From contig JABAQQ010000019.1 of NCBI GenBank assembly GCA_019187225.1, positions 62,001 to 126,000 of the forward strand: DNA of 64,000 nt, written 5' to 3'. Within the stretch, counting starts at the first letter, position 1. Every line of letters begins with the position of its first letter. Made by a program: the position numbers and the translations under genes. Positions 1 to 64,000 of the stretch are shown here, piece by piece. Below the pieces are notes generated by a model. That model was not told the DNA's origin and made no database searches. It was given only the letters and a program-made list of their open reading frames with translations. Source of the stretch: Saprospiraceae bacterium. GTDB taxonomy: Bacteria; Bacteroidota; Bacteroidia; Chitinophagales; Saprospiraceae.

Positions 1-1298
1 AGCCATTTTTCAGCCTGGTCGTCGTTGCGGCTGTTGAGCAGCAGCACATAGACGCTGCGCTGCGAGAGGAAAAACTGATGGGTGGCGTGCATCACCTCCT
101 GCCCGCCGAAGTCCCAGAGGTGGGCAGTGACGCTGTCGCCGTCGTCCATCGCGAAAGGCGCCTTGCGGATGCGGATGCCGTGCGTCTGGCTTTCCTTGCT
201 GTCGAAGTCCTCGTCGAGCAGACGCTTCACGAGTGAGGTTTTGCCCGCCGAGGCTTCGCCGAGAAAGATGACCTTGACTTCGTTGAGTTTGCGACCATCT
301 TCGCCGAGTTCTTCGAAGTAGTCGCGGACGGCTTGGGGGGATTCCTGGGCGACTTCGACGGGGGGGATGATGAGGGGGCAGTCTTCGACTAATATTTCAT
401 TACCGCCACTTTCCCAATATACATTTCTACCCTTTTTTATTAATGGTAAAACTGGAGAGAGGTCAGAGACCTCTGTTTGTGAGCAGACAAGTAGTTCTAA
501 ATTTGTAAATTTGGAGAGTGATGTCAAATGAAAGATTTGATTTCCAGCACATGCAAATCTTCTTAAGTCAATTATAGCTTCTACAGGTGATAAATCCGTT
601 ATATTGGTGTTTGCGCAAAAAAGCGTCTTTAAATTTTTCAAATTTGAAATCGTTGATAAATCACTAACGCGGGTACGTGAACAATTAAGGTATTTTAATT
701 TTACTAAACCAGAAAGTGGGGATAAATCATTGACTTCCGTAAATCTGAAATCAAGGCTTGTTAAATTATTAAGATTGCGTAGGGCTGACAATTCAATTAC
801 CTTGGTTGAAGAACAGTCGATCTCTCGCAATTTTTTTAGTTTCAAAAGAGGCGATAAATCGGAAACAAGAGTTGATGAACAATCAAGTTTTATGAGATTG
901 TTTAAATTGGCAATGGGCAGCAAATCTATAACTCTTGTACATGAGCAATCAAGTTGCTGTAGATTTTTCAAGTCAGCTAATGGAGACAAATTAGAAAGGT
1001 CGAATTGGCTTTCCCAGCTCCCTCTTATTGAGAGTTTTTTCAAGTTTTTCAAATAAACGAATGACTCCGACAAACGAGATATGTTATTAGGTTGACCAAA
1101 ATTTTGAGATTTTTGACGTGCCTTTTTATCATCCCTCCACTCGTTTGCTAATATCAGCTCCTCCACCCACACGCATTCCCCAATCTCCTCCGGCACTTCG
1201 GTCATGCCGCAGTTTCCGAGGTCGAGGAAGCGGGCGTCTTCCCCCCGGCAGTGTTTTTCTATGTTTTCGCGGATGAGTTTGAGGGCGAGTTCGGACAT
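1..1298 (-). CDS. ROCO-family protein (LRR-Roc GTPase), 5' part only
   Basis: The minus strand is open from an ATG at 1298 to the window edge (432 codons), so the C-terminus is missing. Residues 1-50 form a family header starting MSELALKLIRENIEKH. About eight leucine-rich repeats of roughly 22 residues follow (residues 75-300; motifs such as NLKNLKTLFCANTNITDL). After a linker comes a Ras-like Roc GTPase domain: P-loop GEASAGKTS near residue 344 and switch II LWDFGGQEVMH near residue 397. In ROCO proteins Roc is followed by a COR dimerisation domain, which would lie beyond the window. Function in bacteria is mostly unknown; a GTP-dependent scaffold or signalling role is the family expectation. 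The 5' end is duplicated upstream (1389-1499). Confidence 0.9.
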   Translation of the reverse strand, partial: MSELALKLIRENIEKHCRGEDARFLDLGNCGMTEVPEEIGECVWVEELILANEWRDDKKARQKSQNFGQPNNISRLSESFVYLKNLKKLSIRGSWESQFDLSNLSPLADLKNLQQLDCSCTRVIDLLPIANLNNLIKLDCSSTLVSDLSPLLKLKKLREIDCSSTKVIELSALRNLNNLTSLDFRFTEVNDLSPLSGLVKLKYLNCSRTRVSDLSTISNLKNLKTLFCANTNITDLSPVEAIIDLRRFACAGNQIFHLTSLSKFTNLELLVCSQTEVSDLSPVLPLIKKGRNVYWESGGNEILVEDCPLIIPPVEVAQESPQAVRDYFEELGEDGRKLNEVKVIFLGEASAGKTSLVKRLLDEDFDSKESQTHGIRIRKAPFAMDDGDSVTAHLWDFGGQEVMHATHQFFLSQRSVYVLLLNSRNDDQAEKW

Positions 1299-1388
1299 GG
1301 CTGAATCAGGATGTGAAAAGGATAAGAAGGATATGCAAAAATGGCGCGAATCCTTGAAAGTCCTCCAAAAAATCAAGCGAATCCTAAT

Positions 1389-1499
1389 TCAAACTTCTTC
1401 GGTCATGCCGCAGTTTCCGAGGTCGAGGAAGCGGGCGTCTTCTCCCCGGCGGTGTTTTTCTATGTTTTCGCGGATGAGTTGGAGGGCGAGTTCGGACAT
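1389..1499 (-). pseudogene. Truncated duplicate of the ROCO gene 5' end
   Basis: A 36-codon ORF starting MSELALQLIRENIEKH copies the first 33 codons of the ROCO gene with a few substitutions. It diverges at MTEEV and stops at TGA 1391-1389. It carries the header only, without LRR or GTPase, so it is best read as the stump of a second LRR/ROCO paralogue lost by recombination. It sits 90 nt upstream of the intact start and could still be translated. Confidence 0.75.
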
Positions 1500-1555
1500 T
1501 TCTTTCAGTTATAAGTTAGGAGAGATAAGTGATGAACAGCGGCGATGATTTTTGA

Positions 1556-1957
1556 CTACAAAATCTGCTCGAACTCGGTTATCGTCAGAATGCGGGTCTT
1601 TTCGAAGGCGCGGAGAGCAAGCAAATCATTGTCGCCGGTGAGAAGGTACTCGGCTTGACCGTCCAGACAAATAGCGAACAGGAAGTCGTCGTCAGGGTCG
1701 CGGCAGACTTGCACTTGACTCTTCGTTTCTATGAATGTGAGCCTGTCGTGTAAAATTTGTAAAAAATCAGCAATTTGGGCAGGAGAAAGCAGGTGCGCGA
1801 ACTTAGGGCGGGCGCATACTTCCTCTAATTCAGCCATCAATTCGGCATCTGCCAGAATGTCCAATCGGTCGTCTGCGATAATGCGCTCGATTCGGTTGCG
1901 CATGGAAGCGCTGATAAGTGCCGCCACCCAGAGATTAGTGTCGAGCAAAATGCGCAT
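1556..1957 (-). CDS. PIN-domain toxin (COG1569-like)
   Basis: 133 aa, a single PIN domain, a Mg2+-dependent RNase fold. The N-terminal LLDTNLW holds the first acidic residue; ELEEV near residue 45, DPDDD near residue 88 and GDNDLL near residue 108 supply the remaining acidic positions. Length and motif order fit the family annotated as toxin component, PIN family, of type II toxin-antitoxin systems. The start lies 6 nt after the stop of the upstream antitoxin gene, a typical two-gene operon. Related to the toxin at 52166-52579 and to the remnant near 53300. The target RNA cannot be told from sequence. Confidence 0.88.
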   Translation of the reverse strand: MRILLDTNLWVAALISASMRNRIERIIADDRLDILADAELMAELEEVCARPKFAHLLSPAQIADFLQILHDRLTFIETKSQVQVCRDPDDDFLFAICLDGQAEYLLTGDNDLLALRAFEKTRILTITEFEQIL

Positions 1958-1963
1958 GGGGAA

Positions 1964-2188
1964 TCATTTGGGGTTTTGATGACGTTGTTTGCGCGCGGCT
2001 TTGACTTCGGCCACAATTTCTTCCATGCTGATTTCGGGCGCGTCGGGGAGTTGTTGGGAAAGCATGCGCCATTTTTCGGTCGTCGCCGCCGCTTTCAGCC
2101 GTTCGGCTATGCGGATTTTCTCGTCGGCGGACAGTTGAAGGAGCGCGTTGAGCAGTTGGTCAGATGATATTTCAAGTGTCAAGCCCAT
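1964..2188 (-). CDS. Antitoxin partner of the PIN toxin
   Basis: 74 aa from the ATG at 2188 (MGLTLEISSDQLLNAL). The frame is open to an ATG at 2233, but a good -7 box (TAATTTTG, 2221-2228) overlaps those first codons, so the transcript would begin downstream and 2188 is preferred. The protein is short, charged and helical (LSADEKIRIAERLKAA), with a basic C-terminus (KAARKQRHQNPK). This is the build of small antitoxins that bind DNA or cap the toxin. The family was not recognised; the role rests on position upstream of, and coupling to, the PIN gene. Confidence 0.75.
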   Translation of the reverse strand: MGLTLEISSDQLLNALLQLSADEKIRIAERLKAAATTEKWRMLSQQLPDAPEISMEEIVAEVKAARKQRHQNPK

Positions 2189-2220
2189 GTTCGTTCGAGC
2201 GGGTTGGTAAAATTTCCTGA

Positions 2221-2253
2221 CAAAATTACTCATTTCAACTCATTTTTCAAAAC
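2221..2253 (-). promoter_or_regulatory. Promoter of the PIN toxin-antitoxin operon
   Basis: On the minus strand GTTTTG (2253-2248) is followed by 19 nt and then TAATTTTG (2228-2221). This matches the Bacteroidota consensus TTTG-N17-23-TAnnTTTG. The predicted RNA start is about 25 nt before the ATG at 2188. Confidence 0.7.
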
Positions 2254-2594
2254 CGCCCATCTTCCTCCGCCGGTGCCTTTCTATGTTTTCGCGGCAGGAG
2301 TCCTGGCATCGGTTTGTCAATCCTGAAACCATGAAGAAAATCGTCAGATTTCATTGGGAATGGAAACTATTCACCTTTCAGTTATTTATGGGACGTCTCG
2401 TCCGCGCAGTTTTTCTTTGCCTGACATTGTTTGTGTTTGGAAAAATCAGGCACCCCCGGTTCAGTATCCGGCTTGTCAACAAATCGCTAATGTTCTTCTC
2501 CAAAGAGCAGCTTCCCCTATTTTTGCCCTCCGTTTTTGTACGGCGGAAATCATTTCCGCCTCCATTTTGAACCCACAGCAATTTTTCAAAAACG
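2234..2594. other. Intergenic stretch with a third ROCO 5'-end relic
   Basis: No convincing gene. At 2261-2294 (minus sense) lies a short degenerate match to the header codons RENIEKH of the ROCO gene, a third, much decayed copy. A TATTTTTG at 2518-2525 (plus) could be the -7 box of the gene starting at 2595, but no clear -33 element is seen. Confidence 0.5.
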
Positions 2595-4034
2595 ATGAGG
2601 CATTTAAAACTTACCCTTGTTCTTCTGTTCTTCACTTCCGCTTTCTCATCCCTGGCGCAAGACGCTTCGCTCCCGCCGATGGGCGGCGACAGCGTGTACA
2701 TCGAAGTCCAGATCGAAGGCATTCCCGCCGGAAAAACGCGTATGATCGGCGTCTACGGCGACCGCAACTACATCGCCGACTCGGCGGTGGTGGACGCGAG
2801 CGGACGCTTTATCCTCCGTCGCAAAAACCTGTTGCCTTCCGGTTTTTATACTTTCCTGCTGCCGGGCGGCAACAAGAATTTTTCCATTCTGATTGATAAA
2901 GACCAGCGTTTTTACCTGCGCGCCAACGCCTCCGATATCGGCAGCACCATGCAGGTGATGGGCTCGGTCAATACGGCCTTGTTTTATGAAAACTACCGTT
3001 TCCAGGCCAAACAGGACCCCGAACTGAACCAGTTGGCCGAACAAATGCGCGGCAAACCGGAATCGTCGCCCGAATTTCAGAAAGCGAAGGAGCGGCAGAC
3101 GCAGATCCTCGAAGAGCGCAAGGCGCACTTAGACGCGATTTACAAACAAAACCCCGACGCGTTTTTTACCAAATTCAAAATGGCGGGCCAAAACCCCGAC
3201 CTCACCTACCCGCGCAAAGCCAACGGCGACCTCGATACCCTGCGTCAACTCATGCACTACCGCGGCCATTTCTGGGACAATGTGGATTTCAGCGACACGC
3301 GCCTGCTCTACACGCCCGTCATCGGCAACAAACTCCGCCGCTACATCAAGGAAATGACGCCGCAGAACCGCGACTCCATCATCCCGGTGGCTGATGCCTT
3401 CATCCGCCGGGTGATGCCCTACAAACCTTATTTTCAGTTTGTCAGCAACTGGATCGCCCTGCAATACGAAAACACCAAAACGACCGTGATGGACGGCGAA
3501 GCGGTATATGTGCACGTCATCAAAAACTTTTTCAAACCCGAACTCGCCTTCTGGGACAAACCGGAAAACTTAGAAAAACTGCAAAAACACGCCTGGGAAA
3601 TGGAAGCCAGCCTGATGTGGAAAAAAGGCCCCGACGTGCGGGCGAAAGAGGTGCTTGCCGGCGTCGAAAAAAGTATTTATGAACTCACGTCGCCCATCGT
3701 GGTGGTGTTCATGTTCAGCCCCGACTGCGAACACTGTCAGAAAGACGCGCCGAAGATCCAGGAGATCGCCCGCAACTGGAAAAGCCGCGGCGTCGAGTTT
3801 TTCGGCATCGGCGTCAACACGACACTGGAAGAACTGAAACCCTTCGTTCAGAAACACGGCTTCCAGTTTCCCGTGGTGTTCGATCCCACCAACCGCGCCA
3901 TTTATGCCAAATACTTCGTGGACATCACACCCGAACTCTACATCCTCGACCAGAACCGCACCATAGTGGCTAAAAACCTGCACGCCGAACAATTAGAAGA
4001 GGTGTTTCAGCGGGAGTTGAAGAAGAGGAAATAA
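2595..4034 (+). CDS. Exported thioredoxin-like protein (TlpA/ResA type, DUF4369-like N-terminus)
   Basis: 479 aa. Signal peptide at residues 1-22 (LTLVLLFFTSAFSSLAQ, cleavage after AQ), so periplasmic. Residues 27-140 resemble the beta-rich DUF4369 region that precedes many Bacteroidota thioredoxins. A helical middle (residues 150-340) resembles DUF5106. A thioredoxin/AhpC-TSA domain fills residues 355-479 with FSPDCEHCQKDAP, a CEHC redox motif, and later a cis-Pro-like DITPEL. Family members reduce or isomerise disulfides in the cell envelope; the substrate is not known. It stands alone and ends 8 nt before the convergent amidohydrolase. Confidence 0.88.
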   Translation: MRHLKLTLVLLFFTSAFSSLAQDASLPPMGGDSVYIEVQIEGIPAGKTRMIGVYGDRNYIADSAVVDASGRFILRRKNLLPSGFYTFLLPGGNKNFSILIDKDQRFYLRANASDIGSTMQVMGSVNTALFYENYRFQAKQDPELNQLAEQMRGKPESSPEFQKAKERQTQILEERKAHLDAIYKQNPDAFFTKFKMAGQNPDLTYPRKANGDLDTLRQLMHYRGHFWDNVDFSDTRLLYTPVIGNKLRRYIKEMTPQNRDSIIPVADAFIRRVMPYKPYFQFVSNWIALQYENTKTTVMDGEAVYVHVIKNFFKPELAFWDKPENLEKLQKHAWEMEASLMWKKGPDVRAKEVLAGVEKSIYELTSPIVVVFMFSPDCEHCQKDAPKIQEIARNWKSRGVEFFGIGVNTTLEELKPFVQKHGFQFPVVFDPTNRAIYAKYFVDITPELYILDQNRTIVAKNLHAEQLEEVFQRELKKRK

Positions 4035-4042
4035 TCCGCAAT

Positions 4043-5320
4043 CTACTTCACCGTCCTTCCGTCTTTCATCACGAATGCCACCTGCAGCATTGCCCGGATG
4101 TCGTCGAGCGGATTACCATCCACTGCCACGATGTCGGCCAGTTTGCCGGGTTCGAGCGTGCCGATTTTGTCCTGCATGCGCAGGAGGGTAGCGGCGTCGA
4201 GCGTCGCGGCGCGGAGGATGTCGGCGTTTTTCATGCCGGCTTCGGCCATATATACGAATTCGAGGTTGTTCTTGCCATGCGGGTAAACGCCGGCGTCGGT
4301 GCCGAAAGCGATTTTCACGCCTTTTTTATAGGCTTTGCCGAGCGTTTCCTGTATCTGCGAGCCGATGTTCAACGCCTTTACGCGCACGACTTCCGGGAAA
4401 AATCCTTTGGAGAGCCGCGCGCTGTCGCTCACGGCTTTACCGGCCGTGACGGTGGGCACATACCAGGTACCGTGCCCGATCATGGCATCCATCGTGGCTT
4501 CGCTCATAAAGGTGCCGTGTTCGATGCTGACCACGCCGGCTTCCACGGCGCGGCGCATGCCTTCGTCGCCGTGCGCGTGCGCTGCCACGTCGAGGCCCAG
4601 GTCGCGGGCAGTTTTGACGATGGTAACGAGTTCATCTTCAGCGTAGTGCGGCAGCCTGCCGTCGCGGGCGAGTGACAGCACGCCGCCGGTGGCGCACACT
4701 TTGATGCAATCGGCGCCGCGTTTGACCTGGTTGCGCACGGCGGCGCGGCAGGCGTCGGGGCCATCGGCGATGCCGTCTTCGGCGCCCGGAGGCGGGTCGA
4801 ACAAATCTTCGCGCGCGCCGGTGGTGGCGTCGCCATGGCCGCCGGTAATGCTGAGCGTTTTGCCGGAAGTGACGATGCGCGGGCCTTCGGTAAGTCCGTT
4901 GTTGATGGCATTGCGCAGGGAGATGTTGACGCCGCGGCCTCCCAGGTCGCGCACGGTGGTGAAGCCGACGCTCAAGGTTCGTTTGGCATACAGGGCGGCG
5001 CGGAAAGCGATGTCAGCATCGTTGAAAGTGAAGCGCTCGTTGTAGGAGTTCCGGTTTTGTTCGAACTCGAAGTGCACATGGCAGTCAATCAGCCCGGGCA
5101 ATACGGTTTTGTTTTTTAAATCAATCACTTCCGCACCGGCAGGTGCAGTGGAATAGCCTTTTTCTATGCGTGCGATCTTATTGCCTTCCACCACCAGCGT
5201 GACGGAGTTTTGCGGCTCGCCGTTGATGGGCAACAGGCGGCCGCAATGGAGATAGGTGGTTTGAGCACAGAGAATATTCAGAATAAAGAAACAGGCTGCG
5301 GCAAGAGTATTTTTTTTCAC
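4043..5320 (-). CDS. Secreted metal-dependent amidohydrolase (imidazolonepropionase/Xaa-dipeptidase-like)
   Basis: 425 aa with signal peptide (LAAACFFILNILCAQ). Amidohydrolase superfamily features: HCHVHFE near residue 81 (HxH metal ligands), IKVCATGG near residue 208 (bridging Lys), HAHG near residue 249, EHGTF near residue 269 and FGTDAGV near residue 342 (catalytic Asp). An N-terminal beta-sandwich and C-terminal TLEPGKLADIVAVDGNPL complete the fold. The closest characterised relatives are dipeptidases that hydrolyse Xaa-Arg/Lys or Xaa-Pro dipeptides. The exported location suggests peptide scavenging; the exact substrate is open. A TACATTCG box (5359-5366) lies just upstream. Confidence 0.88.
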   Translation of the reverse strand: MKKNTLAAACFFILNILCAQTTYLHCGRLLPINGEPQNSVTLVVEGNKIARIEKGYSTAPAGAEVIDLKNKTVLPGLIDCHVHFEFEQNRNSYNERFTFNDADIAFRAALYAKRTLSVGFTTVRDLGGRGVNISLRNAINNGLTEGPRIVTSGKTLSITGGHGDATTGAREDLFDPPPGAEDGIADGPDACRAAVRNQVKRGADCIKVCATGGVLSLARDGRLPHYAEDELVTIVKTARDLGLDVAAHAHGDEGMRRAVEAGVVSIEHGTFMSEATMDAMIGHGTWYVPTVTAGKAVSDSARLSKGFFPEVVRVKALNIGSQIQETLGKAYKKGVKIAFGTDAGVYPHGKNNLEFVYMAEAGMKNADILRAATLDAATLLRMQDKIGTLEPGKLADIVAVDGNPLDDIRAMLQVAFVMKDGRTVK

Positions 5321-5358
5321 AAGATCGGGAAATCGCTTGAGGGTGAATTTTGGCGCTG

Positions 5359-5366
5359 CGAATGTA
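5359..5366 (-). promoter_or_regulatory. Candidate -7 box of the amidohydrolase gene
   Basis: The minus strand reads TACATTCG 38 nt before the ATG at 5320. It is the TAnnTTCG variant seen at several genes here. No clear -33 TTG at the ideal distance. Confidence 0.4.
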
Positions 5367-5390
5367 AACGAAGCATCGGATTTTGGCGGA

Positions 5391-6278
5391 TCAATCAGTG
5401 AGCCTCGCTACCATGATCCCCGACTGTCCTTTCTGCGCAGCGAGGTATTGGGTAAGCGTTTGCCTCGAGATCACCACTTTTTTCGCGAGCGATGAAGCGT
5501 TCAGGAGGTGGATGCGGCCGTTTTGCCGGACTGCAAAACCCTGATGCGCGATGTCGAGGTCACGGCGGGAAGAAGTGAGCATGATGAGGTCGCCGTCTTC
5601 GATGAGGTGTTCCATCGCAGCCACTTTCGCTTTGGGAATGAAATACCAGGCATGCGCGTTGATGCGCCGTTCGGATGCCTGGATATCGCGGAGGGTGGCC
5701 GCATCCCGCATCTTGGGATATTTGTCGGGGCGGGCGCTGATGTATCCGATTTTTTTGCGGTAGGGAATACCGCCCATTTCGCGGGTAAGGTCGCGGAGAA
5801 AACCGCTTTTTTCAGCCTGGAGCAGCCATCCGGAAAAGTAGTGGATACGGGAGCCATAGCCGTCCACTGTGCCGCCCCAGTAGCGAAGTTGTTGTAAATT
5901 AGACAGGTATCCCTGGAAATCTCCTTCGTTGGCCAGAGCGATGGCAAGACTGTTTTCCACCAAAGTCCAGCAATCGAGCTGGCGCAGGTTGACCACTAAT
6001 TGTTCTTCTGCATTCATGTCGAGCGTGCCGGCGACGTAGGACGTGCCGAGGAAAGATCTGGCGATTGCAAGTGTCTTTCCGCCGAGGTCGGTTTCAGGCG
6101 TGACTGTTTTTTGTTTTTCCGAAAAAAGAAAAGAGTCGCGGTCGGAATAAGCGACCTTTCGAAGCGGATTTTCCGCCGCCGGGTCGTTGTCGAAAAGCGG
6201 GATATCGGGAAGGTGAAATCCCTGGATTGGGAAGATCAACAACCAAAACCCTAAAAGCCGTGTTATTAAAAATTTCAT
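5391..6278 (-). CDS. DUF1460 family exported protein (amidase-like NlpC/P60 relative)
   Basis: 295 aa from ATG 6278. The frame opens at 6311, but MKFLITRLLGFWLLIFPIQG makes a proper signal peptide, so the inner Met is chosen. The core holds FLGTSYVAGTLD and QLDCWTLVENSLAIAL, the hallmark of DUF1460 (PF07313) with the putative catalytic Cys in LDCWT; a His in LDIAHQGF near the C-terminal third fits a Cys-His pair. Structures of the family resemble N-acetylmuramoyl-L-alanine amidases or NlpC/P60 peptidases, so turnover of peptidoglycan fragments in the periplasm is likely but unproven. Confidence 0.85.
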   Translation of the reverse strand: MKFLITRLLGFWLLIFPIQGFHLPDIPLFDNDPAAENPLRKVAYSDRDSFLFSEKQKTVTPETDLGGKTLAIARSFLGTSYVAGTLDMNAEEQLVVNLRQLDCWTLVENSLAIALANEGDFQGYLSNLQQLRYWGGTVDGYGSRIHYFSGWLLQAEKSGFLRDLTREMGGIPYRKKIGYISARPDKYPKMRDAATLRDIQASERRINAHAWYFIPKAKVAAMEHLIEDGDLIMLTSSRRDLDIAHQGFAVRQNGRIHLLNASSLAKKVVISRQTLTQYLAAQKGQSGIMVARLTD

Positions 6279-6515
6279 AGGCGTTGCTTTTGCTGTCACA
6301 AACTTAATCACTCTTGCACCTTTTTAGTGTCGTTTTCCTTACATTTCAGTCTTAAAAACATTCCGGTTCGGTGAAGATTTTTTTGGAAGAAAAAAAAATA
6401 CGCCAATATTTGTGCCGTCAGCCCCTGTGCTGCGTCCTATTGACAAACATCGCTGTCTAAACATTTAATCCGGACAAACACGCATCAACAAACAAAATCC
6501 TGTGTCCACTGTATC

Positions 6516-7178
6516 ATGACTGCCAAATCTTTAATCGCGCTCGACATTCCGTCGTTATCGGTTGAACAGACCGGTCGCGATGCGTTTCACCTCCTCAGCG
6601 ATTTCCACGTGAAACACCTCCCTGTGGTGGACAACGGGCAATTGGTTGGACTTCTCTCTGAAGAGGATATTTTCAACCACAAACTCTACGACCCCATAGG
6701 CTCTTACGATCTGTCCATGCTGCGCCGCTTTGCGGTGCTGGAAAATGAACATATTTTTGAAGTCATACGCGTCATGGGCGACAATCGCCTCACCGTAATA
6801 CCGGTGGTGGATAGAGCAGGCGTTTACCTGGGGCTGATCACACAAAATGATCTGTTGCGTTACTTCGCCAACATGGCGTCTTTTTCCGAACCGGGCGCCG
6901 TAGTGGTGCTCGAGATGGAGCGCCGCGACTACTCCCTCGCCACCATCGCCCGTATCCTGGAAGAAGATGATGTAAAAATCCTCGATGCTTTCATCACTTC
7001 CACGCGCGATGCCGACAACGTGGAGCTGACACTCAAACTCAACCGCACCGATCTGGGGCGCACCATCGCTTCGCTGGAGCGCCACGGTTATGAAGTGAAA
7101 GAGACGTTCAGCGAGACCGAACATTCCGACAGCCTGATGGAGCGGTATGAATCGCTGATGAATTATCTGAATATGTGA
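6516..7178 (+). CDS. CBS-domain pair protein with ACT-like C-terminus (AcuB-like)
   Basis: 220 aa, cytosolic. Two CBS motifs: residues 5-60 (FHVKHLPVVDNGQLVGLLSEEDI) and 75-125 (NRLTVIPVVDRAGVYLGLIT). Residues 135-210 look like an ACT domain (VVVLEMERRDYSLATIARI). CBS pairs bind adenosine nucleotides and ACT domains bind small metabolites, so this is a likely sensor with no catalytic part. Relatives are called AcuB, but no acetoin genes are nearby. A strong terminator follows at 7208-7262. Confidence 0.85.
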   Translation: MTAKSLIALDIPSLSVEQTGRDAFHLLSDFHVKHLPVVDNGQLVGLLSEEDIFNHKLYDPIGSYDLSMLRRFAVLENEHIFEVIRVMGDNRLTVIPVVDRAGVYLGLITQNDLLRYFANMASFSEPGAVVVLEMERRDYSLATIARILEEDDVKILDAFITSTRDADNVELTLKLNRTDLGRTIASLERHGYEVKETFSETEHSDSLMERYESLMNYLNM

Positions 7179-7207
7179 TCGGCTCCGGCTTTTCAGGTTG
7201 AAAAAAC

Positions 7208-7262
7208 AAAGCGCCCTGCTTTCCGCCGCCCAACGGCCACAGAAAGCAGGGCGCTTTATTTT
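7208..7262 (+). terminator. Rho-independent terminator after the CBS-ACT gene
   Basis: A perfect 16-bp stem (7208-7223 with 7242-7257) rich in GC, an 18-nt loop, then ATTTTT. An A-run precedes the stem. Confidence 0.88.
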
Positions 7263-7282
7263 TCCCAGGCTTGCAGGTTTCC

Positions 7283-7290
7283 TATTTTTG
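7283..7290 (+). promoter_or_regulatory. -7 box of the GH16 gene
   Basis: TATTTTTG, a full match to TAnnTTTG, 20 nt before the ATG at 7311 and just after the terminator of the upstream gene. No clear TTG at the usual -33 distance. Confidence 0.5.
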
Positions 7291-7310
7291 GGCCAAAATA
7301 ACTTTTCATC

Positions 7311-8141
7311 ATGCAAAACGCCGGTCCATTCTTTTTGCGCTTTATCCTGATCCTGATGGCGGCAAGCCCGTTACTCCTATGTTGTTGTACCCCGAAAGCC
7401 ACGGAAACACCCGCTCCGCTGCAAACGAAACTGGTCTGGAGCGACGAATTCAATTACAGCGGCCACCCTGATTCGACCAAATGGGCCTACGATATTGGCG
7501 GGCACGGATGGGGCAATCAGGAGCTACAATACTACACCGACCGGCTGGAGAATGCCCGCGTGGAAAACGGCAAACTCGTCATCGAAGCCCGCAAAGAAAA
7601 TTTTGGCGGCAATCAATACACCTCCTGCCGCCTCGTCACACGGGGAAAAGCCGAGTGGCGATATGGCCGGTTCGAGGTGCGGGCCAAACTTCCGCAAGGC
7701 CTGGGCACCTGGCCTGCCATCTGGATGCTCGCGGCCAAACAACACTACGGCGACCAATACTGGCCGCACAACGGAGAAATTGACATCATGGAACACGTGG
7801 GGTTCGATCCCGGCGTGGTGCACGCCTCCGTTCACACCAAAGCTTTTTATCACAGCATTGGCACACAAAAAACGGCCAAAATACCGGTGCCAACGGCCAT
7901 CGCTGATTTTCACACTTACCGGGTAGACTGGTCAACCGACACAATCCGGGTTTTTGTGGACGACCAGCCGTATTTTAGCTTCGCCAACGACGGACAAGGT
8001 TGGGAACACTGGCCTTTCGATCAGCCGTTTTACCTGCTGCTCAACATCGCCTTCGGCGGCGCTTGGGGCGCCGCACAGGGAGTGGACCCTGGTGTGCTGC
8101 CGCAGCGGATGGAAGTGGATTGGGTGAGGGTTTATCAGTAG
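7311..8141 (+). CDS. GH16 family beta-glucanase (laminarinase-like) lipoprotein
   Basis: 276 aa. Signal peptide ending in a lipobox (SPLLLCCC), so probably lipid-anchored at the cell surface or periplasm. A single GH16 jelly-roll domain follows: LVWSDEFNYSG near residue 43, GRFEVRAKLP near residue 123, and the catalytic GEIDIMEHVG near residue 155 (nucleophile Glu, Asp, acid/base Glu in the ExDxxE form). GH16 members of this build cleave beta-1,3- or mixed-linked glucans. No SusC/SusD pair or other glycosidase is adjacent. The gene ends in a short tandem repeat at its stop codon. Confidence 0.93.
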   Translation: MQNAGPFFLRFILILMAASPLLLCCCTPKATETPAPLQTKLVWSDEFNYSGHPDSTKWAYDIGGHGWGNQELQYYTDRLENARVENGKLVIEARKENFGGNQYTSCRLVTRGKAEWRYGRFEVRAKLPQGLGTWPAIWMLAAKQHYGDQYWPHNGEIDIMEHVGFDPGVVHASVHTKAFYHSIGTQKTAKIPVPTAIADFHTYRVDWSTDTIRVFVDDQPYFSFANDGQGWEHWPFDQPFYLLLNIAFGGAWGAAQGVDPGVLPQRMEVDWVRVYQ

Positions 8142-8211
8142 GCAGTGGCAGTGGGCAGTGGCAGTGGGCAGTGGCAGTGGCAGTGGCAGTAGCAGTAGCA
8201 GTGGCAGTGGG
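8141..8211. repeat. GGCAGT/GGCAGTG tandem repeat
   Basis: About eleven units alternating between the hexamer GGCAGT and the heptamer GGCAGTG, with two AGCAGT variants, starting on the last base of the GH16 stop codon. Likely length-variable. Belongs with the heptamer arrays found elsewhere in the window. Confidence 0.85.
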
Positions 8212-8403
8212 AGAATGTTCAATAAAGGTTTCATTCCGCTTGCACAAACACGGCATGACCGACCGCGAAGCGGTCAAATTTGATTAGCCCCGTGTGAAAC
8301 GCGGGGCCAATGGACAAAAGGAGTTTTTGCAACTGCGGAGCAGTTGAACATCGTTTCAAATAATTGATATTCAATCGCATAAGTACATGGATAATGGATT
8401 TTT

Positions 8404-8463
8404 GACATTGGACATTTGACCAAATGATTGGTTGTCAGGGTCAAACGTCCAATGTCCAATGTC
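8404..8463. repeat. Inverted repeat built of ATTGGAC/GTCCAAT heptamers
   Basis: Arms 8404-8421 and 8439-8456 are complementary with one mismatch around a 17-nt loop, and both consist of GTCCAAT-type 7-mers. It lies in the 355-nt gap between the GH16 and hydrolase genes, which holds no gene. Confidence 0.7.
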
Positions 8464-8497
8464 GATTTGTTTTGTCCGCTTCTTATATCAAAATGAT

Positions 8498-9805
8498 ATG
8501 AAAAATCTCTTTTTGCCGGTTTTCGCATTGCTGACAATTTTCTCCTGCAATCAACCGCCCGCGACTCACGGTGCTGCTTCCGGAACCGCCTGCGATTATT
8601 TGAAAAACGAAGAAACCGGTGTGAAAACCGGCGGCATCCGCCTCATTCCGGTTGAAAACGGCCAGTACAAAGTCTGGACAAAACGCCTCGGCAACAACCC
8701 CCGCATCAAAGTATTGCTCCTGCACGGCGGCCCGGCCTGCACGCACGAATACTGGGAGTGCATGGAGAGTTTCCTGCCGCAGGAAGGCATAGAATTTTAT
8801 TATTACGACCAACTCGGTTCGGCCTACTCCGACCAACCGACCGACACGAGCCTGTGGAATTTGCCGCGTTTTGTGGAGGAAGTGGAACAGGTGCGAAAGG
8901 CATTGGGGCTGAACAAAGACAATTTTTACCTGCTTGGCCATAGCTGGGGCGGTATTCTCGCCATGGAATACGCCCAAAAATACCAGGACAATCTGAAAGG
9001 GCTTGTTATCTCGAATATGATGATGAGTTGCCCTGACTACGACAAATATGCCGAAGAGGTGCTCGCCAAACAAATGGACCCGAAAGTATTGGCCGAAATC
9101 CAGGCGATCGAAGCGAAAAATGATTTTTCCAATCCCCGCTACATGGAATTGCTGAAGCCGAATTTTTACAAAAAACATATCTGCCGCCTCGAAGATTGGC
9201 CAGACCCGGTGAATCGCGGCCTCGACAACATCAACCAGACCATTTACGTAGCCATGCAAGGCCCGAGCGAATTCGGTATTTCCGGAAAACTGGAAAAATG
9301 GGATCGCACCAGAGACCTCCCCAACATCAGCGTGCCTACCCTGACCATTGGCGCCACACACGATACGATGGATCCGGAGCATATGAAGTGGGTCTCGACC
9401 CAGGTACAAAAAGGCCGTTTTCTGCTCTGTCCCAACGGCAGCCACATGAGCATGTGGGACGACCAGGAACATTATTTCCCCGGTCTGATCTCATTTTTGA
9501 AAGATGTGGATGCGGGAAAAATGTATCAGACTGCTGTTGATAACTTCCCTGCTTTTTCTTCGCCAAACAATCGTACTTTTGTGAGGCATGAGCAACTTCA
9601 TTGTTTCCGCCCGCAAATACCGCCCGCAGCGTTTCGAGGACGTGGTGGGGCAGCAGCACGTCGCCGGGACGTTGAAAAACGCGTTGGCTACCGACCATGT
9701 GGCGCACGCTTTTTTGTTCACCGGCCCGCGCGGCGTGGGAAAAACCACCTGCGCGCGCATTCTTGCCAAAACGCTCAATTGCGAAAACCGCACGAAAGAT
9801 TTTGA
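8498..9805 (+). CDS. Proline iminopeptidase-like alpha/beta hydrolase, lipoprotein, with read-through tail
   Basis: 435 aa from ATG 8498, where MKNLFLPVFALLTIFSC gives a lipobox; the frame opens at 8432. Alpha/beta-hydrolase signs: oxyanion HGGPACTHEYW, nucleophile elbow GHSWGG near residue 150, Asp in GATHDTMD and His in NGSHMSMW. Family members release N-terminal residues from peptides. The domain ends at FLKDVDAGK near residue 340. The last ~95 codons have no family match and overlap dnaX by 218 nt in another frame, which suggests a lost stop by slippage in the A5 run at 9517-9521. Confidence 0.8.
   Translation: MKNLFLPVFALLTIFSCNQPPATHGAASGTACDYLKNEETGVKTGGIRLIPVENGQYKVWTKRLGNNPRIKVLLLHGGPACTHEYWECMESFLPQEGIEFYYYDQLGSAYSDQPTDTSLWNLPRFVEEVEQVRKALGLNKDNFYLLGHSWGGILAMEYAQKYQDNLKGLVISNMMMSCPDYDKYAEEVLAKQMDPKVLAEIQAIEAKNDFSNPRYMELLKPNFYKKHICRLEDWPDPVNRGLDNINQTIYVAMQGPSEFGISGKLEKWDRTRDLPNISVPTLTIGATHDTMDPEHMKWVSTQVQKGRFLLCPNGSHMSMWDDQEHYFPGLISFLKDVDAGKMYQTAVDNFPAFSSPNNRTFVRHEQLHCFRPQIPPAAFRGRGGAAARRRDVEKRVGYRPCGARFFVHRPARRGKNHLRAHSCQNAQLRKPHERF
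9574..9581 (+). promoter_or_regulatory. Candidate -7 box of dnaX
   Basis: TACTTTTG fits TAnnTTTG and ends 6 nt before the dnaX ATG (9588), so the transcript would be leaderless or nearly so. It lies inside the tail frame of the hydrolase gene. Confidence 0.45.
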
Positions 9806-11399
9806 AGCGTGCAACGAATGCCCTTCCTGCAAGGCTTTCAACGAAGACGCTTCCTGGAATATCTTCGAGCTCGATGCCGCCTCCAACAACGGCGTGGACC
9901 ACATCCGCGCATTGGTGGAGCAGGTGCGGGTGCCGCCGCAACGCGGTAAATTCAAAGTGTACATCATTGACGAGGTGCACATGCTCTCTCAGGGCGCTTT
10001 CAACGCTTTTTTGAAAACGCTGGAAGAGCCGCCGCCTTATGCCATTTTTATCCTGGCCACCACCGAAAAACACAAGGTCATTCCCACCATCCTGTCGCGG
10101 TGCCAGATATTTGATTTCCGCCGCATTACGACGGGCGACATGGTGCTGCACCTCAGGGATATCTGCAGGAAAGAAGGCATCGAGGCCGAAGAAGACGCCC
10201 TGCACATCATCGCTCAGAAAGCCGACGGCGCACTGCGCGACGCCTTGTCCATCTTCGACCGCATCACCAGTTCTGCCAGCGGGCGAAATATTCGCTACGA
10301 CGATGTCATCGAGAACCTCAACGTCCTCGACTATGACTACTACTTTCAAATTACGGACGCATTGCTGGCCGAGGATTCGGCATCCATCCTGAATCTCTTC
10401 GACCAGATCCTGCGCAAGGGTTTCGAGCCCGATGTATTCATCATCGGACTGGCCGAACACCTGCGCAACATACTGGTCTGCAAAGATGAAGCCACCCTGG
10501 CCCTGCTCGAAGCGGGCGATTCCCTGCGCGAGCGCTACCGCAAACAAGCCGCGCTTTCCCCTGCATCGTTCCTGCTCACTGCGTTGAATATCTGCAACGA
10601 TTGCGACGTGAATTTTAAAATGGCGCGCCACAAACGCCTGCATGTCGAGATGGCATTGCTGAAAATGTGCTTTATCAACCGGGCTGTAAAGGCCGCGCAA
10701 ATCCCCGTTTTTTCGGAAAAAAAAACTCCTGACGCAACGGTGGAAGGTGGACGGTTGACGGCAGACGGCGGGCAGCCTTCTGGTTTGGGTCTGAATAGTT
10801 CCACAGGATACGGAAATGCTGCTACCAATCCGCAATCCCCAATCCCCAATCCCCCCGAAACAGCCGCTCACGGCAATGCCCAACCGCTTAGCAAAAAAGA
10901 AATGATCGAACTGGCTTCCGGACTTCGGCAGGGATTGAAAAAGGCCGAAGCTATACCGCTCAGTCTCGATGCTTACGAACAGGCTGTCGCCGTAGAAGAG
11001 GCCGAAAAAGCGGCGCTCGAAAGCCGCCTTACCATTGAAAATGCCCGTTCGGAATGGAATGCCTATGCCGCATCGGTCGAATCACCCACGCTTCGCCAGG
11101 CAATGACTGCCGCTTTGCTCGATCTCGACGACAAAACGCTTTCAGCCACCGTCGGTATGACGACGCATCGCAGCCTGCTTCAGCAGGAGCTGGCGCGGCT
11201 GCTCGACACCCTCCGCCTGCGTTTGCACGATCCGGTCCTTAAAATTCAGGTACTGCTGGACGAAAGCAAAGCGCAGGAACTCCGGCCCATTGCGCCCAAA
11301 CGCCCGCTGACAGCAAAGGAAAAATTGGATAAAATGAAGGAAGTCAATCCGTTGGTGGAGGATTTGTTGAAAAGATTCGATTTGAAATTGGATGAATAA
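9588..11399 (+). CDS. dnaX: DNA polymerase III subunit gamma/tau
   Basis: 603 aa. AAA+ clamp-loader ATPase at residues 1-240: Walker A GPRGVGKTT near residue 45, zinc-binding cysteines (CENRT, CNECPSC) near residues 64-82, Walker B IIDEVHML near residue 125, sensor 1 ILATTE, arginine finger region LSRCQIFDF. Domains II-III follow to residue ~375 (collar, oligomerisation). Loads the beta clamp at the replication fork. Residues ~380-425 form a low-complexity linker made of two heptamer arrays, followed by a tau-like C-terminal region (LRQGLKKAEAIPLS) for polymerase and helicase contacts. It starts inside the tail frame of the upstream hydrolase. Confidence 0.95.
   Translation: MSNFIVSARKYRPQRFEDVVGQQHVAGTLKNALATDHVAHAFLFTGPRGVGKTTCARILAKTLNCENRTKDFEACNECPSCKAFNEDASWNIFELDAASNNGVDHIRALVEQVRVPPQRGKFKVYIIDEVHMLSQGAFNAFLKTLEEPPPYAIFILATTEKHKVIPTILSRCQIFDFRRITTGDMVLHLRDICRKEGIEAEEDALHIIAQKADGALRDALSIFDRITSSASGRNIRYDDVIENLNVLDYDYYFQITDALLAEDSASILNLFDQILRKGFEPDVFIIGLAEHLRNILVCKDEATLALLEAGDSLRERYRKQAALSPASFLLTALNICNDCDVNFKMARHKRLHVEMALLKMCFINRAVKAAQIPVFSEKKTPDATVEGGRLTADGGQPSGLGLNSSTGYGNAATNPQSPIPNPPETAAHGNAQPLSKKEMIELASGLRQGLKKAEAIPLSLDAYEQAVAVEEAEKAALESRLTIENARSEWNAYAASVESPTLRQAMTAALLDLDDKTLSATVGMTTHRSLLQQELARLLDTLRLRLHDPVLKIQVLLDESKAQELRPIAPKRPLTAKEKLDKMKEVNPLVEDLLKRFDLKLDE
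10738..10856. repeat. Two heptamer arrays inside the dnaX linker
   Basis: 10738-10776 carries imperfect 7-mers of the GGTGGAC/GGCAGAC kind; 10827-10856 carries CCCCAAT-type 7-mers. Both are read through in frame and translate into the Gly/Pro/Asn-rich linker of gamma/tau. Sequences of the same kind lie between genes elsewhere in the window. Confidence 0.75.
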
Positions 11400-11409
11400 C
11401 GTATTTTTG
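11381..11409 (+). promoter_or_regulatory. Promoter of the Uma2-family gene
   Basis: TTTG (11381-11384), 17 nt, then TATTTTTG (11402-11409): a complete Bacteroidota promoter inside the last codons and stop of dnaX. The ATG at 11442 lies about 26 nt past the predicted RNA start. Confidence 0.65.
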
Positions 11410-11441
11410 TACATACACAAAATGTGTCAAATATTTCAGCC

Positions 11442-12074
11442 ATGGAAGCCAATGACATAACTAATTCTTACAACGCCAATAAAAAAATCGCGGTGCCGTC
11501 CTTCTTGCTCAAGGAGACATTTGAGGGGGTAAATTTGTATTACAAAGGCTATCTACAGGTATTGAACCAACAGAAAACTTTAGAAGAAATCATGGGATGC
11601 AGTACGCTTCAATTTGTCATTCTCAATTATTTTCTTCACCTGCTTCACAAATCCCTCGACATTGATCAATACATCATTGGCACAAACGAAGCAGGTGTTC
11701 ATCTTGGGTTCAAAAAAAATTTTTCCAACGACATCGCAGTCTATGAATGGGCTGTTTTAACTCCGGAGAAAATTTCCACTCGTTACGCTGATGTGCCGCC
11801 CAAAATGGTTGTCGAAGTGGACGTTGACTTTGAGCTCAGCGAAGCCGAAACCGATCTTTCAACCTTGGATATTGTTCATGAGAAAATTAAGAAAATGCTG
11901 GAATTTGGGACAGAGAAATTCATTTGGGTGTTTTCAGCAAGTAAAAAAGTGATGATTGCCGAGCGTGGGCAAACAAATTGGATCATCGTGGACTGGGATC
12001 AAGACTTCGAATTATGGCCCGGCTTAATGTGCAATCTCGGCGCCTATTTAACTGAAAAAAATATCTCGGTTTAA
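11442..12074 (+). CDS. Uma2 family (DUF820) restriction-endonuclease-fold protein
   Basis: 210 aa from ATG 11442; a GTG at 11424 would add six residues, but the ATG is favoured. PD-(D/E)xK-like core: GVHLGFKKN, the hydrophobic strand AVYEWAVL, PPKMVVEVDVDFELS (catalytic ExD-like strand near residue 125) and KFIWVFSASKKVMI near residue 165. The Uma2 family is abundant in Cyanobacteria and present in Saprospiraceae; its biological role is not settled. No restriction or mobile-element partner is adjacent. Confidence 0.82.
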   Translation: MEANDITNSYNANKKIAVPSFLLKETFEGVNLYYKGYLQVLNQQKTLEEIMGCSTLQFVILNYFLHLLHKSLDIDQYIIGTNEAGVHLGFKKNFSNDIAVYEWAVLTPEKISTRYADVPPKMVVEVDVDFELSEAETDLSTLDIVHEKIKKMLEFGTEKFIWVFSASKKVMIAERGQTNWIIVDWDQDFELWPGLMCNLGAYLTEKNISV

Positions 12075-12139
12075 ACAAATGTCCCGCCGGTAACATTCTC
12101 TGCTCAATACTACCCCCAACTTTGCCCTAAAAAATCACC

Positions 12140-12892
12140 ATGAGCACTCAACCACATCCTTCCCAGCGTGTTCTCCGTCCGACATTTCCCATTATGCAGC
12201 AACCGCAAGCGCTCTGGCATTTAGAGAATATTGACGTCACACACCTTTTGTGCCCGACCAAACTGGGCGACGAAGCAAAGATGGCTGGGCACATGCGACC
12301 CATGTACAAGAAGGGCGAGCAGGTATATGTGCCCAGCGATCTTTCCGACCGCATCTTCTTCATCAACGAAGGGCGCATCAAAATTTCGGTGATGAACGAC
12401 GAAGGCAAAGAGATCACCAAAGTCATTCTGGGCCGTGGAGAAGTATTCGGCGAACTGGCACTACTCGGCGAGGAACGCCGGCACGACATTGCCACAGCCC
12501 TGGAAGATACTACCGTATGCGTAGTCACGCTCGACGAACTGCGCGGGCTTATGCGCGAGCGATCCGATCTCAACTTGTTCTTTATGAAAATGTTCGGCGC
12601 GCGCCAGCTGGAAATGGAGCGCCGCTTAGAATCGCTCGTATTCCGCGACAGCCGCAGCCGAATCGTGGAATTTTTGCTGCACTTAGCCAAAACAAAGGGC
12701 CAGCGCGTGGGCTTTGAGTGGGTGGTGCGCAACTTTATCACGCACCAGGAAATTGCCAACCTCACCGCTACCAGCCGCCAGACGGTGACGACTACCCTGA
12801 ACGATCTGCGGTTTAAAAAGCTGCTGACGTTCAACCGCTCGCGTCTGCTGATCCGGGATCTGGACAAATTAGAGGCGGAATTGCGGAATTAG
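12140..12892 (+). CDS. Crp/Fnr-family transcriptional regulator
   Basis: 250 aa. Residues 35-155 are a cyclic-nucleotide-binding beta-roll (RIFFINEGRIKISV, then GEVFGELALLGEERRHDIATA, the phosphate-cassette region). A dimerisation helix follows, then a winged helix at residues 190-245 with recognition helix TATSRQTVTTTLNDL. There are no Fnr-type N-terminal cysteines, so a cNMP or other small ligand is likelier than an Fe-S cluster. The adenylate cyclase at 33.5 kb in the same window could supply cAMP. Followed by a short AT-rich 7-mer-like stretch and a palindromic repeat. Confidence 0.9.
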   Translation: MSTQPHPSQRVLRPTFPIMQQPQALWHLENIDVTHLLCPTKLGDEAKMAGHMRPMYKKGEQVYVPSDLSDRIFFINEGRIKISVMNDEGKEITKVILGRGEVFGELALLGEERRHDIATALEDTTVCVVTLDELRGLMRERSDLNLFFMKMFGARQLEMERRLESLVFRDSRSRIVEFLLHLAKTKGQRVGFEWVVRNFITHQEIANLTATSRQTVTTTLNDLRFKKLLTFNRSRLLIRDLDKLEAELRN

Positions 12893-12953
12893 GGATTATG
12901 GGTAATTGAGTTACGGCTAAAAAAGAAGTACCTGACTTTCCCTGTTCACCGTG

Positions 12954-13032
12954 TCATTCCGAGGCACAAGGAATCTGGTTAAGATATTGAATATCTGTTG
13001 CTTGTAAGCAGATTTCTCGTGCCTCGGAATGA
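12954..13032. repeat. Palindromic repeat with TTCCGAGGCAC arms
   Basis: Arms 12954-12977 and 13009-13032 pair almost perfectly (cores TCATTCCGAGGCAC and GTGCCTCGGAATGA) around a 31-nt loop. It lies in the 258-nt gap between the Crp-type and methyltransferase genes. Similar palindromes are common between Bacteroidota genes. It could act as a transcript-end hairpin. Confidence 0.7.
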
Positions 13033-13150
13033 TACGGCGGATAAGAAAATGAGAACCTGTTTTTGACCGATCTGAGAGTAATTTTTTGAGTTGTGGAACT
13101 TTGTTGAAAATGACCCTTAATGACGTCAATGATGATTCAATGACGCTTCC

Positions 13151-13894
13151 ATGAAAGACAACTTTTCCACCCGTTCCGCTGAATACGCCCGATTCAGGCC
13201 CGGCTACCCGCCGCAACTCTTTGATTTTCTGTTCGGTTTGTGCCAAAATTTCGACTGTGCCTGGGATTGCGCCACCGGCAACGGCCAGATAGCTGTTGTA
13301 CTTTCCGAACGGTTCCGGTGGGTCGAGGCCACCGATATCAGCGCAAATCAGTTGGGAAACGCCCTTCAAAAACCCAATGTCCATTACCGTGTGGAAGCAG
13401 CGGAATCTCCTTCTTTTCCCGACCATACTTTCGACCTCGTGACGGTCGGCCAGGCCGCGCACTGGTTCGACTTCGAAAAATTTTATCCCGCTGTAAAACG
13501 CGTTTTAAAATCCGGCGGCATCCTGGCGCTCATCGGCTACAATCTGATAAGAACGGACGAAGCGACCAATGCGTTGATTGATCGTTTGTATCGCAATATA
13601 TTAGGCGAATACTGGGATGCCGAACGCCGCCACGTGGACGCGTCGTACGCAACGATTCCCTTCCCTTTTCCCGAAATGGAATTGCCCGGAATGGAGATGA
13701 CCTATTCATGGACGCGCGACCATTTTATCGGCTATCTCGGCACCTGGTCGGCGTATCAACATTATGAAAAGAAGAATAGCCGATCTCCCCTCGATGAAGC
13801 ATTTATTCAGGAGTTAGAATCCATTTGGGAAGAAAGAGAGATCAAAACCGTGCGTTTCCCTATTTTCGGTCGGATCGGCGTTCACCGCTTTTAA
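13151..13894 (+). CDS. Class I SAM-dependent methyltransferase
   Basis: 247 aa, cytosolic. SAM-binding motif I appears as WDCATGNGQIAVVL near residue 39, motif II acidic residue in EATDISANQL, then FPDHTFDLVTVGQAAHWFD near residue 95 and the post-motif LKSGGILALIGY near residue 120. The fold matches the Methyltransf_11 / trans-aconitate methyltransferase-like group acting on small molecules. The substrate is not evident. Monocistronic; followed by a 220-nt gap with a palindrome. Confidence 0.87.
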   Translation: MKDNFSTRSAEYARFRPGYPPQLFDFLFGLCQNFDCAWDCATGNGQIAVVLSERFRWVEATDISANQLGNALQKPNVHYRVEAAESPSFPDHTFDLVTVGQAAHWFDFEKFYPAVKRVLKSGGILALIGYNLIRTDEATNALIDRLYRNILGEYWDAERRHVDASYATIPFPFPEMELPGMEMTYSWTRDHFIGYLGTWSAYQHYEKKNSRSPLDEAFIQELESIWEEREIKTVRFPIFGRIGVHRF

Positions 13895-13992
13895 CAAAAC
13901 AATAGAAGGCCAGTATATTTTTGTCAAAATCGCCAAAAAACATGACTCATGTGAATCCGGGCTAAAAATTCGTCGTTGATTTTCAGGCGCTT

Positions 13993-14025
13993 ACGTTTAC
14001 GAAACTTTCAAAGTTTCGTAAACGT
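13993..14025. repeat. Perfect 16-bp palindrome between convergent genes
   Basis: ACGTTTACGAAACTTT and its complement meet around a single C at 14009. It sits between the convergent methyltransferase and adhesin genes and may serve as a shared hairpin terminator, though no T-run follows. Two copies of CATGACTCATG flank it (13941-13951 and 14078-14088). Confidence 0.6.
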
Positions 14026-14114
14026 GCTACCTAAGTAATTGAAGTCCAATGCGCATGAGTGTTTTGCTCCTGATTTGCATGACTCATGCAGATTTGAACG
14101 CTTGAGAATTATCC

Positions 14115-17100
14115 TTACCGGTTGATAACGATCTTCCTCAACGTTTGCCCTTGTTCCACCCGGATCAGGATGGAATACAAACCATCGGCAAGGTGCGACA
14201 GGTCGAGTTCCACCCGTTTTTCCCGGATGCTGCGGTGCTCCAGCACCCGCCTGCCCGTGCCGTCGAACACGACAAAGTCCGCCTCCAAACCGGCCAGGTT
14301 ATCGGGGAGGACGGCGAAAACCCGCCCCGAACTTGGATTTGGATACACGGCGATATAGTCCAGTCGGCCCGGGTCGTTCGTTCCCACCAGGCTGGTGACT
14401 TCGAAAGGCCCTGCTTCCTTTTTGCACCCTGCCGCATCGGTGACCCACAGGGTATAGAGCCCCATGCCGATACCGCTGAGGTCTTCGGTTGTGGCGACCA
14501 CTGCTCCGTCGAGCGTCCATTCGTAGGTGTAATCCGGCATGCTGCCCCCCACTGTGACCTGAATGCTGCCGATGTTCTGGTTGTTGACGTCGTGCACCAG
14601 GGCATCGAGTTGGATGTCGAGCGGGCTGAGTACGGTAACCTGGAACGAGCAACTGCCCGTGTTGCCGGACACATCGGCATAGGTGTAAGTATTGGTCGTG
14701 GCGCCTTGCGGGAAAGGCGATCCGCTGGGCAAGCCCGCCGTCAGTTCGAACGTCCCGCCGAGGATGAGGCAATTGTCGAGCGCGACGGGCGCCGGGTACT
14801 CCACGATATTGTTGCCGTGGCAGCGGTTGATATTGGCCGGGCATTCGAGCACAGGTGCCTGCGTGTCAACAAAGGTCACGACGATCGTTTGCGTGCTGTT
14901 GTTGCCCGATGCATCCTGTGCCGAAATGGTGACCTGCTGTTCTCCAAGATCAAAACAATCGAACACAGAGGGCACAAGTTGAACGCCGGCGAGGTCGCAG
15001 TTGTCCGACACGGAAGCGCCGAGGTTTTGCAAGCTCAGTTCCACTTCCCCGGAGGGGCCGAGGGGCACCGTGACATTGCCGGCCTGGATGAGGGGCGGCT
15101 CCTGATCCACAGCCTGGATGGTGACCGATGTCGTGACGGTGCATCCGTTGGCGTCGGTGGCGGTGGAAGTATAAGTACCTGCTGCGAGGTTGGATGCCGT
15201 CGGGCCGGTCTGACCATTGCTCCAGCCGATCCCGATCGCGCCGGTTCCACCCGCTGCAATGACGGTTGCAGCTCCTTCGGACGCACCGGCGCAAACGTTA
15301 TGGACGACATTCCCCACTGCCAGTGTCAGCGCAGGAGGCTCTTCCAGGGACACGATCCCAAAGAAGGGGCATCCGTTGGCGTCGGTGACAGTCACCCCGT
15401 AAGTGCCGGCGGCCAGGTCAGTTGCCGTTTGTTCGGTGCTTCCGGAAGACCAGAGGTAGGAGTATGGCGCCGCTCCTCCATTGGGCAGCACCGTGGCCTG
15501 GCCGTTGGCAAGGCCGTTGCACAAGGGATCAACGGTTTGAAAATCAGCAAGTAAAAAACAATCGCCGCCCCATACTTCGACGGTTTGCACGGCGGTGCAA
15601 CCGTTGGCGTCGGTAACGGTGACGGTATAAAATCCTGCGGGTAATCCTTCGATGACGGGCGTATTGGCGCCATTATTCCACAGGTAAGTATAAGGCGCCG
15701 TTCCGCCTTGTGGATTGGCCTGAGCCGTGCCGTCGGCAGCGCCGATGATTGAAATGGGAGTGGCCGATGCATTGGCGAGCAGTGCGTCAGGCTGTGCGAT
15801 GACGAAGGAGGCACTGGCCGTGCAGTTTTCGCCGTCGGTTACGATGACCGTATATGCTCCCGCTTCGAGGTTGCTGACGGAGGCTGTCGTTTCGCCGTTG
15901 CTCCACAGGAAGGAATAAGAGCCGTCGCCGCCGGCGGCTACGACAGCGGCAGCACCGTCGGCAGCGCCGAAACAGGAAGCATCGGCCTGTGCGGTGGGAG
16001 TAACCGTGACGGGTTCGTGTTGCACTACCGTTGCGGCAGCGGTGGCGGTGCAGCCATTTTGGGTATTGGATATCAGCAAAGTATAATTGCCGGGCAGTTG
16101 GGCGTCCAGGGAAGGATCGGCACCGGTGTTGACGACTGAGCCGTCGGGGGTGGTCCACTCATGGTTCAAAAGGGCGGGATCGCCGGAGCCGGAGTTGAGC
16201 AGGTTGACCGCCGGGTTGTGGCAGTTGAGCACACCGGAGACGGTCAGTGCTGCGTCGGGAGCGTTGAAGTCGGCGCTCACGTCGGTGGCTGTGGTGGCAG
16301 TGCAGCCGTTGTCGAGGTCAGTAACATGCAGCGTATAGGTTCCGGCGGCATCTACGCACAGGGTCAAAGTACTGTCTCCTGCGACGATGTGTCCGCCGTT
16401 TTGGGCGGTCCAGGAGTAGAGGAAATTGCCGGCGGGCGCTGCGTTTTGACCTTGTAAAACGAGCAGGGGCACTGCGCAGGAAAGCGGTGCATGGGGAAGG
16501 ATGTTAGCCTGTGGGATAGCTGTGTTCTGCGTCACCCCGACCATGTCGGTAGCGGAACAGCCGTTGGCGGGATTGGTGAGCAGCAACTGGTACTCGCCCG
16601 GCGCGTCCACGACGGGGTTGGGTGAGTTGGCGCCACTCAGGATATTGCCGTTTTGAGTGGTCCACTGATACACCAATTGAGTATCCATGCTGGAGCCGTT
16701 GGCGTTGAGGGTGACGGTGTTGTTGACACAGGTAAGCGAGCCGTTGGCGCCGGCGATGGCGATAACGGCATCGGTGTCGGCGGCGACCCAAACCGAGTCG
16801 GTACCGGTGCAGGCGTTGAGGGTGTCGGTGACCGACAGGATGTAGAGTCCCGGTGCATTGACCACCGGCGCGAGGGAATCGGCGCCGCTGACGATGTTAC
16901 CGCCGTTGGAAGCCGTCCAGGCATAGATGAGATGGGCCCCTGCGGTGGCGCTGTCGGTCTGGAGGGTGATGTTGTTTTGCAGGCAGGTGATCATATCAGC
17001 GGGCAGGACGTTGACCTGTGGCAGAGCGTTGACGGCCGTTACGGTGACGGTGTCGGTTGCGGAGCAGTTGCTGAGGGTATTGGTGACTGCCAGAATATAA

Positions 17101-18584
17101 TCGCCGGGGGCGTCGGCCGAGGCATTAAGACTGTTTTGTCCTGACACGATGTTGCCGTTGGGGGTGGACCAGGCGTAAGTGAAGTTGGGTCCGTTGGAGG
17201 AACCCGCGCCGGAGAGGGTGGATTGTTGGGAGGCGCAGGTGATGGGTGTGGCGGCAGCGACGGCGGCGGGCAGAGTGGGAGGGTCAATAACGACGCTCGT
17301 TTCAGCGGTGCAGCCGGTGGCAGTGTTGGTGACCAGCAGGGTGTATTCGCCGGGTTGGTCAACCCGGGCTGTGGCGGTGTTGGCGCCGGAGACGATGTTG
17401 CCGCCCGGGCCGGCCGTCCATTGATAGGTGGAAGTCGTTTGATTGGAAAGCCCCTTAAGAATTACATAGGGAAGGTAACAGTTCAGCGTCGGAGGGGCGT
17501 CTATCCCGATTTCAAGCACATTGTTCAGGAAAACTTCCGTGGTTGCCGTTTTGGTGCAATTACCGATAGCATCCAGCAGGGTGACGGTTAGCGTATAGGT
17601 TCCGGGCGCATTGACCACCGGGTTCAGGGTGTTTTCTCCGGATACGATTTTGCCGTCGGGAGTACTCCATTGATAGGAAATACCCGGCCCTGTGCTGGAG
17701 CCGGCTCCGCTGAGCGTCGTTTCCGTTCCATCGCACGGTATGGGATATCCCGATGGTGTAACGACGGCTTTAACATTTTTCACAAAAACCGTAACGGTGT
17801 CTCTAACAGTGCAAAAAGGGCCAAAAAATATGTCGTCAATAGCGAGTATATTGGCCCATTTAAGATTGCGGATACACAGTGTAGCACTGGTGTTGTTGCC
17901 ACTGTTCCATATCCCGTTCTTATTCACCCACTCGCATTTTGGAATACTTGAATTCAAGTTTATGGATGAAACTGACGTACCGTTGATGGAAAAGCTTATA
18001 AATCCGTTGGGGGTACTGAGTTTGGTTGCCCACCAGGAAAAATAGTAATCGGTGTTGGGTTCCACCAGAACGGTCTGACACCAGATATTAGGATAATAGC
18101 TCAAGTCGTATTTCAAATTTGCCGCAAGCATATTGCCGCTTCCGGAGGTATGGTCGGCGCAGGGATAAAGAGCGTCGTTCGCGCTTTGAGGGTCTGCCAG
18201 TACGTCGTAGCTGCCTGGATGTATCAGACTTCCGGGGCTATAATTCAAGTCGCTCGAGAAGCCTATGTTGCCTTGTTCGAAGTCAGGGTTGAAAACAAGA
18301 TTTTCTCCCAGTTCGTCCGTTCTTGCATTGAGCACAAAGGAAGTAGTTTGGGTGACATGTACAGGCGACTGAAGGCTATTGGGATCCTCCAGAAACGGAG
18401 AGGAAGTCCAGTGGTATTCTACCACAGGACCAACAATAGAGGCATTGAGGTTAACCGTCTCCGGCGGTTCGCACAGCGTAATGTCCTCACCGGCGTCTAC
18501 GGTGATCTGGCATTGAGCGGAAACTGATGCCGGGAGAATCGAGGTTAGCCAGAAGAGGCTGAAAAGAAGGTTAATGTTTCGCAT
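14115..18584 (-). CDS. Giant T9SS-secreted adhesin-like protein (PKD-like and SprB-like repeats, HYR-like domain)
   Basis: 1489 aa from ATG 18584, whose signal peptide (LLFSLFWLTSILPASVSAQ) decides the start; the frame opens at 18719. Order: an N-terminal jelly-roll-like region beginning NLVFNPDFEQGN, then about eight ~80-residue PKD/Ig-like repeats (YQWSTPDG, NIVSG, PGEYTLLVTN, NGCSATD), SprB-like repeats (FLWSNGETT, VTVTDANGCTA), a HYR-like domain (PVLECPANINRC), a further SprB-like unit and a C-terminal T9SS type A sorting domain (VYPNPSSGRVF to GLYSILIRVEQG). Probably displayed on the cell surface for adhesion or gliding. A 503-bp tract is shared with the paralogue at 20387-24303. Confidence 0.9.
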   Translation of the reverse strand: MRNINLLFSLFWLTSILPASVSAQCQITVDAGEDITLCEPPETVNLNASIVGPVVEYHWTSSPFLEDPNSLQSPVHVTQTTSFVLNARTDELGENLVFNPDFEQGNIGFSSDLNYSPGSLIHPGSYDVLADPQSANDALYPCADHTSGSGNMLAANLKYDLSYYPNIWCQTVLVEPNTDYYFSWWATKLSTPNGFISFSINGTSVSSINLNSSIPKCEWVNKNGIWNSGNNTSATLCIRNLKWANILAIDDIFFGPFCTVRDTVTVFVKNVKAVVTPSGYPIPCDGTETTLSGAGSSTGPGISYQWSTPDGKIVSGENTLNPVVNAPGTYTLTVTLLDAIGNCTKTATTEVFLNNVLEIGIDAPPTLNCYLPYVILKGLSNQTTSTYQWTAGPGGNIVSGANTATARVDQPGEYTLLVTNTATGCTAETSVVIDPPTLPAAVAAATPITCASQQSTLSGAGSSNGPNFTYAWSTPNGNIVSGQNSLNASADAPGDYILAVTNTLSNCSATDTVTVTAVNALPQVNVLPADMITCLQNNITLQTDSATAGAHLIYAWTASNGGNIVSGADSLAPVVNAPGLYILSVTDTLNACTGTDSVWVAADTDAVIAIAGANGSLTCVNNTVTLNANGSSMDTQLVYQWTTQNGNILSGANSPNPVVDAPGEYQLLLTNPANGCSATDMVGVTQNTAIPQANILPHAPLSCAVPLLVLQGQNAAPAGNFLYSWTAQNGGHIVAGDSTLTLCVDAAGTYTLHVTDLDNGCTATTATDVSADFNAPDAALTVSGVLNCHNPAVNLLNSGSGDPALLNHEWTTPDGSVVNTGADPSLDAQLPGNYTLLISNTQNGCTATAAATVVQHEPVTVTPTAQADASCFGAADGAAAVVAAGGDGSYSFLWSNGETTASVSNLEAGAYTVIVTDGENCTASASFVIAQPDALLANASATPISIIGAADGTAQANPQGGTAPYTYLWNNGANTPVIEGLPAGFYTVTVTDANGCTAVQTVEVWGGDCFLLADFQTVDPLCNGLANGQATVLPNGGAAPYSYLWSSGSTEQTATDLAAGTYGVTVTDANGCPFFGIVSLEEPPALTLAVGNVVHNVCAGASEGAATVIAAGGTGAIGIGWSNGQTGPTASNLAAGTYTSTATDANGCTVTTSVTIQAVDQEPPLIQAGNVTVPLGPSGEVELSLQNLGASVSDNCDLAGVQLVPSVFDCFDLGEQQVTISAQDASGNNSTQTIVVTFVDTQAPVLECPANINRCHGNNIVEYPAPVALDNCLILGGTFELTAGLPSGSPFPQGATTNTYTYADVSGNTGSCSFQVTVLSPLDIQLDALVHDVNNQNIGSIQVTVGGSMPDYTYEWTLDGAVVATTEDLSGIGMGLYTLWVTDAAGCKKEAGPFEVTSLVGTNDPGRLDYIAVYPNPSSGRVFAVLPDNLAGLEADFVVFDGTGRRVLEHRSIREKRVELDLSHLADGLYSILIRVEQGQTLRKIVINR

Positions 18585-18839
18585 ACGGTTTAAATTTGTT
18601 TGACAATAAAATTGAACAACTCGGGAAGATCGGCGGTCTTTCCAACAAAATTGTATACTTTGTTTCCTGATTTTTAGTAACAATTTAATCAGTCTTTTCC
18701 GGTTGTCTCCCCTTAACATTTGTTAAATTCTCTTGTTTTTGAAGATAAAAACCCTTACTTTAGTCATTTTCCCGGCAAATCGTCCCCTCCATACTGTATA
18801 TTTTGCTGCTATTTTTCCTGATTTATCCAAAAAAAAATT

Positions 18840-20294
18840 ATGTTTCAAGGCCGATTGATGGAGTTGCTGCGCACATTTACCCTTCAGGAACGCCAGCGAC
18901 TGCGATTGTTTGTTGCCTCTCCTTATTTTTCCAAAGGGGAAAACAGCCACCAACTGGCTGCCTTGCTGGAACTATGCCTGAATGCCATTGATAAAAACAC
19001 AGATTCCGGGCTGGAAAAAGCGGAAGTCTATGCCGATGTGTTTCCCGGTGAAATTCCGGTGGCCGGTAAATTGGAAAAACGCATGAGCGCATTGCACCGG
19101 CTTGTCATGCAGTTCTTGGTAACTGACCATTATTTTCAGCCGGAAAATGAACCGGATCGCCAATTGGTGCTCGCGCAGGAATTCCGGAAACGGGGTTTGG
19201 CGTCCCGCGCTGGCGCTACCCTGAACAAAACACGACAACTCCTGGAACAAGCCGAACGGCGCAATTCGACCTATTTTGCGAGGAACCTCAGACTGACGGG
19301 GCAGGAAGTGGAGCACGCCGTTTTACAACCTTCCAAACTTACGAAAATCCTGCTCAACCAGAATTTTGAAGCGCTTTACCTGTTTTACCAGACAGCCAAA
19401 CACGACCTGGCCACAGCCCTCAGCCCCCTCATGCATCGCTTTGCTTTTCAGCCATCCGCCCTGACACAGCATATGCTGGACGAAGCGCCGATCCCGCCGG
19501 AATTATTGCCGTTCAATCCGATGCTGTATTTCAGCAGTCATTTTATCGCTCTGATCAATCGCTCGGAACCGGATATAGACGCATTCAACCGCTTTGTCCG
19601 GGATTTGCGACAACAAGAACACTTGCTTGCGCCCGAAGATATCCGGAACTGCTGGGCTATGGCGCGCAACCTGCTCATCCATTGGTGGAATATCTGGAAA
19701 CGCAGGGAGTTTTTAAAAATATGTCTCGAAATAGCCATCGAAAATGCCGATCGCGGTTACCTGAATTATTACGGCAAGATACTCCCCTATACCCTGGAAT
19801 CCATTTGTAATATGGCACTTGAATTGGACAAACCGGATATTTCTTACCGCTTTATGCAGGAATACAGGGGGAAGATCAGTGGCGAGCCCGACGACGAACC
19901 ATTTTTCCGGTACAATCTGGCGAAATATTATTTGCATACCGGCAATCCGGACAAGGCTCTGGATCTGCTTCCCCATTCGATGCCGGACACGAGTTGCCAA
20001 CTAAACGCGAAAGCATTGGAGATCAAAATTTTATACGAAATTGATTCTGAGTTGCTTCCCTACCGGATTGGTTCGTTGCGCATGTTCCTGAACCGCGCGG
20101 CGCCCCAGCTGTATCCACCTGAACGACTGAAAGTGATTAGTCTTTTTCTGAACTTTCTCACCCGTATCTATCGCTGTCCCCCCGGCAATGCGAAGCGCGC
20201 TGCAGTGATTGCCGACAGCATCAGGGCCACTCCAAGAGTGACTGAATACTATTGGCTGCTGGAAAAGGCCGCAGTGCGGGGAGCGGCAAAATAA
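18840..20294 (+). CDS. Conserved helical protein, paralogue of the gene at 44273
   Basis: 484 aa, no signal peptide, almost all helical, with TPR-like stretches near residues 355-400. The family was not recognised by name. It clearly matches the protein at 44273-45676: starts MFQGRLMELLRTFT versus [23 protein letters not shown] versus [16 protein letters not shown] versus ERFLVTE, and ends YYWLLEKA versus KDWLLEWV. Both genes are divergent from a large T9SS surface-protein gene, which hints at a linked role such as regulation or assembly of that protein. The start leaves 255 nt to the divergent adhesin start, room for two promoters. Confidence 0.75.
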   Translation: MFQGRLMELLRTFTLQERQRLRLFVASPYFSKGENSHQLAALLELCLNAIDKNTDSGLEKAEVYADVFPGEIPVAGKLEKRMSALHRLVMQFLVTDHYFQPENEPDRQLVLAQEFRKRGLASRAGATLNKTRQLLEQAERRNSTYFARNLRLTGQEVEHAVLQPSKLTKILLNQNFEALYLFYQTAKHDLATALSPLMHRFAFQPSALTQHMLDEAPIPPELLPFNPMLYFSSHFIALINRSEPDIDAFNRFVRDLRQQEHLLAPEDIRNCWAMARNLLIHWWNIWKRREFLKICLEIAIENADRGYLNYYGKILPYTLESICNMALELDKPDISYRFMQEYRGKISGEPDDEPFFRYNLAKYYLHTGNPDKALDLLPHSMPDTSCQLNAKALEIKILYEIDSELLPYRIGSLRMFLNRAAPQLYPPERLKVISLFLNFLTRIYRCPPGNAKRAAVIADSIRATPRVTEYYWLLEKAAVRGAAK

Positions 20295-20386
20295 CCGATA
20301 GTTTATTTTTTGCGCCAACCCTTCTTCTGTTTTAAGCAATGACCACTCCTGGTTGAAGTGCGCCGCATGGCTTTGAGCGGATGAAA

Positions 20387-23300
20387 TTACCGGCCGGTCA
20401 CGATCTTATGCATACCATACCCCTGTTCCGAGCGAACGACAATGGAATACAAGCCACTCGCCATACCAGATAGATTGATCGTTACACGTTTCCCCTGACT
20501 TGAATTTTGCTCCAGCATTTTGCGTCCTGTACGGTCGAACACAGTGAAATGAACGTCTGAATTGACTAATTCATCGGGTAAAATGGCAAAAACCACCCCT
20601 GAAGTCGGATTGGGATAAAGGGCGATGCGATCCGTCAGGTCCGGGTCGTCCGTCTCCACCAGGCTGGTCACTTCGAAAGGCCCTGCTTCCTTTTTGCATC
20701 CCGCCGCATCGGTGACCCACAGGGTGTAGAGACCCATGCCGATACCGCTGAGGTCTTCGGTTGTGGCGACCACCGCTCCGTCGAGTGTCCATTCGTAAGT
20801 GTAATCCGGCATGCTGCCCCCTACTGTGACCTGAATGCTGCCGATGTTCTGGTTGTTGATATCGTGCACCAGGGCATCGAGTTGGATGTCGAGCGGGCTG
20901 AGCACAGTGACCTGGAACGAACAACTACCCATGTTGCCGGACACATCGGCGTAGGTGTAGGTGTTGGTCGTGGTACCCTGCGGGAAAGGCGATCCGCTGG
21001 GCAGGCCGTTCACCAGTTCGAAGGTACCGCCGAGGATCAGGCAGTTGTCCACGGCAACCGGTGCGGGATATTCCACCGTATTGTCGCCGACACAGCGGGT
21101 AATATCGCCGGGGCAATTCAGCACGGGCACTTCTGTGTCTAATACCGTTACGGTCAAGGTCTGGGTGGCGCTGTTTCCGGCATCGTCCGTCGCGGTGATG
21201 GTCACCTGCTGCTCGCCCAGTTGGGTACAATCGAATCCCTGGGGAACGATGAAAACTTCCGCGACACCGCAATTGTCGGTCACGGTCGCGCCGAGGTTTT
21301 GCAGCATCAATTCGACCGATCCCGATGGGCCCAGTGCCAGGGTAGTTGCACCGGCCGTGATCATCGGCGGCTCCTGGTCAATGGCCTGAATGGTGGCGGT
21401 GGCAGTGGCGGTGCATCCGTTGGCGTCGGTGGCAGTGGCGGTATAGTTTCCTGTCGAAAGCCCGCTTGCGGTGGGCCCGCTCTGGCCGTTGCTCCATAAA
21501 ATATCAACCGATCCTGTTCCCCCGCCGGCAATCACCGTAGCTGCGCCCTCTGTAGAGTTGGGGCAGGCGGCATGGACGGTATTGTCTACCACGAGTGTCA
21601 GCAGGGCGGGGTCTTCGAGGGTCACGGTACCGGCAAACGGGCATCCGTTGGTGTCGGTGACGGTGACGCTGTAAGTGCCGGCGGCGAGGTTTATAGCCGT
21701 TTGTTCGGTGCTTCCGGAAGACCACAGGTAGGAGTAGGGCTCCGCTCCTCCATTGGGCAGCGCCGTGGCCTGGCCGTTGGCAAGGCCGCTGCACAAAGGA
21801 TCAACGGTTTGAAGATCAGCAAGTAAAAAACACTCGCCGCCCCATACTTCGACGGTTTGTACGGCGGTGCAACCGTTGGCGTCGGTGACGGTCACAGTGT
21901 AGAAGCCAGCCGCGAGGCCGGTGATGGTGGATGAGGCAGCGCCGTTGTTCCAAAGGAAGGTATAAGGCGCCGTTCCGCCCTGCGGATTGGCTGTAGCCGT
22001 TCCGTCGGCAGCGCCGATGACGGAGGGCGGGGTGGTCGATGCGTTGGCCATTAATGGGTCGGGTTGTGTGATGATGACAGTTGCGGTGGCCGTGCAGTTT
22101 TCGTCGTCGGTAGCCGTGACGGAATAAATGCCCGCGGGGAGATTGGCGACAGCGGGCGTCGTTTCGCCGTTGCTCCACAGGAAGGAATAAGAGCCGTCGC
22201 CGCCGGCGGCTACGACAGCGGCAGCACCGTCGGCAGCGCCGAAACAGGAAGCATCGGCCTGTGCGGTGGGAGTAACCGTGACGGGTTCGTGTTGCACTAC
22301 CGTTGCGGCAGCGGTGGCGGTGCAGCCATTTTGGGTATTGGATATCAGCAAAGTATAATTGCCGGGCAGTTGGGCGTCCAGGGAAGGATCGGCACCGGTG
22401 TTGACGACTGAGCCGTCGGGGGTGGTCCACTCATGGTTCAAAAGGGCGGGATCGCCGGAGCCGGAGTTGAGCAGGTTGACCGCCGGGTTGTGGCAGTTGA
22501 GCACACCGGAGACGGTCAGTGCTGCGTCGGGAGCGTTGAAGTCGGCGCTCACGTCGGTGGCTGTGGTGGCAGTGCAGCCGTTGTTGAGGTCAGTAACATG
22601 CAGCGTATAGGTTCCGGCGGCATCTACGCACAGGGTCAAAGTACTGTCTCCTGCGACGATATGGCCTCCGTTTTCAGCCGTCCAGGTGTAAGAGAAGTTG
22701 CCTTGGGGCGCTGCGTTTTGTCCCTGCAGGACGAGCAATGGCAACGCGCAGGAAAGGGATGCATGGGGTAATAGCGAGACTTCGGGCAGCGCGGTGTTTT
22801 GCGTCACTTCGACCATGTCGGAGGCCGAACATCCGTTGGCGGGATTGGTGAGCAGCAACTGGCACTCACCGGGCGCATCCACGACTGGGTTGGGCGACCC
22901 GGCGCCGCTGACAATATTGCCGTTTGAGGTGCTCCACTGGTAGACCAATGAGGGATCCATGCTGGAACCGTCGGCGTTGAGGGTGACGGAGTTATTGACA
23001 CAGGTAAGCGATTCGTTTGCACCGGCGATGGCGATGACGGCATCGGTGTCGGCAGCGACCCAGACCGAATCGGTACCGGTGCAGGCATTCAGGGTATCGG
23101 TGACCGACAGGATATAGAGCCCCGGGGCGTTCACCACAGGCGCCAGGGTGACGATGTTGCCGCCGGCGGAAGCCGTCCAGGCATAGATGAAGTGTGCTCC
23201 GGCAGTGGCGCTATCGGTTTCGAGGGTGATGTTGTTTTGCGCGCAGGTAATGGTATCCGCCGGCAGGATGTTGACCTCGGGCAGTGCATTGACGGCCGTC

Positions 23301-23539
23301 ACGGTGACGGTATCGGTTGCGGAGCAGTTGCTGAGGGTATTGGTGACCACAAGCACGTAGATGCCCTGTGTGTCGGCTGTGGCATAAAGGCTATCCTGAC
23401 CCGATGCGATATTGCCGTTGGGAGTAGACCAGGCATATGTGAAATTGGGCCCGTTGGCGGAGCCTGCACCGGACAGAGTGGATGGTTGGAAGGAGCAAGT
23501 GATGGGCGTGGCGATATTAATGTGTCCTTTACTTCGCAT
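20387..23539 (-). pseudogene. Second T9SS adhesin, 3' fragment (frameshifted)
   Basis: 1050-codon open frame closely matching the C-terminal two thirds of the adhesin at 14115: about five PKD-like repeats, SprB-like repeats (VTVTDANGCTA), a HYR-like domain (PVLNCPGDITRC) and a T9SS sorting domain (LYPNPTSGVVF to GLYSIVVRSEQG). It begins without signal peptide in the middle of a repeat (ATPITCSFQPSTLSG); its natural 5' end is the frame at 23299-24303. Nucleotides 22158-22660 equal 15886-16388 with one difference. On its own this fragment could not be secreted. Confidence 0.75.
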
Positions 23540-24303
23540 TTCGGTTGCAGAGAAATGTCGTCAATGGCAAAGCCGGAAAAGGGAATAGTTATATGCGCTT
23601 TTATAGTTCTTATTTCAATGTCTAAAGACGAATTAACTCCGCTATTGAAAAACATTTCATATAGACCCCATTCACAACCTGCCGGTACCATCCAGTCAGC
23701 ACTCTGGGGAATAGGGAAGGCATTGATCTTTATGCGGATCGGCCTTGGCACGCCCATAAGGGTCGTTGCCCAAAATGAGAATTTGTAGTCTGTGTTAGGA
23801 GTCACTGCGACAGTTTGGCGCCAAACATACAAAGACGATTGACCGGAATTGGCTGCGAGCATGTTGCCGCTTCCGTAAGTATGGTCAACACAAGGGTTGA
23901 ATGCGTCGTTGGCCGCCTGAGGATTGGGTAAAACATCATAAGTTACCATCGGCACCAGATTGTTCTGACTATAAGTATATTGACTGGTGAATCCGGTGTT
24001 GCCCTGTTCGAAATCGCCGTTGACGATCAGATTTTCACCCCAGGCTGCTGCTGTCAGTATGAAGGTTTTAGATTGCCCGACAGTCAGGATTGGCGACAGC
24101 GCATCGGGTTGTGCGAAGTCGGCGGACGGAGACCAGTAAAAATCTATGTAATCTCCATTGATCTCTCCGTTGAGTTGTGCATCCTGCGGAGGATTGCATA
24201 TAAAAATATCTTCTCCGGCATTGACGGAAATGGGGCATTGAGCGAAGGCGGGTGTGCATACAACACAGATCAAAAGGCAAAAACAGAAGCAGATATTTTT
24301 CAT
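23299..24303 (-). pseudogene. Second T9SS adhesin, 5' fragment (frameshifted)
   Basis: Starts with a signal peptide (FCFCLLICVVCTPAFAQ) and the jelly-roll-like region (NLIVNGDFEQGN) as in the first adhesin. The real match ends at CEVKDTL near 23540; the rest of the frame (RPSLAPSNHPL and on) is out-of-frame PKD repeat. Compared with the paralogue, about 180 residues (two PKD-like repeats) are missing at this junction and the remaining parts are out of frame. A deletion with frameshift explains it; an assembly collapse between repeats is the alternative. Confidence 0.75.
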
Positions 24304-24493
24304 TTTGTGTGAAATTTGTTTGAAAATCGAGCTAATATTGCTATATTTATTTAATGGCTAAAATTTTATGTCGAAAAATATGAAACGGTCAAATTGAAAT
24401 GAATGGGCTACGGAATGATGGAGGCACTTCAGTCTGTTGCCAACCGGTATTTTTAACACGCAATTCTGAGGGAGACGTTCCCGCACACCTTCT

Positions 24494-24501
24494 TACCTTC
24501 G
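24494..24501 (+). promoter_or_regulatory. Candidate -7 box of the RND pump gene
   Basis: TACCTTCG followed by CCC, the same box as before the response regulator at 40902. It places the RNA start near 24508, downstream of the first ATG of the open frame and upstream of the GTG at 24561. Confidence 0.4.
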
Positions 24502-24523
24502 CCCAAAAATCCGCAACACGGTA

Positions 24524-24560
24524 CCGTCTACCGTCTGCCGTCCATCGTCTGCCGTCCACC
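24524..24560. repeat. Heptamer array CCGTCTA/CCGTCTG/CCGTCCA before the RND start
   Basis: Five 7-nt units in a row (CCGTCTA, CCGTCTG, CCGTCCA, TCGTCTG, CCGTCCA) ending directly at the GTG start of the RND gene, so the array is the 5' leader of that mRNA. Confidence 0.8.
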
Positions 24561-27500
24561 GTGAACATTACCGCGCTTTCCATCCGCCGCCCCTCGCTTA
24601 TCATTGTCGTCTTCGCCGTGCTGACCTTCATGGGCGTGTCGAGTTATTTCAGCCTGCCCATCGAAATGGTGCCGAAGTTCAGCCCTCCGGTGGCCACAAT
24701 CGTCACCATTTACCCCGGCGCTTCGCCGAGCGAGGTGGAGAATGCGGTGAGCAAACCCATCGAAGACGCCATCTCGTCGCTCGAAGGCATTGAACAGATA
24801 CAGATCAGTTCGCAGGAAAACTCATCTTTCGTCACCCTCGAACTCGCCCAGGACGTGGATGTGGATCAGGCGGTGCAGGAGATTCAGCGTAAAGTCAACC
24901 AGGTGCAATCCTCTTTTCCGAAAGAGGTGCGCAATCCGGTGGTCAACAAATTTGCCATTGACGAACTTCCGGTAGTGCGGCTTGCCGTGGCAGGAAACCT
25001 CACAGGCACAGCGTTTTACGACCTGGTCAAAAATCGGGTTGTGCCTGAGATCGCTCAACTCAAAGGCGTGGCGCAGGTCGCCATCCTCGGCGGCGAAGAG
25101 CGCGAGATCAAGATCAATATTTCCTCCGAGCGCCTCGAGCAATACGGCTTGTCGCTGCTCCAGGTCGCCCAGGCGGTACAATCGGCCAATCTCGATTTTC
25201 CCACCGGTAAAGTCACCGGCACCGAAGGCCAGCTCCGCATCCGCCTTGCCGGTAAATTCCTGTCGCTCGACGACATCCGGAACCTCGTGGTGGGCAGGAG
25301 CCGCTTCGGGGCGTCCATTTTTTTGAAAGACATCGCCGAGATACAAGATGGCGTGCGCGATCCCGAAGTCATCTGCCGCACCAACGGTTTGCCCGCCGTC
25401 GGGCTCGTTATCCGTAAGCAGGGCGATGCCAATGCGGTGGATATGGCGGAACTGGTGCTGGCCAAAGTGAAAAACCTCGAACAGACCTACGCTGCACAGG
25501 GGCTTCGTTTTCAGGTGGTTGCCAACAGCAGCACCTTTACCAAAGCCGCCACCGATGCGGTCATTTACGACCTGTTCATCGCCGTTCTGCTTGTGGCGCT
25601 GGTCATGTTGTTGTTCCTGCACAGCCTGCGCAACGCCTTCATCGTGCTGGTGTCTATTCCCACCTCCATCGTCAGCACCTTCGTGATGATGAAGTTGTTC
25701 GGCTATTCGCTCAACCTGCTTTCGCTGCTCGGCCTTTCGCTTGCCATCGGTATCCTCGTGGACGACGCCATCGTGGTGATCGAGAACATCTACCGGCACT
25801 TAGAAATGGGTAAAAACCGTGTACAGGCTTCCTACGACGGACGGCAGGAGATTGGCTTTACCGCCATCAGCATTACCCTTGTGGACGTGGTGATATTCCT
25901 GCCCATCATTTTTTCCATCGGCCTCGTGCCCAACCTGCTGCGGCAGTTTTGCATGACAGTGCTGACCTCCACGCTGATGTCGCTTTTCGTCTCTTTCACC
26001 CTTGTGCCCTGGCTGACTTCACGCTTTGCGAAAGCGCACCGCTTCCAGGGGAGAAATCTCGCCGGAAAAGTCGTGTTGCAATTCGAGCAATTCATCGAAT
26101 GGCTCTCCGACCTGTTTGTGCACGCGCTGGAATGGGCACTCCGCAGCTGGAAAACAAAAATAGCCACACTGTTGATTGCTTCTGCCTTGTTTTTCGGCTC
26201 GTTCCTGTTGCTGACGCAGGGTTTTATTGGAAATGCTTTTTTTGATACCGGTGAACGCGGCGAATTTTTACTGCAAATTGACCTTCCCAAGGATGCCTCC
26301 CTTTCGCAAACCAATGCCGTCACCAAACAAGTGGAAGACTGGCTGCGCCAGCAACCCGATGTGGTGCGCATGTTCACCACCGTCGGCACGAACAATAAAT
26401 CTTTCGGGCAAAACGCGCCTTACGTCGCTGAAATCCAGGTTTTTCTGACGCCGTTTGGCGAAAAACGCGACGTGCCGACGGCGGTTTACGCCCGTAAAAC
26501 GAAAGTCCAACTGGAAGAGATCATCGCCGGCGCCAACATCAACGCTTCGCCGGTAGACATCCTCGGTTTGTCGTATCCTCCCATCGAGGTCAAACTGAAC
26601 GGCCCGGACTTAGACAGCCTGCTCGCGCTCTCCGAACGCGTGGAGCACGAAATGGCTGCTGTGCCGGGCTGCGTGGAGATCGCTCCCACTGTGGAAGGCG
26701 GCAATCCTGAAGTACGCGTGGAGGTGAACCGCCAGCGCATGGCCGATTTCGGACTCGCCATGGCACAGGTAGGACTTACCCTGCAAACGGCGTTCAGCGG
26801 CAATACCGACGCCAAGTACCGCGACGGCGACTATGAATATCCCATTCGCATCGCGCTCGACGCGTTTAACCGCCGCAGTGCCGACGACATCCGCAGCCTG
26901 TCGTTCGTCAACCCGCTGGGCTCTTCGGTATATCTCAAACAATTCGCCGACGTGCAGGAAAGCACCGCGCCCACCCGCCTCGAACGCCGCGACCGCATGA
27001 CTTCAGTGATGCTCACCGCCCAGGTGATCGGCCGCCCCAACGGCTCCGTCAACCGCGACATCAAGGAACGCCTGGACAAAATGAAATTGCCACCCGGTAC
27101 TGTGATCAAATACGGCGGTGACCTCAAACGCCAGGAACAGGGCATCGGCACGCTTGGCTTCGCCTTGTGGACTTCGCTGGTGCTCGTCTACCTCATCATG
27201 GTGGCGCTGTACGACAATTGGGTATATCCGCTTGTGGTGCTGGTGTCCATTCCGCTTTCGCTCATCGGCGCATTTCTGGCGCTGGCGCTGGCGCGCGAAA
27301 ATCTGACCGTTTTCACCGGTCTCGGCCTGCTCATGCTGGTCGGACTGGTGGGTAAAAACGCCATTCTCGTCGTGGATTTTGCCAATCACCTGCGCGAACG
27401 CGGCACCCCGCTGCGGGAAGCTTTGCTGCAAGCCACAAAATTGCGCTTTCGCCCCGTGCTCATGACCAATATCGCTATGGTGATCGGCCTGCTGCCCATA

Positions 27501-27680
27501 GCTTTGGCTCAAGGTGCAGGAGCCGACTGGAAAAACGGACTGGCCTGGGCCATCATCGGTGGGCTTAATTCCTCGATGTTCCTTTCCCTGATCGTGGTGC
27601 CGGTGGTGTATTGGTTGTTCGACAGGGTGCTGGAGAAGTTGGGACTGGGAAAGAGGGAAAAAGTGGAATTGGTGGAGTGA
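24561..27680 (+). CDS. RND efflux pump, inner-membrane transporter (AcrB/HAE1 type)
   Basis: 1039 aa from GTG 24561; the longer open frame (24399) would add 54 residues of translated repeat before the family start NITALSIRRPSLIIVVF. Twelve TM helices in two halves: TM1 near residue 12, TM4 with LAIGILVDDAIVVIENIY carrying the paired Asp of the proton relay, and TM10-11 with GLVGKNAILVVDFANHLRERG. Two large periplasmic loops. Proton-driven export of drugs, detergents or metabolites, normally with a membrane-fusion protein and a TolC-like channel. Neither partner gene is adjacent, which is unusual. Confidence 0.93.
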   Translation: MNITALSIRRPSLIIVVFAVLTFMGVSSYFSLPIEMVPKFSPPVATIVTIYPGASPSEVENAVSKPIEDAISSLEGIEQIQISSQENSSFVTLELAQDVDVDQAVQEIQRKVNQVQSSFPKEVRNPVVNKFAIDELPVVRLAVAGNLTGTAFYDLVKNRVVPEIAQLKGVAQVAILGGEEREIKINISSERLEQYGLSLLQVAQAVQSANLDFPTGKVTGTEGQLRIRLAGKFLSLDDIRNLVVGRSRFGASIFLKDIAEIQDGVRDPEVICRTNGLPAVGLVIRKQGDANAVDMAELVLAKVKNLEQTYAAQGLRFQVVANSSTFTKAATDAVIYDLFIAVLLVALVMLLFLHSLRNAFIVLVSIPTSIVSTFVMMKLFGYSLNLLSLLGLSLAIGILVDDAIVVIENIYRHLEMGKNRVQASYDGRQEIGFTAISITLVDVVIFLPIIFSIGLVPNLLRQFCMTVLTSTLMSLFVSFTLVPWLTSRFAKAHRFQGRNLAGKVVLQFEQFIEWLSDLFVHALEWALRSWKTKIATLLIASALFFGSFLLLTQGFIGNAFFDTGERGEFLLQIDLPKDASLSQTNAVTKQVEDWLRQQPDVVRMFTTVGTNNKSFGQNAPYVAEIQVFLTPFGEKRDVPTAVYARKTKVQLEEIIAGANINASPVDILGLSYPPIEVKLNGPDLDSLLALSERVEHEMAAVPGCVEIAPTVEGGNPEVRVEVNRQRMADFGLAMAQVGLTLQTAFSGNTDAKYRDGDYEYPIRIALDAFNRRSADDIRSLSFVNPLGSSVYLKQFADVQESTAPTRLERRDRMTSVMLTAQVIGRPNGSVNRDIKERLDKMKLPPGTVIKYGGDLKRQEQGIGTLGFALWTSLVLVYLIMVALYDNWVYPLVVLVSIPLSLIGAFLALALARENLTVFTGLGLLMLVGLVGKNAILVVDFANHLRERGTPLREALLQATKLRFRPVLMTNIAMVIGLLPIALAQGAGADWKNGLAWAIIGGLNSSMFLSLIVVPVVYWLFDRVLEKLGLGKREKVELVE

Positions 27681-27698
27681 AATGTACCACACCATCAC

Positions 27699-28085
27699 CT
27701 AACCCACTACAGAGCGGTCCTTCGCCACATGCACCGCATACAACATGGCAGCGGCGGCCAAACCGAGGTCTTTGAACAACATGGATACGGAATTTTGCGC
27801 CGCCTCGCCGCCCGATATCGCGCCGGGCAGATCTACCAACAACACCAAAAATAAAAGAAAAACCGCCAGCAGGACTGCGGCCAGTTTGTCGTACTTCCCA
27901 AGATACATGCTCAGCGCTGCGGCGATCAAACAGCCGCCGGAAAGAAAGACCCACACTATCTTTGCAGGCATATAAGCCGGTACGACGGAGTCCGCCATAA
28001 GTTGGGCGTTCATAAAATGGAACAATCCGAAGACGAGGAATGGAACGGGGAACAACCAGCGGCCAAGCGACAAAAATGCATTCAT
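27699..28085 (-). CDS. DoxX-like membrane protein
   Basis: 128 aa from ATG 28085. The open frame runs far upstream to 28748, but that part is antisense to the VWA gene. Four TM helices: WLFPVPFLVFGLFHF, AKIVWVFLSGGCLIAAAL, LAAVLLAVFLLFLVLLV and LGLAAAAMLYAVH, the pattern of small DoxX/DoxD-family proteins. Function is uncertain (quinone or thiol-related redox in some members). Convergent with the RND gene, 18 nt apart. Confidence 0.78.
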   Translation of the reverse strand: MNAFLSLGRWLFPVPFLVFGLFHFMNAQLMADSVVPAYMPAKIVWVFLSGGCLIAAALSMYLGKYDKLAAVLLAVFLLFLVLLVDLPGAISGGEAAQNSVSMLFKDLGLAAAAMLYAVHVAKDRSVVG

Positions 28086-28130
28086 GGTCAGCAAATATTT
28101 GGTGTGAAATATGTTTTCAATGAGCCCGGG

Positions 28131-28138
28131 CAAATGTA
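28131..28138 (-). promoter_or_regulatory. -7 box of the DoxX gene
   Basis: The minus strand reads TACATTTG, 45 nt before the ATG at 28085. It supports the short start over the 349-codon open frame. Confidence 0.5.
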
Positions 28139-28191
28139 GAACAATCCATTTTTTGAATGACCTGACTTGAACTTTTGATTTTGGAAATAAG

Positions 28192-28221
28192 CCGTCCACC
28201 GTCCACCGTCCACCGTCCACC
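28192..28221. repeat. CCGTCCA heptamer array
   Basis: Four perfect CCGTCCA units plus two bases between the divergent DoxX and VWA genes, ending 5 nt before the VWA ATG. Same unit as at 24524. Confidence 0.85.
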
Positions 28222-28226
28222 TGAAA

Positions 28227-29360
28227 ATGCTTACACCGCTCGAAAAATGGCGCCTTATCCTCGGTCAGAAAGCCGATGCGGAGCAGGAGATCAGTCTCAG
28301 CGCGGAGCAAAAAGGCATGGACAACGTACTGGAAGCCCTCTACGACGCGCAACGCCAGGGCGGGCTGGGCAGTTCGTCGCCCAACGTCAATCGCTGGCTC
28401 GGCGACATCCGGCGTTATTTCCCGAAACCGGTGGTACAGGTAATGCAACGCGACGCCCTCGAACGCCTCGGCCTCACCCAACTGCTGCTCGAACCCGAAC
28501 TGCTTGCCAGCGTTGAACCGGATGTGCACCTCGTGGGCGCTTTGCTCTCGCTCAACAAAGCCCTGCCCGATAAGACGCGGGAAACCGCCCGTGCCGTGGT
28601 GAAAAAAGTAGTGGACGACCTGGAAAAAAAACTTCGTGCGCCCTTGCGCGAAGCCGTTCAAAGTGCCCTGAACCGCAGCACCCGCAACCGCCGCCCCCGC
28701 CCCAACGAGATAGACTGGCGACGCACCATCTATCAGAACCTGAAACATTATCAGCCTGAACTACAGACTGTTATCCCTGAGCGACTCGTCGGTTTCGGTC
28801 GCAAAGGCCATGCCCTGCGCCACGTCATCCTGCTGCTCGACCAAAGCGGCTCCATGGCCGGCTCGGTCGTTTTTGCGGGCATACTCGGCTCGGTATTGGC
28901 CTCCGTCCGGTCGGTGCAAACCAACGTGGTGGCCTTCGACACGGCGGTGGTGGATCTGACCGAACACCAGCACGACCCGGTGGAATTGTTGTTCGGCACC
29001 CAACTCGGCGGCGGCACCGATATCGCCAAAGCGCTCGGATACGCCGAAACGCTCGTTCGGGCGCCGCAAGACACGATCCTGGTGCTGATCAGCGATTTGT
29101 TCGAAGGAGGCGACCGGGCTGCATTGTTCAAAAAAGCGGAGGCGCTGCGCCGCGCAGGCGTCACTGTCATTGCCTTGCTTGCCCTGAGCGACGAAGGCGC
29201 ACCGGCCTATGACCACGACAACGCCGCCGTGTTGGGAGCAATGGACATCCCGGCTTTCGCCTGTACCCCCGTCCTTTTTCCGGACCTGATGGCGGCGGCC
29301 ATTCAGAAAAGGGATTTAAAAATGTGGGCGGGTGAAAACGGACTTTCGATAAAGCAGTGA
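28227..29360 (+). CDS. VWA-domain (CoxE-like) protein
   Basis: 377 aa, cytosolic. Helical N-terminal half (residues 1-195), then a von Willebrand A domain with MIDAS motif LLLDQSGSMAG near residue 203, the conserved Thr in GGGTDIAKAL near residue 264, and LISDLFEGGD near residue 288. VWA proteins of this type usually work with a MoxR AAA+ ATPase in metal insertion or complex assembly. No MoxR gene is adjacent here. Its start overlaps the end of a CCGTCCA array. Confidence 0.83.
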   Translation: MLTPLEKWRLILGQKADAEQEISLSAEQKGMDNVLEALYDAQRQGGLGSSSPNVNRWLGDIRRYFPKPVVQVMQRDALERLGLTQLLLEPELLASVEPDVHLVGALLSLNKALPDKTRETARAVVKKVVDDLEKKLRAPLREAVQSALNRSTRNRRPRPNEIDWRRTIYQNLKHYQPELQTVIPERLVGFGRKGHALRHVILLLDQSGSMAGSVVFAGILGSVLASVRSVQTNVVAFDTAVVDLTEHQHDPVELLFGTQLGGGTDIAKALGYAETLVRAPQDTILVLISDLFEGGDRAALFKKAEALRRAGVTVIALLALSDEGAPAYDHDNAAVLGAMDIPAFACTPVLFPDLMAAAIQKRDLKMWAGENGLSIKQ

Positions 29361-29455
29361 TTTTTCCGGCAAAATCAGGACTTTTGCGCCCCGAAAATTC
29401 AACGTGATCCGTTCAGAATGCTGCACACGCATTTTTATACTGAAACTGCTTTATT

Positions 29456-30127
29456 ATGAAAAATCTCTTTTCCATTACCTTCGGCGCCGCCCTGCTTTTT
29501 ACCCTCACTTTTTGTGAAAACAAGCCCTTGCCCGAAGGCCAGACAATAGTATCGGACAAAACCTTATCGGATACCTCGGCTGCTGCCGGTTTGCCGGCGG
29601 CCAAAAAGGACAGTGTCGCGGGTTTCAAAGGTTGCGATAAGGCAACCTGGACCCAGATATCGCCCAATTCCAGCGAGTTTGTATACCAACATTACACCGT
29701 TGTCGTCACGCCCAACACCGACCAACCGGGTGAAAAGATCACCGTGAAACGCGACGGAGACCGGCCGGACTTCGTCGTCCCGACGCTGGAAGAACCGCCT
29801 TTTTTCCACGGTATCTGCCGGAACAAACTTTTCGTGGATGCCGGCACCGGCCCTGATGGCCGTAAATTGTTCGTCTTCGACCTCGACAAAAACGTTCAAT
29901 ATTTCAGCACTCCGTACTGCGGCGATCTGCAAATCATTCAGTCCGACCGTTTGTATTTTATGATGCCTGTAGCCGAAGCGGAGGTGGCGAAAATGCCCGA
30001 TTGCCCTGAAAAGGAGCAATGGATAAAGGACGGCCTGCGGGTGGGCTACGGTCAACGCTGCATTTTCAACCTGATGCAACGCTCGCTCACACGGAAGTCG
30101 GAATGGGCCTGTGTGCCGATGCAGTAA
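29456..30127 (+). CDS. Putative lipoprotein of unknown function
   Basis: 223 aa. Lipobox LLFTLTFCENK with Cys near residue 21, so lipid-anchored in the envelope. No known domain recognised; beta-rich with VVVTPNTDQPGEKI and KLFVFDLDKNVQYF. Two cysteines (KGCDK, TPYCGD) and a Cys-containing end (WACVPMQ). It stands between the VWA and GH92 genes without obvious link to either. Confidence 0.65.
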   Translation: MKNLFSITFGAALLFTLTFCENKPLPEGQTIVSDKTLSDTSAAAGLPAAKKDSVAGFKGCDKATWTQISPNSSEFVYQHYTVVVTPNTDQPGEKITVKRDGDRPDFVVPTLEEPPFFHGICRNKLFVDAGTGPDGRKLFVFDLDKNVQYFSTPYCGDLQIIQSDRLYFMMPVAEAEVAKMPDCPEKEQWIKDGLRVGYGQRCIFNLMQRSLTRKSEWACVPMQ

Positions 30128-30148
30128 GTCGAATCGGAAGCGACGCGT

Positions 30149-30156
30149 TACATTTG
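30149..30156 (+). promoter_or_regulatory. -7 box of the GH92 gene
   Basis: TACATTTG, 22 nt before the ATG at 30179; a full match to TAnnTTTG. No clear -33 element. Confidence 0.5.
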
Positions 30157-30178
30157 GGCGATAAAAAATCGCCTGCTT

Positions 30179-33172
30179 ATGATGATGCGTTGCTTCCTGT
30201 TCCTTTTACTCGGCTGCTGCCAACTGCCGACGGCAGATTGCCAACTGAATTACGTCAATCCCTTTATCGGTACCGGAGGCCATGGCCATACCTTTCCCGG
30301 CGCCACTGCCCCTTTCGGCCTCGTGCAGCTCAGCCCCGACACCCGGACCGATATGCTGGACTGGGACGGCTGCTCGGGCTATCACTTTTCGGATTCCATC
30401 GTTTACGGTTTTTCGCATACCCACCTGAGCGGCACGGGTGTAGCCGACTATTGCGATATCCTGTTTATGCCTTACACTGGCGGGGCGCAGCTGGAGCCGG
30501 AGGAATACGCTTCCAAATTTAAAAAATCGAAAGAAAAAGCCGAAGCGGGGTATTACTCCGTTTTTCTGGAAAAAGACAAGATACTGGCGGAACTTACGGC
30601 TACCGAACGTGTCGGCGTACACCGCTACACCTTTCCTCAAAACCGCGACCGCGGTCATCTTTTGATTGACCTGCGCCACCGCGACGAAGTGCTGGACTCC
30701 TATATGAAACGCGTCAGCGACCGCGAGATCGAAGGCTACCGCATTTCAAAAGCCTGGGCGAAAGAACAACACGTGTATTTCGTAGCGCGGTTTTCGAGAC
30801 CTTTTTTCGCGTCTAAGATACTGGATATGAGCGCCAATCCGCGCCAGGCCGATCCTTCTGTGCAGGGCAAAGCCATTGTCGGCCTGCTGGATTTTTATCC
30901 CGAAGGCGCGCCGGTCGTCGTGACGGTCGGCATTTCGGGCACGAGCATCGAAGGTGCGCGAAAAAACTTAGAGGCGGAATGCAATCATTTTGATTTTGAA
31001 AAAGTAAAATCCGAAACGCAGGCGAAGTGGCAACGCCAACTCTCCAAAATAGAAGTGGAAGGCTTGTCCGCCGAAGCCCCGGCAAAGGAGGGTGGCGCCG
31101 AAGACCAAAAAACGATCTTTTACACGGCGCTTTACCACACGATGATCGCGCCCAATATCTGGAACGACGTGGACGGACAGTACCGGGGACGCGATAATAA
31201 AATCCACCCTAACCCCGGCCACGACGTTTATACCGTGTTTTCGCTTTGGGACACTTACCGCGCCCTGCACCCGTTGCACACCATCTTAGAGCCCAAACGT
31301 ACGAACGATTTTGTTCAGACTTTTTTGCGGCAATACGAACAGGGCGGCCTGTTGCCCGTGTGGGAATTGTCGGCCAACGAGACGGATTGTATGATCGGGA
31401 ACCATGCGATTCCCGTGATTTATGATGCGGTTACGAAAGGCTTGGTGGACGAAAAGAATTATCCCGAAGTATTGGAAGCCATGATGAAAAGTGCCGATAG
31501 TGACCGCTACGGTTTGCGATGGTACAGAAAAATGGGCTACGTGCCAGCGGGTAAGGAACCGGAATCGGTGTCGAAAACACTGGAATACGCCTATGATGAC
31601 TGGTGCATCGCCCGCATGGCCAGCAAGATGGAAAAAAAAGACGTCCGGGAAGACTTTTTTCTGCGGGCACAGAACTTCAAGAACCTGTTCGATCCCGGCT
31701 CCGGCTTTTTCAGGGCAAAAAACAATGCGGCCTGGAGCGAACCTTTCGATCCCTATGAAGTGAATTTCAATTTTACGGAAGCGAATGCCTGGCAATATCG
31801 CTTCGCCGCACCGCACGACATCAAATCTTTGATGGAGTTCCATGCAACGGCAAAAGGCGGGTTCGCGGGTCAACTGGACAGTCTTTTCGCGGCAGATACC
31901 AAAACGACAGGGCGCAACCAGGCCGATATCACGGGTCTTATCGGTCAGTACGTACATGGCAACGAACCAAGCCACCACGTCGCCTACCTCTATTCCTATG
32001 CTAAACAGCCTTGGAAAACCCAACAGACAGTTCGCCGCATTCTGAAAGATATGTATTCCACCCAACCCGATGGCCTCAGTGGCAACGAGGATTGCGGCCA
32101 GATGTCGGCGTGGCTCGTATTTTCAGCAATGGGTTTTTATCCCGTGACGCCGGGTTCGGAGCAATACGTGTTGGGCGCTCCCTGGTTTGAAAAGGTGAGT
32201 ATCCGCGCCGATACCGGCAAACCTGTAGTGTTGCAGTTTCCTGCTGCGTCCGAATCAGGTGTTCTGATAAAAAAGTCCGTTCATCAAACCCGGATCGGCA
32301 GCAGTTACACTTCCCTTTTCACTTACCTGGAACACAAGGATCTGGCGAGCGGTAATTTGCTGCAATTTGAAACCGTCGGCATTCCCACGCTGGAGGAATT
32401 GTTATCGCGCGAAAAAAAATGGGAATTCCCTTACTCTCTGATCGTGACGCCAATCGCCCTGCCGATGCCCTTCGTTTCCAAAGGCAAACGCAGTTTTAAG
32501 GGCGAACAAATGATCGAATTCGGTTGCCTCGACCCGAAAGCGACGATCTATTACACGCTCGACTCGGACAAGGCAAAATCCAAACAATCCGTCGTGTACA
32601 CGCAGCCGGTTTCCGTCAAAGGCTCCGGCAGGATCGTCTTTTATGCGGAAAGAGGAGAACGACACAGCAAGCTGGACACCTTCTTTTTTTCCGAAATCAG
32701 GTCTGACATCAGCCTGCACCGCTACAACACCCGCTACTCCCCGCAATATACCGCCCGCGGCGACAACGGTCTCATAGACGGCATTCGCGGCGGCGCGGAT
32801 TTTCGCACGGGCGACTGGCAGGGCTTCGAAGGTGTGAACCTCGATATTGTGCTGGATTTGAGCAAAAAACAGGCGATCAATAAGATAACTGCCGGCTTTA
32901 TGCAGGATGAGAACGCCTGGATATTTTTCCCGACCAAAATGCAGGTGGAAATTTCGGACGACGGGCAAAATTTTACACCCGCCGGTGAAGTCGTTTGCGA
33001 TGTGGCCCCGACCGAAAAAGGCGTTTTGCAAAAAGATTTTGTACTCGATCTGAAAGGGCAAAAAGCGCGGTATGTCCGGGTGGTGGGCGTCTCTTTGGGA
33101 CAATGCCCCGACTGGCACAAAGGACGCGGGAATCCCTGCTGGGTGTTTGCGGATGAAATTCAGGTAGATTGA
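30179..33172 (+). CDS. GH92 alpha-1,2-mannosidase with C-terminal F5/8-type C domain
   Basis: 997 aa, signal peptide (FLFLLLGCC). The GH92 N-terminal sandwich starts at once with YVNPFIGTGGHGHTFPGA, followed by the (alpha/alpha)6 catalytic domain: YTVFSLWDTYRALHPL, GGLLPVWELSANET, NEPSHHVAYLY, and LSGNEDCGQMSAW with the conserved catalytic Glu. Residues ~760-840 look like a chitobiase-type C-terminal domain (IEFGCLDPKATIYYTLD) and ~860-997 like an F5/8 type C sugar-binding domain. GH92 enzymes are Ca2+-dependent exo-mannosidases trimming N-glycans or yeast mannan. Codons ~14-23 consist of a TGCCAAC-type heptamer array. Confidence 0.94.
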   Translation: MMMRCFLFLLLGCCQLPTADCQLNYVNPFIGTGGHGHTFPGATAPFGLVQLSPDTRTDMLDWDGCSGYHFSDSIVYGFSHTHLSGTGVADYCDILFMPYTGGAQLEPEEYASKFKKSKEKAEAGYYSVFLEKDKILAELTATERVGVHRYTFPQNRDRGHLLIDLRHRDEVLDSYMKRVSDREIEGYRISKAWAKEQHVYFVARFSRPFFASKILDMSANPRQADPSVQGKAIVGLLDFYPEGAPVVVTVGISGTSIEGARKNLEAECNHFDFEKVKSETQAKWQRQLSKIEVEGLSAEAPAKEGGAEDQKTIFYTALYHTMIAPNIWNDVDGQYRGRDNKIHPNPGHDVYTVFSLWDTYRALHPLHTILEPKRTNDFVQTFLRQYEQGGLLPVWELSANETDCMIGNHAIPVIYDAVTKGLVDEKNYPEVLEAMMKSADSDRYGLRWYRKMGYVPAGKEPESVSKTLEYAYDDWCIARMASKMEKKDVREDFFLRAQNFKNLFDPGSGFFRAKNNAAWSEPFDPYEVNFNFTEANAWQYRFAAPHDIKSLMEFHATAKGGFAGQLDSLFAADTKTTGRNQADITGLIGQYVHGNEPSHHVAYLYSYAKQPWKTQQTVRRILKDMYSTQPDGLSGNEDCGQMSAWLVFSAMGFYPVTPGSEQYVLGAPWFEKVSIRADTGKPVVLQFPAASESGVLIKKSVHQTRIGSSYTSLFTYLEHKDLASGNLLQFETVGIPTLEELLSREKKWEFPYSLIVTPIALPMPFVSKGKRSFKGEQMIEFGCLDPKATIYYTLDSDKAKSKQSVVYTQPVSVKGSGRIVFYAERGERHSKLDTFFFSEIRSDISLHRYNTRYSPQYTARGDNGLIDGIRGGADFRTGDWQGFEGVNLDIVLDLSKKQAINKITAGFMQDENAWIFFPTKMQVEISDDGQNFTPAGEVVCDVAPTEKGVLQKDFVLDLKGQKARYVRVVGVSLGQCPDWHKGRGNPCWVFADEIQVD
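30218..30247. repeat. TGCCAAC heptamer array in the GH92 signal-peptide region
   Basis: TGCCAAC, TGCCGAC, GGCAGAT, TGCCAAC in sequence, translated as CQLPTADCQL at the end of the signal peptide. A repeat of the intergenic kind has become coding here. Confidence 0.7.
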
Positions 33173-33225
33173 ACATTTGAAAATCATCTATTTAACACAA
33201 GTTGCGACCTGCCTGGCGCGATAAC

Positions 33226-33326
33226 AATGGGAACGCGGATGACGCGGATTGGGCGGATGAAAACGGATTGCAGGAAGGTAAAAATCTGTGAAAATCCGCC
33301 CAATCCGCGTCATCCGCGTTCCCATT
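33226..33326. repeat. Perfect 33-bp inverted repeat after the GH92 gene
   Basis: Arms 33226-33258 and 33294-33326 are exactly complementary, with a 35-nt loop; the arms are themselves built of GCGGAT units spaced 9 nt. It lies in the 320-nt gap before the cyclase gene, which otherwise holds only the CATCATT array. Possible transcript-end structure or REP-type mobile element. Confidence 0.85.
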
Positions 33327-33468
33327 ATTCCTACGGTGGTAGGTCACAGCTCGAGTTATTTAGAAGCAAAATTATATTAAAGCGCTCATTGCCCGATGCC
33401 CTGCGGCCAAATGTCAATAACTGACGAACCGGCCTTTATTGCTAAAAAATCCGTTTCTTCGCCGTCTC

Positions 33469-33496
33469 CATCATTCATCATTCATCATTCATCATT
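33469..33496. repeat. Four perfect CATCATT heptamers at the cyclase start
   Basis: Four exact 7-nt units in tandem; the last three bases (ATT, 33494-33496) are the best candidate start codon of the cyclase gene. Confidence 0.9.
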
Positions 33497-35851
33497 AAAC
33501 ATTCGTTTTTCATATTACCCCTCTTGTTCCTGGCATTCAATTGTTTATACAGCCAGCCGACAGCCGACTTCGGACACAATATGTTCGAGGCGGATAACCT
33601 GCTGGACAGGGCAAGATTGGCCGCTACGGATGCCGAACGCGAAACCCTGGCGACCGAAAGCCTCAAAATTGCGCGCGATCTGTCGTACAACGACGGTGTC
33701 GTGCGTGCGTCCATTTTTTTGGGTGAAGTCTGCGACCGCAGTGGCAAAACGGTAGCGGCACTTCAGCATTTCCTGGAAGCTGAATCCAAACTACAGGCCG
33801 GCAGCCCTTCGATGCTGGTCGTCAATCGCACCCTCGGCGACATTTTTTTCCGGGAAAAACTGAACAAACAGGCGCTCCGCTACTACGACGAAGTATTGAA
33901 AAATGCGCCGCAGGATTGGGAAACCATGGAGAAAATGGGCGACCTCTCCCTGATGGAAGCGAAGTTCGACAGCGCCGAATTTTATTACAAGAAGTTGATC
34001 TTCAAATTCAAGAACGAGGGGAATAATTCGCGCTTAGTACAGATATACCAAAAACTCGCCAACGCTTATGACCAGCGTGGCGATTCCGGTAAAAGCATAT
34101 ACTATTACACGGCCATCGAACGCATCATCGAGACGTACGGCACGGCGCAGGAAAAATCGCTGCTCTACAACAACCTCGGCCGCCAGTATGTACGCGACCG
34201 GGATTACACCAAGGCATTGGATTACTTTCGCAAAGCCGAACTGCAATGCGTGTACATCCCCTGCGATTACCCGGAGGTGATGTACGCCAACCTCGGCGTG
34301 GCGCTCCACAATACCGGCGAAAGCCGGCGCGGCATCGAATACCTCCTGCAAGCCCGCGATATCCTTTTCTCCCGGCAGGATTGGGCAGCGCTGGCTGACC
34401 TCGAACACCTCATCGCGGGAGTGTATCACAGCAACAACGATTTTTATAACGCGCTTTCCCACAACGATCTGGCCATCAAATACGCGCGGCAGACCAAACA
34501 AAGGCAGGTGCTGGCCAATAGTTACGAGACCGCCGCCGAAGTCCACCACCAACTATACGACTTTGAAAAAGCTTACGCTTACTACCGCCGCTACCTGACA
34601 GAGCTCGACACCATCCGCCTCGAGGAACAGGTGCGGCAACAACGCGTCGAACAGCAACGCGGCCTGCTCGCCGCCGCCGAGGGGCAGATCAAATACCTCA
34701 TCGCCCGGCAGAACTTCAAAGACCTCGAGCTGCAACGCTCGCTCGACGAACAGGAACGCCTCAAACTCCTCAACCAAAACCTCGCCCTCGACGCCCAACG
34801 CAAAAAAGACGAAGTGCTGCTCCTGCAAAAACAAAAAGAGGTGGACGATGCCAACTTCCGGCAAAAAACGCTGGAAGCGCTCCAGGCAAAACAAAAACTC
34901 CGCCTCGCCGCCCAAAGCCTCGATGCCCTTCGGCAAAACAACCTCATCGACAGCCTGCGCCGCCAGGAGACCATCGAACGCGCCAACCGCCTGAACGACA
35001 GTATCAGCCGCGCGCAGGAACTGGAGCGCGTACAACGCGAAACGGAGTATCAGCGCCGGCAAGAGGCCACCTTCCGGCAATTCGCCTACGGCATCGGGTT
35101 CATGCTGTTCGTGATATTGGGAATACTGGGTGCGAGTTGGCTGTTCGCCCGGCGCACCAACCGGCGCCTGAACGCGCAAAACCAGCAAATCCAGGCACAG
35201 AACAAGGAAATCGAAGCCGAACGCCACAAAAGTGACCAACTCCTGCTCAACATCCTGCCCGACGAGGTCGCCCGCGAACTCAAAACCAGCGGCTACGCCA
35301 CACCCCGCCACTACCGCTCGGCTACCGTGCTTTTCACCGATTTCGTCAATTTCACCCGGCTCTCGGCGCAACTTTCACCCGACGAACTGATTGACGAACT
35401 GGACGAGTGCTTCCTCGCTTTTGACGAGATCTGCGAAAAACACGGCTTGGAAAAGATCAAAACCATCGGCGACGCCTTTATGTGCGCCGGCGGCCTGCCC
35501 GTGCCCAACGACACCCATCCGCAGGACGCCGTACGCGCCGCACTCGAAATGCTCGACTGGCTTAACCGGCGCAATCGCCAAAACCAGCGCGCCGTTTTCC
35601 ACGAAATGCGCATCGGCATCCATACCGGCCCCGTCGTGGCGGGCGTGATCGGCAAAAACAAATTCGCCTACGACATCTGGGGCGACGCGGTGAACCTTGC
35701 CGCCCGCCTCGAAGAACACGGCGAAGCGGGGCGCATCAATGTGTCCAAAGCCACCGCCGACGCAGTGAAACACCTCTATCAAGTCGTTCCGCGCGGGAAA
35801 AAGGAGGTTTATAACAAGGGGTTGGTGGAGATGTATTTTGTAGAAATTTAA
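33494..35851 (+). CDS. TPR-coiled-coil membrane adenylate cyclase (class III)
   Basis: About 785 aa if begun at ATT 33494, giving signal peptide KHSFFILPLLFLAFNCLYSQ; the first conventional start, TTG 33524, would leave only half of it. No in-frame ATG or GTG precedes. Domains: TPR array (residues ~40-360), coiled coil (~370-515), one TM helix (GFMLFVILGILGASWLF), then a class III cyclase domain with metal-binding Asp in LFTDFVNF and KTIGDAF. Lys in LEKIKTIGD and Asp in AYDIWGD are the residues that favour ATP over GTP. The periplasmic TPR part probably senses a partner and drives cAMP synthesis in the cytosol. Confidence 0.85.
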   Translation: MKHSFFILPLLFLAFNCLYSQPTADFGHNMFEADNLLDRARLAATDAERETLATESLKIARDLSYNDGVVRASIFLGEVCDRSGKTVAALQHFLEAESKLQAGSPSMLVVNRTLGDIFFREKLNKQALRYYDEVLKNAPQDWETMEKMGDLSLMEAKFDSAEFYYKKLIFKFKNEGNNSRLVQIYQKLANAYDQRGDSGKSIYYYTAIERIIETYGTAQEKSLLYNNLGRQYVRDRDYTKALDYFRKAELQCVYIPCDYPEVMYANLGVALHNTGESRRGIEYLLQARDILFSRQDWAALADLEHLIAGVYHSNNDFYNALSHNDLAIKYARQTKQRQVLANSYETAAEVHHQLYDFEKAYAYYRRYLTELDTIRLEEQVRQQRVEQQRGLLAAAEGQIKYLIARQNFKDLELQRSLDEQERLKLLNQNLALDAQRKKDEVLLLQKQKEVDDANFRQKTLEALQAKQKLRLAAQSLDALRQNNLIDSLRRQETIERANRLNDSISRAQELERVQRETEYQRRQEATFRQFAYGIGFMLFVILGILGASWLFARRTNRRLNAQNQQIQAQNKEIEAERHKSDQLLLNILPDEVARELKTSGYATPRHYRSATVLFTDFVNFTRLSAQLSPDELIDELDECFLAFDEICEKHGLEKIKTIGDAFMCAGGLPVPNDTHPQDAVRAALEMLDWLNRRNRQNQRAVFHEMRIGIHTGPVVAGVIGKNKFAYDIWGDAVNLAARLEEHGEAGRINVSKATADAVKHLYQVVPRGKKEVYNKGLVEMYFVEI

Positions 35852-35892
35852 CCTTTTGCGATTTTTACCTGTTTTAAATTTTAAAAATTATC

Positions 35893-35900
35893 TATATTCG
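35893..35900 (+). promoter_or_regulatory. Candidate -7 box of the protease gene
   Basis: TATATTCG followed by C, a TAnnTTCG variant 31 nt before ATG 35931, in a very AT-rich stretch. Confidence 0.4.
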
Positions 35901-35930
35901 CAATCTTGTAACAATCAACATACAACCATT

Positions 35931-37937
35931 ATGAAAGACTTCTGTCAAATTTTCGCCCCCCCCCCACGCAGATTAACCATTATGACTGCGATTTTTTTCG
36001 CATCGCTTCCACTTCCTGATGACTTGTCTGCTCAAAGTGCCTTTATGACTGAGTACCAGCCAACACAGGTGCAGATGACCACTGTGGAAAGCGCTCGCTA
36101 CACTTCGCTTCAGGATACCGCAGTCATCAGTCACAGCGTCAAAATCGTTTCGACCGCCGATATCCGTACCAGTCAGCCGAATGATACCATTGTATTTCAA
36201 TTGCCCGGACGGACGGATACACTGTGGGCCGAAGCATCCCTTATTACGGATGATTCCTTAGAAGGATTTACCTGGACGGGAAAGATTTTGAACAAATTGG
36301 GGTATATGGCTTTGTTTTATCAAAACGGCACGATTGCCGGCTTTATCCAGGTGGAAAGCGACTTTTATGAGATCATGCCGTTGAATACTACTTACCAGTT
36401 TTTAGTAGAGCGAAACAACACACAATTAAAAGGTTGCGGAAACTCTCCGTCGAGTCCGCCACCTGCTCCTTATCCCATTGACCCGGATTGCCTGCTTAGT
36501 AATATTCAGGAATACAACACCTGTCCTGCAACCGTCTCCGTCTTGCTGGTAATAACGAAAGATGCGAAAAACTGGATATTGAATAACGGGTACGGGAGTA
36601 TTGATGCATACGTGCAGATCGCTCAAGCCACCGTCAACCTGGCATTTTACAACAGCGATATTCCCAACAAGGAGATCCGCATTAAGTGGATTGAGCGCTT
36701 GGATATTGATAGTACTGTTCTGGCAGACCCTCCGAATATTTCATCTGATGCTTCAAATATTAAAACACTAATTAGCACTGATCGTGATACAATTAAGGCT
36801 GATGTAGCAATATTGCTCACTTATCAGGAATATTCCAATGCTTCAGGAGCAACATTAGCTATCGGCCCCGATACAGACCAAGCATATGCAATAGTCGAAG
36901 TCCACTATGCCATTTCCCAATACACGCTGGCCCACGAATTGGGCCACGTATTCGGCGCGAGACACAATTGGCCGATAGACGCGGGTGATGATGACGAGGA
37001 GGTATGCTACCACGCAAAACGCTGGATACAGACACCGCCAAATGTGATCTACGATGATTTTTCCGAAGTATACGACGTGGAAAAATCATGGTCAACGGTC
37101 GTAGGTATTCCTGTCTCGACCGCCGGCACGTTTGCCAACCTGATAACAGATGAAAACGGCGCTTACTTTGCCTTCTTTCTAACCGACGGACGCATTCTCC
37201 ACTATTCCAACCCGGATGTGTATTACGGCCTCGCGCCCACAGGAAGGGCAGAAGGTTATATTGCCAACAACGCTTTGCTCCTACGCAATACCACCTGTAC
37301 GGTGGCGGATTTTTTCCCGACCCGCGAGTTGAGGGTGTTTGTCCTCCACGATCTAAACACTCCCTGTCTTACAAACACGACCTTTTCTGCCATCATCACC
37401 CCTCCTGAAAGCGGAATCGCCGGGCAGCCGCCATATACAGTTAGCTGGTATTGGAATACGAACGGCCATTTCAGCAGCAATAACCCTGGCGAGTATTTAG
37501 GGCAAGGCGTCAATATATCTATACCAGAATACCCGGCCTGCCCGGTATTTTGGCTGAAATGCGTCGTCACATCTTCTGACGGCGTGACCGTAAGCCGCAT
37601 TCGAAGAGTATATATCGGACCGGCGACTTGTTGCGAAGAAACATCGGAAGGAAAGCCCCTCTCCACTACGGATAATTCTGCCACCAACAATTTATTTCCC
37701 AATCCTGTCAATGAGGGAACTATCAACCTGATGCTCGAAAATTCGGAAGGCGCGAAGGGAAGTTTCAAAATTCTGGATATATACGGACGGACGCTGAAAG
37801 ACGGAGAAATTGAAATCAATACAGACGGCAGCTCCCGGATAGATGTTAGCAAACTCGAATCGGGCTCCTACCTGCTTCACCTCCACTTGATTTCAGGAGA
37901 AAGCGTAAATTACAAATTCATCATCGCTCAAAATTGA
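35931..37937 (+). CDS. T9SS-secreted reprolysin-like metalloprotease
   Basis: 668 aa from ATG 35931; an inner ATG at 35982 (MTAIFFASLPLPDDLSAQ) also gives a signal peptide. The zinc site is LAHELGHVFGARHNW near residue 328 (HExxHxxGxxH), with the M12B/metzincin layout. A linker with an Ig-like stretch (YTVSWYWNTNG) precedes the C-terminal T9SS sorting domain (LFPNPVNEGTINL to GSYLLHLHLISG). Expected to be exported through the outer membrane and to digest proteins outside. A C10 tract (35956-35965) lies in codons 9-12, so slippage could switch the gene or move translation to the inner ATG. Confidence 0.87.
   Translation: MKDFCQIFAPPPRRLTIMTAIFFASLPLPDDLSAQSAFMTEYQPTQVQMTTVESARYTSLQDTAVISHSVKIVSTADIRTSQPNDTIVFQLPGRTDTLWAEASLITDDSLEGFTWTGKILNKLGYMALFYQNGTIAGFIQVESDFYEIMPLNTTYQFLVERNNTQLKGCGNSPSSPPPAPYPIDPDCLLSNIQEYNTCPATVSVLLVITKDAKNWILNNGYGSIDAYVQIAQATVNLAFYNSDIPNKEIRIKWIERLDIDSTVLADPPNISSDASNIKTLISTDRDTIKADVAILLTYQEYSNASGATLAIGPDTDQAYAIVEVHYAISQYTLAHELGHVFGARHNWPIDAGDDDEEVCYHAKRWIQTPPNVIYDDFSEVYDVEKSWSTVVGIPVSTAGTFANLITDENGAYFAFFLTDGRILHYSNPDVYYGLAPTGRAEGYIANNALLLRNTTCTVADFFPTRELRVFVLHDLNTPCLTNTTFSAIITPPESGIAGQPPYTVSWYWNTNGHFSSNNPGEYLGQGVNISIPEYPACPVFWLKCVVTSSDGVTVSRIRRVYIGPATCCEETSEGKPLSTTDNSATNNLFPNPVNEGTINLMLENSEGAKGSFKILDIYGRTLKDGEIEINTDGSSRIDVSKLESGSYLLHLHLISGESVNYKFIIAQN
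35956..35965 (+). repeat. Poly-C tract (C10) in the protease 5' end
   Basis: Ten C in a row within codons 9-12 (Ala-Pro-Pro-Pro). Homopolymer tracts of this length near a start are classic sites of slipped-strand phase variation. Confidence 0.9.
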
Positions 37938-37943
37938 CTTGCC

Positions 37944-38525
37944 ATGAAAAATATCATCTTTATTATAGCCGCGCTGTCAATTTTGGCGAATTGCGAAAAA
38001 AATCAATCGCCGATTGACATTCCTGTTGACCCTAATGATACGATACCCTCTGTAACTGATACCCCGATTATTCAACTCGGTAAGGGATACGTTCTGAAAA
38101 ACGGCGTTGTCTGGAATGCTCCCTTCGAGGCATGGTTCTATCATTCGGACTCCGTTTTTCAAATTTGGGTTGAACATGTGAATTCAAATTTATACGGAGA
38201 GCATTTTTTCCTGCAAGATATTCCCTGCAAAAAAGGGAGATATCCGGTCGAATTGCGTCGCGTGCTAATTAACCATAGGAACCAGATTCCTGATGCTAAT
38301 TTTGCGATTTTTCAGGACTTTGATCAAGGAATGGGCATGTATGAAATTGACACTACCCGTACAGACCATTTTCTTGAAATATTGCGTTATGATTGGGAGG
38401 AAAAAACCGTGGAAGGAAAGTTCCAGGTATTTCTCAGGCAAACTCTTACGTCGCCGGGGCCAGGTGTGCCGGATTATATCTCGCTTACGGAAGGGAAGTT
38501 CCATCTAAAGATTAAAGAACCCTGA
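37944..38525 (+). CDS. Small lipoprotein of unknown function, co-transcribed with the protease
   Basis: 193 aa. Lipobox ALSILANCEKN with Cys at residue 18, then a Pro/Asp-rich spacer and a beta-rich domain (VEHVNSNLYGEHFFL, KGRYPVELRRV). No known family recognised. It begins 6 nt after the protease stop, so the two are an operon; it may be an inhibitor, chaperone or anchoring partner of the protease, which is inference only. A terminator follows at 38557. Confidence 0.65.
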   Translation: MKNIIFIIAALSILANCEKNQSPIDIPVDPNDTIPSVTDTPIIQLGKGYVLKNGVVWNAPFEAWFYHSDSVFQIWVEHVNSNLYGEHFFLQDIPCKKGRYPVELRRVLINHRNQIPDANFAIFQDFDQGMGMYEIDTTRTDHFLEILRYDWEEKTVEGKFQVFLRQTLTSPGPGVPDYISLTEGKFHLKIKEP

Positions 38526-38556
38526 GTGTATATTTTATACATTTGGCAAAAATCAG

Positions 38557-38592
38557 GAATCGCAGGCTTTGACAGGTCTGCGATTCTTTTTT
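38557..38592 (+). terminator. Rho-independent terminator after the protease operon
   Basis: 9-bp stem GAATCGCAG/CTGCGATTC, 12-nt loop, then six T. Confidence 0.85.
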
Positions 38593-38634
38593 GTTTGTTC
38601 CCAAGGGTTTTTCAGGTACTAATTGTGTTTAGCC

Positions 38635-38642
38635 TATTTTTG
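38635..38642 (+). promoter_or_regulatory. -7 box of the histidine kinase gene
   Basis: TATTTTTG, 10 nt before the ATG at 38653, downstream of the terminator. It implies a very short leader. Confidence 0.55.
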
Positions 38643-38652
38643 ACCCTTCAAT

Positions 38653-40851
<2,199 letters not shown>

Positions 40852-40871
40852 ATTCGTATGCCGTAAGTTTC

Positions 40872-40879
40872 TACCTTCG
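40872..40879 (+). promoter_or_regulatory. Candidate -7 box of the response regulator
   Basis: TACCTTCG, 22 nt before ATG 40902 and just after the kinase stop. The same box occurs at 24494. Confidence 0.4.
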
Positions 40880-40901
40880 CCGCGAATCACACCTTTTGTT
40901 C

Positions 40902-41276
40902 ATGGAAAACTCGAAAAAAAGCATCTTCGTCGTGGACGACGACAATATGTACGCTACCATGCTGGCCGACCATCTCGAAGACCAGGGAAAATACACCGTC
41001 CGGACCTTCGCGACGGGGGAGGACTGCCTCGCCAGCCTCCACGACAATCCCGACTTCATCATCCTCGATTATTACCTCGATTCGGAAGTGCCGGGCGCCA
41101 AAAACGGCCTGGAAATCCTGAAAGAGATCAAAAAAGCGGACGAAGACGTCAAAGTCATTATGCTCTCCTCGCAGGAGCACTACGGCGTGGCGCTCCAGAC
41201 CATCGCAAAAGGTGCGATTTATTACGTCATCAAAGACCTGCAATCGTTCAGGGAAATTGACAATATTCTGGAGTGA
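40902..41276 (+). CDS. Single-domain response regulator
   Basis: 124 aa from ATG 40902 (a TTG two codons upstream is in frame). A bare receiver domain: acidic pocket VVDDDN near residue 10, phospho-Asp in FIILDYYLDS near residue 53, Thr/Ser position VIMLSSQE near residue 85, Lys in YVIKD near residue 108. There is no output domain, so it probably passes phosphate on or acts by protein contact. It directly follows the hybrid kinase and is its likely partner. Confidence 0.88.
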   Translation: MENSKKSIFVVDDDNMYATMLADHLEDQGKYTVRTFATGEDCLASLHDNPDFIILDYYLDSEVPGAKNGLEILKEIKKADEDVKVIMLSSQEHYGVALQTIAKGAIYYVIKDLQSFREIDNILE

Positions 41277-41310
41277 ATGTGGTTAAAGTGATTAATGTGG
41301 CCAACGTGGA
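41277..41310. repeat. Degenerate 7-mer array (GTGGTTA/AAGTGAT/TAATGTG type)
   Basis: Tandem degenerate 7-mers right after the response-regulator stop, resembling the other heptamer arrays in spacing but not in sequence. Confidence 0.45.
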
Positions 41311-41384
41311 AAAGCCCCTGAAAGTCATTTTATTAAAGACGAGGACCGGCTACAGTTGACTTTAATGTAGGGTAGTGACCCTTA

Positions 41385-44147
41385 TCAATGAAATATCAAT
41401 TTCCCCACACCTAATAATTTCCCTTTCTCCCGCACTTGCAACCAGTAAATACCTGTCGGGAGCCCTCCGCGCTGAAAGTCCAGTCGCCCGCCCAGGGTGG
41501 TTTGGCGCAGCACCATTCGACCGGTAGCGTCCGATAATGCCCATTCCAGCATGGTGTCCGGTGAGATATCGCTCAACTCCACCGTTGCACCTTCAGAGGC
41601 CGGGTTGGGGAAGGCCCGCAGGCTGATGAGCGGGTCGTTAGGCGACCAAATGCTTACGAGGATGAAATCTTTGCCGGCCCGGTGGCGGGTGGTATTGGTG
41701 AGCACCGGCGCATTGAAATCAAAATAAATAGCAGCGCGATTGAAAATGTCCGTCTCCAGCGGCACATCCGGCTTTTGTTCCACGTAGAATTTGACATAAC
41801 CATTGGAGCCAGTAAGGTTGGTATTGCTGTCGGGTAGCAGGATGTTTCCAAATTTGAATTCTATCACATTTTGTCCCAATAAGGTCCACATATACGGATG
41901 GCTCGCAGCGCCGGGTCGTACGCTTGCAGGTTCGAGCCAGGCCGAAAGCGTGTCGCGGATGACGATGTTGAAAGCCGTATCGGTGCCTGTGTTTTGAAAA
42001 CGGATCATATATTCCAGCGGCACGCCCAGACCGATATAGCCCTCGGGCCCGTAACCAACCGGCACGGCCTGCTTGTCGTTGGGATCGTAAGCGCCGATGT
42101 TCGGCTGGCAATCCCGGTCGGCCCAGGCCGGATAGAATTCGGGGAACATGTTCCAGAAACCAGGTTGAATGGGCCCGTTGCATCCCTCGACGGCGGCTGT
42201 GGGCGAGAAAAAAGGCGGTGCGCCGGGCGCCTGTCCCGCATACATGCGAAAGGTAGAGCCGTCGGAGGGACATTTTACCAAAGTATCTTCCTGAATGCCC
42301 AACTGGAACGAACCTTCGCGCATCACGATCAAATCCTCGATGACGATAAATTCGGCTAAACCGGGCATGGGCGCTCCGCCGATATTGCGCATAGTGAACA
42401 GAACCGAATCGCCGTCGCATTCTGCCTCCACCGAGATGACAGGCTGGTCCAGCTGCGTGACCGGACAGGGGTTGGCGATAGCAATTTCAGTAGTCGAACA
42501 ATGCGTTTGACCCAACACGGTGCTGTCGCAATCCACCAGCACCGTTACGTTGAAGGAACCCTGTGCCAAGGGCGGCAGATCGCCGATAAAAAATTCATAG
42601 ACCTGTGGCCCGGTTTGCGTGTGAGGAATAGTGGCCGATTGAAATTCCAAATACGGATCGAGTGTCAGTCGCACCACCGCCGAATCGGCTGTCAGGTTGC
42701 CGCCATTGGAGTATGTCACCTTGTAGGTACTGGGGAAACAGCGCCGCAGGAAGGGCGCGCCAAGCGATACTTGCGGCCATGGGCAGTCAATGTCGGAGGT
42801 GATACCCTCGTCCAGTTCTATCGTATCGTTGAACGTGCTGAATGTGAATGGGACAGAGTCCGCGCAAGGCATCCACAAGTAGTTTGGCGGTATCACGCGG
42901 AGCAGGTATGCGCCGGTATCCAGCCGGAAGCCGTAGTTGCCCGAAGTATCGGTTACGGTATACCATGTACCGGCGTTTTTGATCGCCTGCACCACCACGC
43001 CGGAAGCGGGCTGGTCGTCGGGCGGCAGGTTAGCGCAGTCGCCGTCGAGGTCAGCGAAAATATTGCCGTGCAGGTAGTTGGTGAAAGTAACGCCGTTCGC
43101 GTCGGTGCGGATGACGAAAGGTTCGTACGAACTGCCCGTAAATGCCCGCCCGATGCCTGCCGTGCCGCCGTCGGACAAGTGCCACAGGCTGTAAATACCC
43201 TCCATATTCCAGAGGTTGTCCGCAGTAAGCTTCCATAACTCGGTCCCGCTCAGGGTGATTTTACGGATAATGAGATTCGAACCGGCCGAATAGCCGATCA
43301 ACAGGTTGCCGTCGCCTGCCGCTTCGATATTACATGCGTCCTGCTGTATCGTACCGACCACCAGGCCGTTGCTGTCTAATACTGCAATGTTGCTGCTGCA
43401 CGAGCCCACAATGCGGTTGTCGTTGACCACGGTCAGAGACCCCATTCCATAGATCAGCGCCGGCTGGGTGTAGGTTTTCAAAAAAATCAGATCGCCATCG
43501 GGAGAAATTTTTGCCAGCATCGGGGCATAGGGAATGTCCTGGACGCCGCTCGCATAAATATTGCCCTGGTTATCGGATACGAGGTCTAAAAAATAGCGCA
43601 TGCCGGTAAAATTCTGCTCGTCTCCGAAATTGAATGTCTTTTCCCAAATGAGATCGCCGTTCAGGTCGGTTTTGATGATCCTAGTCGGCGCATAATCGGA
43701 CACGTTGGTCCAACTGATCAAATAGCCTCCCGGGGTTGGTTTGAGCAACAAACCGCAGCTGGGGCAGGCATAGGGGCTATTCACAGGCTTCGACCACAAG
43801 ATATCCAGGTTGGCATTGGTTTTTACGAGAGGGCTCGAACTTCCCCGCCCTAAAAAGAGCAATTCATCGTTTCCAACCGGCAATACGGCGGGTCTGATGA
43901 TGCCAAGCACGTCCTGTTGATTTTGCACCCATTGGACGGAACCGTCGGACGCCAATTTTATCAGAGAACTGGTTTGGTTGGGATTGGTGCCGGCATCTTC
44001 CAGCATCAGAAAGCCGCCGTCGGGCATAGGCGCCAGGGTGAATCTGTCATTGAGACCCAGGTCGAGCGCATAAAGCCGTTCCCACCCCTGGCCGCGAACG
44101 ATGTTCAGTGACAGCATGCAAAGCAGGGTACAGAAGAAACTTTTCAT
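41385..44147 (-). CDS. T9SS-secreted surface protein with propeller-like N-terminus, SdrD-B-like and DUF11-like domains
   Basis: 920 aa, signal peptide (FFCTLLCMLSLNIVRGQ). Residues 20-370 hold repeated beta motifs (ASDGSVQWVQ, KTDLNGDLIWEK, SPDGDLIFLK) like a propeller. An SdrD-B-like module follows (GNIFADLDGDC, TDTSGNYGFRLDTGAYLL), then DUF11-like sandwiches with the Saprospiraceae-typical YDPNDKQAVPVGYG and YMIRFQNTGTDTAFN, and a T9SS sorting domain (AFPNPASEGATVEL to GIYWLQVREKGK). Surface structural or adhesive role inferred. Divergent from the helical protein gene at 44273, as the first adhesin is from its paralogue. Confidence 0.87.
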   Translation of the reverse strand: MKSFFCTLLCMLSLNIVRGQGWERLYALDLGLNDRFTLAPMPDGGFLMLEDAGTNPNQTSSLIKLASDGSVQWVQNQQDVLGIIRPAVLPVGNDELLFLGRGSSSPLVKTNANLDILWSKPVNSPYACPSCGLLLKPTPGGYLISWTNVSDYAPTRIIKTDLNGDLIWEKTFNFGDEQNFTGMRYFLDLVSDNQGNIYASGVQDIPYAPMLAKISPDGDLIFLKTYTQPALIYGMGSLTVVNDNRIVGSCSSNIAVLDSNGLVVGTIQQDACNIEAAGDGNLLIGYSAGSNLIIRKITLSGTELWKLTADNLWNMEGIYSLWHLSDGGTAGIGRAFTGSSYEPFVIRTDANGVTFTNYLHGNIFADLDGDCANLPPDDQPASGVVVQAIKNAGTWYTVTDTSGNYGFRLDTGAYLLRVIPPNYLWMPCADSVPFTFSTFNDTIELDEGITSDIDCPWPQVSLGAPFLRRCFPSTYKVTYSNGGNLTADSAVVRLTLDPYLEFQSATIPHTQTGPQVYEFFIGDLPPLAQGSFNVTVLVDCDSTVLGQTHCSTTEIAIANPCPVTQLDQPVISVEAECDGDSVLFTMRNIGGAPMPGLAEFIVIEDLIVMREGSFQLGIQEDTLVKCPSDGSTFRMYAGQAPGAPPFFSPTAAVEGCNGPIQPGFWNMFPEFYPAWADRDCQPNIGAYDPNDKQAVPVGYGPEGYIGLGVPLEYMIRFQNTGTDTAFNIVIRDTLSAWLEPASVRPGAASHPYMWTLLGQNVIEFKFGNILLPDSNTNLTGSNGYVKFYVEQKPDVPLETDIFNRAAIYFDFNAPVLTNTTRHRAGKDFILVSIWSPNDPLISLRAFPNPASEGATVELSDISPDTMLEWALSDATGRMVLRQTTLGGRLDFQRGGLPTGIYWLQVREKGKLLGVGKLIFH

Positions 44148-44211
44148 AGGTCATATAATTTTGTTGCAGCAAAAGTTCCCGCTTTACTGCGCCGGAACAA
44201 ATCCAAATTTT

Positions 44212-44219
44212 TAGTTTTG
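44212..44219 (+). promoter_or_regulatory. -7 box of the helical protein gene
   Basis: TAGTTTTG fits TAnnTTTG. It overlaps the GTG at 44219 that opens the longer frame and so argues for the start at 44273. Confidence 0.55.
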
Positions 44220-44272
44220 TGCAACTATTCCTATTGTATAGTATTGATTATCAATTATTAAAAACAAATTTT

Positions 44273-45676
44273 GTGCATAAAGGTATTTTATATGATTTGC
44301 TAAAAACACTCACTTCGCGTGAAAAAAAGGCGTTTCTGAACTTTGTGCAATCGCCTTATCCCGGCACAACGCCTGAAGTCGCGCGCCTGGCGAAGTATCT
44401 GTTGAATGGCGAACAAGCAACAGAAGTGAACCGTCAAAGCAAAGCGGCGGCATTCTTCGGTGTATTTGGAAAGGATGCCCCCTACCACGATGCCCGTCTG
44501 CGCAAAACGATGGAGCACATGCTCCGTTCGCTTGAACGTTTTCTCGTGACCGAACAGCGCGCCGCCGAACCCTTTGATTACCGGTTGCGGCTCGCTGCCC
44601 TGCTGGCTGAACGGAAACACACCAAACTCTTTCGCCGCCTGACCGAGGCGTCCCTGCCGTTCCCGTCCGAAGAGGCAGACTGGACGACCGAAAATTTTGA
44701 GCAGGGCGCCCGCTGGTATCAACTTTTATACGATTATCGCAGCAACACCGACCGCGAGCACGACCCCGAACTGCACCGACGCATCACCCGTTGTCAAACC
44801 GTCGCGTTGCTGGCGCGCCGGTTGCGCAACGCTTGTATTTTTCGCTCCAACCAGAAAGAGCGCGCTGCCTGGCTGCCCGACCCTTTGCTTGACTGGGCGG
44901 CTCAAAATTGGCCGCAGACCGATTACGCAGGTCTGCCGCTTCTGCGAACCTTATTTGCTGGTTATCAGGCGCTTGAGATGCCCGGCGACCCTTCGTATTT
45001 TGCCCGTTTTCGCGATGGACTGCTGGCTGCGCCGGCTTGTTTCACCCGCGCCGACCGCCGCGACCTGCTGCTGGTGGCCATTAATTTTTGCAGCAAACGC
45101 TACAACGACGGCGACACCGCCTGGCTCGGTACCCAACTCGAACTTTACGACTATGGCATTCGCGAAAACTTACTGCTCGAAAATGGCTGGATAACCGGTT
45201 ACACCTTCCTCAACATCGGTACCCTCGCGCTCATCGGGCGGCGGCATGAATGGCTCGAACAATTTATTCGCGACTACCGCGACAAGGTGGAACCCCGTTA
45301 TCGTGACAGTGCTGCCGGCTTCAATCGGGCGAGGCTCGACTATGCCCTTAAACGCTATCGCCAGGCGCTCGCGCTGCTGCAACAGGACCTCTTCGACGAC
45401 GTGTTGCTCAACCTCTCCGCCAAGACAGTGCAGGCCAAGTGTTTTTACGAACTGAACGAGTTCGAATTGCTGGATGCCCACCTCGAAGCCATGCGCAAAT
45501 ACATAAGGCGGCACAAAGAAGTAGGGTATTATGGCGAGCGTTATTTGAATTTTACTGCCGTTCTGCGCCGCATCGCACGGACGCGACCGGGCGAACGCGC
45601 CGATTTGCTGCGGGAAATACAGGCGATGCCGGTACTGGCAGAAAAGGATTGGCTGTTGGAATGGGTGAAGGGATAG
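44273..45676 (+). CDS. Conserved helical protein, paralogue of the gene at 18840
   Basis: 467 aa from GTG 44273. That start aligns residue for residue with the paralogue ([14 protein letters not shown] versus MFQGRLMELLRTFT), while the frame from 44219 begins inside a promoter box. All-helical, no signal peptide; TPR-like helices near residues 345-430 ([34 protein letters not shown]). Family not recognised by name. Divergent from a T9SS surface-protein gene. Confidence 0.75.
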
Positions 45677-45755
45677 CGTTAAGCAAGTTGTTGAATAATC
45701 TGCCAAAGATAACGATTGGTTTTTGCCCTTTCCTATTCCCTTCCAAACTTCGCCG

Positions 45756-45763
45756 TACCTTTG
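45756..45763 (+). promoter_or_regulatory. -7 box of the aldehyde dehydrogenase gene
   Basis: TACCTTTG, 57 nt before ATG 45820. Confirms that the longer open frame from 45439, overlapping the preceding gene, is not used. Confidence 0.5.
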
Positions 45764-45819
45764 CGCCCCAGTTTTCACCTTCTGCCCTCAACCTTCCACC
45801 CACTGCCATTTTTCAAACC

Positions 45820-47352
45820 ATGCAAGTCAAAGAATTTCTAAAAAAACTCGGCCTCCGTACCCGTAATACCGGTACTTCCACGGGCTTGAACGCCATTTCC
45901 GGCCACCGCCGATTTCTCGACTCCTATTCGCCGGTGGACGGCCAATACATTGGTTCCGTGAGCGTTACCACCCGTGAACAATACGACCAGGTGATACAAT
46001 CCGCCGAAATCGCTTTCAAAACCTGGCGCGACATGCCGGCGCCCAAGCGCGGCGAGATCGTGCGGCAATTCGGCGATGTGCTGCGCCAGTACAAAGACCC
46101 GCTGGGCCGGCTCGTCTCCTACGAAATGGGTAAAAGCCTCCAGGAAGGCTGGGGCGAAGTGCAGGAAATGATTGATATCTGCGACTTTGCGGTCGGGCTC
46201 TCCCGCCAACTCTACGGCCTCACCATGCACTCGGAACGCCCCGGACACCGGATGTACGAACAGTGGCATCCGCTGGGCATCGTGGGCATCATTTCGGCGT
46301 TCAATTTCCCCGTCGCCGTGTGGTCGTGGAACGCCTGCATCGCCTGGGTGTGCGGCGACGTGTGCGTGTGGAAACCTTCTGAAAAAACGCCGCTTTGTTC
46401 CATCGCCTGCCAACATTTGTTTCAAAAGGTATTGAAAGCCAATGACCTGCCGGAAGGCATTTCCTGCATCATCAACGGCGATTACAAAGTAGGCGAGTTC
46501 ATGACCAAAGACCACCGCGTCGCGCTCGTGAGCTCCACCGGCAGCGTACGCATGGGTAAGATCGTCGGCCAGACGGTGGCTGCACGGCTCGGCCGCACGA
46601 TCCTCGAACTCGGCGGCAACAACGCCATCATCATCACGCCGTCGGCGGATATGAAAATGGTGCTCACCGGTGCGGTATTCGGCGCGGTCGGCACCGCCGG
46701 CCAGCGTTGTACCTCTACACGCCGCCTCATCGTGCACGAAACGGTGTATGACCAGGTAAAGAATACCCTCGCCAAAGCCTATCCCCAACTCCGCATCGGC
46801 GACCCGCTCGACCCGAACAACCACGTCGGGCCGCTGATAGACAAGCAGGCAGTGGATAACTACCTCGGCGCCATCGAAGCCATCAAAAAGCACGGCGGCA
46901 AATTCGTTGTGGAAGGCGGCGTGTTGTCCGGCAAGGGCTACGAAAGCGGCTGTTACGTGAAGCCCTGCATCGCCGAAGTGGAAAACCACTGGGATATCGT
47001 TCAGCACGAGACCTTCGCGCCGATCCTTTACCTGATCAAATATAAAACCATCGAAGAGGCGATTGCCCTGCAAAATGCTGTGCCACAAGGACTTTCGTCA
47101 GCCATCATGACCACCAACCTGCGTGAAGCCGAGCGTTTTCTGTCCGCTTCAGGTTCCGACTGCGGCATCGCCAACGTGAACATCGGCACCTCGGGCGCGG
47201 AGATCGGCGGCGCTTTCGGCGGCGAAAAAGAAACAGGTGGCGGGCGCGAGTCGGGCTCGGATTCCTGGAAAGCCTACATGCGGCGGCAGACGAACACGAT
47301 CAATTATTCGGAGGCGCTGCCGCTGGCGCAGGGGATCAGGTTTGATTTTTAA
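45820..47352 (+). CDS. ALDH7-type aldehyde dehydrogenase (antiquitin/aminoadipate semialdehyde dehydrogenase-like)
   Basis: 510 aa from ATG 45820, the normal family length. NAD-binding features: [13 protein letters not shown] near residue 165, WKPSEKTPL near residue 186, and SSTGSVRMG near residue 238. General base Glu in LELGGNNA near residue 266; catalytic Cys in [12 protein letters not shown] near residue 300; C-terminal [26 protein letters not shown] is the ALDH7 signature (shown in parts: [20 protein letters not shown]). ALDH7 enzymes oxidise alpha-aminoadipate semialdehyde in lysine breakdown; no lysine genes are adjacent. The stop codon begins a long inverted repeat. Confidence 0.92.
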
Positions 47353-47445
47353 ACCATCGTTTTTACCCTCTTTAAAATTCCCGGTTTGACTGTGCTGAAT
47401 GGAAAATCGGAGAGGCGAATTTTAAAGAGGGTAAAAACGATGGTT
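47352..47445. repeat. Perfect 28-bp inverted repeat at the ALDH gene end
   Basis: Arms 47352-47379 and 47418-47445 are exactly complementary with a 38-nt loop; the left arm starts on the last base of the ALDH stop. AT-rich arms with GAGGGTAAAAACGATGG. Likely a transcript-end hairpin or a small mobile palindrome. Confidence 0.85.
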
Positions 47446-47503
47446 GTGGGTTGTGGTGTTTTAGCGGCGCGTGTGCTTCACCGCCTAAAACTGTGTCCAT
47501 CAA

Positions 47504-47650
47504 TTATCTGGGTGCCTCAACTTCGTAAGGGATGTTGTTTGCTTTTAGCAATTCGATGAGCGGTTTCGCATCCTTTTGGTTGTGAAACTGATCATATACC
47601 TCAAAACGGTCACTTGTTCTTTCGTCATCCAGGATGTTATGATGATTCAT
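47504..47650 (-). pseudogene. Short 48-aa protein, probably truncated DUF2007-like
   Basis: Starts MNHHNILDDERTSDRFEVYD and ends LKANNIPYEVEAPR. The pattern FEVYDQF... PLIELLKANNIPYEVE is that of small Bacteroidota proteins related to the DUF2007 signal-transducing group, which normally continue for another 40 or more residues with a second beta strand set. It stops early, so it is probably a remnant. It lies just downstream of the GH3/beta-lactamase gene on the same strand. Confidence 0.5.
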
Positions 47651-47673
47651 GTAGTATCAGACATTTTTCAAGT

Positions 47674-50628
47674 TCACTGATTTTGCTTCAAAGCACGGTA
47701 AACAACGCTTTGCAACTTCGGCCTGTAATTCCCGTCAATCAATTTTCCGTTCTCCATCGTCGGATAAGTCCGGTTGGATAAAAACATGAAGATCAGGTTT
47801 TTATCCGGGTCGGCCCAGACGCCGATGCCCGTGAAACCCATATGACCGAAGGTGTTCGGTCCGGCCAGAGCGCTCATGTTCTGGCTTTCCTGAGGGTTCA
47901 GTTCTTTCATATCGAAGCCGATGCCGCGGCGGGTGCTACCGTTGGCGCGCGTGGTGAACAGCTTTACGGTTTCGGGTCTTAAATATTGTTTTCCGCCATA
48001 AGAGCCGCCGTTGAGCAGCATCTGGAACACCCGCGCCAGGTCGTTGGCATTGCTGAACAAACCCGCGTGTCCGCTCACACCGCCGAGCATCGCAGCGCCC
48101 ATATCGTGCACGTAACCCTGAATGCGCTGGTGGCGGAAATAAGCGTCTTCCTCTGTCGGCGGGCAGCGGTCGGCCCAGCCCTTTTCCCAGGGATTGTACG
48201 TCATGGTGGCGAGGCCGAGCGGGCGGTAAAAATATTGTTCCGCATACCGGTCAACGCTCAGGCCGCTGCTGCGTTCGATGGCGCGGGCAGTGAGGTAAAG
48301 ACCCAGGTCCGAGTATTTATATCGCTTTTCCGGCAACAGCGGACTTCTGAAAAGGGTGTCCCAAAGCCAGTCCGCCCTTTTGTTTTCCATGAACATGCCC
48401 GGCGCGACGGGGATATCCGAATCGTGGTCCTTTTGGCGGTGATAAATATGCGCGTCGGGCAAACCATTTTCGAGTGTGAATTTGTAAAACGGGATCCATG
48501 CTTGTAAACCCGCGTGGTGGGCGAGTATTTCCCTGATTTTCAGCGATTTTTTATCGGTGGCCAATAATTCCGGCACGTAACAGGCCATCGTCGAATCGAG
48601 GTCGAGTTGACCGTTTTCCACCAATCGCATCGCCGAGATCGTCGTGGCCGCCACTTTTGTCACCGATGCCAGGTCGTAGATGCTCTCAGTCGTCACGGGC
48701 ATCGTTTGTTCGTAAGTGAAATATCCGTAGGCTTTGTGCCATACTACTTTGCCATCCTTTGCCACAAGTATCTGGCAACCGGGCGCAGCGCCGGTACGGA
48801 TGAGTTCCTCCACCAGGTCGTCCATCAATTCCAGCGTGTCGCTGCTCATGCCGACCGATTCGGGCAAATCGTAGCCCAGCCGTTTTTGGGCAAATGTTTT
48901 TTGGATACCCTGCCCGAATTGCGCTGATGCGGAAGCAGTTACAGGTAGTTTTCCGCTCAGGTCATTGGCGCCGAAGAGGCTTTGCGCTGCCAGTTCCTGC
49001 GCGGGCGGGTCTTCGGTGAAAGCCTGGAGCAGCACCGGAACGTCGTCGAAATATTTCAGGCTGTAAGGGTTGCCGAACATCGTCACGGCCACCGTCGTCA
49101 GGCTGTCGAGGCGGCGCACGAGTTGTACCTGGCTGTCGCTGAGGCCGAAATTGTCCGACGCTTTCGTGCGGGTGTTGTGAAAACTTGCGAGCACGACGTC
49201 GAATTGTCGCAACGTGTCCAACAGGTTCGCTGCCAGGGTGGAATCCACTTCTTTTCCCGCGTTGAAATGGCTGACCCGCGCATAGTAGCCGCAATACGTC
49301 TGGAATATCGTCCGGTTGGTGTCGCCCAGCGCCAGCGTGGCGATCCTGTGTTTTTCTAAGCCCGGGAAGCCCGTCAGCCCGGTGTTGTCGCGCACGAGCG
49401 TGAGCGCGTGGGCGATGAGCCGGCGTTTGTGGGCGAGGTATTCCGGCAGGTTCAGGTCGCGGCGCAGGTTGGTCAGGTCCACGCGTTGGGGAGTGGTGAG
49501 GCCGAGGCGGTATTTGGCGCGCAGCACCCGCTTGACGCTGGCATTCAGGCGTTCGCGGTCGAGGCGGCCGTCGGCCAGCGCCGTTTTGATGGCGCTCATG
49601 GCGGCGTCCACGTCGGCGGGCAGCAGCACCACGTCGTTGCCCGCGCGCAGGGCTTCCACGTCGGCCTCGCCGGGTTTGAAGTGTTTGGTGACGCCCTGCA
49701 TCTCCATCGCGTCGGTGAAGATCAATCCTTCAAAACAGATTTGTTCGCGCAGGAGGGTTTCGATCGTCGGCTCGCTCAGCGTGGTCGGGCGGTTGGGACG
49801 GTTGTCGAGCGCAGGCACACTCAGGTGGGCCACCATCACCGAACCGACGCCCGCCTGCGCCAGCGCGCGGAAGGGGAACAACTCGATGCTGTCGAGCCGC
49901 TGGCGGTCGTGGGCGATGAGCGGCAGGTCGAAGTGAGAATCCATATCCGTGTCGCCGTGACCGGGGAAATGTTTGGCGCAGGCCAGCACGCCGCCGTCCT
50001 GCAGGCCCATCATGTACTGGAAGGCCTTGGCCGTCACGTTCGCGCGGTCTTCGCCGTAGGAGCGCTCGTTGATGACCGGGTTGGCGGCGTTGTTGTTCAC
50101 GTCCACGTCGGGTGCGAAGTTGACCTGCACACCGAGCCGGCGGCACTGGCGGGCGATGTCGCGCCCCATTTCGTAGATCAGTTTGTTGTCCTGCACCGCG
50201 CCGAGCATCATGGCGCGGGGATAGGAGATGGCGCTCGAGCGGAGGCGCATCCCGATGCCGTTCTCATAATCGCCCGCGATCATCAGCGGCAGATGCGGGC
50301 TGGCGGCTTGGTAGCGGTTGGTGAGTTCGGCCTGTTTCTCCACGGTGCCGGCGAGGGTGGGATTGAAAAAGCACAAACCGCCGGGTTTGTAGCGCCGGAT
50401 GAAGTCTTCCACCTGCTGCTCGTACGCCGCATCTTTGTCGGCGTGGGCGCGCAGCATGAAGAGTTGGCCGAAACGCTCGTCGTCGCTCAGCGCGTTGAAC
50501 ACCGAGTCCACCCAGCGTCCTTCGCGGGGGTCGAAATTGCGGGAAAAATCGAAGGGGCGCACCGGGTTGTTCGCCGACAAAGCGAGCAAGGCGCTGAAAA
50601 TCAGGGAGGTCAGGATGATTCGATGCAC
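47674..50628 (-). CDS. GH3 beta-N-acetylglucosaminidase fused to a beta-lactamase-fold serine hydrolase
   Basis: 984 aa, signal peptide (IILTSLIFSALLALS). Residues 35-390 form a NagZ-like GH3 barrel: AGDYENGIGMRL, KHFPGHGDTDMDSH near residue 215 (catalytic His/Asp loop typical of NagZ), and the nucleophile Asp in FTDAMEMQG near residue 302. Residues ~400-570 are a GH3 C-terminal sandwich. Residues ~600-980 are a class C beta-lactamase/esterase-like domain with SVTK (nucleophile Ser) near residue 656, YSDLGLY near residue 770 and GHAGLF. This fusion recurs in Bacteroidota and is thought to act on peptidoglycan in the periplasm. Confidence 0.92.
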   Translation of the reverse strand: MHRIILTSLIFSALLALSANNPVRPFDFSRNFDPREGRWVDSVFNALSDDERFGQLFMLRAHADKDAAYEQQVEDFIRRYKPGGLCFFNPTLAGTVEKQAELTNRYQAASPHLPLMIAGDYENGIGMRLRSSAISYPRAMMLGAVQDNKLIYEMGRDIARQCRRLGVQVNFAPDVDVNNNAANPVINERSYGEDRANVTAKAFQYMMGLQDGGVLACAKHFPGHGDTDMDSHFDLPLIAHDRQRLDSIELFPFRALAQAGVGSVMVAHLSVPALDNRPNRPTTLSEPTIETLLREQICFEGLIFTDAMEMQGVTKHFKPGEADVEALRAGNDVVLLPADVDAAMSAIKTALADGRLDRERLNASVKRVLRAKYRLGLTTPQRVDLTNLRRDLNLPEYLAHKRRLIAHALTLVRDNTGLTGFPGLEKHRIATLALGDTNRTIFQTYCGYYARVSHFNAGKEVDSTLAANLLDTLRQFDVVLASFHNTRTKASDNFGLSDSQVQLVRRLDSLTTVAVTMFGNPYSLKYFDDVPVLLQAFTEDPPAQELAAQSLFGANDLSGKLPVTASASAQFGQGIQKTFAQKRLGYDLPESVGMSSDTLELMDDLVEELIRTGAAPGCQILVAKDGKVVWHKAYGYFTYEQTMPVTTESIYDLASVTKVAATTISAMRLVENGQLDLDSTMACYVPELLATDKKSLKIREILAHHAGLQAWIPFYKFTLENGLPDAHIYHRQKDHDSDIPVAPGMFMENKRADWLWDTLFRSPLLPEKRYKYSDLGLYLTARAIERSSGLSVDRYAEQYFYRPLGLATMTYNPWEKGWADRCPPTEEDAYFRHQRIQGYVHDMGAAMLGGVSGHAGLFSNANDLARVFQMLLNGGSYGGKQYLRPETVKLFTTRANGSTRRGIGFDMKELNPQESQNMSALAGPNTFGHMGFTGIGVWADPDKNLIFMFLSNRTYPTMENGKLIDGNYRPKLQSVVYRALKQNQ

Positions 50629-50679
50629 GGGAAACGGTCTTTTTTGACCGTAAAGGTGGGGAAAAGTTGGGGTTAACAG

Positions 50680-51420
50680 TTAGAAGTCTTTAGTCTTGTT
50701 TTTCCGCTGCTTATACAAGTCCTCATTCTGCTTTTTTTTCTCATTTTCTAAAATGGCATCTAAACGAGCCGCACCAACTTTCTCTAAGTAATCCATATAA
50801 GGATAAGATTTCTTTCGGGCATAAATTATACTTACACAATAATTCATTACTGTATATTGAGTAATAGGCATTTTAATAACTTTAGTACAGTCCCAACTGT
50901 GATAAGATATCTCAGTATTTCCTCTGAGCCAAAATATTCTTCTATCCTGTGCTCCGCTACCAATATAATTAAAATCGTTGTATCCGTATCTTTCATTCAA
51001 TATATTGATCAGATTCGTATTGTCGCTATTGGGAATAGCTGAAGATGCATCAAAAATTGCAAATAACACAAGGGCATCAAGATGGTTGTTTAAAAAATGG
51101 GATCGTATCTTAAGGTTTTTTATTTTACTCCAGCCTGTCAAATATAAAGTATCATTATTTTCTATTTTAATCTTATTCTCAGAAAGTAATATTTTAATCT
51201 TATTTTCAAAGTCACTTTTGGATTGTCCAAGTACGAATCCTAAAAAAACCGAATCAATTGTTACTTTTAAATTGTTTTCTTTCTATAGGGCATCAACAGA
51301 ATTTTTATAACAATCCATATCAAAACATTGTGTTTTGTATTTACTCTGGTTGAAGATTTCTGCTTCATTATTACAGGAAAGCATTCCAAAAAAGAACATG
51401 ATATTTATTAATATTTTCAT
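50680..51420 (-). pseudogene. Lipoprotein gene interrupted by an in-frame amber codon
   Basis: Read from ATG 51420 the frame starts with a lipoprotein signal (MKILINIMFFFGMLSCNN) and stops at TAG 51285-51283, after VDAL. The same frame then runs open for another 200 codons (KENNLKVTIDSVFLG onward) to 50680. The two parts look like one protein of about 246 aa. Only the later part has a conventional open frame, starting at TTG 51141. AT-rich, no known family. Point mutation, sequencing error or read-through are the options; a dead gene is most likely. Confidence 0.65.
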
Positions 51421-51435
51421 CTTTTAGAATTGAAG

Positions 51436-51900
51436 TTAATCATAATTTGAAAAATCAATTGTTCCCTCCATATAACCTTTGTAGATTATTATGTCTAAAT
51501 TTTCTGGGATAATTTTAAGAACGAATGCGATACCTTGCGGTTTATAAATTTTTACTAATTGAACTTTAGCAGTACCTTTTTTCTCGTCATAGGTGTTAAT
51601 GTATCTCCAATTGAAATAAAAGATATCGGCCTCATAAGTTTCGTAAGTCTCTTTACGTTTTGTACTTTCTGTTGAATACATAGGCCCATAGCTTTGAGAA
51701 TTTGAGTTTGGCCAAACATTCGCCATATAAATTAAGCCGTCGTTGCCACTTGTATAAAAAACTGTATATGCACCAGCTTTTAAAAGCGTCTGTGTCACAT
51801 CTATTCCGTTTTTAGATGCATCGGTAATAATGAACTTTGCTATTATCTCTTGTTGCTCGTTTTGCGCAACCAATATTTGTGAGAGAAGTATCCCTAACAA
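51436..51900 (-). CDS. Exported small protein of unknown function, start codon unclear
   Basis: About 154 aa. The upstream codons KKPAILGLLGILLSQILVAQ form a good signal peptide, but no ATG or GTG precedes them before an in-frame TAA; TTG 51900 or ATT 51909 are the only candidates. The mature part is beta-rich (IIAKFIITDASKNGIDVTQ, AYTVFYTSGNDGLIYM). No family recognised. It begins just after the 50-aa ORF and may depend on translational coupling, or its start was lost by a slip in the A7 run near 51915-51921. Confidence 0.5.
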   Translation of the reverse strand: MLGILLSQILVAQNEQQEIIAKFIITDASKNGIDVTQTLLKAGAYTVFYTSGNDGLIYMANVWPNSNSQSYGPMYSTESTKRKETYETYEADIFYFNWRYINTYDEKKGTAKVQLVKIYKPQGIAFVLKIIPENLDIIIYKGYMEGTIDFSNYD

Positions 51901-51920
51901 ACCGAGAATCGCTGGTTTTT

Positions 51921-52073
51921 TTACGCGGTCAGATTCTTAGTGTTGCTCCACTTGTCGAATGGGTTCTGCTCTCCACCCTTGATATTGTTTGCAGCCTGCC
52001 CTTTTCCTAATATTAAACTCATGGACAGAAGTATCGTTGAATTATTGGCGGAGGAAGTCATACGGGTTTTCAT
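51921..52073 (-). CDS. 50-aa ORF with its own promoter
   Basis: MKTRMTSSANNSTILLSMS begins a short protein with a weak hydrophobic stretch (TILLSMSLILGKGQA) and an NPFDKW-containing tail. A full promoter lies directly upstream (52084-52114), giving an almost leaderless transcript. Its stop is 21 nt before the TTG of the next ORF, so it may be a leader peptide or the damaged beginning of that gene. No relatives recognised. Confidence 0.45.
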   Translation of the reverse strand: MKTRMTSSANNSTILLSMSLILGKGQAANNIKGGEQNPFDKWSNTKNLTA

Positions 52074-52083
52074 TTCTCACGGT

Positions 52084-52114
52084 CAAAAATAGCCGCATCT
52101 CCCCTCCCCACCAA
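52084..52114 (-). promoter_or_regulatory. Promoter partly supplied by a repeat element
   Basis: On the minus strand TTG (52114-52112), 20 nt, then TATTTTTG (52091-52084). The -33 TTG lies within the family A repeat (52097-52151). Confidence 0.55.
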
Positions 52115-52151
52115 GCTGTCTCCCCCAGAAGAGTAGTTCTGTCAGGCGGGT
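52097..52151. repeat. REP-like element, family A, copy 1
   Basis: Minus sense starts ACCCGCCTGACAGAACTACT (52151-52132) and continues through a GGGGGA-type purine stretch. The 20-nt head is identical in copy 2 (53163-53182) and nearly so in copy 3 (54818-54836). It sits 14 nt downstream of the PIN toxin stop. Confidence 0.75.
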
Positions 52152-52165
52152 GACGTTTTTTATCT

Positions 52166-52579
52166 TTAGGTTTTCTGCCAAAACTGTTGAAATTCAGAGA
52201 GTTTCATGGCGACGACTTTGGGGAAGCCAATCTTTTTCAGGACTTTAAAATGCCGGTCGTTGGTCACGATGAGGTCTGCATTGGCGGCAATGGCACAGTC
52301 CACAAACTTATCGTCGTCAGGATCGTTGGCAATCAATTTCCAGCGGACGTGAACGGTAATTTTTTGTGTTCCGGGAAGTTCGAGTATCGTTTTGGTGACG
52401 AGGTTTCCGAGCACATCACTGCTGAAGAACTCATCCAGCACTTCCACGTATTCGTCGAGGATGTCGGTTGTCACAGCCAGTTTGACGTCTCCGCGCAGTA
52501 TGGCATCGTACATCCAACGATGTTCGGCCTTGCGAGGCAGTATTTGGACAAGACAGTTTGTGTCGAGGACGATGGTCAC
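52166..52579 (-). CDS. PIN-domain toxin (COG1569-like), second copy
   Basis: 137 aa PIN domain: IVLDTNCLVQ at the N-terminus, EYVEVLDEF near residue 44, NDPDDDKFVDCAIAANAD near residue 85 and VTNDRHF near residue 106 give the acidic cluster of the RNase site. Overlaps the antitoxin stop by 4 nt (translational coupling). Related to the toxin at 1556 and to the broken copy near 53300. Confidence 0.88.
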   Translation of the reverse strand: MTIVLDTNCLVQILPRKAEHRWMYDAILRGDVKLAVTTDILDEYVEVLDEFFSSDVLGNLVTKTILELPGTQKITVHVRWKLIANDPDDDKFVDCAIAANADLIVTNDRHFKVLKKIGFPKVVAMKLSEFQQFWQKT

Positions 52580-52827
52580 GGATTGGCTGAACGCTTTTTG
52601 CTGCGGAGATGCAGGTTTTGGGTCGCTTTTTTAAAGGACTCTTGCGTGTAGCCGCGTTTTTCCCAAATTTCATCCAATGCCTCGTCGGCTTTGCGGGCGT
52701 AGTATTGAGCCAGCAATTCCTTGATTTCCAGCAATTCGCGCTCTGTCATCGTTCGGGAAAACAATTCCAGCAAGTGCAACTGCACGGGATTGAGTTTGGT
52801 AGGTGTTTCGGCTGATGAAGTTGTCAT
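52576..52827 (-). CDS. Antitoxin partner of the second PIN toxin
   Basis: 83 aa, charged and helical (FSRTMTERELLEIKELLAQYYARKADEALDEIW), with a basic end (LRSKKRSANP). Overlap with the toxin and the promoter directly upstream define the operon. Not similar in sequence to the first antitoxin. Family not recognised, but the LxEIKxLLAxYYAxKADE pattern is frequent in antitoxins next to COG1569 toxins. Confidence 0.78.
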   Translation of the reverse strand: MTTSSAETPTKLNPVQLHLLELFSRTMTERELLEIKELLAQYYARKADEALDEIWEKRGYTQESFKKATQNLHLRSKKRSANP

Positions 52828-52845
52828 TTTTAATTATTCTACTTG

Positions 52846-52853
52846 CAAAAATA
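52846..52853 (-). promoter_or_regulatory. -7 box of the second PIN operon
   Basis: The minus strand reads TATTTTTG, followed by C, 18 nt before the ATG at 52827. Confidence 0.55.
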
Positions 52854-53090
52854 AGGCATTTAGGTATCGAAAAAGATTTTATCGCTCATTGGCCTCTTCG
52901 CGATTGAATTTGAAGCCCCGGGTATCAATTTGAGTTGCCTTAAACTCCCGAAAGCCGAATCACGCGCATTTGCTACAATTCGAGGAGTACGTTCAGGGCG
53001 TGATTGTCCAATATTTCAACTGTGAAGGTCATAGGTTAAGCTATTTTGGCTTCAAAGTTAGGAATAAATTGCGAAAAGTTGAACAACCAG
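52854..53090. other. Gene-free stretch upstream of the second PIN operon
   Basis: No convincing ORF, repeat or RNA structure seen between the antitoxin promoter and the family A repeat copy 2. Short open frames here lack start signals and known motifs. Confidence 0.4.
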
Positions 53091-53182
53091 GGGGACGTTT
53101 ATTCTCTACGCCCAAAAAAATAGGCGTCCCCTGCGCACCGCCTCGCCGCTTCCCCCAAAAAGAGTAGTTCTGTCAGGCGGGT
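53091..53182. repeat. REP-like element, family A, copy 2
   Basis: Contains a GGGGACG/CGTCCCC stem (53091-53097 with 53125-53131) and ends with the 20-nt head AGTAGTTCTGTCAGGCGGGT (53163-53182), identical to copy 1. Confidence 0.75.
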
Positions 53183-53203
53183 GGCTTTTTTAAGCGCAGT
53201 GAA

Positions 53204-53293
53204 GAGGTGTCATCGCCGAAGGAACGAAGGCGGTGACATCTCGCAGCGGTGGTCAGGAGATGTCGCCCCTCCCCGTTTCCGGGACGACACCTC
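53204..53293. repeat. REP-like element, family B, intergenic copy
   Basis: GAGGTGTCATC (53204-53214) pairs with GACGACACCTC (53283-53293), one mismatch; the inside carries GATGTCGCCCCT. Same family as the in-frame copy in the kinase gene. It abuts the broken PIN gene. Confidence 0.75.
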
Positions 53294-53405
53294 CTGATCA
53301 ATTTTGAAATACCAGCCGCCGGTCACAATAATGTCAGCATTGGCAGCGACGGAGCAGTCAACAAACTTATCGTTGTCGGGGTGACCTGCAAGTGCATTTG
53401 AACAG
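53294..53405 (-). pseudogene. PIN toxin remnant
   Basis: In minus sense HPDNDKFVDCSVAANAD, then IIVTGGWYFKIDQE, matches NDPDDDKFVDCAIAANAD, LIVTNDRHFKVLKK of the toxin at 52166. The N-terminal half and the last ~25 residues are missing, and the catalytic Asp region (VTND) is changed to VTGG. The family B repeat starts where the match ends, so insertion or repeat-mediated deletion is likely. Confidence 0.7.
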
Positions 53406-53467
53406 GGTCGGGTCACGATGAAGTAGGGGAAATGCAGCGGCTTTTTTTAAAAAGGGTGACTAAATTT

Positions 53468-54667
53468 TCATTGCTTCAACAGCACACACTCCACCCGCCT
53501 GTTCTTCTGCCGTCCTTCTTCCGTTGTGTTGTCGGCTACCGGGCGGCGCTCGCCGAAGCCGCGTGAGCGCAGCCGTTCGGCGGGGATTTCTTTGGAAATC
53601 AGGTAGTCGAAGACAGCTTTTGCGCGCCGTTCGGAAAGATCGAGGTTGTATTCTTCTGAGCCGGCATCGTCCGTATGCCCGGCAATGCCGAGTTCGGATG
53701 CAGGATATTTTTTCAAAAAAATGACCAGCGAGTCCAGTTCGGCGCCCGCTTCCGGTCGCAGATCGGCTTTATCAAAGTCGAACAGCACTCCTGCGCTGAA
53801 GGTAAATCGCCGCTCTTGAAGCAACTGTTTCTCCATTGTCAGCACGGGCGCCTCCGGCTCGATTTCAGGTGCGACAGAAATATCATCTATGCACAAATAT
53901 CCTGCTCTTTTCGTGCGGTCAATGGGGAATTTGGTCGCGTCGTTTTGTTGCTCGATGCGGCGGTGCTGCCCGGCGCTCAGATTGTTGGCCGTCTGGCTGT
54001 CGCTGAAAAAATTGCCGATGAGAAAATATTGGAAAGGCTGGTCGGGCACGAAAGTGGCGGACAACCTGACCCAGGCCCCGTTCGTGGCGATGATGTCGGA
54101 AAAGTTGACTTGCGGGCGCAACAAGCCATCCTGAACCAGTTGCCAGAAGCCACCCCGGACATTTTGTTGCCGCAGCACAGAAAATGCAAATCCCAGATTG
54201 CCGGCCTGCACCGGCTCGACGGGTGTTTTCGGCGAATAAACTTTTGCCAAATGGTCAAGTATAATGGCCGAATCTTCACGCACCCATACTTCCACGCGGT
54301 ATTTCCGGCCCGGCTTGAGCGGCGCCGAAAGCCGTCCCTGCACTACTTCGTGATAGTCGCCTTTTTGCTGACCCACATCTTCCCCCGGCAGGTAATGGAT
54401 GATGCCGAGGCAAAATTCGCCCGAATGTGCCGCCTGCATGAAGTGGCAATTTTCCGCTGCTCGCAGTACATCGGGTGTCATGTCAGGAAAAGTCGTCCAA
54501 ACCTCGATCTTTTCTCCGAAAAAGGTAGAAGACTGCATAAACTCGCACGACACCGTTATCGCGTTGGATTTCAACTGCTCGAAGGAGGGGTTGAGGACGA
54601 GATTTTGTGCAGGCAACTGGCCGGGGGAGAGCAAGAGGGGAAGCGTTAAGCGAGCGATCTTGAGCAT
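53468..54667 (-). CDS. OmpA-family protein with N-terminal jelly-roll-like domain
   Basis: 399 aa from ATG 54667 (MLKIARLTLPLLLSPGQLPAQ, signal peptide). Residues 20-240 begin NLVLNPSFEQL and look like a sugar- or protein-binding sandwich. Residues ~290-399 form an OmpA C-terminal domain (FDFDKADLRPEAGAELD, AGHTDDAGSEEYNLDLSERRA, RSRGFGERRP, NRRVE) that binds peptidoglycan. Same domain build as the C-terminal part of the protein at 60038. Last gene of the peptide-export locus on this strand, so possibly an envelope component of it. Confidence 0.87.
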   Translation of the reverse strand: MLKIARLTLPLLLSPGQLPAQNLVLNPSFEQLKSNAITVSCEFMQSSTFFGEKIEVWTTFPDMTPDVLRAAENCHFMQAAHSGEFCLGIIHYLPGEDVGQQKGDYHEVVQGRLSAPLKPGRKYRVEVWVREDSAIILDHLAKVYSPKTPVEPVQAGNLGFAFSVLRQQNVRGGFWQLVQDGLLRPQVNFSDIIATNGAWVRLSATFVPDQPFQYFLIGNFFSDSQTANNLSAGQHRRIEQQNDATKFPIDRTKRAGYLCIDDISVAPEIEPEAPVLTMEKQLLQERRFTFSAGVLFDFDKADLRPEAGAELDSLVIFLKKYPASELGIAGHTDDAGSEEYNLDLSERRAKAVFDYLISKEIPAERLRSRGFGERRPVADNTTEEGRQKNRRVECVLLKQ

Positions 54668-54736
54668 GGCGTATAGCAGCAAACGTTTCAGATGGCCGGA
54701 TATTAGCTTTGGGTTAAGGAAATTATCGCAGCGACC

Positions 54737-54836
54737 GTGTCATCATCTGAGATGTCGCCCCTTCCTGCATCAATGATGACATCTCCCTCCCTCTAAGCTG
54801 CCTCCCTCAATACAACGCAGTTCTGTCTGGCGGGTA
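54737..54836. repeat. Family B partial copy joined to family A copy 3
   Basis: GTGTCATC with GATGTCGCCCCTTCC and ATGATGACATCTCC (54737-54787) is a B-type palindrome; GCAGTTCTGTCTGGCGGGT (54818-54836) is the A-type head, ending 2 nt before the HlyD stop. The two families occur side by side again, as at 53.1-53.3 kb. Confidence 0.65.
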
Positions 54837-54838
54837 TT

Positions 54839-56152
54839 TTATCTGTTTTGCAGCAAATCGCGCAAACTGCCGAAAATCCGGTCAATCACTCTTCGGTCTT
54901 CGGTGACGATGCGTACCTGTCCCGACATTTCCTGCCGGAAAGGGATGGCCTTGCTATATGTAGTGGTCAATGAATCGGATAAATACAAGTCGAGGAGGTA
55001 TACTTCTTCCTGTCCGTCTTTTTTCGGGAGCAGGGACATATTGGCAACGGTTGTTTCGAGGACACCGAATTGTTGGGCAGGATATCCATCCAAACGAATG
55101 ACGGCGCGTTGGCCGGAGGCGATTTTGCCCGAATTCAGCAAAGGCAGGGTCGCTTTTCCGACAATCCCCGTAGCGTCGCCGGCGGTATTGGAAACCGGTA
55201 CGATGGCCAGCACTTCTTCGCCGGCGCCGACAGATTGTTGAGCGCTCCAGATTTTAGAAAAAGAGACATGGCCGCTGATGGGCGCGGTGATGAGAAAAGA
55301 TTGTTTCCATCCGGCGATGGCACTGCGCAGCAGCTGAAGGTCTTCCGCAAGGCTTAGTTGTTTTTCGTTCAGATTGTCGGATTTTCCCTGGCGCAGGTCG
55401 TTGATCTGACTTTCCAATTGCCTGATCTGCATTTGATTTTGTAAAGCGACGGACTCGGCGTTTTGGTGCTGACGCTTTTGTTCGAGATATTTTGCTTCCG
55501 ATACTTCAAATTCCCTGTCCGCGATGACTTTGTCGAGATGAAGTTTTTGCTGCCGGCGATATTCTTTTTCTGCCAGAGCGAAAGCTTCCTGCATGGTGGC
55601 CTTTTGTTTCAAAATATTCACATACATGGCCTCCAACTGGGTTATTTGTTTTTGCAGGTACCCGATGCGTTCTTCAATTCCATTGAACCGGGAAAAATAA
55701 TCGAGGTCTTTCCAGTGTTGGCTGAATGCGGAATAAGCGTTTTGCAGTTCGCCGAGATGTAAGCCGGTTGGCAAGGAGGTTTTTTGCCCGCCGGTGCTAT
55801 CGAGCCATGACTCTAAGCGCATCACATCGCGCCATTGTGCAGGATTTTCCAACACTGCGAGTAATTGTCCTTGCCTCACCGTCTGTTTGTCCGCAACCAG
55901 AAGTTCGGTCACCCGCCCACCCGAGTTGGCCAATATCCGAATGGGTGGATGGGCGGTAGTGAGCACTACCCGTGCCTCGATAACATCGGGATAGTGGATG
56001 AAATAACTCAAAGCCAGCAAAAGCAGAAATGCGCTCGCCATTACGGTAATGCCGTATCGCATCATCCATGATGGCGGGTTGCCGAGGAGGTACTGGATCT
56101 GCTCGCGGTCATCATATTCAGTACTATCAGATGGCTCGTAAGAAAATGTCAT
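54839..56152 (-). CDS. HlyD-family periplasmic adaptor of the peptide exporter
   Basis: 437 aa. Short cytosolic N-terminus, one TM helix (ITVMASAFLLLLALSYFIHYP near residue 35), lipoyl-like half (NSGGRVTELLVADKQTVRQGQLLAVLE), long coiled-coil hairpin (residues ~150-280, LEAMYVNILKQKATMQEAF), second lipoyl half (FLITAPISGHVSFSK) and a C-terminal beta region. Membrane-fusion proteins of this type join a C39-peptidase ABC exporter to an outer-membrane channel. The exporter is at 61500; no TolC gene is present in the window. Confidence 0.9.
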   Translation of the reverse strand: MTFSYEPSDSTEYDDREQIQYLLGNPPSWMMRYGITVMASAFLLLLALSYFIHYPDVIEARVVLTTAHPPIRILANSGGRVTELLVADKQTVRQGQLLAVLENPAQWRDVMRLESWLDSTGGQKTSLPTGLHLGELQNAYSAFSQHWKDLDYFSRFNGIEERIGYLQKQITQLEAMYVNILKQKATMQEAFALAEKEYRRQQKLHLDKVIADREFEVSEAKYLEQKRQHQNAESVALQNQMQIRQLESQINDLRQGKSDNLNEKQLSLAEDLQLLRSAIAGWKQSFLITAPISGHVSFSKIWSAQQSVGAGEEVLAIVPVSNTAGDATGIVGKATLPLLNSGKIASGQRAVIRLDGYPAQQFGVLETTVANMSLLPKKDGQEEVYLLDLYLSDSLTTTYSKAIPFRQEMSGQVRIVTEDRRVIDRIFGSLRDLLQNR

Positions 56153-56239
56153 ATATTAATAATTTGAGCGATTCATAGGCAATGTACTTTGATCGCTAAC
56201 CTGTTCGCAGAAAACAGGAGTTGACCCTTTCAATGAAAA

Positions 56240-57787
56240 CTATGTTGAAAAATAGTATAAATCTGAAATGGAATAGCAATCGGGCAAAACTCTGTCGTTA
56301 AAAAAAATGGTAGGCGTGTGTTTAATGTTTTTGGCACACCAGTCATGCTGATTTGTCAGGATTTTATTATATTTTTCAGCAGCTATGTCATAAGATGCTT
56401 GTTTGTCTTGATAATAAACTTCTTCAGGTTTTTCCCAAAATATATTTCTTCCGAATTTATCTATATTTTGTAACGCGTTTTTTGCCATACTGTATTTTTC
56501 TTGTAACAGGTCATCTCCTGCTGCAAATATTATATTTATTTTAAAAGGTAATTTTTTATTAAGGATCAGGGATTTTAATTCATTGTGTAACTTAGCGCAA
56601 GGCGCACAGGCAGGATTCGTTACGATGGTTAATACATGCTTTCCATTATCATCAACTGTAATTTTATCCACTCCCTCTAAAGAAACCTGTTTGCCGCTCT
56701 GTAATAAAAAGTCAAATATTTTTACATCATATTTAATGGAATTTAATTTTTTTATACTGTCCTTTAGCGAATCATTAAATAATATATGCTTTTCATACAG
56801 CCAGGTTGATAAGAAGAACAACAGGAATAAAAAGAGCCCAATGAGAAAGGCAACAGGCGTAATAATAAGACGGTCGCTTTTAATATATAATGATGCCACT
56901 AAAACCTCTAACCAACATACTAAGAATGTTCCAATGCAAAGAAAACACCATTTTTTAATAATAAATTTTTGGTACCATACCGAGAAAAATGAAAAAAAGG
57001 CAGGAAGTAATGAAAAGCAAAAAGAAAAGCTTATTGCATAGGATAAATTGAATGAGGAAAGTATCGCTAAAGAAGTTACACCACTGGAAAAATATGCCAT
57101 ACCCAAACCGGACAATTCAAAAGCACCATATAGGTTGGAGACGGGAGAATTAAGGACTTTATAGCAGTCAGAATCGCCTGTTGCTTTGCACACCTTATCT
57201 ATGAGATTTTTATCTCCACTGGTTTTATATTTAAATAACATAACTGTTATCGCAAGCCCAAGCAATTTTATAAGGAACAACGAAATATAAGTTAATGATA
57301 TATCCAGCGTTATTTGATTTATAAAAAGAAAAAAAATAATTAGCAATAATGCGCCGATAGCCAGTTGCAAAGTGTTTGATTTGAGTTTATTTATAATATA
57401 TTTAATTTTGCCCGTTTCTTTTTTTGGATATGCGACCAATACAATCGGCTGCCATCTTTCAAAAAAGTCTTCAGCTGAGATTTGCTTCAATGATTTCCCC
57501 TCCGAAGTATAATAAAAGATTGCATCATCAGTAGTTTTAATGATAATTATGGCTTTTCCTAACACCTGTGAAAAGGTAATTATCGGTAAAGAAAATTCGG
57601 AGAGAGCGGCTAATGAAGGTTCTTTTAACTCCAATAAATAATTTTCTATACCCCAAGCATGGAGCGCATCGCTCACACTCAATAATGAAGGGTAGTCAGG
57701 GTGAAGTTTAAGCTCAGATAAGTCGGAGACGTAAATTCCTTTCAGGGAGAGATATTTTTTTGCAACGAAATCCAGACTTCGGCTCAT
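56240..57787 (-). CDS. VKOR-thioredoxin protein with inactive C39-like N-terminus
   Basis: 515 aa, AT-rich codon use. Residues 1-125 resemble a peptidase C39 domain (HPDYPSLLSVSDALHAWGIENYLLEL in parts: HPDYPSLLSV, DALHAWGIENYLLEL) but lack the Cys-containing DCG motif, so probably non-catalytic. Residues ~140-345 are a multi-TM VKOR domain with loop cysteines (VCKATGDSDCYKV) and active-site WCFLCIG. Residues ~375-515 form a thioredoxin-like domain with NPACAPCAKLH and further Cys (WCAKN, PDCY). VKOR uses quinone to make disulfides. Next to an eight-Cys precursor this suggests oxidation of that peptide, with the C39-like domain perhaps holding its leader. Confidence 0.87.
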   Translation of the reverse strand: MSRSLDFVAKKYLSLKGIYVSDLSELKLHPDYPSLLSVSDALHAWGIENYLLELKEPSLAALSEFSLPIITFSQVLGKAIIIIKTTDDAIFYYTSEGKSLKQISAEDFFERWQPIVLVAYPKKETGKIKYIINKLKSNTLQLAIGALLLIIFFLFINQITLDISLTYISLFLIKLLGLAITVMLFKYKTSGDKNLIDKVCKATGDSDCYKVLNSPVSNLYGAFELSGLGMAYFSSGVTSLAILSSFNLSYAISFSFCFSLLPAFFSFFSVWYQKFIIKKWCFLCIGTFLVCWLEVLVASLYIKSDRLIITPVAFLIGLFLFLLFFLSTWLYEKHILFNDSLKDSIKKLNSIKYDVKIFDFLLQSGKQVSLEGVDKITVDDNGKHVLTIVTNPACAPCAKLHNELKSLILNKKLPFKINIIFAAGDDLLQEKYSMAKNALQNIDKFGRNIFWEKPEEVYYQDKQASYDIAAEKYNKILTNQHDWCAKNIKHTPTIFFNDRVLPDCYSISDLYYFST

Positions 57788-58113
57788 TGTATTTGAATGG
57801 TTGTGATGTTTAAAAAATGTGATGTTAGGATTGAAAGTTCAAGGCAAATCCTGAGAACATGTCGGTGATTTTCATTCCAGGTTAAAAACGCTTCTTTTCC
57901 GCCATTTTCCACCTTTTTCAGTCACGTAGCCCCGGCTATACTCCTTCAAAAACGCGCGAAATGGTGAAAAAATCTTTCGATTTTGGCTCCGGCAGAATAT
58001 CCCCAATATGTTCTGAATCCCCGACGATCGGAATAAACGAGGTGTAACAAAAAATTGAAATGAACATTTAAATCATTTCTATTAATTGTTAAATTTAGTT
58101 TGAAGAAATATTT
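57788..58113. other. Gene-free spacer between the VKOR and TlpA genes
   Basis: 326 nt with no credible ORF on either strand and no strong hairpin. The middle part (57850-58050) is less AT-rich than both neighbouring genes, which suggests a relic or inserted piece. No promoter box of the TAnnTTTG type was seen before the VKOR ATG. Confidence 0.4.
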
Positions 58114-59421
58114 TCAGTTTATTTTTTTAATAATTTTTTCAATACTATTTTCTCTTATTATCTCTTTTGCAGACTTATCAAGAAGAATATACGTAGGGAG
58201 CGCATTCACGTTAAAATGCTTGGCGATGCTTTCTTTGGAGGCGTTATCAATTGAATGAAACCAATTTAGCTCCTTGTTATTATCAAGAAACCTTTTCAGG
58301 TGGTTTACGTCATCATCCACTGAAATGCCAATTATTTTTAACCTGTCCATGCCTAATTGCTTTTTTAATGATATTAAACGTGGCGCCTCTTCAAGGCATG
58401 GCCTGCACCAAGTTGCCCAGAAATCGAGCAGATAATAATCGGCCCTCAAATCGCGAAATGATATCGAATCACTTTTGTCCAAATTATATATCATTATTTT
58501 TTTTAAATGCTCGGCTTTTAGAGAATCGCCTGTATCAGATTTGGAGTCGCCATATCTTTTAAAAATAATTTTATCTCCCTTTAAATTAACAATGGCTTTA
58601 TATTTCATATTGTTTATATTGATAATAGAGTCTTTCGTTAGATACTTCAGTGGCTTTTGTCTAATATCAACCGGACTGCCACTCATTATTAAAGCATAAT
58701 TACTGTAATTACATTCCTCCCCTAATTTGAGAGAAATATATCCATACACTCTCGTATCATTTAAAATACATGAAAATTGTCTGTGCTCAATTATTGCTAT
58801 TATAACATAGTGATTTCCGGAAGGGTTTCGCGGGTTTACAATAACATCTGGGGAAAAACCCCTTACCTCCACAAGTAAATTTCTTTTTACGGTTTTCTTG
58901 CCATCATAGTATTCAAATGATATAATCGCTTCGTTTCCTGCCAGGTTATCGAATATGTCTTTTTTGTATTTCACAGACGGCTCAAATGTGTACATTATAT
59001 CATCGCTAAAATCAAAGTTGTTATTTGCATCAACTATAATCTGCTTAATGCCTTTTTTATCAAGATTGCTAATAATAAAAATGCTGTTTTTTGTTGCTTT
59101 TTCAGAAAGCAAGGATGTGTCTATGAATTGGTACAATCGAATTGAATCCAATTCGTCAGCGTATCCATTTTTAAAATTTTCATAAAGGCTTTGTTCCCAA
59201 TGAAGGGGGAACTTAAAAATGAAGTAATTGTTAAATGTATCCGGAACTCCTTTTAGTGCCGGTAATGACTTCGGTATGGTTGATATTACAAATGAGGTGG
59301 AAATAGGATAACCGCCGATGTATAAATCAGTCGCAAATGCGGAGTGATCCAATGTGTCTTCCTGTGAATATGCAAACACCGTTGCAAAATTCAATAAGAT
59401 AATGCAAAAAAATTTTTCCAT
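58114..59421 (-). CDS. Exported TlpA-like thioredoxin-fold protein
   Basis: 435 aa from ATG 59421 (MEKFFCIILLNFATVFAYSQ, signal peptide; a TTG at 59463 opens the frame but lacks merit). A long beta-rich N-terminal part (residues 20-290, no known family) is followed by a thioredoxin domain (~300-435) with LDFWATWCRPCLEEAPRL, a CRPC redox motif, and ALPTYILLDK with the cis-Pro. CRPC motifs are found in reductases/isomerases of the TlpA group. Placed between the Cys-rich precursor and VKOR genes, it could proofread the disulfides of the peptide. Confidence 0.87.
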   Translation of the reverse strand: MEKFFCIILLNFATVFAYSQEDTLDHSAFATDLYIGGYPISTSFVISTIPKSLPALKGVPDTFNNYFIFKFPLHWEQSLYENFKNGYADELDSIRLYQFIDTSLLSEKATKNSIFIISNLDKKGIKQIIVDANNNFDFSDDIMYTFEPSVKYKKDIFDNLAGNEAIISFEYYDGKKTVKRNLLVEVRGFSPDVIVNPRNPSGNHYVIIAIIEHRQFSCILNDTRVYGYISLKLGEECNYSNYALIMSGSPVDIRQKPLKYLTKDSIININNMKYKAIVNLKGDKIIFKRYGDSKSDTGDSLKAEHLKKIMIYNLDKSDSISFRDLRADYYLLDFWATWCRPCLEEAPRLISLKKQLGMDRLKIIGISVDDDVNHLKRFLDNNKELNWFHSIDNASKESIAKHFNVNALPTYILLDKSAKEIIRENSIEKIIKKIN

Positions 59422-59463
59422 ATTAAGTAAGCGGGCTTTCCCTTTTCTATACTTTGTATGCAA

Positions 59464-59705
59464 TGAAAAAAACAGGCGCAGTCAATTAGAAATTGATCAT
59501 CAAGCCTATTTGCGGGTTACCTGCTTTACAACTTAACGCCGCCAAGATTAACATTAAATCACTGATTGAGCAGTAGTATCCAACCGATTGATCATGAACC
59601 GGGTTAAGACCTGTTTCAATAGTTTGAAATATGCGAATTACTGCTTCAGGGAAGTAATCTGAAAAACTTGGCGGCTGATAAAGTAAAATTCAGGCAATGC
59701 TGCTA
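59464..59705. other. Non-coding stretch downstream of the precursor gene
   Basis: 242 nt without a gene. GCCGCCAAG near 59535 and CTTGGCGGC near 59669 are complementary 9-mers 125 nt apart; they could close a larger RNA structure between the precursor and TlpA messages. Confidence 0.35.
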
Positions 59706-59909
59706 TTAACTGTTCTGTGAAGTGCATGTTGTAGTTCCGCTACAACATGCCTTCTTGTCAACAAGGTAATAATCGCATCTTGCTCCTGCGCCACAATCAA
59801 CACAGTTGGTGTTTCCCCAGCAGCATGTGATATTGCCACCGGTGAGCAATTTGGCTTCCCGACGGGAAAGGACGTTTGCGTTGAATTTTGAAAAATCTCT
59901 TTTTTCCAT
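59706..59909 (-). CDS. Double-glycine-leader peptide precursor with eight cysteines
   Basis: 67 aa. Residues 1-25 (MEKRDFSKFNANVLSRREAK plus LLTGG) are a typical Bacteroidota double-glycine leader: Phe/Leu-x-Lys-Phe start, LSRxExKxLTGG end. This is the cleavage signal for a C39 peptidase, which is encoded nearby. The 42-residue core starts NITCCWGNTNCVDC and has Cys at core positions 4, 5, 11, 14, 20, 30, 31 and 37, enough for four disulfides. Neighbouring redox genes fit disulfide bonds rather than thioethers; no lanthionine or other modifying enzyme is present. A bacteriocin or signalling peptide is likely; activity unknown. Confidence 0.85.
   Translation of the reverse strand: MEKRDFSKFNANVLSRREAKLLTGGNITCCWGNTNCVDCGAGARCDYYLVDKKACCSGTTTCTSQNS
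59724..59750 (-). promoter_or_regulatory. Perfect 11-bp hairpin in the precursor's core codons
   Basis: GCATGTTGTAG and its exact complement, 5-nt loop, lie in the codons for ACCSGTTTC near the 3' end of the precursor gene. In mRNA this is a strong stem-loop that could protect the precursor message or reduce expression of downstream genes. Confidence 0.6.
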
Positions 59910-59931
59910 AATTAAAAATTAAATGTTTGAT

Positions 59932-59951
59932 CTTGTATTCACGGATACAAG
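59932..59951. promoter_or_regulatory. Operator-like inverted repeat upstream of the precursor
   Basis: CTTGTAT and ATACAAG separated by 6 nt, 23 nt before the ATG at 59909. Size and position suit a dimeric DNA-binding protein; the HTH domain encoded at 61429 is the nearest candidate. Confidence 0.45.
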
Positions 59952-60037
59952 GTTGCCGTCTGTACTTTTTTTTAAATGGAGATAATACAATCACCATCTT
60001 CAGGAGGTTCCAGATTTTTTCCTGTATGAATTAGTAG

Positions 60038-61429
60038 TTACTCACCAGGATTTAAAAAAATAAATTCAACTCTGCGGTTCGCCTGCCGGGCCAAAGGTGA
60101 TTTATCTTTAATCAATGGGTGACTATCTCCTTTGGCCTCGATAATAATTCTGTCTTTGTTTATTTGTCTCATAAGAAGTTGTTTTTCAATTTCTTTCGCG
60201 CGGTTTTGCGATAATCTCATATTATATTCTTTTCCTCCCACATCATCTGTGTGACCGATTATTTTGATTTTAAGGGGCATGTTCTCCTGAAGTATCCTTG
60301 CGATCGAGTCAATTTGGGTATAAGTAGAATCCGTTAGGATAAATTTGTCGGTTTCATAGTTTATATTCTTTAGTATATAAATTTTTCCTGTTTCTATATT
60401 TCCTGGAAGATATTCATTTGAAGGGACAATGCTTATATCGTCAATAAGAATGAAAGAATAACTATTGCCATCATTTACAGACTTAGTGCTGTCATCGGAA
60501 TAAAAATTTCCAATCAGTAAATATGCATAATTTGAGTCGCTCCTGTATGTTGTATTGACTCTTATCCAATTGTAAGTATCTATTATGGTATCAATATTGT
60601 ATTTTGGGGTCAGGAAATTTATAACGCTTTCAGACGCATATCTTACTTTGTGGGTTGATAAAGATATTCCCAGATTGTTTGTTTTAACGCTTCCATCCAC
60701 CAATTTGAGCCAGAATTCGATTCTGTAATTCTTTCCCGGTTCCATAGGTTCCAAAAGCTCACATTGGATATATTCTTTACAGTGTGTCGTTCTGCTCCTG
60801 CATCCGAATGTTTTTATTCCAACCATTATTTTCCCGCTTCGGATCGTGCAATCAGTGAATATCAGCTCATCCCGTTTAGGATACATTTTATTACAGTTGT
60901 CGGTTGATAATAAATCTGGAGAACCATTATTGGGGGAATCCCAATCAACTACTTTTTTCTCAAAAGAACGATAGGTGCCGGACCATCGGTTGTCAATAAA
61001 ATTTATAGATTCAAAACTGGGGTTAGGCACAATGTTCTGCGCGTTGCATATGTTTGAAAAACTGAACGGTAATAGCCATATCACAAAACGAATTGTTCTC
61101 CAAAGGAAGGAGTCCTGGCTGCCAAATTTTGTCAGTCTCTCAAAAAAATTGAATCTTTTTTCACCGCCTCTAATGGTCAGAAGTTTTTCCGAACCGACTA
61201 CTATGGAGATGTCGAGTTTCACCTGCTCCATATAATAATAAGTATCAGATTGTTTATCGTAAGCGATAGGGAAGCCCTGGTCACGGAGGTCTGCCAGCAG
61301 GCGATATACGTCGCGCTCGCAGGTATTCAGCCGTTTGGCGAGTTGCGCTGGCGTACCGGTGGCTCGGGTGCGGATGAGGTGGTCAATCCGCTGAAGGAGA
61401 TAGAGGTCGTCGAAGATTCTAATTTTCAT
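60038..61429 (-). CDS. HTH-(signal/anchor)-jelly-roll-OmpA fusion protein
   Basis: 463 aa from ATG 61429 (MKIRIFDDLYLLQRIDHLIR). Residues 10-65 are an HTH like those of small DeoR/WYL-type regulators (GTPAQLAKRLNTCERDVYRL), then YYYMEQVKLDISIVVGSEKL, as in stand-alone Bacteroidota HTH proteins of about 100 residues. Residues 110-131 are a signal-peptide-like segment (FVIWLLPFSFSNICNAQ). Residues 132-340 begin NIVPNPSFESI and match the sandwich of the protein at 53468; residues ~350-460 are an OmpA domain (IGHTDDVGGKEYNMRLSQNRA, NRRVEF). Either a ToxR-like membrane regulator or two genes fused by deletion. Confidence 0.8.
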   Translation of the reverse strand: MKIRIFDDLYLLQRIDHLIRTRATGTPAQLAKRLNTCERDVYRLLADLRDQGFPIAYDKQSDTYYYMEQVKLDISIVVGSEKLLTIRGGEKRFNFFERLTKFGSQDSFLWRTIRFVIWLLPFSFSNICNAQNIVPNPSFESINFIDNRWSGTYRSFEKKVVDWDSPNNGSPDLLSTDNCNKMYPKRDELIFTDCTIRSGKIMVGIKTFGCRSRTTHCKEYIQCELLEPMEPGKNYRIEFWLKLVDGSVKTNNLGISLSTHKVRYASESVINFLTPKYNIDTIIDTYNWIRVNTTYRSDSNYAYLLIGNFYSDDSTKSVNDGNSYSFILIDDISIVPSNEYLPGNIETGKIYILKNINYETDKFILTDSTYTQIDSIARILQENMPLKIKIIGHTDDVGGKEYNMRLSQNRAKEIEKQLLMRQINKDRIIIEAKGDSHPLIKDKSPLARQANRRVEFIFLNPGE

Positions 61430-61436
61430 GGCGAGA

Positions 61437-61490
61437 TAAAAGCGGCAATGTGCCAAGTTGTTAAAGTGCTAATGTGCTGATCTTCTGAGG
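61437..61490. repeat. Degenerate 7-mer array (TTAGCAC/GGCACAT type)
   Basis: Between the exporter stop and the HTH-OmpA start; minus sense AGCACATTAGCAC and TTGGCACATTGCC show the 7-nt period. It fills the whole intergenic gap. Confidence 0.5.
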
Positions 61491-61499
61491 CGAAAATGC

Positions 61500-63878
61500 T
61501 CATGTGCCCAATTCCAGCTGGTTCTTGACAAGGTTGTAATAGGCTCCGCGCAACATGGTAAGTTCTTTGTGGGTGCCGGTTTCCACGATTTGGCCTTTGT
61601 CCAAAACTACGATTTGGTCGGCGTGGCGAACGGTGCTTAGGCGGTGTGCGACAATGACAACAGTTTTGTTTCCTTCATTTCCCTCCCGGCCATCTCCATT
61701 AGGAAAGAATTTTCTGCGGTAAAACCATTGTAGGTTTTCCACAATTGCCCGTTCGTTGTTGGCGTCGAGGGCATTGGTAGCCTCGTCAAAAAAAAGGAAA
61801 TCGGGGTTTTTATAGACAGCGCGGGCTATCAGGAAACGTTGTCGCTGCCCTTGGCTGATACCATTGCCGGTTGTACCGATTTTGGTATTGTAACCAAGCG
61901 GCAAACCTTCGATGAATTCGCGGATATTGGCTGTTTCTACTGCCTGGAACATGCGACCGGGATCGGGGCGCTCATCACATTCCGAAATATTATTGGCGAT
62001 GGTATCGGAAAAAATAAAACCATCCTGCATTACTGTACCGCAGCGTTTGCGCCATTCGGAAGGTTTGATTTGTTGCAACGGAGTGTTGCCAACGCGAATA
62101 CTGCCTGTTGTCGGCTGGTAAAATCCGAGCAGGAGTTTGACCAAAGTCGTTTTTCCACTCCCGCTGGCCCCGACAATGGCAGTCACTTTTCCTTGCGGAA
62201 TGAGCAGGTTGATTCTGTGCAGCACATTGTTGTGCAGTTGATTATAACGGAAGGAGAGATTTTCAATGTAGATATCTTCTCGATCGGCGGATTTTATGAA
62301 GGTTCTATCTTTGTCATAAACCGGGACGGCATGGCCCCTGCCATTCGCCAATGGCGAAGTAACTGTTCCGGACCCGCCAAAATGCTGTAATGAATCTTCA
62401 TCAGGCTGGTCTTGTATTTCCCCCATTCGTTCAAGGCTGATTTTGGCATCTTGCGCGGCGCGAATAAAAGTAATAAATTGCTGGAGCGGAGCATCCATTT
62501 GCCCCACCATATATTGCACAGCCAGCATCATACCGAGCGTCATCTGGCCGTCAATGACGGATTTGGCCGCCAGAAAAGCAATAAAGATATTTTTGCTTTG
62601 ATTGATAAAACCGGCGCCGGCTTCCTGCCATTGGGAGAGGTTGAGCGACAATAAGTTTGTATGGAAGAGTTTTGCCTGTATACCTGTCCAAATCCAGCGG
62701 CGTTTGCGTTCAGAACCCTGTAGTTTTATTTCCTGCATCCCTTGTATCAGTTCTATAACAGCGTTGCTGTTTTCACCAGACTGTTGGAAGCGCAGGTAGT
62801 CAATCTCTTTTCGACGACGCAAGAAGAACAGTATCCAAAAAACATACAAGATGGCTGCGGTGCAAAATATACCAAAAATTGTTGTATTGTATGCTGCCAA
62901 TACAAAACCGAATACGATAAAGTTGATGGCAGAAAACATAACTGGCAAAGTAGATTGGGTCAAAAATGCCTCGATACGTCCCTGGTCGCCGATGCGTTGC
63001 ATCAGATCTCCCGTCATTTTGGTATCGAAAAAACCAATTGGCAGGCGCATCAGTTTAGCGAGAAAATCGCTGACCATTGCCACGTTGATGCGAGTACCTA
63101 TAAACAGAAGAATGCGGCTTTGCAAAAACTGCACCGTCATTTGACTGCAAAACAACATCAATTGAGCCAGCAGCATAAGATTGATAAAACCGATATTGCG
63201 GTTATCAATTCCAAAATCTACTATACTCTGGGTCAATAAAGGGAAAATCAATGTGAACACACTTGTCAATACCATGCCTGCTATTACCTGCAACAATAAC
63301 TGGCTGTGCGGGCGCACATAACCCAACGCATGCTTCAATCGCGTGGTTGAAGTGGATGTGCTGGCTTCGTGGCGATAAAAGTCCGGAGTGGGTTCGAGCA
63401 GTATCAAAATACCTTGCCCGACATCACTGATCCATGATTTTTCAAAATCAGCGCGTTTTAGTTTGAATTTTCCGGCACCTGGGTCGGCTACCCACACGCA
63501 ATGTTTGTCAGCTCTGTACACGACAACAAAATGGTTCTGGTTCCAATGCGCAATACAAGGAAGCGGTGCGGTAAGTAAACAAGCAGTATCTTTTCCAGTG
63601 TAAAAAGGTACTTTTACAGTCATGGCACGGAATCCAATACTTTCGGCGGCTTCCATAATGCCTTGTGCCGATACGCCGTCACGACTGAGGTAACTGCGTT
63701 CACGCAGATAGGGAAGAGGGTATTTCCGGCCATAAGCAGCGGCTACCATCATCAGACAGGCAGGGCCGCAATCCATGGCATCGCGTTGGTGATAAAATGG
63801 AAAAACGAAGGGCATTTGTGTTTTGAATGTTTGATTGGGTTCGGATGCGCTGCTTCGATCCTCGTTCAGGATATTCAC
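61500..63878 (-). CDS. Peptidase-containing ABC transporter (C39 protease-exporter)
   Basis: 792 aa. Residues 25-170 are a C39 cysteine protease: RDAMDCGPACLM with catalytic Cys 37, CIAHWNQNHFVVV with His near 118, and VADPGAG with Asp. Residues ~190-480 hold six TM helices. The ATPase follows (~540-790): Walker A GASGSGKTT, signature variant ISQGQRQR in place of LSGGQ, Walker B FLFFDEATNALD, H-loop VAHRLSTV. A 35-residue Gly/Pro-rich insert precedes the ATPase. It cuts precursors after the double Gly and exports the core; the only such precursor here is at 59706. First gene of the locus. Confidence 0.95.
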   Translation of the reverse strand: MNILNEDRSSASEPNQTFKTQMPFVFPFYHQRDAMDCGPACLMMVAAAYGRKYPLPYLRERSYLSRDGVSAQGIMEAAESIGFRAMTVKVPFYTGKDTACLLTAPLPCIAHWNQNHFVVVYRADKHCVWVADPGAGKFKLKRADFEKSWISDVGQGILILLEPTPDFYRHEASTSTSTTRLKHALGYVRPHSQLLLQVIAGMVLTSVFTLIFPLLTQSIVDFGIDNRNIGFINLMLLAQLMLFCSQMTVQFLQSRILLFIGTRINVAMVSDFLAKLMRLPIGFFDTKMTGDLMQRIGDQGRIEAFLTQSTLPVMFSAINFIVFGFVLAAYNTTIFGIFCTAAILYVFWILFFLRRRKEIDYLRFQQSGENSNAVIELIQGMQEIKLQGSERKRRWIWTGIQAKLFHTNLLSLNLSQWQEAGAGFINQSKNIFIAFLAAKSVIDGQMTLGMMLAVQYMVGQMDAPLQQFITFIRAAQDAKISLERMGEIQDQPDEDSLQHFGGSGTVTSPLANGRGHAVPVYDKDRTFIKSADREDIYIENLSFRYNQLHNNVLHRINLLIPQGKVTAIVGASGSGKTTLVKLLLGFYQPTTGSIRVGNTPLQQIKPSEWRKRCGTVMQDGFIFSDTIANNISECDERPDPGRMFQAVETANIREFIEGLPLGYNTKIGTTGNGISQGQRQRFLIARAVYKNPDFLFFDEATNALDANNERAIVENLQWFYRRKFFPNGDGREGNEGNKTVVIVAHRLSTVRHADQIVVLDKGQIVETGTHKELTMLRGAYYNLVKNQLELGT

Positions 63879-64000
63879 GAAACGCTAACCCTGCTCACAA
63901 TTCGCCAGAACACATAAATCAGGATTAAGGAAGTTATTGGGACGCAACTTCTCATCTGTGCAAAGAAATAATTTTTCAATATTTACTGCAAGAGCTAATA
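63879..64000. other. Upstream edge of the peptide-export locus
   Basis: 122 nt upstream of the exporter start, AT-rich. No clear TAnnTTTG box; the promoter or a further upstream gene may lie beyond the window. Confidence 0.3.

What the first reader, a model, noticed from the sequence alone, without database searches (positions are those of the whole stretch)
53468..63878. Complete-looking export locus for a disulfide-rich double-glycine peptide
Seven same-strand genes form a logical set: C39-ABC exporter, HTH-OmpA protein, precursor with LTGG leader and eight core cysteines, TlpA-like thioredoxin, VKOR-thioredoxin, HlyD adaptor and OmpA protein. Two separate redox systems next to an eight-Cys core suggest a dedicated disulfide-forming route in place of lanthionine chemistry. 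Bacteroidota bacteriocin loci with C39 exporters and HlyD proteins are known (for example bacteroidetocins), but this core and the paired OmpA proteins are not ones I recognise.
Basis: partly seen in the sequence, partly recalled or inferred. Interest (0 to 1): 0.85.

Follow-up and report, generated by a model that had tools for sequence, protein, structure and literature searches.

The report
Disulfide-rich peptide export locus
A bacterium carries a small gene set that makes a cysteine-rich peptide, appears to lock it with disulfide bonds using an oxidase that carries what looks like its own leader-recognition domain, and exports it; related gene sets occur in many members of the same bacterial phylum.

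Summary
In detail: seven same-strand genes at the stated places, including a 67-aa precursor (LTGG leader, 42-aa core, 8 Cys). It is one case of a phylum-wide system. A C39-like/VKOR/thioredoxin protein was found in 41 of 395 genomes of the phylum. In 48 of 61 such loci a same-strand double-glycine peptide with at least 4 Cys lies within 4 kb; a looser leader search recovers 10 of the other 13. With 80 further, mostly Flavobacterium, loci, 79 of 86 core clusters have an even Cys number; 0 of 223 opposite-strand cores have 3 or more Cys. At 23 C39-exporter loci without VKOR nearby, 12 GG peptides have 0-3 Cys. The VKOR protein's N-terminal domain has the C39 fold without the catalytic triad. 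Its positive charges lie on the active-site side (53 of 54), the reverse of other VKORs in the phylum (13 of 15). I infer a cytoplasm-facing oxidase that binds the leader and makes disulfides before C39-ABC/HlyD export. The first OmpA is a low-GC fusion to the HTH gene, absent from the syntenic relative. Orientation, chemistry and bioactivity are predictions.

The parts
61500..63878 (-). C39 peptidase-ABC exporter (P0001, 792 aa); expected to cut after GG and export the core
   Evidence: PF03412 114 bits, ABC_membrane and ABC_tran; C37/H116/D132 conserved in 40 of 40 exporters aligned; 69% identical in L069
61121..61429 (-). HTH part of the HTH-OmpA ORF (ATG 61429), ends near a LLTIRGG motif
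   Evidence: six stand-alone homologues of 88-122 aa, four beside C39-ABC genes; all seven, window included, end in or near xGG
60038..61120 (-). OmpA1: low-GC OmpA-family protein fused in frame to the HTH 3' end
   Evidence: PF00691 71 bits; absent from L069; GC 0.36 against 0.48 for the HTH part
59706..59909 (-). Precursor peptide, 67 aa (P0003): leader 59909-59835, core 59834-59709 with 8 Cys
   Evidence: syntenic homologue L069:6543-6773 (30%, E 1e-4 in the small search; E 0.08)
58114..59463 (-). TlpA-like protein (P0004), thioredoxin-like C-terminal domain with WCRPC; likely start ATG 59421; putative signal peptide by inspection
   Evidence: PF13905 66.7 bits; a TlpA match in 23 of 61 VKOR loci
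56240..57787 (-). C39-like / VKOR / DsbA-like thioredoxin protein (P0005): C39-like domain about 57787-57422, VKOR about 57301-56867, thioredoxin about 56701-56243
   Evidence: PF07884 51 bits; fold matches; six redox Cys in 61 of 61 homologues
54839..56152 (-). HlyD-family adaptor (P0006)
   Evidence: PF13437 41 bits, TIGR01843 below its cut-off; 55% identical in L069
53468..54682 (-). OmpA2 (P0007), likely start ATG 54667
   Evidence: PF00691 85 bits; an OmpA-domain match (ORF cut by the contig end) at the same operon position in L069

Best explanation
The locus makes and exports a ribosomal peptide cross-linked by up to four disulfides. (1) The double-glycine leader of the precursor is held by the catalytically dead C39-like domain of P0005 (inferred from fold homology). 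(2) The DsbA-like thioredoxin domain and VKOR active site of the same protein, predicted to lie on the cytoplasmic side, oxidise the core cysteines and pass electrons to membrane quinone (VKOR chemistry is established for the family; the orientation is predicted from charge bias). (3) The C39-ABC exporter cuts after LTGG and exports the folded core with HlyD and an unlinked outer-membrane channel (inferred). (4) A periplasmic TlpA-like protein, present in over a third of such loci, may reshuffle or proofread disulfides (inferred). The likely role of the product is a bacteriocin or another secreted effector; this is not shown.
Against: No experiment. The positive-inside rule is statistical; Lys near CxxC could serve quinone or lipid contacts, and Asp/Glu partly offset the K+R in the Cys loop (3.6), before TM0 (2.6) and after TM5 (2.9). 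2 of 15 VKORs without the C39-like domain show the same bias. 7 of 61 C39-like VKORs could not be parsed. A simple hydropathy scan finds five of the six helices in the window protein (it also marks a stretch inside the C39-like domain). Leader binding by the dead domain is inferred from fold only. The cytoplasm is reducing, so oxidation there must outrun thioredoxin. The window's own VKOR is divergent (20-26% identity in A1) and its core has no close homologue (cluster of one). Seven clusters have a majority odd Cys number. Co-occurrence does not prove that the Cys become disulfides.
Confidence: 0.6

Rival explanations
1. Same locus and product, but the VKOR-thioredoxin faces the periplasm like ordinary bacterial VKORs and oxidises the core after export; the C39-like domain then serves as a docking domain rather than a leader reader.
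For: Canonical VKOR-DsbA systems act in the periplasm (established knowledge); the TlpA-like partner has a putative signal peptide (inspection); bacteroidetocin loci pair a C39-type exporter with a thiol oxidoreductase (PMC6671954 passages).
Against: Charge bias is reversed in 53 of 54 and in 61 of 61 by alignment columns; an even number of membrane helices would put the C39-like domain in the periplasm, where no leader is expected.
Confidence: 0.25
2. The Cys-rich peptides are not disulfide bacteriocins: the Cys are used otherwise (metal binding, glycosylation), and the redox proteins keep them in the needed state.
For: Some relatives carry glycosyltransferases between VKOR and exporter (L268, L270) and one a LanC-like gene; no activity is known; seven clusters have odd Cys counts.
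Against: No glycosyltransferase, LanM, LanC or radical-SAM match in the seven window proteins; even Cys counts fit pairing; VKOR chemistry makes disulfides.
Confidence: 0.1
3. The 67-aa ORF is a chance frame and the exporter handles a substrate encoded elsewhere.
For: The core has no close homologue; another GG-leader-like ORF exists elsewhere in the genome (L185).
Against: 60 shuffles never give 8 Cys; a homologue lies at the same operon position in L069; the L185 ORF has no Cys after its GG.
Confidence: 0.03

Closest known systems
Bacteroidetocins (PMC6671954, passages read)
   Same: Bacteroidota; GG leader; 42-residue mature peptide with an even Cys number; double-glycine-peptidase ABC transporter; a thiol oxidoreductase gene in the locus
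   Different: Four Cys and a 15-aa leader; four-gene set with a five-TM protein; the words thioredoxin, HlyD and C39 do not occur in the text. Here: eight Cys, 25-aa leader, C39-like/VKOR/Trx fusion, TlpA, HlyD. Sequence relation of the oxidoreductases or cores was not tested
Bacterial VKOR-thioredoxin fusions (Synechococcus VKOR, 4nv5/3kp9)
   Same: VKOR fold, loop Cys pair, CxxC, C-terminal thioredoxin-like domain
   Different: N-terminal C39-like domain plus one extra helix before the VKOR core; reversed charge bias
Inverted VKOR/DsbB engineered for E. coli cytoplasm (mentioned in PMC5471842, passages; Hatahet and Ruddock 2013 seen in its reference list only) and Aeropyrum pernix VKOR in two compartments (Hibender 2017, title in a reference list only; not held)
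   Same: The principle of a cytoplasm-facing VKOR that makes disulfides there
   Different: Those are engineered or archaeal; that they are not tied to a leader peptide or an exporter is recalled
NCBIfam NF047798 'bacteriocin-like protein', NF047792 CCPGW, TIGR04149
   Same: 14, 5 and 9 of 44 precursors chosen from these loci match at E up to 0.01
   Different: P0003 matches none at that level; TIGR04149 is described as radical-SAM-modified, and no radical-SAM match was found in the seven window proteins
[not shown]
   Same: C39 fold without the protease triad (protease loss in HlyB is recalled)
   Different: Here the dead domain is fused to an oxidase, not to an ABC transporter

Membership tests
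Double-glycine peptide / C39-ABC export system | Short leader ending in a GG-type motif, adjacent C39-ABC exporter with intact Cys-His-Asp | tested here: met
Double-glycine peptide / C39-ABC export system | Membrane fusion protein and outer-membrane channel | tested here: inconclusive
   HlyD present; no TolC match in the seven proteins or six flanking ones checked; rest of the genome not searched for TolC; TolC present in Emticicia relatives
VKOR family | PF07884 over cut-off, loop Cys pair and CxxC | tested here: met
   51 bits against 27.5; six redox Cys in 61 of 61
Canonical periplasmic VKOR-DsbA | Active site on the periplasmic side | tested here: inconclusive
   Only predicted: charge bias points the other way in 53 of 54; no topology experiment
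Bacteroidetocin family | Four Cys in a 42-residue mature peptide | tested here: not met
   42 residues but 8 Cys here against 4
Bacteroidetocin family | Sequence similarity of the core to bacteroidetocins A/B | not tested
   their sequences were not compared
TIGR04149 radical-SAM-modified RiPP | Curated score 25 bits and a radical-SAM enzyme | tested here: not met
   15 bits; 21.0 bits in the six-frame search; no radical-SAM match in the seven proteins
NHLP/lanthipeptide export system | TIGR03796 exporter cut-off; LanM/LanC | tested here: not met
   463.9 bits against 853.3; no LanM/LanC match in the seven proteins
Bacteriocin | Antibacterial activity | not testable with these tools
   -

The most novel reading that the evidence does not exclude
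A phylum-wide, largely unnamed class of exported peptides whose disulfides are installed in the cytoplasm, before export, by a naturally inverted VKOR-thioredoxin oxidase that selects its substrates through a dead C39 protease domain acting as a leader reader. Disulfide formation is here a leader-guided post-translational modification, like the cross-linking of lanthipeptides, and one oxidase serves operons with ten or more hypervariable cores sharing one leader.
Probability: 0.5. Interest if true: 0.87.

Novelty: new variant of a known kind. Interest (0 to 1): 0.74.

Why it matters
If true, disulfide formation becomes a leader-directed RiPP modification done before export, by a natural counterpart of the engineered inverted VKOR used to make disulfide proteins in E. 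coli cytoplasm. It gives a simple genomic handle (C39-like VKOR next to Cys-rich GG ORFs) to a large, mostly unnamed set of disulfide-rich peptides in culturable Bacteroidota such as Flavobacterium and Emticicia, and a possible tool for making disulfide peptides.

Tried and rejected
A single-sequence scan of genome contigs with the VKOR protein found nothing, and the broad alignment A1 was too variable for pattern scans; replaced by profile searches of whole genomes and an alignment A3 of close VKORs. A search for the precursor itself in 150 family genomes gave, besides itself, only weak hits (E 0.014 to 0.1); one of them (L016, the same place as in L069) proved syntenic, the others were not followed. 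Chance ORF: rejected. Lanthipeptide or radical-SAM chemistry: no such match in the seven window proteins. PDB sequence search with the precursor gave one meaningless hit, and with the VKOR part of P0005 alone none. The P0005 model is moderate (mean pLDDT 75, pTM 0.43), so domain folds are used and not their arrangement. Repeat and promoter/terminator scans gave nothing that bears on the case. The 'HTH' GC3 value was read in a wrong frame and is not used.

Rows dropped or limits: fragments at G383:C13, G458:C57:9756-11259 and G479:C33 were not fetched. In one search, 7 of 61 C39-like VKORs did not parse (all 61 are counted by columns), and of the 30 PF07884 loci given (L155-L184) 15 were used as controls (10 are C39-like, 4 gave no VKOR-domain hit, 1 near-duplicate left out). 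Of 24 exporter control loci one (L142) was set aside because of a 46-bit VKOR-profile hit; only 5 of the other 23 gave any GG peptide, and several of their genomes carry a C39-like VKOR elsewhere. The strict leader rule forbids Cys in the leader and so misses, for example, the second L069 precursor. The peptide scan left out ORFs overlapping labelled genes; for the 80 loci only ORFs overlapping VKOR were left out. Some of those 80 are the same contigs as among the 61; identical cores were counted once. One search kept the best 80 of 101 relatives.

Literature: 10 searches, several with capped lists. No title or abstract start listed there describes C39-like VKOR fusions or VKOR-associated GG peptides; the library holds open-licence papers only. 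A VKOR phylogeny paper (PMC4555120) has no occurrence of 'peptidase', 'C39' or 'Bacteroidetes' in its text. Seen: passages of PMC6671954, PMC4555120, PMC12453122, PMC5471842; the rest as search listings.
Full report
What is there. The precursor ORF has a 25-residue leader ending LTGG and a 42-residue core NITCCWGNTNCVDCGAGARCDYYLVDKKACCSGTTTCTSQNS with eight cysteines. Of three GG-leader ORFs in the window under a fixed rule it is the only one with any cysteine after the GG, and 60 shuffles of the window never gave eight. The genome holds no second copy and one other Peptidase_C39 match, on contig C6 (neighbourhood L084).

Relatives show which parts belong together. The closest syntenic locus, L069 (G107:C240), has C39-ABC (69% identical), HTH (49%), a homologous precursor and a second Cys-rich GG peptide, TlpA (22%), the VKOR protein (28.5%), HlyD (55%) and an OmpA-domain ORF cut by the contig end, in the same order and strand. 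It lacks OmpA1, and its HTH gene ends on its own 30-odd codons after an xGG motif. In the window the HTH frame runs straight into an OmpA whose DNA has 36% GC, while the HTH part has 48%. OmpA1 therefore looks like a fusion or insertion, not a shared part; an OmpA match appears in 3 of 61 loci, the window included.

The VKOR protein marks a family. With a 13-sequence profile it was found in 41 of 395 genomes of the phylum, and with the single protein in 12 of 199 genomes of the window's own family, own genome included in both. I fetched 13 loci and 47 stretches, and with the window have 61 loci. Using one fixed rule (ATG start, Cys-free leader, [LIVMF]xGG, core of at least 15 residues), 48 of 61 loci have a same-strand peptide with at least 4 core Cys within 4 kb of VKOR. 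A looser look finds a Cys-rich peptide with a GA/AG leader or a missed GG leader in 10 of the other 13 (by inspection, no null model). The remaining three are L071, whose held DNA ends about 110 bases after VKOR, and L101 and L116. An exporter match is in 43, HlyD in 41, TlpA in 23 of the 61; some contigs are short.

Cysteine parity and strand. One search gave 80 named loci, mostly Flavobacterium; 68 of 80 have a peptide with 4 or more Cys. Pooled with the 61, identical cores counted once, there are 226 distinct same-strand cores. Those with 3 or more Cys form 86 clusters at about 40% identity: 79 mostly even, 7 mostly odd (binomial p 1.5e-16). Of 223 distinct opposite-strand cores in the same stretches none has 3 or more Cys. 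Even counts are what paired cysteines predict. The odd set includes three similar seven-Cys peptides (L075-L077) and remains unexplained.

Control. Of 24 C39-exporter stretches from the same phylum, 23 have no VKOR; 5 of these gave GG peptides, 12 in all, with 0 to 3 Cys. The control is small, most of its loci gave no peptide, and several of its genomes carry a C39-like VKOR elsewhere, but none of the 12 resembles the VKOR set.

Orientation. One extra helix precedes the VKOR core, giving six long helices in the model, so both soluble domains should lie on the same side as the active site; a simple hydropathy scan shows five of the six in the window protein and six in several relatives. Lysine and arginine are concentrated on the active-site side (3.0, 4.5, 2.4 and 6.9 per segment) and nearly absent from the other (0.10, 0.07, 0.28), although acidic residues partly offset them in three of the four. 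Measured by motif anchors, the active-site side has more K+R in 53 of 54 parsed proteins; among 15 VKORs without the C39-like domain the opposite holds in 13. Reduced to 50%-identity clusters 32 of 33 agree, and counted by alignment columns 61 of 61. The aligned part of the crystallised Synechococcus VKOR has the ordinary pattern. Five plasmid-borne homologues (Emticicia, Spirosoma, Parabacteroides) keep the reversed pattern. By the positive-inside rule the C39-like VKORs face the cytoplasm. This agrees with logic: the GG leader is removed in the cytoplasm by the exporter, so a leader-reading domain is useful there.

Proposed mechanism. Shown: gene set, association, parity, predicted domain folds, loss of the protease triad, charge bias. 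Inferred: leader capture by the dead C39 domain, oxidation by the thioredoxin/VKOR pair in the cytoplasm with quinone as acceptor, cutting and export by C39-ABC/HlyD, periplasmic editing by TlpA. The product is most simply a bacteriocin-like peptide; its target is unknown.

Named relatives. Contig length identifies genus g127 as Flavobacterium (L105 and NZ_WUMO01000001.1 both 1,143,181 bases). In Emticicia oligotrophica DSM 17448 a plasmid typed as conjugative carries histidine kinase, LytTR regulator, VKOR, two GG-motif peptides with six Cys each, TlpA, C39-ABC, HlyD and TolC in a row; its second plasmid carries two VKOR genes, four small Cys-containing GG/AG peptides (6, 6, 4 and 6 Cys), three TlpA genes, exporter, HlyD and TolC. 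Spirosoma oryzicola has VKOR, two glycosyltransferases with a six-Cys GG peptide between them, C39-ABC and HlyD; a Parabacteroides distasonis record has VKOR, a six-Cys AG-leader peptide, a LanC-like gene, glycosyltransferases and C39-ABC. In six of the seven plasmid records matched the VKOR is annotated 'vitamin K epoxide reductase family protein'; in the four records opened with an annotated peptide or not, the peptides are 'hypothetical protein' or unlisted.

Known or new. Parts are known: C39 exporters, VKOR, GG leaders, bacteroidetocins with a thiol oxidoreductase (PMC6671954, passages). 14, 9 and 5 of 44 chosen precursors touch NCBIfam leader models. In ten searches of an open-licence library no listed title or abstract start describes the C39-like VKOR fusion or its peptides; subscription papers are not covered. 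I rate it a new variant of a known kind, with the leader-guided cytoplasmic oxidase as the bolder reading.

Mosaic. The stretch 56.2-61.15 kb (VKOR, TlpA, precursor, OmpA1) has 27-41% GC in 200-nt steps against about 41-56% on both sides; in L069 VKOR and TlpA are likewise poorer in GC than exporter and HlyD. Together with 69% identity of the exporter and 22-30% of the cargo genes this suggests that cargo and its oxidase are exchanged as a block against a more stable exporter.

Limits.

Noticed in passing
window 61168-61163 and HTH genes in L016/L069, L074, L080, L082, L083, L132: All 7 distinct HTH proteins of this type end in or close to an xGG motif much like a double-glycine leader end, 4 of the 6 relatives beside a C39 exporter; a role in sensing or being cut by C39 is possible.
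   Followed up: partly
window 56200-61150: Sharp low-GC block (27-41%) holding VKOR, TlpA, precursor and OmpA1 inside a higher-GC exporter frame; L069 shows the same tendency.
   Followed up: partly
L085 and L086 (same genus, g128): Operons with ten or more Cys-rich GG peptides that share nearly one leader but have unrelated cores.
   Followed up: no
L167 and L177: Short stand-alone VKORs without a C39-like domain that also have the reversed charge bias; possibly other inward-facing VKORs.
   Followed up: no
L268 (Parabacteroides distasonis) and L270 (Spirosoma oryzicola): VKOR/C39-ABC loci with glycosyltransferases, one also with a LanC-like gene: perhaps glycosylated disulfide peptides.
   Followed up: partly
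L075-L077: Peptides with seven core Cys, an exception to the even-number rule.
   Followed up: no
L185 (G000:C4:167843-167932): Another GG-leader-like ORF in the same genome without Cys after the GG; no exporter in the 3 kb held.
   Followed up: partly
L084 (G000:C6): A second C39-ABC plus HlyD pair in the same genome without VKOR or a detected GG peptide.
   Followed up: partly
window 52166-52827 and about 53210-53416: A PIN-domain gene with a small upstream partner (toxin-antitoxin-like) and, nearer the locus, a short ORF that looks by eye like a remnant of a second PIN gene.
   Followed up: partly
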